From the NCBI RefSeq assembly GCF_910592395.1, contig NC_088314.1:13204001-13268000 (forward strand): a stretch of DNA of 64,000 nt. The letters run 5' to 3'. This document shows positions 1 through 64,000 of the stretch, piece by piece (position 1 is the first letter of the stretch; each line of letters begins with the position of its first letter). Below the pieces are notes generated by a model. It was not told the DNA's origin, did no database searches, and saw nothing but the letters and a program-made list of their open reading frames with translations. This DNA is from Lineus longissimus. Lineage: Eukaryota; Nemertea; Pilidiophora; Heteronemertea; Lineidae. Made by a program: the position numbers and the translations under genes.

Positions 1-931
1 AGCGGAAGTCTTGCACGAGTCAGTCATGTACACGGTGTACAGCGCAATACGCGGAATACACAGTCAAGCAATACACGGAGTCAAAAGTCACAGTGCGATG
101 CGCGAGACAACGCGAAATTTATGCGGGAACGCGGCGAACACTAAAGATGGACCGGTCAAAAGAAAGAACAGTGTCGCAAGTGCACAATGTATCGACGTCA
201 AAACGACAATGGCGGTCTGCCAAAGTCAAAACATCACGAAGATGTGAAAAAAACCAGACGATCACTGGGCGAATCACTCCCACTACGAAAAACACAACTG
301 CTGGCAGCAGACGATAGAAATTACTTCACGTCGACGACTCCATGACAGCACACACGACTTCCTCCTGAAGGTTTCGGATACACCCGTCAGCCATCTTGAA
401 TTTTTAAATCACAAAAGAATGTCCAAGGAATACCTATACCCAAATAAAGTTCAAACGGCTGAGCCCCCAAATGTAATACTGTATTATATCAGTCTTCATG
501 TCCACAGATTTACTGTTCCAATCCTTGTGACATTGTTGATGAAAAAGGAATAAATCAAATATATAGAAATGTTTATATTAAACTCATCTGACCAGGTCTA
601 CAACATGCATGTACACAGTTCGGGATCCCAAGGCTAACTGAATTTGGAGGGAAACTCAGTAGACCAGGAAAACTATACAAACAATAATAGCTGATAAAGC
701 ACATACAATGAAATGACATAAGGCTCAGGGACCGTGAAGGCCCAAAATAACCTGAGCTAAACCATTGGTCATAGCAGACTTAAAAGGGGAATAAACTCTT
801 CAAACTGTTCAAATTGAACCTGTTACATTTACAAAGCATTCCTTATTGCTGTCAATTAAGTCGCGTTCTCCATCGAGGTCAGCTTAAAGGTGACCGAAAA
901 CGCTTTAAGTAAAATTTTAACTTGGTGTATA
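1..931. other. No identifiable gene
   Basis: Overlapping short forward ORFs at 11-317 are basic and composition-driven and resemble nothing I know. A TGTAATACTG segment near 489 could be the start of an LTR, but no partner copy or primer site is visible. The rest is AT-rich with no recognisable feature. Confidence 0.4.
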
Positions 932-1342
932 AATAATAGGGCATAACATAAGAAACACAAGTATGAAAACCGCATAAAAATCAATCTACTCATCTTAAAG
1001 TTATAGCAGTATGTAATTCAAATATTCCAGGTGATGCAAGAAGAACAATTTAATGATGTACATTGTGCTGTACTGAAATAAAGTTTTGATGGTCTCATGC
1101 TTATATTTTAATGACCTTGTCACAGGTATGAGCTTTTAGTGACCATGTTAATGTCTAATTTTAAAATATAGGCATGAAACTATGAAAAAACTTTATTTTA
1201 GTACAGCGCAATTTATATCATCAGTTTGTTCTTCCTTCACCACCTGGAATGTTTGAATTTTCTACCTGCCATAACTTGAAGATGGGTAGTTCGATATTCA
1301 TGTGGTTGCACCACTGTGTTTGTTATCTAATGCCCTATTATT
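932..1342. mobile_element. Palindromic MITE (long hairpin)
   Basis: The two halves are inverted copies. The outer ends read AATAATAGGGCAT at 932 and ATGCCCTATTATT at 1330-1342. The arms (about 932-1105 and 1165-1342) stay alignable throughout, with point differences and small indels, around a short centre containing a TGACC motif. No coding capacity is present. This is the structure of a long-TIR, non-autonomous DNA transposon. The flanking duplication is unclear because the flanks are AT-rich. Confidence 0.75.
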
Positions 1343-1767
1343 ATTTCCCTAAGTAAAAAAAGTGTTGCAGGTGACCATTAATGAATTCTATCATTATCGG
1401 CCTTGTAATTTTTTATGGGGAGGAATACACTTCTGTTGTTGTTTCTTCCAAATCTTTAGTTTCCTCTTAATTTCATGTTTTAAAATAAAACAGTGTTTTT
1501 TTGGGGGGGGGGATTTCGAAGAAATGTTTTTAGAGGGTACTCGTCTCAAGGGCACATGGTGATCTCTGGGAGACTTAGCCTGACCCTATTCAAACACAAA
1601 ACACACACTTTGGAAGCGTTCCGGACAAAAAGTATCAAATGGAGGGTATTTTCTCAGAGCAGGTTCTTTAGATTAGAACCCAATTTTTGCTCTTTGATGT
1701 ATTTTGGGCATTGCACTATAGTCCGGGAGCTTATTTTACATGGAGGCTACAAATGCCAGGTGGTGCA
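1343..1767. other. No identifiable gene; G-run
   Basis: AT-rich spacer with a run of ten G at 1503-1512. The short ORFs here have no recognisable motif. Confidence 0.4.
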
Positions 1768-3375
1768 TACTGTCTTCTCCCACTTAACCGAGCGCGGCTG
1801 AATTGTAAAATGACTAAGTCCAAATGAATAGGCCGATTAGATCACAGATTTACTTATCAATTTACTAATCAATTTTATTATCCAAACGGGGTTTACACGT
1901 CATCATCAATAACATCATCATCCTCTTTTCCTTCCGAAAACTCAATCCCCTCAACAAACTGCTCAAGCTCACCATTTACCATCTCTACCCCCACTTCGTC
2001 ATTGTCCTCAGGAACTAGGCCACTGGCTCTCCAATCGTTCATAATCGTCTGTTGTGTGACCCTTTCCCAGCCGAGGCTGATCATCCTGACCACTTCCCGC
2101 CTGGTGATCCGCTCACACTGTCCTTGATCATCGATGTGGCCGATTTTCCACACTTTCCAAATGGTCCTCAGGTGACACTTGAAGTCCCTGTTTACGGTCA
2201 AGTCCATGGGCTGCAGCAGCGAAGTACATTGTCCTGGGATAAAAGTGTCTGTCCCATTCTCTGCGGTGATTGCATCACGAAACTGCTGATTTCGATGCCA
2301 GCGCCGGATACATGTCTAAAAGTAACAGGAACGTGGCACCTGCTACAAATGGCAAAATCAGGGCCTGCAACCACTCGATTAGCGATTGATTTTCCTAAAA
2401 AATACTACCATTAACTAGAATGTCTGATCGTCAATGACAACACTGATGACATCTGGTACATGTCCTGTACTACAACCACGGACTTGTATTCTATGCCAAT
2501 ACTCACTCGCACATGGTCTGGAGCATCCGCCTGAAGCTGCCGAATGACGTCACCATCTGGTGCCAAGCCTCTGAAGTATACCTCGGCTCGTCCTTTTCGT
2601 CTATCTGTCGTAACTACTAGAGTCACCGTGCATCCAAGTTTCGGGTTGCCTTGGGATGATCTAATGTTAACATTCTGATACCCAGTCGCTTCCATTGTTG
2701 ATCTTGGCACCATATCAAATGTTCATGATCATGTTCATGATGACATCAAAATCCAACGTACTCTCTACTATACCACAGTAGAGCATTTCACTGTTGTCGA
2801 TATCGCATTAAACAGTGAACATTCTACTGTGTGTTTGCTTTTGCGCACATTCTCTGCGCAACGAAGAATACCATTGAATTTTGAATATTAGGCCTAGCCT
2901 ATATAAATATTGCATGTCAAGCCATAGAATAGTCAAAATTATTTGTCAGGTCCAAAATTATTTCACGAGGCTTTAAACCAAACCTTGAAGAAATCGGCCC
3001 AGCAGGTTTTGCACAGCGACCAAAACCACTGTCAAAGTGATTTTTAATCGGCGGATACGCAAATCATGTATGGAGCCAAGACGTGTACATTATGTACTGT
3101 AGACAGTGTGTGTTTACATTAGCAGACGATGTTTGTTTGAAGCGAGTCCAGGCCCAACTTGAATGCCTTGTACTTTCTGTTCGTGGATGTAACAGTCCCA
3201 CCCAATGCAACCTACCAACTTTGTGGGTGTAATTCAAGACCCTGACAGTATCACTGTGCAACTTCCTGGCTTAAAACGCCGTAAATATGCTGTTTTTTAT
3301 CGCCGATTTCGTCGAAATCTTAATGGCCGCCATTTGCAATATCGCGTCATCGATGACGTCAGCCGTGGAATAATG

Positions 3376-3463
3376 CCGTGGAATAGTCAAAATTATCGCA
3401 TGGCACGTGGTCGTGAATGACGCGACGTGATTGGCTCACATACTAATGAGGTATGATAATCTG
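3376..3463. repeat. Dispersed repeat, also at 44337-44420 inverted
   Basis: The complement of this stretch reads TTATCATACCTCATTAG followed by an AATCACGTCGCGTC core. The same order occurs on the plus strand at 44337-44420, with scattered differences. Two copies 41 kb apart in opposite orientation indicate a dispersed repeat family of unknown type. Confidence 0.65.
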
Positions 3464-3650
3464 GAATATTGTTGAATGACCACGTGTTTTTAATTTGTAC
3501 TATATATATAGTTTTTGACTGTAGCCGAATAGATGATAAATCAATAAATCAATTTGAAATTTTGACTCTTTTATTTCATTTTAGCAGTGAGGATGGGCGG
3601 CAACAGGCGGTCTCATTTCCAACAACATGTCACAATAAGAGACCTTTTTC

Positions 3651-4552
3651 CCCTATGTGCCAAAGTATGAGGGGTTGGGGTCGTTAGGTCCTCTCATTCC
3701 CAGCTGCCAGTCACAGTCTGGTAAATTTTTGTCTCAAGTATGAATTTTGGCAATGATCATGGGTCGGGGTCCTATCATTCACAGCCACGAGACACAATCT
3801 GGGAACTTTTTGTCTCACATATAAAGTTTGGCAGTGATCATGGGTCGGGGTCCTATCATTCACAGCCGCGAGTCACAATCTGGTAACTTTTTGTCTCACG
3901 TATGAAGTTTGGCAGTGATCAGGGGTCGGGCTCCTATCATTCCCAGCCACGAGTCACAATCTGGTAACTTTTTGTCTCACGTATGAAGTTTGGCAGTGAT
4001 CATGGGTCGGGGTCCTATCATTCCCAGCCGTAAGTCACAATCAGGTAACTTTTTGTCTCACATATAAAGTTTGGCAGTGATCAGGGGTCGGGGTCCTATC
4101 ATTCCCAGCCACGAGTCACAATCTGGTAAATTTTTGTCTCACGTATGAAGTTTGGCAGTGGTCATGGGTCGGGGTCCCATCATTTCCAGCCGTAAGTCAC
4201 AATCAGGTAACTTTTTGTCTCACATATAAAGTTTGGCAGTGATCAGGGGTCGGGGTCATATCATTCCCAGCCACGAGTCACAATCTGGTAACTTTTTGTC
4301 GCACGTATGAAGTTTGGCAGTGATCATGGGTCGGGGTCCTATCATTCACAGCCACGAGTCACAATCTGGTAACTTTTTGTCTCACATATAAAGTTTGGCA
4401 GTGGTCATGGGTCGGGGTCCCATCATTCCAAGCCGTAAGTCACAATCAGGAATTTTTTTGTCTCACATATAAAGTTTGGCAGTGATCAGGGGTCGGGGTC
4501 CTATCATTCACAGCCACGAGTCACAATCTGGTAACTTTTTGTCTCACGTATG
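3651..4552. repeat. 81-bp satellite array, about 11 units
   Basis: The TTTTTGTCTCAC landmark recurs with its GTCTC at 3731, 3812, 3893, 3974, 4055, 4136, 4217, 4298, 4379, 4460 and 4541, an exact 81-bp period. Each unit carries GGGTCGGGGTCCTATCATT and AGTTTGGCAGTG. The units differ by point changes; alternating variants (CATATAAAG versus CGTATGAAG, GATCAGG versus GATCATG) hint at a higher-order two-unit repeat. The array ends at 4552, where transposase-derived sequence resumes. Confidence 0.95.
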
Positions 4553-5651
4553 GGCCCACTCATTGTTAATTGAAGAAGCGGATAATAGACGGCGAAAGCA
4601 TCTGGCCAACTGTGAGCTGTCTGCTGTGTAAGTGGAAAATGGAGACAGTGAAGAGTTCACTGTTTTGTGCGGAGCATGCTCTGCAAAATCAGCGTCTCTG
4701 ATGAGGTCGGCAAACTCTCCCCGGTAGTCGGCAACCAAAGCCTGGGCGTTGTCAGGTAACCCCCTTGAATATTTGGTCTTCCTTCGATAGCTGATTTGTT
4801 TCCTGAAATGGAATTTGCATATTACTAAAATTCACCGAATACAATCCATTCCGTACGTTAAGGCCGATCCATGCAACAGAGGAATAAAGCTCACCTTTCC
4901 ATAAAGTTGCTAAGCCAATGTGCAGATGCATGGAAAAGGTTTCGCAGGGGTCTCTGTTCTTGTCTTTCGGCCTTTGTTTCGTTCGGAAGCTCTGCCCACC
5001 ACTGCCGAAATTCTCTTCTAGCTTGCCCTTTAATATCCTCACCAGAAACAGGGAAACCAAGTCTTCGGCGCTCAAGGAACCAGGTGTTCAAATTGTTTTC
5101 CATTTCGGGCGAGTATGCTGAAACAAAAAAGCTAACACGTACAACATCTTAGGAAATATTGATTGGTGATGACCACAGGTATGAACGAAATGTTAGTCCT
5201 AGGAATAAGGGTCCCAGGAACAATCATGCTGATATTGTTAAAGGCATGGTCAGGGTCAGTCGCTTTGATGTATCATGCGACTTATTCTTCCGTCCATGAC
5301 ACAGAAGCGGACTTATTCCAGTCAGTATAGGCCAACAAAGAAGGAAATTCATTTAGCGAGGAATAGAATGCTTGAAGAAACACTACCTTGTGCATCAGTG
5401 CCGTGTTGCCATTGTCTCCTCCGTCTTCTATGGTCTTGAGTTGATCTATCTCTGAGGGCAAACAAGTCATCATGTGTGCTTATCCAACGTCTAAATGTCT
5501 GCGGTGCTATGCGGTGGTGTCTAGCAAAGGATGTCGCAGTTTCAGCATGATGTAATCCTATAGCATGCTCCAATTGGTATGTCTCGATAAGGTCAATCTT
5601 CTGATTGAGACTGTAGCTTTTCTGGTGCCTACGTGCACCCGATACAGCTTG

Positions 5652-5665
5652 GTTAGCATCATCTA

Positions 5666-5700
<35 letters not shown>

Positions 5701-5702
5701 GT
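5652..5702. repeat. CAT trinucleotide microsatellite
   Basis: An (ATC)n run of more than ten units lies inside exon 1 of the copy A pogo gene, where it encodes a run of Asp on the minus strand. Confidence 0.9.
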
Positions 5703-6231
5703 AGTGGTATCAGGGTCAGGGCTGTCAACATCATCTCCATGCTCCATTCAATACGTTAAGATCATCAGGGTGCCTTCTAGGCCTACCCTCAAAATCCATC
5801 GGATTGCGTGCATCTTACCAGATGAACGTGGTCAAAGCAAGATGGTAGTCAACAATTATGACATTTGACACGAAAGTTCCCTTCATTGGATTTCCCCCAC
5901 AAGAAAGCGATTCCATAATCGATCAGATAAAATAAATTCATTTGAAAAACTCAGCTGGATCGCTCAACCATTTACATGGACTTGTAATAGACTTACGTAA
6001 CTTCAATAATCATCACCCTAACTGCAGGGATTACTGGCCCTGGCCGCGACCAGGCGTTATTGAATTGGCAACATTTACAAGGTTGTCTTCCTATATCCAT
6101 TGATCACTATAATTGGCTGTCATATTGAATGTTTGCAGCCCACCCGTAAAAAACAACAGACTGCCATGTTTCTGGACTTAGTCATTTTCGAGCCATTTTC
6201 CTGGCGCTCGGTTAAGTGGGAGAAGACAGTA

Positions 6232-6600
6232 TAGGTAATGACAGTAACCCTTGATCACTATACCGCAAAAAAACCAATCGTCTCATATGAAAAATCAGTT
6301 ACATTTTTAACATCACTTTTATATTTCAGTGGCAAATAGTTTCTTGCGTTCATAAATAACTATTGGACTTCAAAGCTTGCCAGGGTATTTTCTAACGCCC
6401 CTAATCATTCAATATACTTACTATGCAATAGAACGCCGTAGGGTAAACGCGGTATTATCACTGGCCCTGGCTTTAGTATCAATAGGCCAGGCTCCGGATG
6501 CCCAAAAATGAATTTCGATGCACCTATCATAGTTTGGGTCACTCCCCGAGTTTCTAATCCATTCAGTGTGCACTATTTTTGCATAAGCCTTCAACGAAAA
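6232..6600. other. No identifiable gene
   Basis: Spacer between the pogo element and the PAN-like exon. No ORF or repeat is recognised. Confidence 0.4.
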
Positions 6601-6628
6601 TAAGCGAAGAACATTCTACGGCACTATA

Positions 6629-6898
6629 ATGTTAACACCAGGCGGCATTGGTATCAATTTGAAATTCAAAAAGTTTTTCTCGGATTGGGGAAAATTGGAC
6701 TCCAACCAGCAATGTGTTATTTCAACTTTGGCTTGTGCGATATTGTGTACTAGACAAAACTGCTCAACTTTTAACATTCTGCAAGACAGCAGTGAGTTCA
6801 CCTGTAAGATGAGTAAGCAGAAGGGGACGTGCATACGGAAGGAAGGGGCTAACAGCAAACCAGGTTCCTGGATGTATCAGGCAAAGGTAAAGAAATAA
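6629..6898 (+). CDS. PAN/apple-like domain exon (partial gene)
   Basis: This 89-codon ORF has the cysteine and aromatic spacing of PAN/apple modules: a lead of KFFSDWGKLDSN, then C-x6-C-x3-C-x4-C with ACAILCTRQNCSTFNI, then a later Cys in FTCKM. Such modules are disulphide-rich, extracellular and bind protein or carbohydrate; in marine invertebrates they often sit beside lectin domains. The stretch ends MYQAK followed by GTAAAG, a plausible splice donor at 6886, so the true exon probably stops there and the last codons are intronic. An AG acceptor such as ACACCAG near 6640 could open it. No neighbouring exon is visible, so it could be a host gene exon or an orphan fragment. Confidence 0.5.
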   Translation: MLTPGGIGINLKFKKFFSDWGKLDSNQQCVISTLACAILCTRQNCSTFNILQDSSEFTCKMSKQKGTCIRKEGANSKPGSWMYQAKVKK

Positions 6899-6899
6899 T

Positions 6900-7253
6900 C
6901 TTATTGAATGTTCCTATATCTTGTAACGGATGTCACTCAAAATTAACGTACATGTACAGTCCAAATAACAATTGACATTCCTTAATTCGTATTATTGGCA
7001 CGTCGTCCAGTGGAGCGCCATTGACGCGCTACTAAGTACGTAGGCCGCGCGTAATACACGCGAAACATAGTGCTGTCAATTGTGACTTTGACTGTAACAA
7101 TGTATTTCAATAAACTTATTTGATACTTTTGGAAAATTTGTTAATGCAAAAAAACACTCTTGCTCTTCCGGCGATGATCTTATCGAATTTCAGCTTCGTT
7201 ACACTTGGAATCACGTCATTTCACTGGGCATCATCTTTCTGCGGCGTTTGACT
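6900..7253. other. No identifiable gene
   Basis: AT-rich spacer leading to the foldback element. No coding or RNA signal is seen. Confidence 0.4.
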
Positions 7254-7259
7254 GGTGAC

Positions 7260-8497
7260 TATGGAATGCCAAAGCGGAATAAACTCAACACGAGAAAATA
7301 TCTCAAGATATTCTAAATTCTCTACCAACAATCATGAACTTCAACCAAAACTTTAAAGAAACAAAAAAAAGACGCAAGAAAGAGGAAACAGCTCAAGATA
7401 AAAAAAAAACCTCCCTCAAAGAAAAATAATTCGCCTCAACATTAAAAAAGTCCCTCAAGGCAAAAAATTCCCTCAAGATATAAAAAACTCCCTCGAAAAA
7501 AAAAGTATTCGCCTCAACATTAAAAAAATCCCTCAAGATATAAAATTTCCCTCAAGATATAAAAAACTCCCTCAAGAAAAAGAATTCGCCTCAACACTAA
7601 AAAGGTCTCTCAAGGCAAAAAATTCCCTCAAGATATAAAAACTCTCTCAAGATATAAAAACTCCCTCAAGAAAAAGAATTCGCCTCAACATTAAAAAAGT
7701 CCCTCAAGACAAAAAATTCCCTCAAGATATAAAAACTCCCCCAAGACTCACGTGACCAGGATCAAGAATCACAACAACAGGGTCATACATGTACACCAAC
7801 CCTCCATGCAGGCCGGCCGCACAACGCTACAGCTGACAAAATCCTTACTTTGCATTGCAGTTTATTACGATATTTACTTACGGTTTCCTCATGAATTTGC
7901 CATTGGCTCTGTGATATGACTAGCTGTGAACATCATCATGATAATGATCAGATCGCGAATAGATTCTCATCCCCGGGTGCTCATTGTCATCGGTATGCGC
8001 GGCTCACGTGACATGGGTAACGGATCCTGGTCACGTGATTCTTGATCCTGGTTACGTGAGTCTTGGGGGAGTTTTTATATCTTGAGGGAATTTTTTGCCT
8101 TGAGGGACCTTTTTAATGTTGAGGCGAATTCTTTTTCTTGAGGGAGTTTTTTAGATCTTGAGGGAAATTTTATATCTTGAGGGAATTTTTTGCCTTGAGG
8201 GACCTTTTTAATGTTGAGGCGAATTCTTTTTCTTGAGGGAGTTTTTTAGATCTTGAGGGAAATTTTATATCTTGAGGGAATTTTTTGCCTTGAGGGACCT
8301 TTTTAATGTTGAGGCGAATTATGTTTCTTTGAGGGAGGTTTTTTTTATCTTGAGCTGTTTCCCCCTTCTTGCGTCTTTTTTTTGTTTTGAGGGTGTTTCT
8401 TTAAAGTTTTGGTTGAAGTTCATGATTGTTGGTAGAGAATTTAGAATATCTTGAGATATTTTCTTGTGTTGAGTTTATTCCGCTTTGGCATTCCATA
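7260..8497. mobile_element. Foldback transposon with repeat-built arms
   Basis: Both ends read TATGGAATGCCAAAGCGG inward and continue as inverted copies for about 480 bases (7260-7760 and 8040-8497). Each arm is made mostly of an irregular tandem array of TCCCTCAAGATATAAAAA-like units mixed with TTCGCCTCAACATTAAAAA units. The centre (about 7760-8040) holds a CACGTGA-containing unique segment. GGTGAC occurs directly at 7254-7259 and again at 8498-8503, a 6-bp target duplication. No transposase is encoded. Six-base duplications with TAY ends recall the IS3EU superfamily as I remember it; that assignment is tentative. Confidence 0.85.
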
Positions 8498-8503
8498 GGT
8501 GAC

Positions 8504-9680
8504 GGGCTTGGTAAAAATCATTGATCTGCGGATGACCATGAAGCCATTGTCAAATGTCTGGGATTTTTTCTCGTCCAGACGTGACGCTTACACATTTGTA
8601 GAATTTGCATTAACAGACGCACCCTTCAGTGGTCTTTTCTTCCAGACAGTACTGGTATGAGTGTGATTGCGGGAACGCACTCGTCGACGCTTTCTTATTT
8701 AATGCGTCACTCCACCTAAACGGCAACAACAAAAGTTTTGGCTTGCGTTGCAGAATTCGCTGTGCGATGCTGCGCTTTCGCAGCATCATATTCATACTGT
8801 GTGCGATTACGACAGCGCATGTCTCAGTGCCTTATAAGTTGACAGTATACTGCACACAAAAATTGCAAAAAGTGCTCCATTTAACGCCACTCAGAACCGA
8901 AATCAACCCAACCGACCTTGGGGATGGTTAATAACACTGCATGCGATTGCGCCAACGCAAATGCCCCGGCTTTACATGTTACATTGCACACCTCACCGCA
9001 CCCAAACATCCAAAGAAAGGATTCAGTAGAGGGGAGGTTTTCACTGATCAAAATAATTCCGAGTCTGACCCCAGTAAAGCACCCGTTACATCTCACTCTA
9101 ACCGACCCATGCGGCAGAGGGTGCTTAGTTATACACCTTTCCAGAAATGGGGCGCTGAGTGTCCGAAATAGTGATGTCATAAGGGGAAACTAGGCCTTAT
9201 GGTGGCGGGACAAAGGAGATAGTCATGGTTGACCCACACACTTGAATGCCTTTAATGACGGACAAGGGGAAAAAGTTAGTTCCAATGCAAGCCACCAATT
9301 TCGGGAAGCATGTATACTTCACGCCGCGCCGCCTGTACAGAATGCATAAATTTCTTGCGTTTGTGCGAAATGATTGCGGTGTAGGCCTATTATATGGCAG
9401 GATTAATACTGACTGCATGACTTGACTTTCCATGAATTTCACAAGGGATACAAATTTTGATGATTTTAGTGCACAAAACGCCCTAAAATGACAAAGGTAC
9501 TGCCGCATTCGTTGTCGCCAGCGGGATTGCGAGGTGATCGTGTGACCAATATTTGGTGTAAAAAGTTATTAATTGAATTTCTCTTTTTATGCTCAATTAT
9601 AGGAGCCTTATATTCTAACCTATCGTCCTCGCGACTTCCTTTCTTTCCTACCGCCGATTAAAACGGAAGGATCAGAGAAC
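8504..9680. other. No identifiable gene
   Basis: Several overlapping 70-100 codon ORFs lie on both strands between 8610 and 9510, which looks like composition rather than a gene. No domain or repeat is recognised. Confidence 0.4.
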
Positions 9681-10640
9681 ATGGTTCTATTCCACCCAAT
9701 TTTTTATTTGATTTTCGTACTTTATACTGACAAACGTTTTCTACGGAGAAACGTCCTTGTGTATAGTGCCAACCCCAGCACACTAATAGGCCGGGTACTT
9801 TATAATGCCTCCCATTACTTTGATAAAGAAGAGCGAATCAATCCCCAAATAGTTTCAAAATATATTATTCTGTTTGCAATGTCGAGGAAAGGCACCTTAT
9901 CTATTGGTCACAAGATTTATGATTACACAGTCGGGAAATTTGTGGGTCGTTTCTTGATTCCGCAGATGGACATGACTTGTTTCAAGGATTTGGAGAACAT
10001 GTCGATTCTAAGCGTGGATATGACCAGCTTCTCTGTTCACTGCGTCATACAAGGCAAACACTTATTAAAACTATATAATGTGAGATGGAAGCGAAAATAC
10101 AATGAATTACTCTGTACATTGTCGCACAATAACACACTGGCAATAACCGATTCCCGCGATGGACACCATGCTGCATTTGCCATGGAATTCATTACCAAAT
10201 CTAATGCTTGTTATATGTGTTATTCGTTTAACTCACTCACATTCTTCGTCCTCTACGACATATACCATGGCCCGACCGGGCAGCGGCGGTGCGCCATGCC
10301 GGTAGCAGGTAAAAAGACATATTTAACGGATAATCATAACTTGGGAGTATTCTTAATGTACTTAGCTCAGGACCTGAGCATCTTAAAGGCAAACTGTGCC
10401 TCAAAAAATCCTCATGATTCAGATAACAGAGGCAAGTGTGTCATAGGAAGAATACATATAGAAATACTTGGGGCAACACGAAAATACATGGGACAGTTAC
10501 AACAAGGCCTTGTAAAGGTTGGCGACGGGTTGAATATATTACAGATATCAAATCAAAACACAGATGAGAATATCAAGAAGCCTATGAACGAGGTTCAGGC
10601 GCGTGTTTACAAGGTAACTTCGGTCCTACCACTATTGTGA
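9681..10640 (+). CDS. Unassigned 319-codon ORF
   Basis: This is one of the longest open frames outside the transposon genes, and its length in AT-rich DNA makes chance unlikely. The first ~17 residues are hydrophobic (LFHPIFYLIFVLY), possibly a signal or anchor segment. The body has scattered Cys (for example SNACYMCYSFN), Asn-x-Ser/Thr sites and no motif I recognise. Near the 3' end, ARVYK is followed by GTAACT, a possible donor at 10612, so the frame may be a long exon rather than a whole gene. It lies just left of the pogo copy B insertion and could be a host exon or an unrecognised element ORF. I propose no function. Confidence 0.45.
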   Translation: MVLFHPIFYLIFVLYTDKRFLRRNVLVYSANPSTLIGRVLYNASHYFDKEERINPQIVSKYIILFAMSRKGTLSIGHKIYDYTVGKFVGRFLIPQMDMTCFKDLENMSILSVDMTSFSVHCVIQGKHLLKLYNVRWKRKYNELLCTLSHNNTLAITDSRDGHHAAFAMEFITKSNACYMCYSFNSLTFFVLYDIYHGPTGQRRCAMPVAGKKTYLTDNHNLGVFLMYLAQDLSILKANCASKNPHDSDNRGKCVIGRIHIEILGATRKYMGQLQQGLVKVGDGLNILQISNQNTDENIKKPMNEVQARVYKVTSVLPLL

Positions 10641-11014
10641 TGTGACAAACAGTGTGCGAAGCCTCTAATCATGTCGAGTCGAAGCTGGAGTACTCTCCGA
10701 CCAATAAAAAATCGCCTAGGTGGATAACCAACCTCATGGAATAGCGCTCTTCTAAAATTGGGAAATTAAAGGCCGTACGTACTCGTTCTACGTAAATTCA
10801 TTAGACTGAATGGATGAGGTTGCCTTGTCGACTTCAGCTGCTATATTCGATGTTTGAGCTTAAGGATTTCGTCAGCGAGGTCTTGAACAAATTGAGCTTC
10901 CCGTCTCTGTTCATGGCTGGCTAACTTCTCCTGTTGTGGGCGGCTTCCTTTCATGTGCAGCGTTTATTTAACTCCGTCATTATTTATATAGTATAACCCA
11001 CGCTACGCGCGAAG
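10641..11014. other. No identifiable gene
   Basis: Spacer between the 319-codon ORF and the pogo copy B end. Nothing is recognised. Confidence 0.4.
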
Positions 11015-11668
11015 TACTCTCGTTTCGCCTTTTATGGTGGGTTCATTAACTTCAGGGACTACCTACATGGATTACGACGAACGGCCCATACTAAATTTAA
11101 GTCCGACCTCTTCACATGATTGGATGAATTGTCGGTCTGCCATGAACCCTTTGCTTGGGGTTTCGGGTATTGTGAAATAGATAAAAGGAGAGGTGAATTG
11201 AACCCAGTCATGCCCGTGCATGTGCATGGCTGAAGGCAATTTATTCTGACTTTGTACAGGGTGTTTCCAAAAAAGTGAAGAGTGCAATTTAAGCGGGATC
11301 CATTGTCGCGATTTTGACTTGCGTCGGCGTCGCGCTTGCTTGCGATGGAACAAAATGATCGAAATGAACGGCTCAACGCTGCTGACGCCAGCTTATTTTA
11401 ACTACCGCAAGCGCGTCACAACGCCGTCGCAAGCGAAGTGACCGTGGATTCCCCGCTACACTCTCGGTCTGCCAGAGACCACTCAAAAAGTGAAAATGGC
11501 GTTCAGTTAGAGGATGCAGGTCTGTTTGAAATTCAATACGTATTTTAACTCACACTTTAGAACAAGTGAAAAGGACACCAACTATGGAATGAGCGAACCT
11601 TTTCATTCTTTTGCGAGTTGTCACTGGCAAATTTAATCCAATCTTTAGTAACTTCTAAGTACAGTTTC

Positions 11669-12837
11669 TTATTCATGTAGGCCCACATCTTCATAGTCAA
11701 GCAAATCGATGAATGCCATGCCATCTTCCTCTTCTTCGTCCAGTTGAGGAAGTGGTCCTCCTTCAATTTCGCCCATGCGGAGGGATGCTTCAAACCCGCT
11801 TTCGATCACTTGGGGGGTTACAGCGTCCCAGGCGTTACTGACAATGGTGACAACATCATTTAGTTCAATACGGTTGCATTGTCCTGCTGCGTTGGTATGC
11901 TGCGTTTTCCACGACTTCCACTCCTTACGTGCGTTGGACTTAAACGATTGCAACGTCTAGGGGCTGGACCAATGATGTACACCCTGCTGGTACAAAGTGC
12001 ATGATTCCAACTAGCTCCGTTACTCGCATACCGAAGTCTTCAGACCGATGGACACTATAACGATCCAGTATCAAGATAACCTGCTCTGCTGGCTGCCTCT
12101 CCAGGTACGGTTGATAGACTTCCTCGATCCAGTGTTCGGCTGTCTCTTGTCTTACCCATCCTGTGGCAGATGATGTAACAACCACATTAGCTGACAAATC
12201 TTGTGCTTGAAGGGCTGCTAGCTGTCGTACAAACCCACGACCCGGAAACGTTATGAGGGCTAGCATCTCATCACCACTGGCCGCAACGCAGAGTGTTACA
12301 GTGCACCCTAGTTTAACATTCGATCGTGACGTACGTACGTCAATGGAAGCAGCACCTTTTCGGTTACACGAGTGCATGGGTCTAAAGTCAAAAAGAATGA
12401 AAGTTTCGTCCATGTAATAAATCGCATTGCGATGTTGAATTGATCAATAGTCCCAGTGACTTCATTGCGGAATACCTCAATTCGTATTGCAGCATCGGCT
12501 GGCAGGGTTGTAGTGTTTTTGTTCACTTTACGCAGGGTAATCTGTTTTCTCTTCATAAAAAGTTCAACCCATCCAGCCGAGGCTTGAAAATCATGTAAGA
12601 TTGGTCTTGTTTCAACGATTTCATTTCGCCTGGCATCTGTCAGACCACCCCACCAGGCATGGAAGGATTCCAAAGCCATTTCTTGCAAGTCCTGTACGGC
12701 GACGGGTAGGCGTATTTCACGTTGCTGGAGAAACCATTCATGAAGCTCATTTTCAACTTGAGGCCAGCAACCGATATCTTTCGGATTCACCCTTCTACTT
12801 CTTCCTTCATTCCCTTGTTGTCCTCGTTCCAAGCTTG
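11669..12837 (-). pseudogene. pogo transposase, second DNA-binding and DDE part (copy B)
   Basis: Reading leftward, the frame opens with SLERGQQGNEGR, then the CENPB-type domain (DIGCWPQVENELHEWF ... WVELFMKRKQ). After a frameshift near 12415 comes the DDE domain: MDETFILFDF (first Asp), ILILDRYSVHRSED (second) and CTSLVQPLDVAI (third). A further shift near 11950 leads to FKSNARKEWKSWKTQ and an acidic tail ending at 11669. The DDD pattern is typical of pogo/Tigger transposases. Frameshifts and separation from the N-terminus make it inactive. Confidence 0.88.
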
Positions 12838-13142
12838 TTAAAGGCCATATATCTAGGTTTTTTGCCATTTTCTGCTGTAAGACGATTTCAAAAGTGTACC
12901 TAACACTTTATACAATACAGAAAACCAAATGCAATTAGCTCCATCCATTTTGAAGATATAGCCAATTATGTGTTTGACAACTTGATTACCTAATCAGGCT
13001 AGCAACTGGCTTGTTAGAGCCAGGCGGCGGGTTCAGCAAAAGTTGTGATGTAGATCAGGTTATCTGTACATGTCATGCAATCATAAAAGCAGGAGGGCCT
13101 TAATTAATTATGCAAACCTGGAAGTAATGTGTTTCATTCACT

Positions 13143-13448
13143 ATGGTGTATTTTGTGGCTCCGAATTGTGTCAAGGCTAGCACAAAGAACAATCGAATGA
13201 CGGATGGGACCCATTTTCATGAATTTCCAAAGCCAGTTGAACGAGAGAGGAGGAAGCTGTGGATTCGAAAGTGCAAACGTTTGGAGTGTTGGAAGCCTGG
13301 GCCTTCGGCCAAACTTTGCAGTGATCACTTTATCGATACGGATTATCACATGAAGCCGGATATCTGCATCCAACTGAATATTAAATGCCACTTGTTAAAA
13401 ACAGCTGTTCCAACCATGTCAATTGCATTTAATGCCCGAGGCTGCTGA
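13143..13448 (+). CDS. THAP-type zinc finger protein fragment
   Basis: The 101-codon ORF has the THAP layout: an N-terminal APNC, then FHEFPKP, a conserved Trp (KLWIRKC) and LCSDHF supplying the C-x2-H half. THAP is a C2CH DNA-binding finger found in P-element and Kolobok transposases. C-x4-C spacing places the first zinc ligand at residue 4, which is Phe here, so the finger is probably damaged. No transposase domain follows in frame. It belongs to the 12842-19379 TTAA element. Confidence 0.75.
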   Translation: MVYFVAPNCVKASTKNNRMTDGTHFHEFPKPVERERRKLWIRKCKRLECWKPGPSAKLCSDHFIDTDYHMKPDICIQLNIKCHLLKTAVPTMSIAFNARGC

Positions 13449-13842
13449 GGTCGGTTGTTATACATAATGTGTAGGCCCTATTGGGGCCTGTGATACCACA
13501 TAGTGTCTTCTTGTGTTCCAGCCATAGCAAGGTGACAGCGACACAGGTCAGTGTCAGTGACAGCCACTGTCAATGACAGATTATTGTCATCTGACATCTA
13601 GGCCTATCTAACGTTGCACGGCATTATATCGTCACGTCAAGATGATTGTGCATAATACCGTCACTTTTCAATAGTAGTTCAGCGTCATGACATAACTGGC
13701 GATACAACACAGACGAGGCGAAACAATATTGTGCAACATTAGTCTGTTCAAAAATCATACATGTTATGCATCTGCAACCATCTATCAATGTCTTCTTTGC
13801 TATATCGGCAGGTCTGCCATGCAAATTGATTAACCACAAATT

Positions 13843-13995
13843 CTAATCACTTTCGTCCGAATGATCACTCTCATTATGATCTAGTGATATTAATGGCTCG
13901 AACATGTACGGCTCAACGTTTAAATATCCTTCTGTATCGACCAAAACATCCTCAAATTCACTGCTCTCACTCTCTGAACTGTATGCGGAAGCCAT
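13843..13995 (-). CDS. Short acidic ORF of the TTAA element
   Basis: A 50-codon ORF starts MASAYSSESESSEFEDVL and continues through EGYLNVEPYMFEPL to an acidic Ser/Asp/Glu tail. The Y-x-FEP signature after an acidic leader resembles the N-termini of invertebrate transposon-associated proteins related to the P2X7-like cytoplasmic domain family; this is from memory. Any continuation would need splicing, and I see no clear donor before the stop at 13843. It is antisense to, and downstream of, the THAP ORF. Confidence 0.4.
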   Translation of the reverse strand: MASAYSSESESSEFEDVLVDTEGYLNVEPYMFEPLISLDHNESDHSDESD

Positions 13996-14225
13996 CTTGC
14001 TTTGTTCTGACTGGCCTGATCTACGTCATCGAAAAATCCCTAGCGGAACTAATTTAAAGTTGTGTGTGGTGGGAAATTCAAATAGTTTAAAATTGAAAAT
14101 TGAAATAACTAAATAATGACTTTATTATTAGAATTTTTTTAATGTCTGGGATCTTGTTTTTTTAACCCTCAACATATTTCATGAGTATCAAGCATGTTTT
14201 CAAACCTTGATATATGAAGGGGTGC

Positions 14226-14515
14226 ATGCAAAAACAGCCTAAGTCACTTTTTACCATTTTCCAGGAGAGCCAAAAAACTGTTATTTTTTGATCTGTCATG
14301 GCAGCATTAAAATATGTACTTCTAGACACACAGGGGCATTGGTAATACCCTGTATGCAGTTTGAACGCTGTATTAAACACCAACAGTGGTAATAAGGGGC
14401 ATGTTCTGTTTTGAGGTAGGTCACTACAAGGTAAAACAACCTAAGTCGGATATTTTTTTGTGGCAAAATGACCTAAGTCAGGATTCTTTTACCGGCAAAA
14501 CAACCCAAGTCATTT
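14226..14515. promoter_or_regulatory. Left subterminal motif cluster
   Basis: A GCAAAAACA-RCCTAAGTCA-type motif occurs at the left TIR (about 14226) and again near 14431, 14464 and 14492 with small changes (AACAACCTAAGTCGG, AATGACCTAAGTCAGG, AACAACCCAAGTCA). CACTA- and Mu-like transposases bind repeated subterminal sites of this sort. Their use as binding sites here is inference. Confidence 0.6.
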
Positions 14516-15065
14516 TTTTCATATCAGTTGAGTTTGCTTCTCAAATTTGGTTATATCTACATTGAAAACCTGACCCAAGGCACTCATACCTGGTTGTTTT
14601 TGCCACTGAAAGAGCCATAGCAGTGACCTGAGCAGTTTTTCTACATAATAAAAGGACTGACCTAAAATACAAGAGTGTCTTCCAGCAGTCACATTTTTAT
14701 TGCACAAAACTACAACCATCAAAATGAAATTACAAATACTGCAAAATGGCAGGAACTTCAACAACAAAAACACCTCAATACACATCAAAGATTAGTAACA
14801 ATTGAAAGTACTTCCCACCAGAACAAGACCAAGCAGGTTGACTGGTAAAAGAAAGAGTAACGGTAAAGCCATTTGGACGGTCCCTAACACAGCAAAAATT
14901 AACCATACATCCTTCTTAGAAAAGGACAAACCAGTGGTGTTCTGGTGATTCCACAAACACGTGCTATCTAGAACGAATGGCACTGCTGTCATACCAGATG
15001 ACCATGGAAGGACATACAGGTGTACATTCTATTAAATCACTGACATTGTTGAATTGCTGACCTAA

Positions 15066-18000
15066 CTAACCATCACTATCGTCGCAGTATTCGGACTCAT
15101 CACCGTCGTCACGTGGGTCTCGTTGATGTGGCAAGTTCTCAAAATAACGCTGTTTGTTAATATCAGGGATGTACGGAATCTGCTTAACTATGTCCTTCCA
15201 TTTCTGCAAGGACAACTCAATTGGCCCTGTGTACTTCAGAGCTAAATCCTCAGTAAATGCCCCTCTTTTCAAAATGTTAACCTTCTTCCATGATTCTTTC
15301 TTGTCTAGTGTGTACCTGCACCACACCTGGTCCTTGTGTTCAATTTGAACTTCTGCTCCAGTCTCCCAGTGAACCTCCCAACTCTTCCCATAGCTGAACC
15401 ACTTGACTTTAGAGAACTGAACATTTTTGTTCAATTCATCCTTGAACTGTGTTTTTATACTGCATTGGCTAAGTTTCCGGTAGTCCCAAAAGTCATCACC
15501 GGTCATGTGTGTAACTGAGAAAGGCCTAGGGAAATCCCTGGCATCTTGAATGACTTTGGCATAATCTTCAGGGGTGAAAATCTTTTCAACATCACACCTT
15601 TGCTTTATTAATCCAAAGTCCCGATCGTTGGCCAAACGGGTATGACCCCTGACTAATATCTTATGATCAATACTCTCGTACTGGCCTTTTTGTATCAGGC
15701 TCTGGAAGAAACAGACAACATCGTGATTTCGGTTTTGACCACCACATCCATCTGAATAGAATATGCCCTCTTCACTGCCAGTTTCACGCTCATCCAGTAA
15801 TTTCTTCAGACAAGAAGCTACCTCCGCTCCTCCTTTCTTCGCCACTGTTTCTGGGTAAATATACATGAAGCCATCACCAGTGACATGGTCATGGACACCA
15901 AAATTGTATGCATTTAGCTGCCTGGCATAGTACATGTCGCTGTGGGTCATGTTGGGTACCATCAGATTTTGCTGATAATCGAAACTATACATATCTGTTG
16001 AACGACCCACATTCAACCTTGATGACCTTGCTAGAATTCCATCATTTCGCATCTCTTCATATCCTTGGTCAGCCAAAATATGGTGAGCTTGCTTCTCCTC
16101 AATTAATGCTTGTTTCTTCTCTGCATCGGATTCAGCTGCAATTTTGGCATTCAGTAAGTCACAAGTGCCACAAGTGTCTGTACGTGGGAACCCAAAGGCT
16201 ATGTTGTATGTTTTAAATACAGTTCTATATTTCCGCTCAGTTACTTCACCCTTGAATATTCCGGTGTTCCTATGAGCCTCATAGGCCTCTGGCTCACTTT
16301 CACTCACGTAAGATTTCCACATTCGTTTGATGTTAAGATTGTGGGGTAGGTACTTAATGTTCGGGTTGTCCCGTTGAGAATAGTGGGACTTCTGCGGCCC
16401 GCAACTTCTGATGTGAATCTTAATTTTTGCTATGGTCTCGTCACTAGTTTTGTTCGGAGGTACGCGCTTCCCTCGCCTGTCAGGCTTTGGAGATATATGC
16501 TCATCACTGTCTAACACGTATCTCATTCGCGACCTGTCTATTCCATGAATCAGAAGGAAACAACCTGCACAGACTTCAGTTCTCTCACCATTCGGTCGTT
16601 TCACGAAATATTCATATGGACAGCATCGATTTCGTTTATCTGGTGTTAGTTTCCTGTGTTGTTTCTCAGTGCTTTGTACTACCAAACCTAACAGGTACTG
16701 GTTCTGGATTTCCCGACTGGTCATACGGTAAAATCCCTTGAATATACTATCTGCCTCCCCTCCCAATTTCTCGAAACATTTTTTGCGGCATTCTTTACGC
16801 ACGAGTCTCCTTGGCGAAACAACTTTATTTTTATAGTTGATGTATTCCTCCCCCGCCGTTCTTTTCTTTTTGCTCATGTTTCGCTTCCAATTTTCTGGCT
16901 GTGGGGTCTTACGTTTCTTCAGAAAGTCTGTAAGAAAAAGAAAATGAAGAACTTGTCCAACAATTTGAACTACAGTGATACCAACAAGCCATCTCTTGGA
17001 TTTTATAACAAGTCTAAGCTTTGAGGAAATGACAACCTTGGTACTTTGAATCCCAACTTTGCTCTTAGGTTTTTGATTTTGAAACTTTGTCTAGGAAAGT
17101 CAAATTGAAAGTAGTGCCATAAAAAGAACAGAGTTTGATAAAACCGTAGTACAATGTACCTGGGAAGAACTTACCACCATCATTGGCATCAATGCCCTGT
17201 TGCTGGTTCATGTCAACAACACCCAGTGGCTGGTTCACAATCACATCAACAACACCCTGTGGCTGGTCTACATCAACAACATATGGTGGCTGGTCTACAT
17301 CAATAACATCTGGTGGCTGGTTTACATCAACAACAGCTGGTGGCTGGTCTACATCAATAACATCTGGTGGCTGGTCTACATCAATAACATCTGGTGGCTG
17401 GTCTACATCAAGAACATCTGGTGGCTGGTCAACATCAAAAACATCCTGCAGTTGAATCACATCATCGTCTGCAATGCAATACAAATAAACCTAGTGTAAA
17501 GTTAAATACAACAACCTATTTTGAAAAAAAGAGGTTCAATGCAACCAAGAGTACCAAGTCCCTGCTCAAGAAAACCGCATTATGAGATAAAGAACATACA
17601 TGGTACATTCCAGGCCATATTCATAAATATTTCTTAGGTTTAGAATAGATGCATGTACAATGTATCCTTTACTTAATCATTTTCAGGGCAAATGTTGTTT
17701 GCCTGAAGAAACTTTAGGAGGCCCTGACCTTGTGTTTTGGATATCTCAACACCTTACATTTTCATACAGAGAGCATTTGTATTTAAGCGTATCATGAGGC
17801 TAAAAACTTACCAACATTAAGAGGCTGGTCCACATCAACAAGGGCTTGAGCCTGGGCCACATTGACAATAGCCTTCTGTGGTTGGACCCCATGAACGATA
17901 ACCTTTTGTTGAGTTGTGATGCCAACATCTTGTGAGTGTGAATGGAAAGTCTGAGACTCGGAATGTTTCTGAGTTCGCACAGTGACATCTGGCCTTCCCT

Positions 18001-18349
18001 CAGGTTCTGCACGAGGAGCAGATTGTTCAGCTGCGTTTAAAAGTTCATGTCCAATATTTAACTCAATCATAGTATTGCCATCAAATTCCACAGGTTCTAA
18101 TGTCTCTGCCATAACAACTGCCCCAGCCATGCCAGCTGGCATTGGTACGTTTTTTGGCTCAACAATCATTTTTGAATTTAACAAACTTGAACCATTGTTA
18201 TCAATGTCGGTACCGGTAACCTCGTTGTCTGAGGAGTCCCCACCATCAGAGGGTTCATAGTCTGGGTCTCTATCATCATCACTGGGACCTGAACTTTCGT
18301 CAAGCAACTCCAGTACATCTTTCAGCTTGTATTTGTTCTGCTTTGCCAT
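15066..18349 (-). CDS. 897-residue transposase-like protein, three exons
   Basis: Exon 1 is 18349-17812, followed by GTAAGTTTTTA. Exon 2 is 17468-17175, preceded by TTGCATTGCAG and followed by GTAAGTTCTTCC. Exon 3 is 16927-15066, preceded by TTCTTACAG. All junctions are phase 1 and the total is 2694 nt with no stop before 15066. Residues 1-180 are acidic; about 181-278 are a DVDQPPDVI repeat; from about 295 a basic segment leads into Cys pairs (RCCPYEY, VCAGCF, DTCGTCD). Then come SFDYQQN (D594), YSDGCGGQNRN (D670) and GHTRLANDRDFGLIKQ (about 712-714), spaced like an RNase-H/DDE triad. The arrangement matches uncharacterised metazoan proteins I recall (possibly DUF7869-type), not a transposase family I can name. 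It is the only gene of the 14216-19370 element and looks intact. Confidence 0.8.
17183..17455. repeat. Coding minisatellite (27-bp units)
   Basis: Units containing CATCTGGTGGCTGGTCTACATC repeat about ten times with changes and one longer variant. On the minus strand they encode the nine-residue repeat DVDQPPDVI in exon 2 of the 897-residue gene. A lone DVDQP at the end of exon 1 shows that the repeat grew from pre-existing coding sequence around the intron. To respect length limits: the unit core is CTGGTGGCTGG. Confidence 0.85.
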
Positions 18350-18483
18350 TCTGTCCGCCTGAAATCAAAGAAAGCTTAGTGTAAACAAGAGTCCTGTAAT
18401 AGTACCATTCAGATAAATTCATGGTGTTCCAAAAAGGTTATTATTACCCCGGTCTCTCCTGAAACCTTTCAGTAGAACTCAGA

Positions 18484-18681
18484 AAGGCTGCCGTCAATTC
18501 AGCGCACTAGCTGATCATTCCAACCGGTACCCATTTATACACCTGGGTGGAGAGAAGCAACTGCAGGGTTAAGTGTCTTGCCCAGGGACACTGAAACCAG
18601 TATTGTGGTTCTAACCGGAGTTGAACCCACGACCTTTCGGTTATGAGTCCGGCGCTCTAACCATTACTCCACTGATTCCCC
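18484..18681 (-). mobile_element. tRNA-derived SINE
   Basis: On the minus strand, from 18681, a tRNA-like head contains an A-box-like TGGTTAGAGCGCC, a CAT in anticodon position (GGACTCATAACC) and a B-box-like GGTTCAACTCC. A body with CAGTGTCCCTGGGCAAG and a CTCTCCACCCAGGTGTATAA segment follows. This head-body layout is that of the V-SINE/Deu-like SINEs of marine deuterostomes, as I remember them. The mature tRNA fold is not kept past the B box. It lies upstream of the 897-residue gene's start codon, inside the innermost transposon. Confidence 0.75.
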
Positions 18682-18904
18682 AATACAAAGTTTGCTGATG
18701 GCGATGGCGATGAACTGGGGTGTTTGATTGATTTTTTTGTGCAGGCATGTTGCCACATTAAAGGCCTACGTGTACGCCTACGTTGTTAGCGACCAGCTAG
18801 CGAGCAAGATTGGGCTTAGGCCTATGTTATCACTGCCAGGACCACTCCTTTGTGCACTTACTAGGCATGTAATGCATTAGTACACACATTCTGAATCATT
18901 CTGC

Positions 18905-19370
18905 TGCATGCAAAAACAACCTAAGTCAGGTGCAACAAGATCACGCATTTTAAAGCACTAACGTTAAAATCTGTCAAATTTCTCATTCCTTTAGAATCTC
19001 TGTATAATAACCATTTATCTAAGCAGTTGCTATTTCAATACTCACCAAAAGAATAACTAAAAACCTCCAAAAACATTGATTGACAAAAAACAATGATTGA
19101 AGTAAACAGGTATTTTTCACCTCCTTTTGTGGAGAGCTGCATGCAAAAAGAGCCTAAGTCAGCAGATGTTAGAGCAAATACAACCTAAGTCAGACGTAGG
19201 TTATTTTTGCACCAGATCACCATCTTTGCCTTCATTTTTTGGCAGAAGAGGGCAGCACCTGTAGGCAAACCATATTATTGGTGGATAGGGGACGGTATAA
19301 GGATTACAGCAATGCCACCATGCAAAAACAGCCCAAGTCAGACTTGGGCTGTTTTTGCATGCACCCCTTC
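18905..19370. promoter_or_regulatory. Right subterminal motif cluster and terminal hairpin
   Basis: Copies of the AAAACA-ACCTAAGTCAG motif occur near 18910, 19143, 19175 and 19321. The one at 19175 is followed by an inverted partner (ACGTAGGTTATTTTTGC). At the tip, 19319-19358, TGCAAAAACAGCCCAAGTC meets its exact complement, forming a hairpin immediately inside the TIR. The left end lacks this palindrome. Confidence 0.65.
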
Positions 19371-19383
19371 ATATGGCCTTTAA

Positions 19384-19560
19384 GTCCCATTTACTGAACG
19401 TGTGGATCGATATTTTGTAGTGGTTCGCGTATTCCGTCATGCACGCCACCGTCCCATTCAAAAGGGCTGTCTGAAAGTCCTCTAGGTACCGAATTTTCTC
19501 CGTGACGGAATAACTCCTTCTTCGCTTCGGAAGAGGTTCATCTGCGTTGTCAATGATGTC
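19384..19560 (-). pseudogene. pogo transposase N-terminal helix-turn-helix (copy B)
   Basis: Read on the minus strand, DEPLPKRRRSYSVTEKIRYL ... TEYANHYKI ... FSKWDL is the psq/CENPB-N domain. It aligns residue by residue with copy C (DEPLPKRKRSYSVSEKLRYL). The frame runs into the TTAA junction at 19383 and resumes at 12837. The codon in the position of copy C's start Met is GCA here. Confidence 0.85.
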
Positions 19561-20059
19561 GGTATATGGCAGAAAAAGAGGCCAAGACTGGTTTATAAAC
19601 TCACCGGGTTATAAAAAAAAGGCCTACTTAATTCAAAAGATGAAATCGATGTATCTGACACTTCTATTCCATGCATAATTTTATGTTGCCTTTTTGGAGT
19701 CAGACAAGTACAAACAAGGTTATAAATTCATTAGATTGATTGAATTGCCCTCTGAAAATAAAACCTCATTCACACTTTCCAAATTTCCTTTCATTCATTT
19801 TTTTCAGAAACACCCGTTGAAATCCAGTAATTGGCGTCAGTTTTCCCAGAAATCATTTGAAGCAAGTTTACATCCTAGTTGGAAATCTACAAGTAGTCAT
19901 GTAATGTTTAATGCCCATGTCCGCACGGCGCTCCGGACCTCTGACTGGCCATACATGCTATATGCACACAATAGCTATAAATTACCATGATCTAGTTGGT
20001 ACAGGAAGGGGTATGGCCTGAATATATGGAACCCACCATAAAAAGGCGAAACTAGAGTA

Positions 20060-20840
20060 TACACATGATACACATGCAATCGGTAGCTGTTGACCAACGG
20101 GTTTTGAAAACCATCTTCACAGAACACAACAGGTAACGAACTGAGACTTTGTTATGGCATCATATTTGATGAAGTGTTGAAAGTTTATGTCTTTTCTGGT
20201 CTTCTGCGGGGATCTAATTAATTGATTCTCAGGGGGCGAGAACTAAAATCATACGCATCTTGAGCTTCAGGGCATTTGACACATTACTTACTGACCATGC
20301 GGGTATGGGAATAATGACACATTGGTACGTAGGTTTGAATAATATAGGAAGCCATCGATATATCATTTGAGGGTTGCTTCCGCCTCCATATATTTGTGCG
20401 ATCTTAACAAAAACCTTTCGCCCTTTCAACGATTACGTAGGCTTAATAAGCTCTTAATATAGCATCAAAATATCTAGTCAGAATTATCATAAATTAACCC
20501 TTGACGTCTTATTTTGACGTTAAATCATGGCGCCACCATAAAATTACAACACCCCAAATTCTTTCACGACAGACTGTACCTACACGATGACCGGCAAGTG
20601 ATAAACTTGACGGACATGTAATTAGTACGCCACCACCTACCCCATGACTGGATTATCCTCCTTCTCTTGGAGACTGATTACGCGGATGGAAACCATAAAG
20701 AATGCTTGAGGTAGCGGGTTTAAAATCACGTTGACAATATATTTAGTAGACCTATACTATTTTTCTGACAGGCAAGAAAAATCCACCGCACAGGCTGAAT
20801 ATTGTTGTAATCTCAGGCAAATATGCGCTAGCAAGATAAA
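20060..20840. other. No identifiable gene
   Basis: Flank to the right of pogo copy B. AT-rich, no convincing ORF or repeat. Confidence 0.4.
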
Positions 20841-20842
20841 TC

Positions 20843-21055
20843 CTATTTATGCCGCGGCATAATTCACCAGATCCGATGTTTTGATTGGTTGATTTATGGT
20901 GCACCACAATTCCGATTTACTTCCGTCCTCCATAAATGACACTTCCGTCCACAATTTCTATTTATGCCGCGGCATAATTCACGCGATCCGATGTTTTGAT
21001 TGGTCGATTTATGGTGCACCACAATTTTGATCTATGCCGTGGCATATTTCTGAAT
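20843..21055. repeat. 115-bp tandem duplication with palindromic core
   Basis: CTATTTATGCCGCGGCATAA recurs at 20843 and 20958, each copy followed by GATCCGATGTTTTGATTGG and ATTTATGGTGCACCACAAT. A third, partial copy begins near 21031 (CTATGCCGTGGCAT). ATGCCGCGGCAT is a perfect 12-base palindrome. Confidence 0.85.
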
Positions 21056-21059
21056 TCTG

Positions 21060-24000
21060 TCCACTCGCGCCAGCCATACACGCTCGGTCGGGAACAATGG
21101 ACGATCTTGAGGGATGATAGAATAAAATTCGAATCGGGATCAAGGGCTGTAGAAACGTAATGGAGCTATAATCCTCCTGGATAAAGAAGAGTGTCTTTGG
21201 CTGTTTTTTTAAACGTTTAGACTGGGTGCTTTCTGTAAGCTTTCTTGCATAGTTCCAGAGCAGAAAAGCAAAACCGCCATTCGCCGCGCCTTTGCGACTA
21301 CCATTCTTAATTTATTGGAGGGGCGACGGTGGACGGCGAGGTTTGGGGCCGGAAGAGTAGGCCCTCGCCAATGGTTACGATTGATATTAAGATAGCACCG
21401 TTTACTGAGCGTACTCTTGCTCAGCAGCAAATCGAGATTGTCCGGAATCCTCTCATTGGGAGATTGACGTAGTCCCTCAAACATGTCAAAAACCATTCGA
21501 CATCGCCATATTGAAAAATTAATCCGGGTCGTCACCACATGTCGATTGTGACGAGGTCGCGCAAGTGGCAGAGTGAATCGGCCAAAATAGTCCTCCCCAA
21601 AATAATCTTACATTTCAGAATATTTGAGTGGTCTTTTCTTCATATATCGTTTTCATATAGTTCAATAATAAGTTTCTTAAAAAATTTATCGTTTGAATAG
21701 CCTAAAAAAACGAATGAATCGAGGTCAAGAAAAGTAATTTTTGGTGCCAATGATGTCACCAATTGCGGATTTGTACTGGAGTTCGAGTCGATTCAAGGTT
21801 CCTTTTAGGTCGGTAAATCTAAAAAAATACTCAAAACTTATTTCCCTATTTTTCCCCTATTTTCACTTATCAAATTTTAGAGCCAGTCGAGCACTTCAGT
21901 GTTACTATTCTAATAAAGCAGTCAGAAAGTTGGTGCCTCAAATTAATTCGACGCCCTATTCGTGATCTAGGAGCTGCTGTTCTTGACAGGCAATTTGAAG
22001 CCATGGATTTCAGGGAATGCGTACTCTTTTGTAATATTCGTTACAGGAAAAACTGCACACATGTTTCATTCTTGGAATCAACCAAAACATGCAAAAATAT
22101 ATTACCAGAACTACAAAACGTCGACGTGTAAATAAAGATGGCAGATGGACAGGATCGATGACATGACAATTTGACCCTCAATATATATTGACATTGCTAG
22201 GCTTCCAGAGACAACGCACGTCAATATGGATGGAGGCTACGGAGGCAATACCGCTGGAAGTTCAGTATGATGACATTGAGTACTTGGACACACTGGAGGG
22301 TCGTTCCACCAAGTAACCTCGCTAAAACAATTAGTTTGCCATAAACCAGATCGACTTTACCACTTGATGTGTATGGATAATAAATCATACAACATTGTAA
22401 AAGAATACTTCGTCAACAGCACTATGGTAAGTAAGAAGATTTCCTTTCAGTAATCATGGTTAGATCATTGTACAAAGATGTCCTCGACGGACCTGTTATT
22501 TGATGAAACATTTCTGACCAGATTATTTTGATATATTTCAACAGGATTCAATGTTTCACACAATGAGACTATGAATCAAATAATCAATAGACACAAAGAG
22601 AGCAGAATACATGCAGAATATTCGTAGAATCGATAATGATACATTGTCTCTCGTTTTCTTTTTGCATTTTGCACTTCACAAGCAAAGTCCTGTACTTTGC
22701 CGCTTTTCAGAATATACTTTTGGTGGGATTTTGACGTGTGTGCATATATGCGTCGCCAGAATTTACATAAAAGGCATGCATGTATATTGCAATGTGAATA
22801 GGATGGAGATGGTCTGATATATACTAGGTGGAAGAAAAAGTGTTCATGTTACCAAAAATTCATGAAGTCTTTATGAATTCTTGATATTACAGGCGACACG
22901 CCGAATAGAAGATGGGTTTCACAAAACAAATCACGAAACCCTTGTGAGCATGCCAAAAGCTTAACCCTCTCCAATCAATTTCCGTACAACTTCGGAGGTA
23001 CATACAGTGGGAGCCTTGGAAACTTTGCCCGATCGGCTGAACGTTAGGACAGACAGTTAACCAGATCTAGACAAGACGGACACTCAAAATACCTGATGGC
23101 AACTTGCCGTGATTCTCTCTACGCTGCCGCACTTCAATATTAAAAATTTAGCTTCTAATTGCGTCACGTCTAGCCTTTTATATACTCTAGACTGAGAATA
23201 GTAGAAATCCTCCTCAACAGACCGAAATCTGCTGCAGTTAGAAAATGCGACTGAGCAGCCGGTCGCAAAGACAAGGAATGTCAATGACTACTCGATGAGA
23301 CCAGAGTCTTTCAAATAAATAGAATGACTCTGAGGAGACGCAGCACTAAGAACGATTGTCAGCAAACGGGATAAAATTCGATTAAAAATGGGTTCAGCGG
23401 TGATTAGGCTTTTATTCATATATCAAGTAGTTGTGGCGGCAGCAGTTTTGAAACGTAAGATTTGTTGACCATTGATTGCCTTATTTCTGCCAGACGGAAT
23501 TTGTGAAAATGAATATAGGCCTTGCATATGGAACCGCAAGAGGTTGCTGAAAATGTCAAGAACCGACATTGAGAGGAAGATACTCTATCGCCTAACCGAA
23601 TGTTGGTGCTAGTAGTAACTATCGAATCAGCAACTGGTGATTTAAGCAACGGATATAACTACATGTACATGTAAAGTAAAGTAAAATATTTCGTCGTTTT
23701 ACAAATTACTTCTGTTTCTTGCCGCTGATTTGTAAAATATAGGTATCCAAAAATGGTGATGTTTTATATGGTGTTTTTTTCAAGTAACAGCGGATTTGCT
23801 GAATTACAGCTGATTCTATGGCCACTAATCATCCAGTTTGGAGTTGCAGATCCTTTCGCCCTAACGTTGTCCTTTTCTCGACATTTTCAATGACTTGGGA
23901 CCTCAAGCTCGTATCTAAGATGCTCGGCCTTCTTATAGGCTACATTCTTTAGAAGCACCCATGTTGCGACACAAGAGATCTGTTGCAACCATTTCCTGTC

Positions 24001-25216
24001 GACCAGTTGGTTTGGCGTGCAGAATATTTTCGCGAATTTTGCGAGTAGGTCAGGGTCACAAAAATATTCTGCCGCGAAAATCTCTTGCTTTTCACAATAA
24101 TTCAATACTCTGTATTGCAGAAACTTCAATTCAAATTCAATTCATCATTATATACCATACGAAGAGGTGATTAGAGTGACCGAGTATACGCTGCCCAATT
24201 AGCACATATCATAATTACGCCTTAGAAAGAACCAAAATTGCACCCTTTAAATGAGTTTGACCTACTAAATGCCAACTTTTGTGTGTTCTTGGCTAAATTA
24301 CTTGGCGCAGTTGGACAGTGGATTTGAGTACATCATAAGGCAAATACAATACACAATACAGCGTCTAACCACTAGAGCCCTATTTCACATCGATATTTTT
24401 GGGAAAAATTGCCTTGACTCGCGAAAATATTTTGCAGTCAATACGTCCTTCGTTCAGCATTCACGAATATTTCATGCCGTGACACAATTTACTGTTCTGC
24501 AGTATACGTCCGTCAATTTTCTATCATTCGTATGAAATGTCAATTTTCTATCATTCGTATGAAATGTCAATTTTCTGGCAAAGGATGAAACGTTGGGAAA
24601 TGGCCATCCGAAATATACTCTGCCAGAGACGGTGTTTTAATTCGGGACTTTCGAGGTTTTTCTCACTTGTTTCATTTTATCATCGAAAAGCATGTAGAAT
24701 TTTTTCGGATGTCCACTAATATGTCCAATATACATTAACTGAATAATGTCTAATAGCATAAAGGAATAAACATAGTCCCACTTAGGCTTACGTAATTGGG
24801 GCGTTTTCTTCACATTATTGAAAAGCAATCAGTCATTTCATATCCAATCTTCGCGTCTTTGGCCAAAAAATAAAGATATTGATTTCCTCCGATGATCAGC
24901 GTTGATCTAAATTCAATTCAATTAAGGCAAGTAATTATTGAGAAATCCTCATTAAAATCAAAATACCAGTAACCACCGAAATTGATTGCCCACCCATGCA
25001 AGAACTCATCTCGGTGGTTATGACCTAACATATTTCAACACGACACATTAACTGACATGGGTATTTCATCAATCTAGTCGTGTACGTTTTTAAAAAGTGT
25101 AGAAAAATAAAAGCCTTTGTTGAGCGAACTTTGTGTCAACTTTTGAGAGAAAACATAATGAACTTCATCGAAGTCATATACTCAAGCATGCAGAAAGACA
25201 TAATGAGACATTATGA
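21060..25216. other. Long interval without a recognisable gene
   Basis: ORFs here are at most about 110 codons (for example 21538-21209 on the minus strand) and show no known motif. A 28-bp direct tandem (GTCAATTTTCTATCATTCG) occurs at about 24513-24570. GCGAAAATATT-type stretches near 24030 and 24420 may be remnants of one repeat family. Nothing else is seen. Confidence 0.45.
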
Positions 25217-25219
25217 TTA

Positions 25220-26364
25220 AAAAATAGTATATTCTTCTCAGTAAATACTACTAGCAAAGACTTAAATATGTAGTATTTAGCAAAATCATAAGGTAATACT
25301 TGGTTCCATATGATTAAGGTAGTACTTGTTGAATTTCAGGTACTAGATGCTAGAAAGTATACCCCCCCCCCCCCCACCATGCGCTTGGCTCAACCCTACA
25401 TGTCACATTTTACAGTCAGGGAAAGTGACTTGTCTGTGGTTTTGGTGTCGTTTCATCTTACATGTTTTGGTTTTGGGTGATGCAACTATTATTGTTCCCA
25501 TTACCCCATAAGGACAATTGTGCCGGGAATTCCAATTTAGTACAGCTGTACTGGGGTGGATCTGAAGTGCTGAAAAATTTAAGTGAAAATGTCGGACTCA
25601 GACTCAACAGGACATAGTTTGACAAGCAAGTAATATTCGTCACCTTGCCGCGGGAGTATACTGTTTTGCTCAATAAGTCAGGCTACCAAGTGTGAAAGAG
25701 AAGAAGGCCAAAGAAATGCCAACAAAAAGCAACTGGCTTGAGGTCACCGAGAGGCAAGCATGGAAAAAAAACAACTTAAAACTGATGTCTAATCAGATTC
25801 CGACGCGCCTGAACTGTGAGGGAAGCTGTACCCTTTCGATTTATGTGCTCATCTGCATGTCTTCTTCTTCCGCCTCACGTTGTTGCAGTCGAGTGCACCA
25901 ATTTCACCTGGCATGGTGAATATACTTTGCCATGCTCTTTGTGCTTTCTTATGTCGTCGAGATTGGAGGGAAATTTTATCAACATCTACTTTGCGGCAAC
26001 ACAGTCGCAAAAGTCGTCGATACTGTGAACCTGTCAACACGCTCATCCTCTCCCATACCAACCTGAGAAATCGAGGATCACCTTCTCATCGAAAAAGCAA
26101 TTCCATCCATTGCTTCACAGCCAGTGCTCTCCACGTGTTTCCCCTTGATCAGTATCCTGCAAAAACTGCTCGCCCATCCAGTTTACATTTCACTCATAAA
26201 TCTATACAAACTCCCGTAATTCGACTCTCATCGCCTCCTTTTCTGGAAGTATTTACTACACTCGCAAAAGCAAATGCTTCTAGTAGAAGTAAACACTAGC
26301 GTTTTATTCAAGTGGAATCTACTATGTACTTGAAAACTGCTAGTAAAAGTACATACTATTTTTT
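25220..26364 (-). mobile_element. PIF/Harbinger-like element with AT-rich ends
   Basis: The left end (AAAAATAGTATATTCTT) and the complement of the right end (AAAAATAGTATGTACTT) are inverted and stay alignable through TACTAGCA-type sequence for about 70 bases. A TTA lies next to the left end and a TTA can be read at the right, as Harbinger duplications would show, but homopolymers blur the exact junction. The interior carries a degraded HARBI1-type transposase piece on the minus strand. A run of C lies at about 25361-25377. Confidence 0.55.
25780..26061 (-). pseudogene. HARBI1-like transposase fragment
   Basis: The minus-strand reading contains IFTMPGEIGALDC, the counterpart of the PGxIGAIDC block that holds the first catalytic Asp of DDE_Tnp_4 nucleases. 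After a frameshift comes DEHINRKGTASLTVQA, matching the (Y)INRKGxxSLNVQA block. Only this central part remains. It is broken by a stop and a frameshift. Confidence 0.6.
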
Positions 26365-26761
26365 ATTGATATGACCCATTGTCGGGAAAAATCAAAAATG
26401 GTGAAGGAAAACTCAGAGATGAAGTATAAAATTCATTGGCCAAGGCATCTCCACTCCACATTTTCGACTCCGTTGGAGTCGAAATTGGGCGCGATCTCGG
26501 AAAGGCAATGACAGATTTGCGCTACAATAAGGCCGCCGCACACGGGCGATTTTTTGAGCGATTTTCTTCGCGATTGCCTTGTCAACTGCCTGAGCCACTG
26601 GAATTTTGAGGGTTTAGTTGCTTCGTTTGCGGCAGATCGTTGCTTTGAGTGACAACTGAATGTGGTCGCCTGACTAATCGGTTCAACTGGTCTCTTATCT
26701 AATCGCTTGTGCTTTCATCACACCGTTTGCGGACACTTGGGCGATTACATGACCGACTGCA

Positions 26762-26768
26762 TATAAAC
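26762..26768 (+). promoter_or_regulatory. TATA-like box before the MADF gene
   Basis: TATAAAC lies about 40 bases before the ATG at 26803. Position and sequence suit a core promoter for the Harbinger accessory gene. This is inference from spacing only. Confidence 0.4.
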
Positions 26769-26802
26769 GTCCGTTCCTTAGTAGGTCTAGTCATTGGTTA
26801 AC

Positions 26803-28562
26803 ATGGACATGGAAGTGGAAGACGATGCACATGAAGACGTTGCCGTTAAACTGGCAATGGAGTGGGAGAAGCATCCAGGGTTGTATGTGACAACTTGTAA
26901 TGAATACAGGGATGTTGACTACAAGGCTGCCGCTCTTAAGAGCATCGGCAAGGAAATCGGTTGCAGCGGTAAGTTGATATTCGGGGTTAATCGGGAACAA
27001 ACAAACTTTGAAAATTAAACGTACACCTTTATTTCACCTTTATTTTCAGTTATCATCACTTCGTTATGATTAAGCGTACTCATGACAATCTCTATACACG
27101 TCTATTTTAGTGCCCACAGTAAAAACCAAAATGAAATCTTTACGCACGATGCTCGCTCGAGCTGTAAAGTGCTCTCCATCCGGAAGCTCCCGGAAGAAGC
27201 TGCCGAAGAAACAAGAATGGGTGAAAGAAAAAACCTACAGTTTTTGTTGCCCTATATGAACATAGGCAAAACGTCAACGAATCTCAAGGTATTTATGACG
27301 TCTTGAAATGTCATTCGAACACCATATCGTATTGCCATGAAACCTCTCCGTTTGGCGACATGAAGTAGTCACGCATAGCATCCCTTTGTTGTTTTGCGTT
27401 CAGTTTGCACATACGTTGGTTGGTTTTTTCGAGCGGCGTCAGCTGTTTTTCTTGCGCACCTCTCCATGCTCCGTCCATCCGCGTATGAGAAGCATTTTCT
27501 CGGTCTACGTCTCCTCGTCTGATATAAAAGGTGGACTGGTTATCTATCAAATAGTTGTGTAAACAACAAGCTCCAAGAACTATGTCCTCAAGTACTCTTG
27601 GTCCCAGCTTTATAGTCGTTAGAAATACTCTAAACCTGTGAGCGATAATCCCGAAGCAATTTTCTGAGGTGCGCCTTGCACGATTCAATCGATAGTTGTG
27701 GATTTTGGTGGCCATATCATGAGTTCTATCGGGGTATGGCTTTGAACAATCTAGTCGCAATTGAAAGGCAGCATCCCCTATGTAGGGGGTGGACAAGTAT
27801 TCCACTTGTTCCAAGTTCTGCATCTGGAGGAAAATTCATGTGTTGTAATCCATGCCAAATTTCAGTGTAGACTGATGGAATATTCCAGCATCCCCTGCGC
27901 GACCCGGGGCCCCAACATCAACGTACAGGAATCTGTATCTTGCGTCAACAACCGCAAGAAGTATGACACAGAAAAAGTGCTTGTAATTAAAATATGCTGA
28001 TCCGGTGTTTCCTGGCATCTCGATGCTGATATGTTTGCCGTCTATTGCTCCAAGGCAAAGCGGATAGTTGCACTTGTCCTCAAACTCTGACATAACAATT
28101 TTCCACTCATCCTGGCTCTCGGGCATCTGAAATGAAAAAAAAAGAAGATTAATATGCCTATTTTTCTCATTTCAGGAACAAGCAAACACCCCTAATGATT
28201 TTGAAGAAGGATTGGAAAGAAAAGAAGATTCAAACGATGATTCAGATGGTGATATGGCTGAAGAGGAAAAGGTTGCGGAAGGCCGTGAAAAGTTGCCGGA
28301 TGCCCAAGAGGTCCCTCCTATGACATCGGAAGGTCCGTCGACCAAACGCCGCAGCTCTTCTCCCGCCGAACGGTCCACCACAGCCGACAAAGCTAAGAAC
28401 AGGAGTACTACCAAGACACTGAGGAAGGGCAAAATGAACCAGTTTGAAGAAGAAGAGTTGAGCCTGCTGAAAAAACTTACAAACCCTTGTGAGACACCTG
28501 CAAAACTTAATCAAGACATGGACGAAATGGACTCTCTCCTTCAGACTCAAAAGGCTGGATAG
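26803..28562 (+). pseudogene. Harbinger accessory MADF-type protein gene
   Basis: Exon 1 (26803-26968) encodes an acidic start and the first half of a MADF helix-turn-helix (WEKHPGLYVTTCNEYRDVDYK), then GTAAGT. Exon 2 (27111-27288) follows TCTATTTTAG and continues in phase with LRTMLARAVKCSPSGSSRKK and QEWVKEK. A one-base slip in the A-run then gives a stop, while the neighbouring frame reads LQFLLPYMNIGKTSTNL, the expected MADF end. Exon 3 (28176-28562), after CTCATTTCAG, encodes an acidic Ser-rich segment and a C-terminal EEEELSLLKKL helix. Such proteins are thought to bind element ends and carry the nuclease to DNA. The transposase exon lies antisense within intron 2. Confidence 0.7.
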
Positions 28563-29656
28563 GCGTTGTCAGATGATGGCAGTACACAAAATCGAAAATG
28601 TCGTGTTTGACATCGAGTATAGTGGTTTGTGTGCAGGCATTGTTTTGATCATCCCACTCCACAAAGCAGTGGGATGCTTCCACCATCCGCCTACTTTCCT
28701 GCTGCCAGATTCGATACCCTAACAACAGGTAACCCGTTTCCCCAACCTCGGCACCAATACGTTCCGGGGGTGCCTACTGCCCTTAATAAACCCAACTTCC
28801 CCCAGTTTACAGTTTCTTCCCCCGATACGCAATATTCAAAGGATGACAACGCTGGCTATGAGAGTTCGGATAGGCCCTTCCAGTTAACCTCTTTGTGAGC
28901 TATGACTTCAACTACTTGTTCTGTATGTATCAAACCTCCTTTCCTTTTGAAATTACCGGCATATATTTGTGAAAAATGTACTATTCTGCTTAAATACATG
29001 AATGTTGGCGTGTTCTCAGTCGTTGTATTGCTATTGTCATGGTTTTTTTATAATTTTCTACGTTCATTTCCAACTGGAGACACAGGAACTTACCCCGAGG
29101 TACTTTTCACCGAGAGCGTCAAATATTGCCACTGTTGTTTCGTTCACGATGTTTGATATTGTTCTTTCTCCAACTCTGAACAGAAAGGACAGACTTTCGA
29201 ACGTTTCCCCTGAAATTTGAGAATAAGGTATGTTTTAGAATATGGTATGTTTTAGAATATTTTTTTACATTACACCTCAAAACTCAATACATAAATTATG
29301 CAATCAAGTTAGATTATCTATACTGACCAGCAGCTAGAAAACGCAGTGTGGTGGTTAAACGCTCCCCTGGTGAAATGCCTCTCGCATAAGTGTATCTTGT
29401 TTCACTAGCAGTGGTCCAATCAGGTGGAGGAGGTCGTCGAAAATATCCGGTTTCATTCTTAGGAACTTCCGGTACGAGTTCACATCTTTAAGGCGGAACT
29501 CCTTGACAAGATTCCCATATGCCCCCAAACGTTGACGTCGGAGAATCCATTTGTGTGCTCACAAGTACGCCGTTCTATTTTGCCGCCGGCGCCGTTTGCG
29601 GCGCAAAAACTACAACGCAATGACTAGCATATGCCGCTGACAACAAGCAGCCGCCA
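27311..29656 (-). pseudogene. HARBI1-like transposase, three exons, degraded
   Basis: Exon 1 (about 29656-29328) reads RRKRRRRQNRTAYL ... HKWILRRQRLGAYG ... FRLKDVNSYRKFLRM with in-frame stops and a one-base loss before SPGERLTTTLRFLAA. Exon 2 (29209-29094), between CAAATTTCAG and GTAAGTTCC, reads GETFESLSFLFRVGERTIS. Exon 3 (28126-27311), after TTTCATTTCAG, reads GAIDGKHI (first Asp), VDVGAPGRAGDAGIF (second) and RTSENCFGIIAHRFRVF (Glu), the DDE_Tnp_4 triad; a single TGA at 27838-27836 interrupts it. Phases at both junctions agree. Family order and length are normal for Harbinger transposases. The stops make this copy dead. Confidence 0.88.
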
Positions 29657-29659
29657 TGG

Positions 29660-30020
29660 TGTGTTAAGACTAGCTTAAGCGCTCGCGTTTATTGTGGTTT
29701 GCGGTCTGAGTTTGCGGTTTCAGTGCGGTTTTGCGGTTTGGGTCTGTTTGATAGATCAACGTTAACCCTTTCTCACATAAAACGCGTTGGAGTGGGCATC
29801 ACAGGCCTTTTGGGGGCTCCACCAGCATCGCTTCAAGACAGCGACGCTTCATGCATTCAGGTTTATTCGGATTGGCTTTCAGCCAATCTTTATTCATCTT
29901 TTTTTGCCTTTATTCATTGTTTTTATTTCTTATTTCTCATTTCTGTTTTTTTAATTTTTTTATTAATTATTTTTGATTTTTATTCTGGTCCGGTTGCCGA
30001 TTGTCTCTGTTGACCCGATG
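29660..30020. other. Junction region, no gene
   Basis: Contains G/T-rich GCGGTTT repeats (29695-29745) and a long T-rich tract (29890-29995). The right end of the Harbinger element and the left end of pogo copy C should lie here, but neither terminal repeat is recognisable. Confidence 0.4.
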
Positions 30021-30022
30021 GC

Positions 30023-31545
30023 TTACTGCCCTGCTATCTCAGGCTCAAACTCATCAGGCAGATTGAGGAATTCTACCCCCTGTTCGTCGTCATCGTCGTC
30101 ATCTGGAACTGGGTGTGGACCTGCGTCTATGTTCTGTGGGCGTAACGCTTTCTCAAATCCATGCTCGACGACCTCTGGGCTGATCGCTTCCAAGGCACGG
30201 CTGACGATGTTGACAACATCTCTGAGTCGAATTGGATCACACTGGCCCCGCTACGTTGGTGTTTTCGGTCTTCCATGACTTCCATGCTTGTCTGACGTGA
30301 CATTTGAAGGATCTCATGACAGCCACATCCAGGGGTTGTGCCAAAGATGTGCATCCGGCCGGTACAAAGTTGAGTCTGCCCCCTTCTGCAGTGAGACGAT
30401 TCCTGAAGTTCTCCGTTCGATGTACTCTGAACTGATCCACCAAAAGTATGAACTGTTCAGCATGGGCCTCGTGGACGTATGGTATGAAGATTTCGTCAAG
30501 CCAATGGTGAATCGTCTCCTGTCTGACCCATCCCGTGGCGGACGATGTGACCACAACGTTTTCGGGCAACTCGGCCTCTTCCAGAGCTCGAAGCGCGCGA
30601 ACAAATCCTCTTCTCGGAAAGGTGATGTGGGCTCGCATCTTATCGCCATTCGCCGCCACGCAAAGTGTAACAGAACATCCCAGCTTTGGATTCTTCCTGA
30701 AGGTTCGTACATCAACAGCCTTGCCGCCTTTCTCATTGAGGGTGTGCATTAGGCGGAGGTCGAAAAGGAGGAAAGTCTGGTCCATGTTGAAAAACAGGCG
30801 CATTGGTATACCAAAATTTTCGATGGTGTTGGTTATTTCATCGCGAATGTTCCGAACCAGGACAACGGCGTTTTCGGGAATGGTGGTAGTGTTCTTCGTG
30901 ACTTTTCGCAGGCTGATGTCCTTCCTCTTCATAAAAAGTTCCACCCAGCCGTTGGATGCATGGAAATCATGCATTAGTGGTTTTGCTTCTGTGGCGAGTT
31001 GTCGGCGCTCTCCTGGGAGGGCATCCCACCAGGTGTGGAATAGTTGCACGGCCTTCTCCTGGACATCCTGGATCACAACAGGTAGACGTCTTCGCTGAAC
31101 ATCCCGGTGTGCAAGGGATAGTAGTCCTAGGGCTGATAGTCCGTGTAACAATAGCCCTCATTGCTAAATGTTTTGGTTAGGGTTAGCGGTACAATAGATC
31201 ATGCTGCTTAATTGATCAAATACAATGCTACCGGACTATGACTCCAGGGGGACTATATCCGCTGTCACACCGGAACCAAATTTCTAGTTGGTCTTCGACC
31301 TCAGGCCAGTAACCAATCAACCTCTGCTTCACCTTTCGGTCTTTGCCCCGGTTCTGCTCCTCCTTCAATTCCAGGTCATGACGGTTCCACCTGCGAAACG
31401 TCTCAAAAGGTATGTTGTGGTGGTTGGCAAATTCTGTCATCGTTCGCACAGTGCCATTTCCAATGGCAATCTCAAAGTCTTGCAGGTATCGCAGCTTCTC
31501 CGACACGGAATAACTACGCTTTCTTTTAGGCAGTGGCTCATCCAT
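30023..31545 (-). pseudogene. pogo/Tigger transposase, best-preserved copy (C)
   Basis: From ATG at 31545: the psq/CENPB-N helix-turn-helix (RSYSVSEKLRYL ... FETFRRW), then IGYWPEVEDQLEIWF. A 162-bp MITE interrupts, after which the second CENPB-type domain continues (QRRRLPVVIQDV ... WVELFMKRK). The DDE domain follows: FFNMDQTFLLFDL (first Asp), FILLVDQFRVHRTE (second) and CTSLAQPLDVAV (third). One inserted base near 30243 shifts the frame; beyond it QCDPIRLRDVV and an acidic tail run to a stop at 30023. Apart from the MITE and this one-base shift the frame is open, so this is the youngest pogo copy here. Unlike copy A it shows no introns. Confidence 0.9.
31108..31269. mobile_element. 162-bp MITE with CCGG duplication
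   Basis: Ends TGTGCAAGGGATAG and, inverted, TGTGACAGCGGATATAG, both leading to TAGTCC and ATAGTCCG. CCGG occurs directly at 31104-31107 and 31270-31273. Removing the MITE and one CCGG rejoins the pogo reading frame in the spacing seen in copies A and B, which fixes the boundaries. Four-base duplication with TGT ends is what I recall for Ginger-type elements. Confidence 0.8.
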
Positions 31546-31654
31546 ATTTCTACAAGTTGTAGGCAAGGCAAGAAGAGGTTTCCGACAGTACCCAAACTTT
31601 ATATACGCCTGAAACCTCACTTATTACTCAATAGTTTTTGCCCTTTTAAGCCTA

Positions 31655-31859
31655 CGTGGTGTCCCAACTAAAATGCTAAGGTAATTCTCCCGGATTCCAA
31701 ACTATGGACCAGACATTGTTGTTCGAAGTTCCTTCTTTCAATCATCCATTACACTTAGCAAACAAGACTTGATATGCCTTTTTTACGCTGTTTAAAGTAC
31801 TCAAATTTTGAAATTAAACACCCCGTAAAAACCGGTGGAGTATTTTGTGGGACATCCCG
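31655..31859. mobile_element. 205-bp Tc1/mariner-type MITE
   Basis: The left end CGTGGTGTCCCAACTAAAAT and the complement of the right end CGGGATGTCCCACAAAATAC are inverted repeats with a few mismatches. TA at 31653-31654 and 31860-31861 is the duplication. GGTGTCCCA is the usual mariner-like end motif. Non-coding. Confidence 0.75.
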
Positions 31860-32082
31860 TATTATTCCGCCGCGGCACTCGTCCGTACAAATGACGCAAC
31901 CCTATTAGGTCACCTGTGAAACATACAGCAGCCCCTCTAAAACCTAGGCCTGCCTTCCAAGTTGACAGTCTACTGCTATTGGTCGTTACCATGCGTGTAT
32001 TGTGATCCTGTACTACGTACCATCATAAGGTGGGTTTGGCCTGAATATTAGGAACCGGTGGTTTATCGATGAAAAGACAGTA

Positions 32083-32855
32083 CTACCGATCAGTGATGGC
32101 CGGCGAAGACCAGATAAATAATATCCCAGATCATGACAAAAGAAAGTTCAGCCGACCAAGCGATTGAAAATTAAACATGTTGAATTTTCAGTCGCTTCGT
32201 GCAACAGTTGTTTCAACTAGTCGGGCCACGAAGAAAATCGGTTGCGCAGGCGATTTTTGCCCGCAAACCAAACCGATGCGACGTCACAATCGACTGCGAC
32301 CTAGGTCGCTATCGGAAGTTGGTCGCCGGTTTGCGGATGATTCACTCGACTGGTCGCACACGACGTCGCCTGGCGATCTCACTTGCGAACAAAATCAAGA
32401 ATAGATTGTTACGGCCACATTACGAAGTCTATATTCGGCGAAATTATCCAAATGAATTCAGGCCTAAGTTACTTTATAAAAGCAGAGTTGAAAGACTTTT
32501 GAACATGCATTGTGATTTCGGCTAAAGCAGTTAAATACACCTAGGAGAATGAGTTCTCCAAATTGTCGAGCATCTTATCAGGCCTTCCAACTTACCGAGC
32601 AGACTGCCCTGGAGAGTTCTTCTTGAGGCCTCGGAGAATGGCTGCCTCAGACGAAAAACATCCAAAATGAGCGCTCGCTGGTAACTTTTGAAAAATAAAC
32701 TGTGTCCGTCTGGTAACATGGACAATATGTCATTATATGCACTAAATTTCGAGGTAAATTAACCAATCTGTAGTTCCTTAGCACGGTGACGGAGCTAATT
32801 GCTGTCCCTACGGCGAATGCGTAAAAAGTGTCAACAAACCCGCCATCCCTCGGGT
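32083..32855. other. No identifiable gene
   Basis: Overlapping ORFs at 32177-32525 are GC-rich and basic but carry no motif I know. The minus ORF 32874-32647 is also unassigned. Confidence 0.4.
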
Positions 32856-33000
32856 AGTCAGGATATGCTGACACACGTCGCTTCGATGCTTTCGTAGGAC
32901 ATGGTAGATTCCCTCACTTACTATTTTTCCAGGAAAATATTGTCTTTACGTAAAATAAAACGCATTTTGGCTCACCGTAGGGGAGTCTATACGATACCGC

Positions 33001-33022
33001 AGTGTCCGTCGTCCGTCGTCGT

Positions 33023-33078
<56 letters not shown>

Positions 33079-33085
33079 CGTCGTA
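33001..33085. repeat. CGT trinucleotide microsatellite
   Basis: CGTCCGTCGTCGTCGTCG-type repeats run nearly uninterrupted and directly abut the first unit of the ~301-bp tandem repeat. Confidence 0.95.
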
Positions 33086-33087
33086 TC

Positions 33088-34010
33088 CTAGTTCAAAAAC
33101 AGTGGCACGTTTTTTAACCGCTAGCCCTATGAACTTTAAACTTTGTACACATGACCCCCTAGGTCAGATGACCCGTGACACTATATTTCTGTCCGATCTG
33201 ATTCTCTACTTTGCCACCAGGGGGCCAAATGTGGATATCTAAAAAGTGTGATATCTCGCTTATTAGTGACTTGTTTTCGATAAAACTTTTGTGGTAGGTA
33301 CTCATAGCAAGGATACATCATATATCTTACGGGTTTTTAATTTGATCTACATTTCAAGGTCGCAGAGGTCAAATGGCGTGAATTGGCCGTTTGAGTGTAA
33401 CTATGGCACGTTGCTCAACCACCAAAGCTATGAGCTTGAAACTTGGTACATATAACCCCCTATATCAGATAACCTCTGGTGCTGAATTTCAGCCTGATCT
33501 GATTCTTGACTTTGCCACCAGGGGGCCAAAACAGAAAAAATAAGAAGTGCAATAGCCTGCTTATTAGCAAATTGTTTTTGATGTAATTTTTATGGCAGGG
33601 ACCCCTAGCAAGGTTACCTCAGATGTTGCACGATTTTTCGGATTTGACCTACTTTTTAAGGTCGCAGAGGTCAAATGGCGTAAATTTGCCGTTTGAGTGT
33701 AACTATGGCACGTTTCTCAACCGCAACAGTTATGAACTTGAAACTTTGAACAAATGACCCCCTAGGTCAGTTGACCTTTTACACTGAATTTTGGTTCGGT
33801 TTGACTATTGACTTGGCCACCAGGGGGCCCAAACTCAAAACTCAAAAAGTGTGATTTCTCGCTTATTACTGATTTGTTTTTGATAAAAGTTTCATGGTAG
33901 GTACTCCCAGCAAGGATACATCACATATCTTACGGGTTTTTGATTTGACCCACCTTTCAAGTTCACAGAGGTCAAAGTTGAAAACTTTACCGTTCTTGGT
34001 ACGTTTTGTC
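33088..34010. repeat. ~301-bp tandem repeat, three units (family also at 58.5 kb)
   Basis: GGCACGTT begins comparable units at 33104, 33405 and 33706. Each contains ACTTTGCCACCAGGGGGCC, AAGTGTGAT-TCTCGCTTATT and CACAGAGGTCAAATGGCG landmarks. A decayed continuation reaches about 34480 (GACCTACCTGTCAGGGTCAC). The same family in the same orientation is found at 58506-58925. Units are non-coding. Confidence 0.9.
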
Positions 34011-35189
34011 GTTGTTCAATGTAAAGAGTTTTAATTTTGTGTAATGATGCATCTAAGAAGCCACTATTTGTATGCCAAGTTTCAGCCAGATCGGAATTCA
34101 AATATGGCCGAAATTGCATGTTTTGTGGGTTTTTCCTCGTATTGTGGCAATCCAACGGTCGTGAGTTCAAACCCCGGTCAAGGACAGCCAAAAATATTTT
34201 TATTTTTCATCTTTTCCTTTTTTCTTTTCTGAGTTCTATCTTACATTTTCTTCATTTTTTGATTTATTTGGTGCCATAGATTTAATTAGGCGGCCATCTT
34301 GGAAATCGTTTTTTGCCGATTGCTGTAGTGTAACGAGTGATGAAATTGTTATGGTCAGGTGGATGTGTCTACATCACATATCACCCTGGTTTGTTATTTG
34401 ACCTACCTGTCAGGGTCACTGAGGTCAAAGTTAAAAATATATTCACCATTGTCATGGAGTGGCACAGTTTCTTCACTATCATTTTCACCTAGACTCTACA
34501 AGCTTGGAACCACAAGTCTCGGATTCACCACTTGGCCAGGGCCGGCTCTGAACTGGTCACAAATGCATGTATAAATTATGAGAAACCTACATACTGTAGC
34601 ACTTTCTGTAACTGTCTACTAAAAATACTTACGGTGAGCACAATGGCCCCTGGCCGTTTCATTTCTTTGGAAAATCTCATTTCGGAGACAAGACCACCAT
34701 TGATTGTTTAAGCCTTTTAACAGTTCAATTGTCAATGTTTGACAGCGACGCATCGAATACTGCCTGGGGTTAAGAATCTGAAATTTTGATATGATATTCT
34801 TGACAGTCGGGCAAGTAAATGGTGAAAAGTAAACTGGTAGTCAGGATATGCTGACACACGTCGCTTCGATGCTTTCGTAGGACATGGTAGATTCCCTCAC
34901 TTGCTATTTTTCCGGGAAAATATTGTCTTTACGTAAAATAACGCATTTTTCTTTGGAAAATCTCATTTCGGAGACAAGACCACCATTATTTGTTTAAGCC
35001 TTTTAACAGTTGAATTGTCAATGTTTGACAGCGACGCATCGAATACTGCGTGGGGTTAAGAATCTGAAATTTTGATATGATATTCTTGATAGTCGGGCAA
35101 GTAAATGGTGAAAAATAAACTGGTAGTTGACCACCGACATTTTTTTTATAATCGACAAATTGCACAAACATTGATATTTCCACTCTTTT

Positions 35190-36112
35190 CAGCCAACTGA
35201 CAGAAAAATCTCAAAACACGCCCCCTATTGCCAAATTAGCAAAATTGAAATTTAATTTTTTCAACAAATAATTTCTTTATATCTGCAGACTTGCCACACC
35301 AAAAATCTTTTCAATACCTCTCCAAATGTGTACTTGATAGTTAAAAACATGCACGCGTCTAATTGATAGGTCTGGAACCTCCAACCTATGAATATTCAAT
35401 GGTGGCCATGTCTCTCGCCTATGTCATGTGTGTGACGTCACCGCCAGAATCTGGAGGTGACGTAGCAAGTTTGATCTATGACCCGTCTATTCGGGCACTA
35501 CGTGTCAGCATCGTTTCAACATTACCAAAACCGTTTGTAGCCGACCAAATAATTGTGAAATTGAACAATTATCTCAGGGAGTATACAAACAAAGAGGCCT
35601 TATACGTAGATATAAAAATTAATTATCAAAAGGGATTTTGAAATAATATTTTCACAGTGCTTGCGCGTTTGGCATTTGTAACACGTGATTCTTCGGTTCT
35701 ATTTTGCTCCGGATGCTCGCATGGCCCGACTAAATGACACAATTTTCTTGTAGAGGCAAGTACTTTCTTATATCAGCATTAGGTCATATATCAACGGTGT
35801 CCATGAAGTTATATTCTGCCGTCAATTGATTTGTGATCGCATTTGGGTAATTGGTTGTAGACTGATAAGTCGCCCTTTTCGCCGATTCAATATGCCATGA
35901 AAATGCCAAGTGTCAAAACATTTTTTACATCTTATTTGCATGTCAAACATTATTCGTTGACCAATCAAATATGCTTTAGCTCAGCATGATACCAGGGGCA
36001 GTGCAAGTTACCATAAGAGCTCGCAATCACCCCAGGGTAAAGGAGGTTGCAACCGACCAACGTGCTTTGGCGTTTTCAAATTATGATTTCAACAACCTTG
36101 TTTCATCAGGTA
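35190..36112. other. No identifiable gene
   Basis: AT-rich. The 92-codon ORF at 35363-35641 has no known motif. Confidence 0.4.
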
Positions 36113-36121
36113 ATGATTGAC

Positions 36122-37064
36122 CAAGGAGGATACCGCGGTGACGTCACGGCTTTTCCAAGATGGCGCTGCATATTGTAAACAAACTCGATCCACGGCCAAG
36201 GGAAAATCAAGTCATCAAAAAGTTAGATTTTTCGCATCAAATCAGAGTTATTAGTACTTTTCTGCTATGAAATAAGTCTTCAGACAATAAGCTATCATTT
36301 GAATAATGAAAAGTGCTGTTTTGATGGGGAAAAATAGGGGTTTTTAAACCAAATAGCCGGGCACCGATCTTCCAAAATTAGCGATGGTTTCAAAACAGTC
36401 TCCCAGATATGGGGCAATCTCTTCATTATCATAATGGGATTTGGAGTCATGTTTACAGATTTTACAAGTTCGAGACCTGTAATACCTAAAACTCGCATAG
36501 ATCCCCATAGATCCCCTCGATTTGTCGAGTTAGCGCCCCTGTAAGATCATGCATTTTCGGACACTAGAACGAAATCTTCCTGCGGATATTGCGGTTTCGG
36601 TGATGATTTAAGGAGAAATTGACTGTTCTTAGAGTTGTATGGGACAGAAATGAGTTCATACTTCATGAATACATGAATATATTATGATATGGGCGGGCTT
36701 CTAAGTCAAAACAATAACAAACTCAACTGCATCTCTACTGTATATTGCGTAGTGCATTGCCTAGTGTATTTCGTAGTGTATTTTAGCGGAGACATTATTT
36801 CCGCACTTTGGCCACGCCAAACGTCTTTTTTATTCGTGGAAGTTAATCTGCTCTGTAAATTTTATTTTACACAGGAAGAATCCATACTAGGTATTGCAAT
36901 ATTTCATGTCTATTGGTGTTTTTGTGTACAGGAGCGCACCAGACAGTGAGACGTGGAGATGTGTTCAGTGCTGGCGCTGTCAGTAGACTGAATCTGATTG
37001 GCCATAGCGATCACTAATATGGGTCGGGATCACGTGATGTGACGTCACCGCGGTATCCTCCTTG
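36122..37064. mobile_element. MULE-like MITE with 9-bp duplication
   Basis: Perfect 26-base inverted ends begin CAAGGAGGATACCGCGGTGA and continue to GACGTCAC. ATGATTGAC stands directly on both sides (36113-36121 and 37065-37073). Nine-base duplications are the mark of Mutator-like elements. The 943-bp interior encodes no transposase. The 86-codon ORF at 36689 is probably chance. Confidence 0.9.
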
Positions 37065-37073
37065 ATGATTGAC

Positions 37074-38516
37074 AATGTAGTCGAGGTTAAACGGTGTGCC
37101 ATCTAGCGCCGATTATAAGAAACGAAGACTCGACAGAGTGCTAGCTCATTTAGAAATATACGAATCTTTGCCCGATCCCGTCTCTTTAAATCAAATTTCT
37201 CGAGAATTATACTCGACGAATTAAATCGAAATTAGCGCTGTTCGTTAGAAGAAATCAATATGTTTATTTTGACACCAAGAAAGCCAAGTTCTGATTAGAT
37301 ATAACTGATTGCTTTACAATTATCTGAAGAAAACGCCCAAATAACGTAATTTCAAGTTGAACCGTTATGTTTATTCCTTTATGCTAATAGGCTAATAGGC
37401 TAATAACATTATATCCAATGCATGTCCTTTAGACATAATTGTCTTAAAAGATGTTTAATTCATCATCACATTTTCCCTGTGTACAATGTCAACGTATGAT
37501 GCATGCATACCGAAGTTCACAAACTAACAGAAAAATGAACCTGTTATTGCTCGCCTTATATATTTTGATGTCAAGTAATAATGCGTGAGAGTTCTTTTCA
37601 ACAGCCTGTAGGACTATTATGAATAGTATCGTTTAATCTTTAGCTGACTACAACTGGAAATTTGATGGTTCAGATCCAGCTCTCAGGTTCGTACAATACA
37701 TCCATTCTATTAGATACATCGACGCTTCGAATTTCGGTGAACAATTTCAAAAAGTGAATACCGGCCTAAACACTTCATTTTACTCTTCAATGAATAGTTG
37801 CAGATCATCTGTTCAACTAACATCATTGAAACCTGTGTCTTTTGCATTGAGGAGAACGAAATATAATTATGCACGCTTAATTTGTAAGGCATGATAACTT
37901 TATTAAACTGACATCAGTATTTTTTAACTGAATGGAAACTGGAAACAGAAGATAGATTTTGTGTCGAAGGAAAGATAAAACTAAACCTTGATGTATATAT
38001 TACGAAAAAATTGCTGTTCATTAACTCCCCCTGACTAAAAAGGCCTGTTCTTGAAGGCATACGCTGTTCATTGAAAATGAAAAATGAAATTTGTAACTGA
38101 ATTTGAACTTGAAAATATTACCAATTGATCGAGTAACTTCGTTGTAAATGATAAATTCTGCACTGCCCGTTGTGAAGACAGATATCCCAAAAAATAAATA
38201 CAAAGTTTCAGCAAATTCGTTTGCATTGGTACGACATTGTGTATAAGTGCATTTTTATTTTCCTGGCCGACCAGTGATTACGAACGGCAACTACTTCAAG
38301 AGCAAATTGAAGGGAAGGAACTAGTACCGAAATCAAAGAGTTTTGCCCCAAGGGGAATCGGATCAGGTTCAATGATTACATAATTCAAGAATATTCCAAA
38401 TGGAGCCACCACGCCACCATACACAATGATGTCTCAACTAAAATAAGCCACATTTCTTTCAGTATGTTCAGTTCGGAGGCGTCATATACGTCAATTCTTC
38501 TTTATTTGGGAAGGTT
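37074..38516. other. No identifiable gene
   Basis: AT-rich. Three copies of CTAATAGG lie at 37383-37402. No ORF above 60 codons has a motif. Confidence 0.4.
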
Positions 38517-39074
38517 ATGTCTTTCAATGAATATAAACCCGGTCAGTGTGTAATAGCACCGGATATCAAAATGTTTCAGACAGGTTGGACTAGTATAATG
38601 CTCTACATTCGACCACATGTATGTGCGACAAGTTTCGGACTTTTAACAATTATTAACCGAGGCGTCTCTCTAATTCTTTATATAGAAAAAGGTATTGAAC
38701 TTCATATTCATTTTTGGCCACTTGCAAGAAACAGGTATAGAAACATGAAATCTAAAGTCCAGTTTTTTTATTTGGCTCGTTTTGGTGCCTATTGGCTGTT
38801 GCTCGTTTTAAGATGCGAAATGTCCAGTTTAACATGCCACCCCTCGATGAATGGCAGACCACTGAGGCTGCTCCGAAGAAGAGGTGTCGGTTTCAAGCAT
38901 GATTTTGCAATTGGAACTGTAATAGGTTGTAACAGACATCGCTCACGACTGCAACATAAAAGGAAAACTGCCTTTTATCATGGAAAAATTGCCAGAATAA
39001 AAATGTACCGTGCTAACCTCGAAATAGAAGAAATCCGGAGACTATATGAAGAAGATTGTGAGTACTTGCGATGA
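38517..39074 (+). CDS. Unassigned 185-codon ORF
   Basis: Open for 185 codons, with aromatic-rich hydrophobic stretches near residues 55-80 and 90-105, a basic middle (RPLRLLRRRG) and a C-terminal amphipathic segment (YRANLEIEEIRRLYEEDCEYL) that could form a helix. No family is recognised. The length is within reach of chance in a 64-kb window, so coding status is uncertain. Confidence 0.25.
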   Translation: MSFNEYKPGQCVIAPDIKMFQTGWTSIMLYIRPHVCATSFGLLTIINRGVSLILYIEKGIELHIHFWPLARNRYRNMKSKVQFFYLARFGAYWLLLVLRCEMSSLTCHPSMNGRPLRLLRRRGVGFKHDFAIGTVIGCNRHRSRLQHKRKTAFYHGKIARIKMYRANLEIEEIRRLYEEDCEYLR

Positions 39075-39789
39075 TTCTACCGTCCCAAATTTGACGTCGC
39101 TGGCAATAATGGCGAGAAGTTACGTTCTGCCATTGATGTGATCCGTTTCAACTATTCCAAGTGAGAACGAAACTAAACTAGAATTCCGAAATTTGCTGGT
39201 AGCAAATTTGATAGTCCCCAGGTAGTCGTCATGTCAACAGAGTAGAAAGCGAGAACATTTTGCGCCGTCGTATTCCGATTTGACTGGTTAGTGGTGAAAT
39301 CTGCTTTTTCTTTTGCAAATTAACATATTCGTTTTTCTAGTTCTAACGTTGTCTGAATTAAAGATGCTTTCCCAATGCTTGACTGGTCTGGCAAGAGGCA
39401 TTGCCAGGAAAACGTTACGTCATTTTGGCCATTCTTCTTACCGCACGCCCTCCCTCTCCGTAAAACTTCCTGACATGGTGTGAAGTGGGAGGGCGCACAA
39501 TGGGAACCACACTGCCGCGATGTTAATAGTTTCTATTTATAGAATTCAGCGGCAGAGATTTTAAGCACGGAAAAAGTAGATTAACTCGGCTAATCTCAAT
39601 GGATTTTACCCAGGAATGTTTTCAAGGCGAGAGAAACATCTGATTTAAGTACTGCGCTTATTAGATTTCATGTTCATGCCGAAGATTGGCCTAAATCGTG
39701 GAAGAATGAGTGCATTATCGAGTGTTGGAGAGGTCACGTGATTGATTTGTAGTGTACGAGAAACCTGAGCGAAAACAATACTGACTCCA

Positions 39790-40155
39790 ACTCCCAGAGG
39801 GAGGAGCTGGAGTCATAAAAACGCATCTAAAGCATCGAAATATTCTGAGTTTTGAAAAATCGTTTTGCGATGAATCGAATTGGGTTTCTTTATAATACCT
39901 CCATCGTCCCATCGCTCGACCAACTCCTGAGAATAATGACGTCATTATGACGGGGCGGAGCTTATGCTAATGTATCAGCGTCTCGCCTCTGCGCATGTCA
40001 CAGCGCATGTCAGATTGAATCGCGGCTTCGGCATGTTGGGAGAAGACGATCAGACGAATCTCAGCAAAAAATGCTTCAAAAGTATCGAAATACTCAGGAT
40101 TTTTAAAATACTTTTGCGATAGTCCATAGATGGAATTGGGTTTGGTGGTGTAAGG
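39790..40155. repeat. Local direct duplication with hairpin
   Basis: A block of about 75 bases (AAAGCATCGAAATATTCTGA ... GAATTGGGTTT) at 39825-39893 recurs in diverged form at about 40072-40144. Just left, TGACTCCAACTCCC pairs with GGGAGGAGCTGGAGTCA to make a hairpin at 39783-39815. Minus-strand ORFs across both copies (39945-39715, 40377-39967) are unassigned. Confidence 0.6.
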
Positions 40156-40984
40156 GTGATTGATTTCTGGTTTATTTAGCCGTTTTGCTGGACTACCGCA
40201 ATAAATGTGTTGGTGGAAGAAAATAACAGTTTCGAGAATTCCAGTGATATCAATATAGTCCCCAGACGGGATCTGGGGCCTATAATTAGCAACAAACCAT
40301 TGCTTGGTGTTGGCAAAATTATGTGACCCCAATTCAGAAAAATACCAAGTTATGCTTGCCAATGGATAAAATTCCATTAGTAGCGCTTAGCTTGAAATAA
40401 TAATTTTCTCTAATAATCGAGTAGCCGATTAGACGCTTTGCGTGTTATGATTCAATATGTGTTTGCTTCTTGTTTTACTTGTTTAAGTCAAGTCACGACG
40501 CGGTGGTACGTATAACATGTAGATAGGCCTAGCAAACATTTAAGACTTGTTCTCGTTTTTACAAGTTCTTTTTTCATTGTTGTCGTTTTCGGCTTTCGCC
40601 TTCAATTTCAACTGAGGTATTATTTTTCTTTGTTAGAATATCAGGATAATGTTTTTTCTACGTTTAAACATTTCTCATTAAACATAATTTTATACCTATT
40701 TATAATTTTAAAAACCTAAGAGCGTCTTTGGTTTATCAAACAAGATAATTATTACGAAACGGATTTAATTACTGCTGTCAAGTCTAAATCAAAACTTGGG
40801 TGTGCAAAGGTAGCATACAATTATTATTGGAAAGGAGACAAGATGGACATCACACATTTTGTTTATAATGCGAGAGTGAAACGTTGCGAGTTTTATTATT
40901 GATTTTGATAAAACGGCCGATAAGAAACTAGAATAATCAAACGACTATACGCACATCACGATGTGAGTATTTTCTTCCAAACAG

Positions 40985-41225
40985 AAAGTAATAATAAATT
41001 AATAATAATAAATTGTTATTTGTAAAGCGCCTGTATCACTTGAAACAAATGTTCACCGGCGCTGGTGAGCTCTATTGAAAAGAAGGGTCTTGAGTTCTTT
41101 GCGAAAGGTTGAGACATCCGATGTAGCTCTCAGGGTGGGGGAAAGAGAGTTCCACAGTTGAGGTGCTAAAGTGGCGAATGCTCGACCTCCAGTATCGTTC
41201 CCTTGCAGAGAAGCAATCACCGGGC
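40985..41225. repeat. Dispersed non-coding repeat (SINE/LINE-tail-like)
   Basis: AATAATAATAAATTGTTATTTGTAAAGCGCC leads into a GGGAAAGAGAGTTCCACAG and GCGAATGCTCGACCTCC body. I recall this arrangement from dispersed repeats in several marine invertebrate genomes. No second copy is in the window, so this rests on recognition only. The first motif is best read as an AAT-rich head followed by TTTGTAAAGCGCC. Confidence 0.4.
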
Positions 41226-41229
41226 AAAT

Positions 41230-42510
41230 CTAGTAGTTGAGTATTATGAATGATTATTTTTCCGGATTAAATTTGACCAATTACTAAAAATGTTACGCTT
41301 TATTGCCACAAAAGAACTGTGCGAATTATATGTCATCGGGAAATTTAGGTGGATTTCGCAACAATTTCGAAAAACTCCGAACGACGAAGTACGAAGTATT
41401 TAGATGTAATTTCTCGATGACTTCCTGAAAGAATTCACGGCGATTCCTCGTACAACTCAGTATGGTTGATGATTTACGATTGTGGCGTAAATAAATTAAC
41501 ACAGGAAGTGATGAAACCTTTGCAGCTCGTAGTAGACCTTGCGAGTACTGCCTAAAATACGATAGATTCCTCTGCGGACGAAGTACGAATTGTGCAAATG
41601 TATATACTATGTGAATGTATTTAATCGGCGATTTTTTTTCAATTTGCAACACAATTCCATCTGCAACAAAGTCTGAAAGATGATTTACTATTGTCTAGTT
41701 AATAGATTAGCACCGGAGTTGACGACACGACAGAATGTCTTCCTTTGTACTTCGTCGATCGTCCGGATGCAAGAGATGCAAGGTTTTTTTATAAAGGAAC
41801 GGAGAAGTCTCATGAGGTCATTTCTGGTAATTTGTTAGTTAATGTGGGCCTCCTCAGTTTCTTCTGTGTTGCAGGTAAGGGACCTTGGAGGTCACGTTAC
41901 GAATTACTACCGTAAAGATGAAACACTTAAAATATTGTTCGAGAATGGATAGCCATGTTTAGTTGCTAGCATTACAAACCGCACTTGGAGCAGCAGGACA
42001 TGTTTTTACTCCACAGTACATTCGTTGACATTAAAACTCAGAATGCAGGAATAAGAGATGACTCGGATCCTGGATTTGGCACGTAATGCCAGAAGTTCAG
42101 GATTTTGATTCTCCGGGGTGGTCAAGGCATCTGGTCAAGGCATCGCTAATTTTTCCAAATCTTTCGGATTATTATCCTTTACTTGTCTGAATCTCTCTAT
42201 CTCCTCTATCCTAAGAATAATCTGTCGCCTTTCGCCGCCGTACTCGCCGCTTCTCAAGTCTCGCCTTTGCAGCTTTGTACACTACCGCCGAATGTCCCAT
42301 GCATGCCATCTATTACTTACAAATCGTCGCCCGAGAGGCTCTCCCGGAGACGCAACAACTCATACACCGGGCTGATTGAAGCTACATCTACACAATGCTA
42401 TAAAGGCAGCTTTCCAAGACGGAAATTATGCTTATCCCCTTGAAACTTTGTATTGACACTCTTGTCAGTAACCTTGTCGGGTCAAAAGGCGATTGCTCAA
42501 ATGCAACTCC
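41230..42510. other. No identifiable gene
   Basis: Short unassigned ORFs on both strands. No repeat is recognised. Confidence 0.4.
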
Positions 42511-42517
42511 GGATCTT

Positions 42518-42565
42518 GACGCAAGGGCCCAACGCGCCGCGTAGCGGCAAAAAAGCGAAGCTGGC
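42518..42565. repeat. 48-bp segment identical to the end of the window
   Basis: GACGCAAGGGCCCAACGCGC and the following 28 bases recur exactly at 63953-64000. There they replace the expected continuation of a Ty3/Gypsy polyprotein. It is probably the end of a dispersed element. Confidence 0.8.
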
Positions 42566-42919
42566 GAAACATTTATAACGGGTCACCGTCACTTATTATT
42601 GGACTTATAGCGCATTTACGGGGTTGCAACTATTTTGCTTTATAGTGTCACCAGGAAAGAAAAGCATGCGACCTAACGCCGATCTATTTGTATAAAGTGA
42701 TAATTGGAAGGTATATAGTAGGAAATATCAATAAAATAATCATTCCATGTCGTCTTTTGAGGGCATTTTTGATTGTAAAAAATATATGTGTACGTCACCG
42801 TAGTCTCTGCAATGATAATTTTATCAGAGCAGTCTCGCGCAAGTAGAAGTTCTTTACCTATTAGTTCTTCACTTATTAGTCTCAACGTCTGGCGCAAAGC
42901 CAGACGTTTTCCATTACGA

Positions 42920-43046
42920 TTTCACTACGATGTTTGACAAGAAGGAGCAGTGCGCGAGATATGCTAATGAGCAGACTTCCCTCGCTTGAGTTTCTGAAGA
43001 ATGTTCCATATCGCGCTAAGCTCATCACTACTGACTATGACAGGCG
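42920..43046. repeat. Duplicated block shared with 44852-44996
   Basis: ATTTCACTACGATGTTTGAC through CTATGACAGGCGTGCA is about 90 percent alike in both places. One frame stays open in both copies across SRLPSLEFRKNVPYRAKL, and GTAGGT follows the first copy like a splice donor. It could be a duplicated exon or a transposon piece. I cannot assign it. Confidence 0.65.
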
Positions 43047-43049
43047 TGC

Positions 43050-43850
43050 AACGGTAGGTATCTGCTCCCCAACTTCCACCCTAATACGGTACAATAAGTA
43101 ACCATTTGATGGGAATGGGACAATGCCCTCACTGTGTATGGAGTCATAGGGATAAGAAGACATTATTCATTAGTGTTGGTACAAGTGATTTTGCCCAAAA
43201 AGCATGCGCATTCAAAAAACAAAATATGCAAGGTTACGGTATCACGTACATGACCATGACGACGTGCAGAAAGTGCACTGGCCAGTGCATACCCTATGGC
43301 TATGTACTAGTAAACATGGTAAACATGAACAACATCATTATTCATCGGCAGTTCATTTTACTCCGAGCTTTTCCTGAAACATATAGCCATGATGATTAGG
43401 CCTACCATGTACCATTACCAATAACAGCACTAGATCATGTAGATGTCAACAAGTTCACATGAACCGTATAATCCCGCATGGCGCATGTGGGGCATGCGTC
43501 TAAACCAAAGCCCCAAAATCACTTGTTTTGGTCTATTTCACTTGTGTTTCCCCCGTCTCCCAGTCCATAATACATTTACACTTTACAATCCCCGATCATG
43601 GCCCAACAAAAGGTCATCGGTTGACTAAAGGAACACAACTGTTCAATGGATTTATAGTTGAATGCGATCAAACTACGTCTTTTCAATCGTGGATTGTAAA
43701 TTTAACCCCATGGGCCTAGGGAAGGCCCTATAACAATACTTTCGACACAGTTATTATCTCCGCTGCCTCCACCATGTTACACACAGTGCTCACTGCTGAT
43801 TCTAAAATGCGCCACCTATTCAAAACAGGACATATGTTCTTCTAGGAATA
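43050..43850. other. No identifiable gene
   Basis: ORF 43106-43399 (97 codons) has several Cys but no recognised domain. Nothing else is seen. Confidence 0.4.
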
Positions 43851-43854
43851 GATC

Positions 43855-44640
43855 TCTTTCCAATATTTCGTCATTCCACTATCGTCATCACCTCATCATA
43901 CTTTCATTGACATTACAGGCACACGTCCACATCTACACAGTGGTTATCCAACTAGGATTATAAAGGTAATTTCTTAGCCCCACACAGTGGGTTTCAGTCT
44001 TGATAAAGGGGCACTATTGCTAGCAGCTAGGTAGGCAAGATAAAGTTAGACGAAGTAGCCGATAGGGGTCTCTCACCCCTCAAAGTCCGTCACAACTATT
44101 CAAGCTTGTACAAGGAATACATGCAGCGCTGACTCTAACAAGACCCAATGGGAATGTCGCACAGTCATCTGTCAAAAACAAGACCTATGTTGCAGTATGA
44201 TCTCTTGCCAATATTTAATAATTGCACTATCGTCATCACCTCATCATACTTCATTGACATTACAGGTACACATTGACATAGACCACTGTTGCAGTCAACG
44301 ACACAGTCGCTATCCAAGTAGCATTATAGAGGTAATTATCATTATCATACCTCATTAGCATGTGAACCAATCACGTCGCGTCCTTTGCGATCACGGCAAA
44401 GCCTCATGGAATAATGTCTTTCACCGTTGAATAATTTTTCATATTCCATGCCTACAACTTCAATTTGTTCATATTCCATGGCTAGAAGTTCAATACTAAT
44501 ATAATATCCAAGATAAAGTTACAAGAAGTAGTCAATAGGGGTCTCTCACCTCTCACTGTATGTCCACACTATTCACGCTTGTACGAGGAATACATTCAAT
44601 GCTGAATCTAACAACACCCAGGGCCCTTACTCTGTATATT
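43855..44640. repeat. Serial direct duplication, ~350-470-bp spacing
   Basis: CACTATCGTCATCACCTCAT and flanks occur at about 43878 and 44225. AAGATAAAGTTA-CGAAGTAG ... ATAGGGGTCTCTCACC occurs at 44037-44080 and 44511-44555, and CAAGGAATACATGCAGCGCTG recurs as CGAGGAATACATTCAATGCTG near 44588. The whole block has been duplicated and then diverged. Confidence 0.7.
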
Positions 44641-45275
44641 AGTCACTGGAAGATGGCCCATTTCACTCCTTGCTTCTACTTCACCTATAGTCTCATTGCA
44701 AACGCCTCAGTTCTATGATATCACATTCACTTTCAGCTGTCATGCAACGCAACAACTGTGCTATCTGCCATCGCACATCAACGAAGAAGTGCAGCCGCCC
44801 ACATTCCACCTCACGTCTGTCCGACCAGCTGCAATCCTCGAGGACGCCCCACTGTACCACGATTTCACTACGATGTTTGACAAGAAGGAGCAGTGCGCGA
44901 GATAGGCAAATGAGCAGACTTCCCTCGCTTGAGTTTCGGAAGAATGTTCCATATCGCGCTAAGCTGACCACTGCTGACCATGACAGGCGTGCATTGGACT
45001 GGTACAGGTTGGAACTGAACATTGAATATGCTGGTGGTGACGCTTTCTGATGAGAAGTTGGTCGTGACTGATGCAGTATCCTTGGACTTGTCCACAGCAT
45101 CGTTCAATCATTGCTCTCTGTGCTGCCTTGATTCTGTACTTACCCAAATACTTAGACCAAATCCCTGTTGACTGTGCTTTAAGAGAGACTGGCGCCATGC
45201 CTAGAGATATGACTGACCCCTATTGGCAAATTTGTATGACTTTATCTTGCCTACCTAGCTGCTGCCTATAGTCTC
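44011..45275. mobile_element. Inverted-repeat-bounded element
   Basis: The left arm 44011-44080 (AGCAGCTAGGTAGGCAAGAT ... CGATAGGGGTC) and right arm 45211-45275 (GACCCCTATTGGC ... ATCTTGCCTACCTAGCTGCT) are inverted copies with scattered changes. The interior holds a second direct copy of the arm (44511-44555) and the duplicated block 44852-44996. No flanking duplication is resolved, so mobility is inference. Confidence 0.5.
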
Positions 45276-45582
45276 CCTTTAACTGCGGAGCACTTCAAAG
45301 TCGATAAAATGCCATGTTCCACCTTTTAATGTGTTCAGACCGCCATTTTCAAAATAATCAAGTCAGGACACTGCCTTCTAGTCTCATAATAAATTTTCCT
45401 TTCCTCAATAATAACATTTCTTCTTCTTCAATGCTTTCATCATTCCAAACTTCTCCTCCTCTGACTTTTACAGGGGTACAGTCATGGCAATCAAAACCCA
45501 AATACTGAGACCAAATGCCTGTTGACTGTGCTTTAAGAGAGACTGGCGCCATGCCTAGTCTCTCTTAAAGCACAGTCAACAG
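45143..45582. repeat. Duplicated segment, second copy with hairpin
   Basis: GTTGACTGTGCTTTAAGAGA plus flanks lies at 45143-45203 and again at 45497-45559. In the second copy the complement TCTCTTAAAGCACAGTCAAC follows immediately (45561-45582), making a stem of about 24 bases with a GGCGCCATGCC loop. Confidence 0.8.
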
Positions 45583-45599
45583 ACACCAACCCCCTCAGA

Positions 45600-48369
45600 C
45601 TCAGAAACCACAAACGCCCAACCCTTCCTGCTACCTTAATACTTCTGGATGCCCTCGTATAAGGTTGTAGTAACCACTTGGCTCATATACTGGTGTTGGT
45701 CGAGGCTCGGAATATATATTACATAAATTTATTAAACTATAACAAGAGGCGGCGCGCGCGCGTCATGTCAGCCTGGCTTTGTCTGAAATGTGAAATTTAT
45801 CTGGTTTCATGGGCACTTGTCCACTTTAAACCTGGTCGAATTCCATCTCAAATTTAATTTAACAGTTGGCCTACGTATAAAGTAAAAAAATCTGCGCGAT
45901 CAGAACAGCCAATATCTCATACTGGCGCCTTGTCTGAATTCCAACCTATTAAGCTGTTGTCGAAACAGACAATCTATACTATAATGCGCGTTGTGGCCGC
46001 TAAATAGGAGGCGATTTTTGTTTCAAAATTGGGCCTCGGAAATGCGTCGAATTCTTGCAACTTTTGGCTTCGTAGGTGTGGATCATAAGTAAGAGTGTCA
46101 CTGAGGGTGTCATACGTTGAATATCTTGGTGGTTTTGGAATAAATAACAACTTTGTGGAGATGACGTCAATTGGAGAGCTCCAAGTAATCTCTTCGCCGA
46201 GAAGTCCATCAGTAATCTCTCTGCATTATTACCGTCACGAAAATTGCCGAGCCACCTCCCACTTCCGCGATCAACCAATCAGATGTCCTGTTCAAATGGT
46301 CACTTCCATGCGCGCATCATCCACCAATCAAAATCGACGTCACTGTCGCCAGCATGCAAGATGACGGCGCCCATCTCTGAAGGAAAAATGCTGCTTTTCC
46401 ACCTCGAGACAGCCATTTATTCACAAATAGCTCATCTTAGGACACAATGTACCCAACGGGAGACAAGATTTTGCTCACACCGGTAACTTAAACCATCCTG
46501 GCGCTAATCGCTGGCTGATATCGAGTACATCACCAGTCTGCACCATCTTGGTTTTCCGAGAATTGGTTTAGCATTGTGGATGCCTGTACATCATGTACAT
46601 GGTTACATAGTTCCGTTTTCAAGAAGTATTACACTCATGAAAAAAAGTCTTATTCACAAACCAGCAGCCTATTTACACCAAACCCACAACATACCAGCAC
46701 CCACACAATCCGATTTTTATACCTCGAACAGCCCACGCCTCGGGTATATGCTAGTGATAATAAAGGACAGGTAAGAGAAAGGTGACACACCACAGAAATG
46801 AATTAGTGTTTGAGAACTTATTATTCTTCGAGGTGCATGTCAATTGAATTGTGAAGGCCTAAGCTACGCCAGTCTACATTGAATGGAGGTCATTCAAAGG
46901 AGAGGGAACATTTTAAGAAGTAATTTATCAGCTGAGGAATTCAGAGATAAAATTATACAGAAAAAGCACTCGAAACAGGCTTAAATTGTGTATTTGAAAT
47001 GATAAAATTGGGATAAGTTGCTAAATAAATATCAATGTATATGAATCAACATAAGAAATTGGGTGATTTAAAAAAAGGAAACAAATCATCTTTAAATTTT
47101 TATTTCTTACCCATTTTCCTTGTTTCCAAAACTTATCCAAATAGCATTGTTCTATGACCAACATATATATCGATAACTGGTAAAAAACATGCAATGCGGA
47201 GCACTTGTGATTTGGGAGATATACTACTTGTGTATTGGTGTCTTTTTACTTTTTTAAACAAGACTATACAATGTATATCAGAAACTCACCTGATCAAGAC
47301 TTGACTAGACACTCAATTGACTTCCGAAGCCGATATAGAGCTTGCGGGGAATGAACCGAGCATTTTATACGATTCTATTAATTATTTGCTTTAATGAGAT
47401 TGCAATTTTATATTGGCTTTTAATCAAAATATTTCACGAACCTTGGAAATGCCTGCAGGTGCAAATCTGCATGTATAGACAGGACAGAAACTGGATGAAT
47501 CATGTTAACCTCCCCGGGCCAGCCATAATTTCATAAAGGGAATTCCTTTATCGAGTGGACGGTCAGAGACGTCTCTTATGCAATGCAGATTAGGGAGTTT
47601 TCGCAGAACCCCGAAACGCAAACGCGAACGCCTCTCCCATTGTTCGAGGACACACAGGCGATTGCGTTGAGTTTTTCGGAAATTTGCGAAAAACCCCCCT
47701 CTCGCGGTACCTCCAGTTCGCTAACAATTCCTAAAACCACGGGATAGTGCCATACAAAAAAAGTTATTGATTATCATTTGATAATAATGTAATTGATAAT
47801 TATGATAGTTTCATTACATTATTTGATATGCTCCGTTCTAAGGATGACCTTGTGAGTGAAGATGTCAAAGTTAAAGTTAAAGTTGGGTTTATAGTCTGAT
47901 ATCAACTGCGGTAGAGGTGTCCACAGCAGCTCATTGCAAACAAGTCACGTGAATAAGGAAGATATTTGTCAATTCAAAGGAACCTTGCTATTTGATTTGC
48001 TTTAGACTGATGCTACCCTCCTTTCTTCACCAGCCAGGCATCGGACTATTCTGGTTGTGATGCTTAGTGGAATATTAATTGCGTCAACAGATGGCGACCT
48101 AAACGCAAACACATTGCATGCAGCTTACGACTCCTGATCAATGATTTAATTTACAATAACAGCAATTTTCAGTTTGCTTGGTAATTAAATTTGATAGAGT
48201 ATAAGGGTGCCGTGCATCCATTTGAAATAAAATATATTTTGAATAAAACGTTTCAAATTTTTAACAAGTGGCGAGGTCTTAATTATGGCACATGGTCGTT
48301 CAATGCCATTAAACGTATTCAATGTTGATAGCCAGTGGGATGGTGACACCAAGTCGTCCAGTCTCTAGT
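45600..48369. other. Long interval without a recognisable gene
   Basis: Contains a short GCGCGCGCGC run near 45752 and AT-rich dyads near 47770-47825. ORFs up to 92 codons on both strands (46000-46486) lack motifs. Confidence 0.45.
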
Positions 48370-48809
48370 GAAACTAATATGCATTGATTACCTCAAGGAT
48401 ATTCGGGTTTTTTGTGGCAAACGGTAGAGTTACCACCGAATGTGATAATTTTACATTCGTGTCTACTCGTGGCAAATCCGTAGTTGACTGTCTAACACTG
48501 CCACAAGACCTGATTGGAAAGTGTATTAGCTGTAAAATAGACCTCGTATCTGATCTTGGTGAATAATTAGATTGAGTCGATTGTTATAGGTGAGAGAAGT
48601 TAATGCTCTGATCACTCTTTAGTTACCATGATACCAGACTGTGGTGTAGATCTACCGCTACGTTCTGATGTCAACTCGGCTGAGGCGACTCAAGATGCCA
48701 ATAAAGGGGCAGATCTCTTTATGCGTAATGATATTTCGTCGAATGCAATTCATCCAACTATTGATAACGTTTTGACGGCTCATCAGAGAAAACAAGAACG
48801 TGTGGATCA
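48370..48809 (+). pseudogene. LINE ORF2 endonuclease fragment
   Basis: The reading FVANGRVTTECDNFTFVSTR then GKSVVDCLTLPQDL is the C-terminal half of an APE-type LINE endonuclease. After a frameshift SDHSLVTM appears, holding the conserved SDH motif. The sequence is cut at 48809 by the GGGCCCGGTTGTTCAAAG end of a Harbinger-type sequence. The RT piece at 51520-51990 is probably the same LINE beyond that insertion. Confidence 0.65.
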
Positions 48810-49012
48810 GGGCCCGGTTGTTCAAAGCACCGATAAGATTATCGGTCGATAAGTGTTGTCGGTGGATAAAAATCAGTTGTCGGCCGATCGGTAATCCACC
48901 GACAAGTATGAGTTGCTCAAAGCCAATTTTTAGGCCCTTTTAGTTGTCAGTGGATTTGTCAGTGGATTATCCCAAAATGCAACTTGTCATCTCACTTCCT
49001 GTATCAAAAAAA

Positions 49013-50611
49013 ATGTCTGACCAAGAGCTGTCTGCTGCAGAAGAGAATGGTAAAATTATTAGAAAGAAGAACTTTACGGATAAAGATGTGGCTCTGCTGC
49101 TCGACCTAGCAGAGCCACACATCAAGCTTTTAACATCAAAGTTGACAAACACTGTCACCAACAAACTAAAGAAGAGTGTTTGGTATGATATTTCAAGAAC
49201 ATTTAATGCCCAGGGGGTGGAACAGAGAACCTGGAGGGAAATTAAATGCAAATGGCAAGGGCTGACAAGTGGAGCCAAGAATAAGATAGCCAAGGAAAAG
49301 AGAGAGAAGAGGAAGACCGGAGGTGGACCAGGCCCACGACCGTTAGACTCCGTGTCACAGAAGATAGTGAGCTTTTTTGGTGACAGCCCAAGCTGGGCTG
49401 GAATCTCTGGTGGTGTGGAATCTGCAGTGCCATCAACATCAGCAGCACTGCCAACAGCACCAAATTTCAGGTCAAATGGGTCTTCTAAGACAGCCCCAGA
49501 GATGCTGGCTCAACTAGCCACCGGTTTTCCCCCACCTACACAGTTAGAAGGTATGACACACATGTTTGTCTAATTGAACTTTCATTTAGGCCTATAATGT
49601 TCAATTGCATTTTCAGGAGAGAAAAAAACGTCTGCTCGGCCCACAATCTTTTGGCAGACTGCCAGCCAGGAAATCGCATGTCGGCCATTTTTTCATTCTT
49701 TTCAAAAAGTTAAAATTTCCAGTCATATAAAAACTGGTAAAAACAAACGAATTGGTCCTTGACCTTCACACATCCTGAACTCTAGATACTCATAACCAAT
49801 GTGATGATAATCTCATCTTATGACAACTTCAGATAAGGCCTGTGTGAGAGAGAAAACGAACTTTAACAGCAGTGCATGCTTGCACACTGATTGAACATGT
49901 TGAAATGATGCCGCAGGTCCAGTGACCTTGACCCTATAATTTATGCAAGTGCATAACATATGGGGTGCTGTTTGTGAAAATATCGAAAATATTGTTGGAA
50001 ATAGGCTTAGTTTCTTGCCTCCGTTTTCCGAGTTATTAACTTAGTGAATAACAATCACATTTTAATGTCATAAATGTTGTTGTGTTCATAGATAATTTTT
50101 AAAATTTCGAGTTTCCAGGACAATTCAAAAACATTTTGAAAACTTTGTGACACAATGTAAAACACTACACACTACAGTGGACCACTCCATCCTAATTGGT
50201 GTTACTGTTATTTCAGATAGTCAACATTCCTATGAGTACAACGAGGAGCAGAGGGAGCTCATGAGACTTGTGGAAGAGGCCAGTGGAAGATGGGAATCGG
50301 AGCAAGAGCCGTCACAACCGGTATCCACAGACTCGGAATTTAATGCCACAAAAGAAATGGCCATCACCATAGAGCAGAGGGGCGGAAAAGGGAAGAGCAA
50401 GGGGAAAGGGAAGGGGAAGAAGACGAGCAGTGCATCTACTCAACTTCCTGCCACTGATGGACAGTTGGCGACTGTAGATTGTGTAAAAGCATGCCGATGC
50501 ATCTGCCCTGTCCAGCACGCTTTACTCTTAAAGGAACTGTCGAATGCCGCCCTGAATGAAAAGAAGATGAAACTGGAAATTTTGAAGTTAGAGAAATATT
50601 TAAACTGTTAG
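49013..50611 (+). CDS. Harbinger-associated Myb/SANT-like protein, two exons
   Basis: Exon 1 (49013-49550) encodes MSDQELSAAEENG, then a Myb/SANT-like trihelix: KKNFTDKDVALLLDLAEPHI, KLKKSVWYDISRTFNAQGVE, RTWREIKCKWQGL, then KTGGGPGP and a Ser/Pro linker ending QLE. Donor GTATGA follows. Exon 2 (50217-50611) begins after GTTATTTCAG in matching phase (DSQHSYEYNEEQ) and ends with a Lys/Gly-rich stretch and a Leu-rich helix (EKKMKLEILKLEKYL), probably for dimerisation. Total 310 codons, no internal stop. The layout is that of NAIF1-like proteins encoded by Harbinger elements, which bring the HARBI1 nuclease into the nucleus and onto DNA. It looks intact, though its partner transposase is absent here. 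Confidence 0.8.
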
Positions 50612-50801
50612 ATCTTTACAACTCCAGAATTGCCACTTTCGTCTTCATTTCATTCCACAAAGAATGTCAAATATCATTTAAACCCTTCCTGTATTTGAAG
50701 GAACTGTAATTATTTTATTATCACCCAAAATGTTACGTCTTACAGACACTTGTATATAAAGTTCAACGTCAAGAATAATATTTATCTATCTATGAATTAA
50801 G

Positions 50802-50969
50802 GAATTGAACCCGAGGCGGAGGACCTTGGTTGAGTTACCAAGACACTCTCGGGTGGAGCTAAAATACAGTCCAAACCCGAGCCGACAGGCGAGGGTTTGG
50901 ACGAAATTTTAGCTCCACCCGAGAGTGTCTTGGTAACTCAACCAAGGTCCGAAGCCGAGGGTTCAATTT
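50802..50969. mobile_element. Hairpin MITE (near-perfect palindrome)
   Basis: The arms 50802-50880 and 50890-50969 are almost exact complements (GGACCTTGGTTGAGTTACCA ... GAGAGTGTCTTGGTAACTCA) around a loop near GACAGGCG. A diverged relative (ACCCGAGGGAACTTGGTTG, CACTCTCAG) lies at 51303-51360. Non-coding; it could fold into a very strong RNA hairpin if transcribed. Confidence 0.85.
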
Positions 50970-51519
50970 CTATTCTAAAATACCTCAAACTTAAAAAGAT
51001 AGGCCACGAAATAACTTGAATATGTGCGAATTTGGCAAATTCCATCCATCGCCTGCCCGGAGCGCCGGTAGCGCCGTTGTTTACATTATGTTACGGCAGC
51101 GCGTATAGGAAGTCCGGATCGGCTCGCTCAAGTGACGCTAAAATCCGCGCAAATGGGCTATTTGGAGGGTTTTTCTCAGCAAATATGTGTAATGCTCATT
51201 AAAAAACTTAGGGTGGTTGATGCTTCCTTGGCTGATTTGTGTTTGAAGCAGTGTTTTGAGAGCCTCAAACTTCTGAAGTGAGCTGTGTGCATGGTTCCAC
51301 ATTTTAGTGCAACCCGAGGGAACTTGGTTGCGTGTCCAAAACACTCCACTCTCAGAACGAGGCTTAAGCATTTTCCATTTAAAAGTTGACTTTACGGTAC
51401 CAAGGTATTTTAGAATTAATCTTTAAATCCTTTTCTTTGGCAGGATTCAGTTTCAAATTGCAGCAACACATACACGCCGCACATCCATTAATTCCAATTT
51501 GTTAGTTACTGTTTAGCTA

Positions 51520-51990
51520 AAGTGAATACCATTAGGTAGAGGTATAGGTCTGTTATCTTCTGTCTATAAGGTGTTTGCATCAATTCTCAACTTAAGTAGC
51601 GTGGACCACATGGAATTCCTGAATCTGTATAGTGATGAGCAAACCGGTTTTCGTAAGAAAATATCCTGTATAGAGCATATTTTTATGGTAACATCAATAG
51701 TAAGGAATATATGATGGCAGATGGTCGATCATCCTACCTTTGCTTGTTTTGTGGGTATGCAGAAGGCATTTGATTGGGTTGACAGCTATATGTTATTATG
51801 TAAACCTCTTAGCTGCAATATTTACGGTAAAATATAACGAGTTATAAGAAACCTCAATCTCGAATTAAGATAAACAATACCTTCACGAACTGGTTCCAAA
51901 AAACCACAGGTGTTCGACAAGGAGATGTGCTTATTCAATATTTTTCTCACTGATTCGGTGGATGGATTAATTGCCAAAGTAAGGGTGTCA
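51520..51990 (+). pseudogene. LINE reverse transcriptase fragment
   Basis: An open stretch reads GIGLLSSVYKVFASILN, EQTGFRKKISCIEHIFMV and TSIVRN. After frameshifts come DMQKAFDWVD (first catalytic Asp block) and NNTFTNWFQKTTGVRQGDV. These are RT blocks 2 to 4 of non-LTR retrotransposons of the Jockey/CR1 type. The YxDD block is missing. Stops and shifts mark it as dead. Confidence 0.75.
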
Positions 51991-51999
51991 TATTCGCTG

Positions 52000-52530
52000 T
52001 TTTTTATTCGGTGACGATTATTAACAATGAATGGCGCAGTCACGGGTATTCAGTGCTGCTGTCATCAGTGATCAGGTGACAGCACGACTGATCACCGCAA
52101 CATTTCGCCTTACTTCAAACAGGATTTGTGTATTTATGCAGGTTTCTAGCATGAATCTATCATCTAGGGCATGTGACCTTCCTCGGCGTCGCTCGGCAAT
52201 GAAAAACCTCTTTTTGATTGATTTTTAGTTTTATGAATTGATCGTATTCTGGCAAAATTCTAAGAAAAAAAGCCGTGTCGCGATCCCTCGTCCTCCATTT
52301 TCAAAAAGTAGAACGCGCAATGATATTGCGCGCATGCGTATTCAATCTTAGATATGTCCCATTATGACCATTGTTGGCCGGCGATTGTTCCCATCGTTGA
52401 TAAGATGACTGGTGAGCCAACTGTGGCAGAGACAGCAGGTCGAGTAAGACTTGGCAACGATGATCACCATTGACGACGCTTGGAGAATGGTGAAAGTCTC
52501 CGTACTGTCTGAGATTTTGAGGAAACGTCG
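52000..52530. other. No identifiable gene
   Basis: Spacer between the LINE fragment and the Penelope element. Nothing is recognised. Confidence 0.35.
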
Positions 52531-52623
52531 ATCAAAATCGCTCGATTCGGGAACCATTTTCGATTCAACCTGCAATGTAAACACAAAGAAGTCACACCGA
52601 TCAGCACACAACTTACAAGCTCT

Positions 52624-54720
52624 GTGCAGGGATCGAAGGCGGATTACATCATACGGCGAGCAGAGAAGGCCTTTATCAACGTGAGGATTTCTCAGACCGT
52701 CCGTAAGTTAGATTTTCTGAAGGATAAACATACGAACTTATCGCGATCTTTAGACGATAGTTTCCATGGCGAAGAGGTTAGGATAAGGGTAGAAAGGTCG
52801 CAGATACGGGAACATCAGGTATCCAAAGCGAGGCAGATAAACAGGTATGGCCGACTTATTGACAAACGTGCACAGGAGGAAAAACGCAAGGCGGCCGTCA
52901 AAAACGCAACGATCTCGGCGGAATGTATCGACAAATTGGTAAAGAACTGTTCTCGGCGGATTCTCAACGATCCGGAGTCGTCTGTGTTGACGAAGGAATC
53001 TTTGCGGTGACCCAATCGAGGAAATCATCACGACCATAGAAACTGCATGTCGGAGGCTCAACGATGGCGATGCTAGTGAACTCCGTGGTACGGTCATCAA
53101 TGAGATTGGCAACCACAAGAACATTGAACAGAATATCTCCTCGGAGGAGGCCAAAGCCATACGGACTCCACAGAAAGACGATTCGATCAAGATTCTGCCA
53201 GCAGACAAGGGTAGGTGCACTGTAGTGTTTGACAAAACTGTGTACTTCGATAAGTGTATGACTCTCCTTAATGACACCAAAACCTATCAGGTGCTCAAGA
53301 GGGAACCCATTCAGAAACACAAGAAACAATTTGCCAGCTTTCTGAAGAAGTTATTTGAGAAGGGTGCGATTGATAAGGACATCCATCGTAAACTTTACCC
53401 CACCACTGAGACCCCACCTTAGTTTTATGGCCTTCTTAAGGTCCATAAAAAGGATATGCCGTTGCGACTGATTGTGAGTAGCATTGGATCGATCTCGTAC
53501 AACTGTGCCAAGCATGTGGCCGACATTCTCTCGCCCCTAGTGGAGAACACTCCACACCGAGTCAAAAATTCTTAGGAGTTTAGTGCCAAAATCAGGGATA
53601 ACGAGGTAAATGATGACGATGAATTAAGGTCATGATGTGAGTGCCCTATTCACTAGTGTTCCTGTGGACGGTGCCTTATATGTCATCCAGAAACACCTGG
53701 AGGAGGATGCGACACTCTGTGTCAGTTCGAATATGACCCCGGCAGACGTCATCAGATTGTTAGAACTCTCCCTAAAGTGCACTTCCTTCGTCTTCAACGG
53801 GACGTTTTACCTTTAGATTCATAGGGTGGCCATGGGCACCCCCGTATATCCAAGTAATTTGTACATGGAGGATATTGAACGGAAGGCATTGTCAACAGCC
53901 TCTCATCCCCCGGGTTGCTGGTTTCGTTGACGACAACCACATTAAGAAATAGAAGGTGTTTGCTACTGAGTTCAAGATCTTTTGAACAGCATTGATCCCC
54001 ATATTAAATTCACTACATTTGAGGAGGTGGACAATTCTGTGGCATTTTGGGATACCCTCCACCATGGTTACATCTCCACCAGTCTGTACAGAAAATCTAC
54101 CCACACGGACCAATATCTTCATTTCACCTCCAATGATCCCCTTCAACACAAGTGGGGGTGGTTCTCACTCTGCACCACAGGGCAGAGAGTGTTGTGTCGG
54201 ACAAAGACAATCTTGACTGAGATCAATCCAATGAATAAGGCATAGACTTGATGTGGTCACCCCTCATGGTTAACCAAGCTCAAAGTCACTGAGTGTCGTC
54301 CCCAGGGCCCAACGACCAAGCCACCACTGACCAACCTTAGTCCAAGGGGTCGGTAGTGGGCCTGTATGTCAATAAACTGTCTGAAGGTCTAGGTCGCATT
54401 TTCAGAGGATATGGCATCACTTTGCATCACAAACCTGGTAATACTCTGAGACAATATTGCTCGATGGATATGGCATCACTTTGCATCACAAACCTGTCAA
54501 CAATCTGAGACAATATTGCTTGTCAAACCGAAGGACCCTACCCCGCCTGGGTAAGTTTGAGGGCCAGTATACCACATTAAGTGTAAAGGGGGCAGGGTGG
54601 GCATTGTGAACGGGATTACATCGGGGAAATAGTACGGACACTCAAGGCTCGGGTCAATGAACACCGTAGACCCAGCTGCTCTTCTTCCGAGGTTTCCGAC
54701 CATTTGTTTTAGGACCAAGT
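52624..54720 (+). pseudogene. Penelope RT/GIY-YIG polyprotein pseudogene
   Basis: Pieces in order: 52624-53010 (N-terminal basic domain); 53225-53422 (VYFDKCMTLLNDTKTYQVL ... GAIDKDIHRKLYPT); about 53420-53530 (FYGLLKVHKKD-type block and LRLIVSS); 53630-53880 (DVSALFTSVPVDGALYVIQK, LSLKCTSFVFNGTFY, VAMGTPV); 53982-54245 (INSIDPHIKFTTFEEVDNS, YRKSTHTDQYLHFTSN); and 54610-54690 (CERDYIGEIVRTLKARVNEH, the GIY-YIG core). The RVAMGTP and FTSVPV blocks are Penelope hallmarks. The stretch expected to hold YVDD near 53925-53945 has decayed. At least six frame changes or stops are needed to follow it, so it is inactive. Confidence 0.82.
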
Positions 54721-54917
54721 GGGATAAAATTTCCAGCTGGAAAACGTGAAGATCCCATAGCCAGGGAACCCGATTGGCACAATAGGGAATCAAGGAAGCC
54801 ATCAACATCTGGAAACACAAGCCGTCGCTAAATCGAGATGGGGGTGTTACCAACTGCCCAGGATATGGGACAATTGATCTGATACGTTCTGCACATCCGC
54901 GCATGCGCAGATCGTCA

Positions 54918-54961
54918 CTGACGAAGTAGTTGGATTACTACGAAAGCTTTGGTAAAGCTAG
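54918..54961 (+). ncRNA. Candidate hammerhead-like motif
   Basis: CTGACGA, then GTAGT-TGGATT-ACTAC, then GAAA, then GCTTT-GGT-AAAGC gives the order CUGANGA, stem II, GAAA, stem III. Penelope elements are known to carry hammerhead motifs. Stem II is offset by one base from the canonical position and stem I pairing is poor, so the copy may be decayed or the match fortuitous. Confidence 0.35.
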
Positions 54962-54964
54962 ACC

Positions 54965-55586
54965 ATATTATGATATTTAAAAGTCTTACAAAACACTTTG
55001 ATTACAACGGTACAATAATGGTTAGGCCTTACACGAATTAATGCAACCAGTCATATTTTCAATTGCCTACGCCTGTTCAAAAGACTATGTTCGTCCAGGA
55101 TTCGACAATTAAACCCCCAGGGTGTCCCGATCATTCACCAGAAAACCACCGCAGCTCAAATTATGTGGAACAAATCACTCCAGCAAGTATGGCAACATGT
55201 AAAAATTACAGAAAACTCATTTCCCATTATACCGATATGCTAATGTGGTCGAACGTAATGCTGGGCATGCAACCGTCATTTTTGGCGTGGCCACCGATTT
55301 TTTGGTACGAAAAATTACCGATTTTTTAGGCGTGGGCACCGAAAATTTTGGACCCTAAAACCGACATTTTAGGCGCTCCGTCACGTTAGGCGTTACATAC
55401 ATGTAGGGCCTAGCTGGATAAAATGCCTGTGGAAACATGGCATCAATAGCATGGAATTCGTGCAAAAAAGCAAGAGATTTTCGAAGCAGAATGTTTTCGC
55501 GAGCATTACCTTCTTGCACGTTGTACTCTATATCCGGGTAAAGTGCGTATTTTCTGTAGTACGGGGGTAAAGGGGCTGATCAACGG
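54965..55586. other. No identifiable gene
   Basis: Short ORF at 55063-55329 without motif; a CCGATTTTTT/AAAAT-rich repeated phrase at 55290-55375. Confidence 0.35.
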
Positions 55587-55826
55587 TTGATGATTTTGAT
55601 AGAAGACACTGGCATGGTGGAATGGCAATCTGTGTGTTGTCGGAGAAAATATCCTTTGATCTGCCTGAAGAATGTTGTAGACGAAGTAAGCTATATCTTA
55701 GAAGTAGTAGAGACGGACATGTTTGTTGCTAACAGTCGGTTCCAAAAATTGATCCTCTTTGGTAATGTGAAGCTGACCGCAGCCTTCAATGCACCTGAGG
55801 ACAGAAGGTCGACCATCTATCTTTGA
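55587..55826 (+). CDS. C-type-lectin-like C-terminal exon (fragment)
   Basis: Residues VEWQSVCCRRKYPLICLKN resemble the W-x-x-x-x-C ... P-x-I-C-x-K end of a C-type lectin domain, where the last two Cys close disulphides. The following 50 residues do not resemble anything known to me. No upstream lectin exon or clear splice pair is visible. The match is short, so it may be coincidence or a relic. Confidence 0.3.
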   Translation: MMILIEDTGMVEWQSVCCRRKYPLICLKNVVDEVSYILEVVETDMFVANSRFQKLILFGNVKLTAAFNAPEDRRSTIYL

Positions 55827-55829
55827 AAA

Positions 55830-58150
55830 TTAACCACATCCATCGCAAAGAATGAACTAGGCAAACCACTACAGACCCTTTATAGTAGTGAACTGAATTG
55901 ACACGCCCCGAGAGTTAGACTGTTGCAACTTTTGCTCAGACGCCTTAATGGACTTGTTACCTTCGTCGAATTGTAGCATTATTAACCCTAAGATATTTGG
56001 CTAGCCTTATACGCACTTCATCGCATTAAAGTAGACATTTGTCCACCACATCACTGAGGCTTAATCTAACAGGATTGTACATGTATATCTGCAATTTGAT
56101 ACATGTATATCCATTTTTCAAGCGTATAAAGTTTTCTGTAATTTGCTGTTGGTGTATCATAATAAGGTTCTGTTTCTGGTGCAGGCAATGCACTACAAAA
56201 AACTCTTTCTATCATACCTATTCTCATTACTTTCACTGAAATAATGGTTGGTTTCGATTTTCCCTCTCGTGAACTGAATTTGTCAGATTTGGGAAATTCT
56301 AGAATACGTCCGGAATCTCCCTTAAGAATATCGGGCACCTGAATTCTATGCTTTCGCCCGTGAAGTAATATGATATACTGCTTATATTCACCAAGAACAC
56401 TGATATCAAAGGATAGACGGATTTTTAAAAATAATTTGGAATTGCCCATTTTTTGGGTCAGCTTTAAATATAAAGAAGTACTTTTATATGTACCGGGTTG
56501 AAATCGAATTGGGGCTGCCAGGTAATTGTTATATGTCAACATTTTTCGACTATCTCCTCGAAAGACTTTACTCTCATATGCGTAGCAGTGCCTATATGTG
56601 AAGGTCTTAACTGGAAGTGATTCCTAAAACAGCAAACGTTCAATGTATGTGGCGCGCTGAGTCGTAGAACCGATTCGGTATTTTCTTTTCTTGTAAAGAA
56701 TCCTCGCCAATCTACAACTAAGGCACGGAGCACAAAGAATAAATGTCCGCGAGATCATGTCACACAGTCTTGTTTTTAAAATCCTGCATTAATCGACAAT
56801 AAACAAACGGTTTGTTGTTGGCGTGAGTAGAATGTTCATCTAGCACACTAGTACCAACTGGTCGATGGACCACATTTCGAGTAATTTGGAATTTCCCATA
56901 TTTCGGCTTTTGTTCGGGTAGTTTGAATATCAAGCAGGTCTTTTTCTGAATAATTGCTTCGTTTGCTGTTTGCAGATTTGCGTTCTTTGACAAAGTTACT
57001 CCAGTTGCAGTTTAAGCATATGTCATCTCCTTGTGTTGCTTACTCAGAGTCTAAAGGTGCAGCGATATCGGTACACTCTATCATAGGACCGATTTACCTA
57101 TCACTGGAAGCAAACATACTATTTTACCTGCTTCACCGCGATGACAACTATACTATACTATACAATACTGACACCGACTCATAGCGCCTGGGTTGTCAGC
57201 TAAACTGAGTTGATTTCAATTATTTGATTTCGAATAAAATATTGACTGCGCTTCATTGATTTTATGAAAATTGATTGAATCTAGTTGCGTTGGCCTATTT
57301 CAGTCAACAGTCTTGTTTTCAATCTTAAACAATCGAAGCGTATTTGGAATACCGTACGACATGATAGTTTTATTTTGATAGTTTTATTTATACTATGCTT
57401 TGATAATTTATTTGGCTTTGCTTAAAATCTAAAATATTTAAAAAAATTTTATATTTTCAATTTCCGTTTTCTGATCTTCTATAAATGTACCTCCAAACAT
57501 TTTCACCGACTCAAAAATATTGCCAACGCGTCAATATAGAGTTATCATTACATCACGATATCATCATATTCCAATTCTATTGCATTCCGCTTAAGTGTGT
57601 TATAAACTGACCACAAGGACCTGCAATGCGATAATCACCACTCTGAAGCTGCAGCCATTATATGCATTCTCCAAAGCAGCGATAATAGTATATACAAGCA
57701 TATTATCTGTGCAATTATTGGCTTCCATTGCACGTGTATTGCCTGTATGATGTACACAAACGTACACGGAAAGAATGCTCGAAGAAAATGCCGTAAATGT
57801 GGCGATTTACTAAAGATTTTCGAGTTTGCTGTAATGTATCCCCGTTTGATATTACTAAAGTGTATATCTATTCCCATTCTGAGCCGATTAAACCTCTTAG
57901 AGGCCAAACTCATTTGCTTGAAATCATCGTATGCACGCACAAACCTGGTCACACATTTTCTAAACGCTAACAAACCCTCAAAATGACCTCGTTTTATAGG
58001 AGGATTTTTTCTGACAAAGGCTTGAAATGCAATGTGACAACCTGTTCAGAATTTTTGAAATAACAGAAGCCGCAAAAAGACGTGTAGTTTCGTGGATGAG
58101 GGAATTCACAAGCTCGTTTACCCAGGAGTCATTGCGCGCTACTACTAGTA
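55830..58150. other. Long interval without a recognisable gene
   Basis: The longest frame is a minus-strand ORF of 158 codons at 56542-56066 (ends YRKLYTLEKWIYMYQIADIH) with no known motif. AT-rich elsewhere. Confidence 0.4.
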
Positions 58151-58440
58151 GAGGTTGCGCACTCAAAGGATTTGATATACAGGTCCAGACTGCCTTAACT
58201 GCTTCCCCCAAGGTTGAGACCATGCATTGACTGGACTTGTTTTTTCACAACCCGCACTTCAAAGGAATTGATACATAGGTCCAGACTGCATTTACTAGTT
58301 GTCCTAGGGTGTGACCATGCATCTAATGGAGTGGTTTGTCTCAAGCTGAACTTCAACGGATTTCATGTAAAGGTCCAGACTGCAGTTACTGGTTGTCTAC
58401 TGGGTTGTGACCATGCATCTACTGGGTTGTGGCTGTCGAA
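58150..58440. repeat. ~95-bp minisatellite, three units
   Basis: AGGTCCAGACTGC occurs at 58181, 58277 and 58371. Each is preceded by CAAAGGATTTGATA-like and followed by GTTACTGGTTGT...GACCATGCAT-like sequence. The units are diverged. Confidence 0.75.
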
Positions 58441-58505
58441 GGAACCATCGCAACTAGTAAGACTTACCCTCTGTTACAACCTTCAACATGTAATCGCACT
58501 ATGAA

Positions 58506-58925
58506 GTCATATGAAACTTTGTACACAGGACCCCCAGGTCAGGACTGATGACCTCTGACAATGAATTTCGGTCCGATCTGATTCTTTACTTGGCCACCAG
58601 GGGGCCAGAAGTGGAAACCTAAAAAGTGTGATATCTCTCTTATGAGTGACTCGTTTTCGTTAAAAAAATTGATGGTAGGTTCTCCTAGAAAGGATACATC
58701 CCATACTGGACGGGTTTTTGATTTGACATAATTTTCCAGGTCACAGAGGTCAAATGGCGTAAATTGGCCGTTTGAGTGTAACTGTGGCACGTTTTTTAAC
58801 CGCTAAAGCTATGAACTTGAAATTTGGTACACGTGACTCCCTACGTCATGTTACCTGGAAGACCGAATTTCGATCTGATCTGATTCTCGACTTGGCCACC
58901 AGGAGCCCAAAACTAACAAAGGTAA
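58506..58925. repeat. Second array of the ~301-bp repeat family
   Basis: About 1.3 units with the GCCACCAGGGGGCC, AAAAAGTGTGATATCTC and GTCACAGAGGTCAAATGGCG landmarks of the 33-34 kb array, same orientation. The array is broken off by the foldback element at 58930. Confidence 0.85.
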
Positions 58926-58929
58926 AAAG

Positions 58930-59869
58930 GGGTGTATACAAAACCAAGACCTAAGACATAAGACCTAAGACCTAAGATCCCCGAAGTACAAAACTAAGAC
59001 CCAGGTACAAAACTAAGATCCCCGAGGTACAAAACTAAGACCCGGGGAGGCCAATTCCAAACTAAAATTTTGAAGAAAAATATCAGAGTCTTAGTTTTGT
59101 ACATCAGGGGATCTTAGTTTTGTACGTACAAAACTAAGATCCCCCGAGGTACAAAACTAAGACCCAATTCCAAACTGAAATTTTGAAGAAAAATATCAGA
59201 GTCTTAGTTTTGTACATCAGAGGATCTTAGTTTTGTACGTAAACTAGGATCCCCTGATGTACAAAACTAAGACTCTGATATTTTTCTTCAAAATTTCAGT
59301 TTGGAATTGGGTCTTAGTTTTGTACCTCGGGGGATCTTAGTTTTGTACGTACAAAACTAAGATCCCCTGATGTACAAAACTAAGACTCTGATATTTTTCT
59401 TCAAAATTTCAGTTTGGAATTGGGTCTTAGTTTTGTACCTCGGGGATCTTAGTTTTGTACGTACAAAACTAAGATCCCCTGATGTACAAAACTAAGACTC
59501 TGATATTTTTCTTCAAAATTTTAGTTTGGAATTGGCCTCCCCGGGTCTTAGTTTTGTACCTCGGGGGATCTTAGGTCTTAGGTCTTATGTCTTAGGTCTT
59601 GGTTTTGTATACACCCAAATTTCAGTTTGGAATTGGGTCTTAGTTTTGTACCTCGGGGGATCTTAGTTTTGTACGTACAAAACTAAGATCCCCTGATGTA
59701 CAAAACTAAGACTCTGATATTTTTCTTCAAAATTTTAGTTTGGAATTGGCCTCCCGGGTCTTAGTTTTGTACCTCGGGGATCTTAGTTTTGTACCTGGGT
59801 CTTAGTTTTGTACTTCGGGGATCTTAGGTCTTAGGTCTTATGTCTTAGGTCTTGGTTTTGTATACACCC
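58930..59869. mobile_element. Multi-palindrome foldback element
   Basis: The outer ends GGGTGTATACAAAACCAAGA and its complement (to 59869) are inverted, followed by AAGACCTAAGACATAAGACC-type arms. The interior is built from one module (GTACAAAACTAAGATCCCC, TCAGAGTCTTAGTTTTGTAC, TTTTTCTTCAAAATT) in alternating orientation. TTAGTTTTGTACGTACAAAA palindromes separate the modules, and at least seven orientation switches can be followed. No ORF and no clear target duplication is present. Confidence 0.88.
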
Positions 59870-60236
59870 GTTTTGTGATGGAATATTTATACGAACTGCA
59901 AAGAAAGACTGAGCATCTCTACATTCAGTTAAGCGCCAGAGCCATGAACCTCTTGTTTAGTATCACAGCCCAATATCATGCCATTGACAGTGCATCCGAC
60001 AAATGAACCATACTAATTTTAGTGTCAAATGCACAAGGAAAAAGTACACACTATTATAATTTCTATTTTCGGAAACATTATATCGACAAAACTAAATAGA
60101 CACAGGTATCTCTTAGTTTGTACTCTCCTTCGTCCTTGTTTTTTAGGAAACGGTCCAGCCTAGTCGACGGAAGTAACTGAGAAGGCTCTCATAGGTGGCA
60201 TCACTCTTGTCCTGGCATTACTCTTGCCTTCTTACG
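59870..60236. other. No identifiable gene
   Basis: Spacer between the foldback element and the BEL/Pao remnant. Confidence 0.35.
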
Positions 60237-60978
60237 TTCTTAGGCGGTGCACTTTGTCTCCCAATTCCGGATCTCCTCTCGGCCTCTAATAATCCAATAC
60301 TTGGCTGACATCTCTGACAGTATCTTGTTCATTCCAGCCACATGATGCTCTCTTTCATTGTAGAATCGCACAAATAACTGTGTCACTGGGTGTATCGGAA
60401 GACAGGTTTTTAGCGTAGGTTATAATAGGCGACCGTTGCTGCGAAGAATGAAGTCGGCATCTAATTTTGGAGACAGGCCTGCTATCTGACTGGACTTGGG
60501 CAGCTCCCTTCCATGCATACACCCTGTACTCCTCTGCAAAGGCTCCTTTCAGGCGCTGTCTAATCAAGAGTAACTCGGCTGCCTTTACTTCCTCAACATC
60601 GAGTTCTCCTTTTTCCTCTCAGTGGGGGTTGCCTGACGATTTCTGATAATCCGCTTCATCCATGCATGAAGACGTGCCAATCTCTGCCTGCTGGAGAATC
60701 GGGAATGGTCCAATCTTGTATCTGAAAGGTTCATAACTTGCTTCAGACTGCTCTTTTCCTCTATGGTGACGTATCTGCTCTCATTTTTCATTTTATTCTT
60801 GGCCTCATCTCCCAGTTCCACAACTTTCTCTGGCCTCCCGGATGGATCCCTCTGCAGAAACCCCGCGCCGTCGCGCCATAGGCTTGACTCAGCTAAGTCC
60901 TTTGTTTTTACTCCCCTTGATGGCAGGTCTGCCAGCTTTTCCTTAGTTGGAACATATCTCCATTGTTGTGGGTCTGTA
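60237..60978 (-). pseudogene. BEL/Pao retrotransposon pol remnant
   Basis: Read leftward: DPQQWRYVPTKEKLADLPSR and GVKTKDLAESSLWRDGAGFL (end of the RNase H region), a Glu/Lys-rich linker, LLLIRQRLKGAFAEEYRV (pre-integrase helix), then after a frameshift QLFVRFYNEREHHVAGMNK and YWIIRGREEIRNW with a following Cys, the H-x-H ... C zinc-binding part of the integrase. This order is specific to BEL/Pao elements. Stops and shifts break it, and the upstream part is cut off by the Ty3/Gypsy LTR at 60980. Confidence 0.85.
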
Positions 60979-60979
60979 T

Positions 60980-61168
60980 TGTAGTGTCCAAGGATACATG
61001 CTCATGTTCAGTTCCCACTAACCCTTAGGTTCTCCCCTAGTGTATGTCTATGACACTAACAGGAACCGGAGGTATTATGTATGTAGCCAATATGATGATC
61101 TCAATAGTAAATGTTATGTTCTATTATCCAACGATAATCTTCATGATCAGAGGACCATCAATCCTACA
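60980..61168 (+). repeat. Probable 5' LTR of a Ty3/Gypsy element
   Basis: Starts TGTAGTG directly where BEL coding sequence stops and ends ...CTACA two bases before a primer-binding-like site, giving a 189-bp LTR. The 3' LTR would lie beyond the window, so the borders are inferred from the TG...CA rule and the BEL break. Confidence 0.55.
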
Positions 61169-61170
61169 TC

Positions 61171-61180
61171 TGGCGACGAG
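61171..61180 (+). promoter_or_regulatory. Primer binding site, serine tRNA type
   Basis: TGGCGACGAG is complementary to the CTCGTCGCCA 3' end of serine tRNAs, the primer used by Mag-type Ty3/Gypsy elements. Placement two bases after the presumed LTR end fits. Confidence 0.65.
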
Positions 61181-61337
61181 GATGTTAAAGAACGTCTCAA
61201 GCAACAGCACAACTACCGATTTCATGAAAAGCAATGACATTTGGGCCAAAATCTGAACTTTTCTCAGCTGAATCTCGCCCTCAGTCTCAGTGATAGCTCT
61301 ACATTGCCCAGTGCATGCACACAGCTCCTAGTGCATC

Positions 61338-63979
61338 ATGACGTCTCTCCCAGCCGTCCTAGCTTTTGACCTCTCTCAGGATGGTAACATAGGGCCCAGA
61401 TGGGAAAAGTGGTTAACAAGATTGCAGCGCCTACTCCTTGGCATGAACATAACAAACGCAGCAAGGAAGCACGCATTACTGCTTCACTATGCAGGCCCAG
61501 ATGTCGATGAAATCTTTGAAACACTTACGGTGCCAGACCCCCACTGGTGATGAAACGATTTTCGACACAACTGCCAAAGCCCTCACGACCTATTTCACGC
61601 CACGCACGAACACAGCTTTCGAAGTATACACGTTCAGATAGTGCAACAAGGATCACGGTGAGTCAATCGACTCCTACGTCACAAGGCTTCGCAAGCTCGC
61701 CAAGTCTTGTGGATTTACAGACGTCAACAAGGAAATAAACGACCAGATCATCCTTGCGTGCTCGTCTCAATCCCTACGCCGACGTGCTTTACGACAGAAC
61801 CTCCAACTTGAAGACCTCATCGCTGCTGCCCGAGCTTTGGAGCTCAGTGATAAACAAGCCGACAAAGTGGAATCCGCCACTAAAGCCTCCGTGAATGCCG
61901 TCCAACGGTCAGCTAGCCGCGGCAGAGGCCGACAACGAAGTTGAGGTGGTCATCAACAACACAGGCCACAGCCCAGATCACGGTCTCACTCCAAATATCA
62001 ACCCCCAAAGCACGATTCGCAACCATACACGACGACCAACCCGCGAAAGCAGCCCTCTTCGAGAAACAGCAAGAGCGGCTACTTCTGTGGCAGTTCCACA
62101 CGCCATCATAAGAACGATGCAAGTTGTCCCGCCACAGGCAAAGAATGCAGCGCCTGTGGTACAGTCGGTCATTTCAACAAGGTTTGCCAGAAAAGTCAAC
62201 GACAAGCACGTGCGGAACGCCAGCCAAAGTGAACCATCAACTCAGCCAGTAGATCTAGACTCGGATGATGAGTACGTATACTCAGTTAGAAACGTAGCTC
62301 AGTCGAAAACTCGCCTACCACGATGCCGCATAAAGCTGAACACCTGTCCTATGCAGTTCATGATCGACACCGGAGCATCGGTCAACCTCATCGACGAAGC
62401 CTCATACGATGAATTACGCCAATCTCGCCCACACACAGCACAGCTGCTGACGCCAAAGACCAAATTGTATCCATACGGTTCGAAGACGCCGTTGCCCGTC
62501 ACAGGAACGTTCACAGCCAATGTCCGTCACGGAGAAATGTCGACACAGACAACATTCTACGTCGTGCCAGGAGCAGGAGGCAACCTTCTAAGTTTCACAA
62601 CTGCCGAAACCCTAGGCATGATCTCCATCAATTTTAACGTGAACGCGGAACCTGACGTAATTCAAGAATTTCCAGACTTGTTTAAACCCGGGATCGGCAA
62701 ACTTCGTGGACGCCAAGCCAAGCTCCATATCAACACCGAAGTTCCACCTAAACACCAGCGCCACAGACGGATCCCATTCCACATCAGGAAAGATGTGGAA
62801 TCCGAAATCGATCGTCTCATCAAACTGGACATTATCGAGAAAGCCGATGGTCCAACGCCGTGGGTAAGCCCAATCGTCGCAGTGCCTAAGAAAAATGGCA
62901 AAACTCGCATCTGCGTCGACATGCGTGCAGCAAATACCGCCATCCTACGTGAGAAACATCCGATGCCATCAATAGATGAACTTATCACCGATCTTAATGG
63001 ACCGACAGTGTTTACGACACTAGACCTAACCAGCGCATACCATCAACTCGAGCTCGATCCAAAATCACGATACATTACGACCTTCAGCACTCACATGGGA
63101 CTTTATCGATACAAGAGACTCCTGTTCGGTGTAAATGCCACTTCGGAAGTGTTCCAGTGCACCATTGCAGAGATTCTTTGCGACATCAACGGTTGCATCA
63201 ATATCTCTGATTACATCATTGTTCACGGAAAAACCAAGCGAGAGCACGATATGAACTTGAAAGCAGTCCTACAGCAACTTCAGGACTACGAAGCGCGTCT
63301 AAACCTCAAAAAATGCAAGTTCGCACAACACCATGTGTCCCTCTATGGTCATGTTTTTGGCAAAGACGGTCTAGCTGCAGATCCGAAGAAAATCGACGCA
63401 CTCGTAAACGCTCCACCGCCCAACAACGCATCCGCAGTCAAATCTCTTCTTGGCATGGCTCAATACGTTTCCAGATTCGTTCCCAACTACGCTTCGATAA
63501 CCACACCACTTCGTGAGCTGACGCGCAAGGACACACCATGGATCTGGGACAGCCGCCACCAACAATCGTTTAAGGACCTCCAGCAAGCCCTAGCTGGTGC
63601 TGAGGTTATGGAGTATTTCGACGCCAAGAAACACTCAGAAATCATCGTCGATGCCAGCCCAACCGGTCTCGGAGCCATCCTCACCCAAAATAACAAGGTC
63701 GTTAGCTATGCCAGCCGTGCACTCTCAGATGTCGAATCACGATACTCGCAAACCGATCGCGAAATGCTAGCCGCAGTATGGGGAGCCGAGCACTTTCATT
63801 TGTACATCTACGGCTCACACTTTACGATTATAACCGACCACAAACCACTCCTTGGAATCGTAAACAGCACGATGCCAGCTTCTGCCAGGATGGAAAGGTG
63901 GCGCCTCCGTCTCACTCTCTATAGCTTCGATCTTGCATACACTGTAAATCTGGACGCAAGGGCCCAACGCGCCGCGTAG
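61338..63979 (+). pseudogene. Ty3/Gypsy gag-pol remnant
   Basis: The gag capsid region (about 61338-61940) needs one frameshift near 61540 and crosses stops near 61640 and 61942. A zinc knuckle CSACGTVGHFNKVC (62146-62187) lies out of frame with the long pol frame. That frame then gives an aspartic protease (FMIDTGASVNLID, near 62360), RT with TTLDLTSAYHQ (near 63018), and RNase H (VDASPTGLGAIL near 63650; TDREMLAAVW near 63755). At the RT active site the sequence is ISDYIIVHG: the second Asp of the usual pair is Tyr, which would abolish polymerisation. The frame stops at 63979 within foreign sequence, and no integrase is present. The copy is defective. Confidence 0.85.
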
Positions 63980-64000
63980 CGGCAAAAAAGCGAAGCTGGC

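Follow-up and report, generated by a model that had tools for sequence, protein, structure and literature searches.

A young cut-and-paste transposon of Lineus longissimus carries a DUF7869 gene and probably represents a new family within the Sola superfamily

What kind of mobile element lies at positions 14216..19370 (5,155 bp) of the analyzed stretch of the Lineus longissimus contig NC_088314.1 (64,000 nucleotides, hereafter the window, in which all coordinates are given), and could the DUF7869 protein that it encodes be the enzyme that moves it? An inverted-repeat search paired arms at 14212-14245 and 19341-19374 with 33 of 34 matching positions. Because these 34-base arms include a palindromic four-base ATAT duplication, the ends proper are 30 bp long with one mismatch. 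The left terminal inverted repeat (14216..14245, plus strand) starts with GAAGGGGTGCATGC, and the right one (19341..19370, minus strand) shows 29/30 identity with it, in agreement with the 30-bp ends reported in an earlier note on this DNA. Two copies of the target site duplication, ATAT, flank the element at 14212..14215 and 19371..19374. Since ATAT is palindromic, the duplication length cannot be fixed from the window copy alone; it is set to 4 bp by a second full copy flanked by AAGT and a short derivative flanked by ATTT, which also disfavour a 2-bp TA or AT duplication for the window copy.

These further copies, which the earlier note had proposed to look for, were found in the host genome (391 Mb searched), where the family comprises two full copies, a half copy and, in addition, three short derivatives with internal deletions. 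The second full copy is 99.8% identical over 5,166 aligned bp and lies between different flanks, with AAGT on both sides as opposed to ATAT in the window; its blastn match extends 10 bp beyond the left terminus and 1 bp beyond the right one, and a 2-base deletion in exon 1 shifts its reading frame. The three derivatives (231-247 bp) retain both ends, and one of them has ATTT on each side. A genome-wide scan with the terminal 24-mer, allowing up to three mismatches, detected 12 ends versus none for the reversed control. The close identity of the copies and the open reading frame show that the family was mobile recently, and the earlier description of an apparently intact transposon is supported by the ends, the open frame, the second copy and the genome-wide end matches: the element is a real cut-and-paste transposon, young and apparently intact.

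A search with joined flanks yielded no empty site for the second copy. The joined flanks of the window copy matched 22 of 23 positions at 12838-12860, in a pogo-like fragment, across the junction with a single ATAT. This match was rejected as an empty site, since 16 of 200 random window joins matched across their junctions at least as well, some of them possibly by chance extension of a flank matching itself.

Besides the terminal repeats, both ends of the element are rich in a subterminal motif. Allowing up to three mismatches, CAAAAACARCCYAAGTCA has ten matches in the window versus 0.36 expected, nine of them inside the element and one outside, at 21192. A weight matrix derived from eight of these matches recognized ten sites scoring at least 17 bits, all within the element, and two sites of 6-7 bits outside. 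The four left-end sites, similar to CAAAAACARCCYAAGTCA, occupy 14223..14516 on the plus strand (28-bp matrix register, starting at 14223, 14425, 14457 and 14489), the outermost one overlapping the left terminal repeat. Six right-end sites were located by the matrix within 18905..19363 (18905+, 19138+, 19169+, 19188-, 19317+ and 19336-), the last of which overlaps the right terminal repeat. The right terminal repeat and a subterminal site that faces it form a perfect palindrome with 21-bp arms and a 1-bp centre (19319..19361), detected by the inverted-repeat search.

The gene is predicted on the minus strand as three coding exons: exon 1 (17812..18349; 179 codons plus one base), which encodes an acidic N-terminus; exon 2 (17175..17468; 294 nt), which consists largely of 27-bp tandem repeats encoding DQPPDVIDV-like units; and exon 3 (15066..16927, including the stop codon), which encodes zinc-binding-like Cys pairs and the predicted catalytic domain. 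Both predicted introns are of the GT-AG type and phase 1, and the putative spliced frame of 2,694 nt, including the stop codon, encodes 897 residues without internal stops, as the earlier note had described; the splicing is predicted from the sequence. The remaining open frames of at least 80 codons inside the element do not exceed 134 codons. The earlier note had asked whether the protein belongs to DUF7869 (PF25273), annotated in Pfam as a domain with unknown function. Indeed, exon 3 matches this family at 15456..15911 on the minus strand with 34.7 bits against a curated cut-off of 26 (36.9 bits in the genome-wide profile search), and DUF7869 was the sole listing in a Pfam scan of exon 3 with E values up to 10 allowed, in which filters discard most weak matches.

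Alignment with relatives places the proposed catalytic residues, all on the minus strand, at D594 in SFDYQQN (15978..15980), D670 in YSDGCGGQNRN (15750..15752) and D712 in NDRDFG (15624..15626), that is, D-x75-D-x41-D. Across the 20 rows of the alignment, the second and third Asp never vary; 18 rows have a residue in the column of the first one, which is Asp in 15 of them and N, H or V in the remaining three. The three acidic motifs pointed out previously are present and their triad is conserved in relatives, but its third member is the first, not the second, Asp of NDRDFG. Likewise, of the two Cys pairs noticed upstream, C530-x2-C533 is kept in the relatives that reach that far, whereas only the first Cys of C397-x2-C400 is conserved. 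A structure model with a mean pLDDT of 49.8 predicts strands and helices surrounding the three Asp in the RNase-H order, as in retroviral integrases and other DDE recombinases with the RNase-H fold, where the triad sits on strand 1, strand 4 and the helix after it. In a fold search with this weak model, unrelated proteins ranked level with retroviral integrases; in a second-look fold alignment from the same model, 14 of 50 rows were integrases, aligned from the first-Asp strand onward. A single-sequence model of exon 3 (mean pLDDT 35.0) was too poor for use. We read the protein as a putative DDD transposase with a hypothetical RNase-H-type core.

Outside the host genome, the search covered viral contigs, phages, plasmids and prokaryote genome contigs. 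No relatives were found in the first three sets; among the prokaryote contigs, 26 stretches fit a pattern and none was confirmed by tblastn. The motif DGCxGQNxN matched viral contigs once, by chance, and the stricter SDxCxGQNxN not at all; the latter had 28 matches in genome contigs, where the frames do not exceed 241 codons and show no similarity beyond the motif.

Counted exon by exon, the host genome contains 86 DUF7869 matches, and several of these recur almost unchanged on separate contigs. Elements that have inverted ends and 4-bp duplications harbour at least four further DUF7869 families (A, B, D and that of L079). The ends of DUF7869 elements are of several types, among them GAAGGGG, GTGACC and CGTCGATG, and the duplications in relatives with ends other than those of the window element are ATAT, AAAT, ATAT, ATTT, ATTG, AATT and ATTT. 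Among the copies with both ends read, an exact 4-bp duplication flanks 10 of 13 (10 of 15 if family F is counted), random 4-mers agreeing at 0.46% per copy. The three exceptions are L066 (GACT/CAAC), the C1 derivative (ATTT/TTGG) and the C15 derivative (ATCA/ATCT), one end of which is damaged. In family F (L076, L077), the inverted ends are rich in C and no duplication could be read. Left out of this count, because one end is missing, were L065, L068 and L078 (from the stretch examined), the half copy and a lone end on C7. For families C and E (L069-L071, L074-L075), inverted ends were not found in the stretches examined, where L070 was subjected to the inverted-repeat search and the remaining loci were judged by similarity boundaries. 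Apart from the element's own copies, the best-scoring relative among the loci compared is family D (L072, L073), with about 24% identity to the element protein over 632 residues (E 7e-38). Similar to the window element, these 4,268-bp elements have inverted ends and 4-bp duplications (ATTG and AATT); in contrast to it, they contain a single open frame of 932 codons, ends starting with CGTCGATGTTTTG and, upstream of the core, two matches to PF04236 (Tc5 C-terminal). A Pfam scan recognized DUF7869 in 7 of 7 relatives, loci that had been pre-selected with that model; as all these loci were chosen by a DUF7869 search, nothing but their having ends and duplications counts as independent evidence. 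The relatives indicate that DUF7869 is likely a transposase family, which lends support to the earlier suggestion that uncharacterised proteins with the same motif order are transposases.

To which superfamily, then, does the element belong? Sola elements, in a published description (PMC10741241), have a DDD transposase, 4-bp duplications, sizes of mostly 2-9 kb and ends of 11-1124 bp. The window element resembles them in its predicted catalytic DDD residues, in the 4-bp duplications of its family and relatives, far above the chance level given above, and in its length and 30-bp ends, both inside the published ranges. For Sola2, the literature (PMC3627910) gives AWWT duplications and a transposase of 888 residues; correspondingly, AWWT accounts for 8 of the 10 duplications (2 of 3 in the element's own family), the transposase has about 900 residues and the inverted ends are short, whereas AAGT and ATTG, the other two duplications, depart from AWWT. 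By these descriptions, the label of an unnamed type given in the earlier note is probably wrong, because the DDD triad, the 4-bp AT-rich duplications, the size and the end length fit Sola, and AWWT fits Sola2. The element is thus probably a Sola transposon of a new family with a target-site habit nearest to Sola2, an assignment based on published features. Given the ends, copies with the same boundaries at different places, duplications, an open gene, a DUF7869 match and a conserved triad, we are reasonably confident in the reading as a young autonomous cut-and-paste transposon whose DUF7869 gene codes for a DDD transposase, most likely of a new Sola family.

The same observations could also be accommodated if the element and its DUF7869 relatives made up a DDD cut-and-paste superfamily of animals apart from Sola, still unnamed, with this element as its intact type member. 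In its favour are the several kinds of ends and the lack of a match in PDB sequences, NCBIfam and PHROGs, as well as the Pfam label of an unknown domain, and none of the papers searched uses the term DUF7869. The missing name, however, says little, since the libraries searched contain no eukaryotic transposon references, and the agreement in DDD, AT-rich 4-bp duplications, size and end length with what is published on Sola and Sola2 makes this alternative rather improbable. Placement in another superfamily with duplications of about 4 bp, for instance Kolobok, Ginger or, within CMC, the Chapaev group, appears very unlikely. Chapaev and Ginger also make duplications of about that length, and CMC/Chapaev ends start with CAC. 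The ends found here start with GAAGG, GTGAC or CGTCG (GAAGGGG in the element itself), and the Pfam scan of exon 3, with weak matches mostly filtered, listed DUF7869 alone. Kolobok is described as producing TTAA duplications (PMC9587614), which occur in none of the 10 cases, the element's own family having ATAT, AAGT and ATTT.

It is also conceivable that another transposase moves the element and that the DUF7869 gene is merely carried along or is a normal gene of the host, as might be suspected from the few copies and from the frame-shifted exon 1 in one of the two full ones. We give this scenario very little credence: the element offers no other frame above 134 codons, and DUF7869 is carried by families with three kinds of ends, among loci selected for that domain.

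In the favoured reading, the single spliced gene would produce a DUF7869 protein that works as a DDD transposase, its zinc-binding-like Cys motif being followed by an RNase-H-type core. This enzyme would bind both the subterminal sites and the 30-bp ends, excise the element and join it to the target through cuts staggered by 4 bp, leaving an AT-rich 4-bp duplication; it would also move the short internally deleted derivatives.

For PF25273, what is new here is a complete element with ends and duplications around DUF7869. Together with at least four related families, it suggests that this domain serves as a transposase for elements that have inverted ends and AT-rich duplications of 4 bp. If so, annotators could reclassify such predicted proteins from uncharacterised genes to transposons, and the recently mobile family in Lineus longissimus offers a direct way to test the end sites and the residues proposed for catalysis.

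There is a strong case that the stretch at 14216–19370 is a transposon that carries a DUF7869 transposase, with predicted splicing and putative activity, and that produces a 4-bp duplication on insertion. The element is 5,155 bp long and is bounded by terminal inverted repeats in which 29 of 30 positions are identical; counting the ATAT next to each, the arms agree at 33 of 34. Its single gene lies on the minus strand and has three predicted coding exons with two phase-1 GT-AG introns, and the predicted spliced frame of the window copy, 897 residues, is open without a stop. Near both ends there are CAAAAACARCCYAAGTCA-like sites, of which 10 were found in the 64 kb at up to three mismatches (0.36 expected), nine of them inside the element. 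A weight matrix made from eight of these sites gave 10 sites of at least 17 bits, all within the element (four lying towards its left end, six towards its right), as well as two sites of 6–7 bits outside it, the top score over five random sequences being 11.5. One of these sites opposes the right terminal repeat, forming a 43-bp palindrome.

Within exon 2, 27-bp tandem repeats (17195–17445) encode acidic DQPPDVIDV-like units. Since this exon is 294 nt long with phase-1 ends, its skipping could leave the frame unchanged. In the 5' region of the element, the minus strand at 18617–18627 reads GGTTCAACTCC, which resembles the consensus of the tRNA B box. The surrounding segment (18520–18680), where ARAGORN found no tRNA, is possibly an old SINE insertion.

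We searched the host genome (391,118,348 bases in 30 contigs) for further copies. A second full copy on a different contig shows 99.8% identity over 5,166 aligned bases, and the match extends 10 bases beyond the left terminus and one beyond the right, after which the flanks differ. This copy has AAGT on each side, a non-palindromic sequence that points to a 4-bp duplication, and its exon 1 is frame-shifted by the loss of two bases. A third copy, within the stretch covered, runs from the left end to about the equivalent of position 16696 and then passes into unrelated palindromic sequence. A genome-wide scan with the terminal 24-mer (up to three mismatches) gave 12 ends, compared with none for the reversed control; one of them stands alone, and the rest belong to both full copies, the half copy and three short two-ended derivatives. 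In the derivative that was fully read, about 165 bp from the right end are fused to 63 bp from the left. Among the three, one has ATTT on both flanks, one has flanks that do not match (ATTT/TTGG), and in the third, where one end is damaged, the flanks nearly match (ATCA/ATCT).

A genome search with joined flanks found no empty site for the second copy. For the window copy, 22 of 23 bases at 12838–12860 agree with its flanks joined through a single ATAT, the match spanning the insertion point. This match, within a pogo-like fragment that lies on the opposite strand, is not beyond chance as an empty site (16 of 200 in a random-join control). The right flank (19411–19542) is related to the N-terminal part of a pogo-like frame at 31231–31620, with 71% DNA identity to 31411–31542 over 133 columns, and this similarity is not continued in the left flank. 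Also in the window are minus-strand pogo/Tc5-type transposase fragments with DDE_1 matches (11943–12907, 30240–31157 and 1896–2315), two of the three also matching HTH_Tnp_Tc5; a DDE_Tnp_4 transposase piece (27314–27835, minus strand); a 694-codon LTR-retrotransposon-like open frame that matches reverse transcriptase and RNase H (61895–63976); and a region where a CTTAGTTTTGTAC unit is densely repeated in nested direct and inverted copies (59005–59874).

Exon 3 matches Pfam DUF7869 (PF25273) at 34.7 bits against a cut-off of 26, with no match in PDB sequences, NCBIfam or PHROGs. When each exon is counted separately, the host genome holds 86 matches to DUF7869, and a stop-free exon 3-like frame was present in 39 of 50 loci tested (30 from the DUF7869 genome search and 20 wider stretches). 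In a 20-row alignment of the window protein with 19 loci chosen from those with such frames, the invariant columns (exon 3 numbering) are D392, C394, Q397, N398, N400 and D434, among which are D670 and D712 in full-protein numbering. At D594, the first proposed catalytic position, Asp occupies 15 of the 18 rows that have no gap there, and N, H and V occupy the remaining three; the triad of the window protein is spaced D-x75-D-x41-D. A separate 23-row alignment, in which two places are entered twice, gave the same conservation. Seven near-equal matches on one contig (L031–L036 and L039), among the top scores, have the DUF7869 profile divided over two pieces and form a different subfamily, perhaps expanded or domesticated. 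No DUF7869-like proteins were found in prokaryote, viral, phage and plasmid collections, the host being the sole eukaryote searched.

Other DUF7869 families of the host also lie in transposons, whose boundaries were read by comparing near-identical copies. In family A (L062–L064) the ends are GTGACCCAACACCAC and the duplications ATAT, AAAT and ATAT; family B carries GTGACCCTCCAGTAC at its ends, with the duplication ATTT at L067 and flanks GACT/CAAC at L066; L079 has ends GTGACCTGCTCC and the duplication ATTT; family D (L072 and L073) has ends CGTCGATGTTTTGTCG and duplications ATTG and AATT; and the ends of family F (L076 and L077) are inverted and C-rich, no duplication being readable there. 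All seven relatives scanned exceed the DUF7869 cut-off, as expected from their having been found by that search. Of the 13 copies for which the two ends could be read, the window's family included, 10 carry an exact 4-bp duplication (0.46% for random 4-mers); adding family F makes this 10 of 15. The family D transposase, a 932-codon frame (L072:2640–5435), contains two matches to PF04236 (Tc5 C-terminal), the best of which (best stretch L072:3486–3584) precedes the DUF7869 core.

Sola transposons are described as having DDD transposases and 4-bp duplications (PMC10741241), the duplications of the Sola2 group being AT-rich AWWT sequences such as ATAT, AAAT and ATTT, and its transposase 888 residues long (PMC3627910); a bivalve survey gives a mean Sola1 length of 5,445 bp (PMC10294476). 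The AWWT pattern fits eight of the ten duplications found among the host DUF7869 elements. Given the DDD triad, the 4-bp duplications, this AWWT preference and sizes like those published, we think that the element is a Sola transposon closest to Sola2, as judged against published descriptions of the superfamily, and that DUF7869 would, from the same described features, be part of the Sola transposase.
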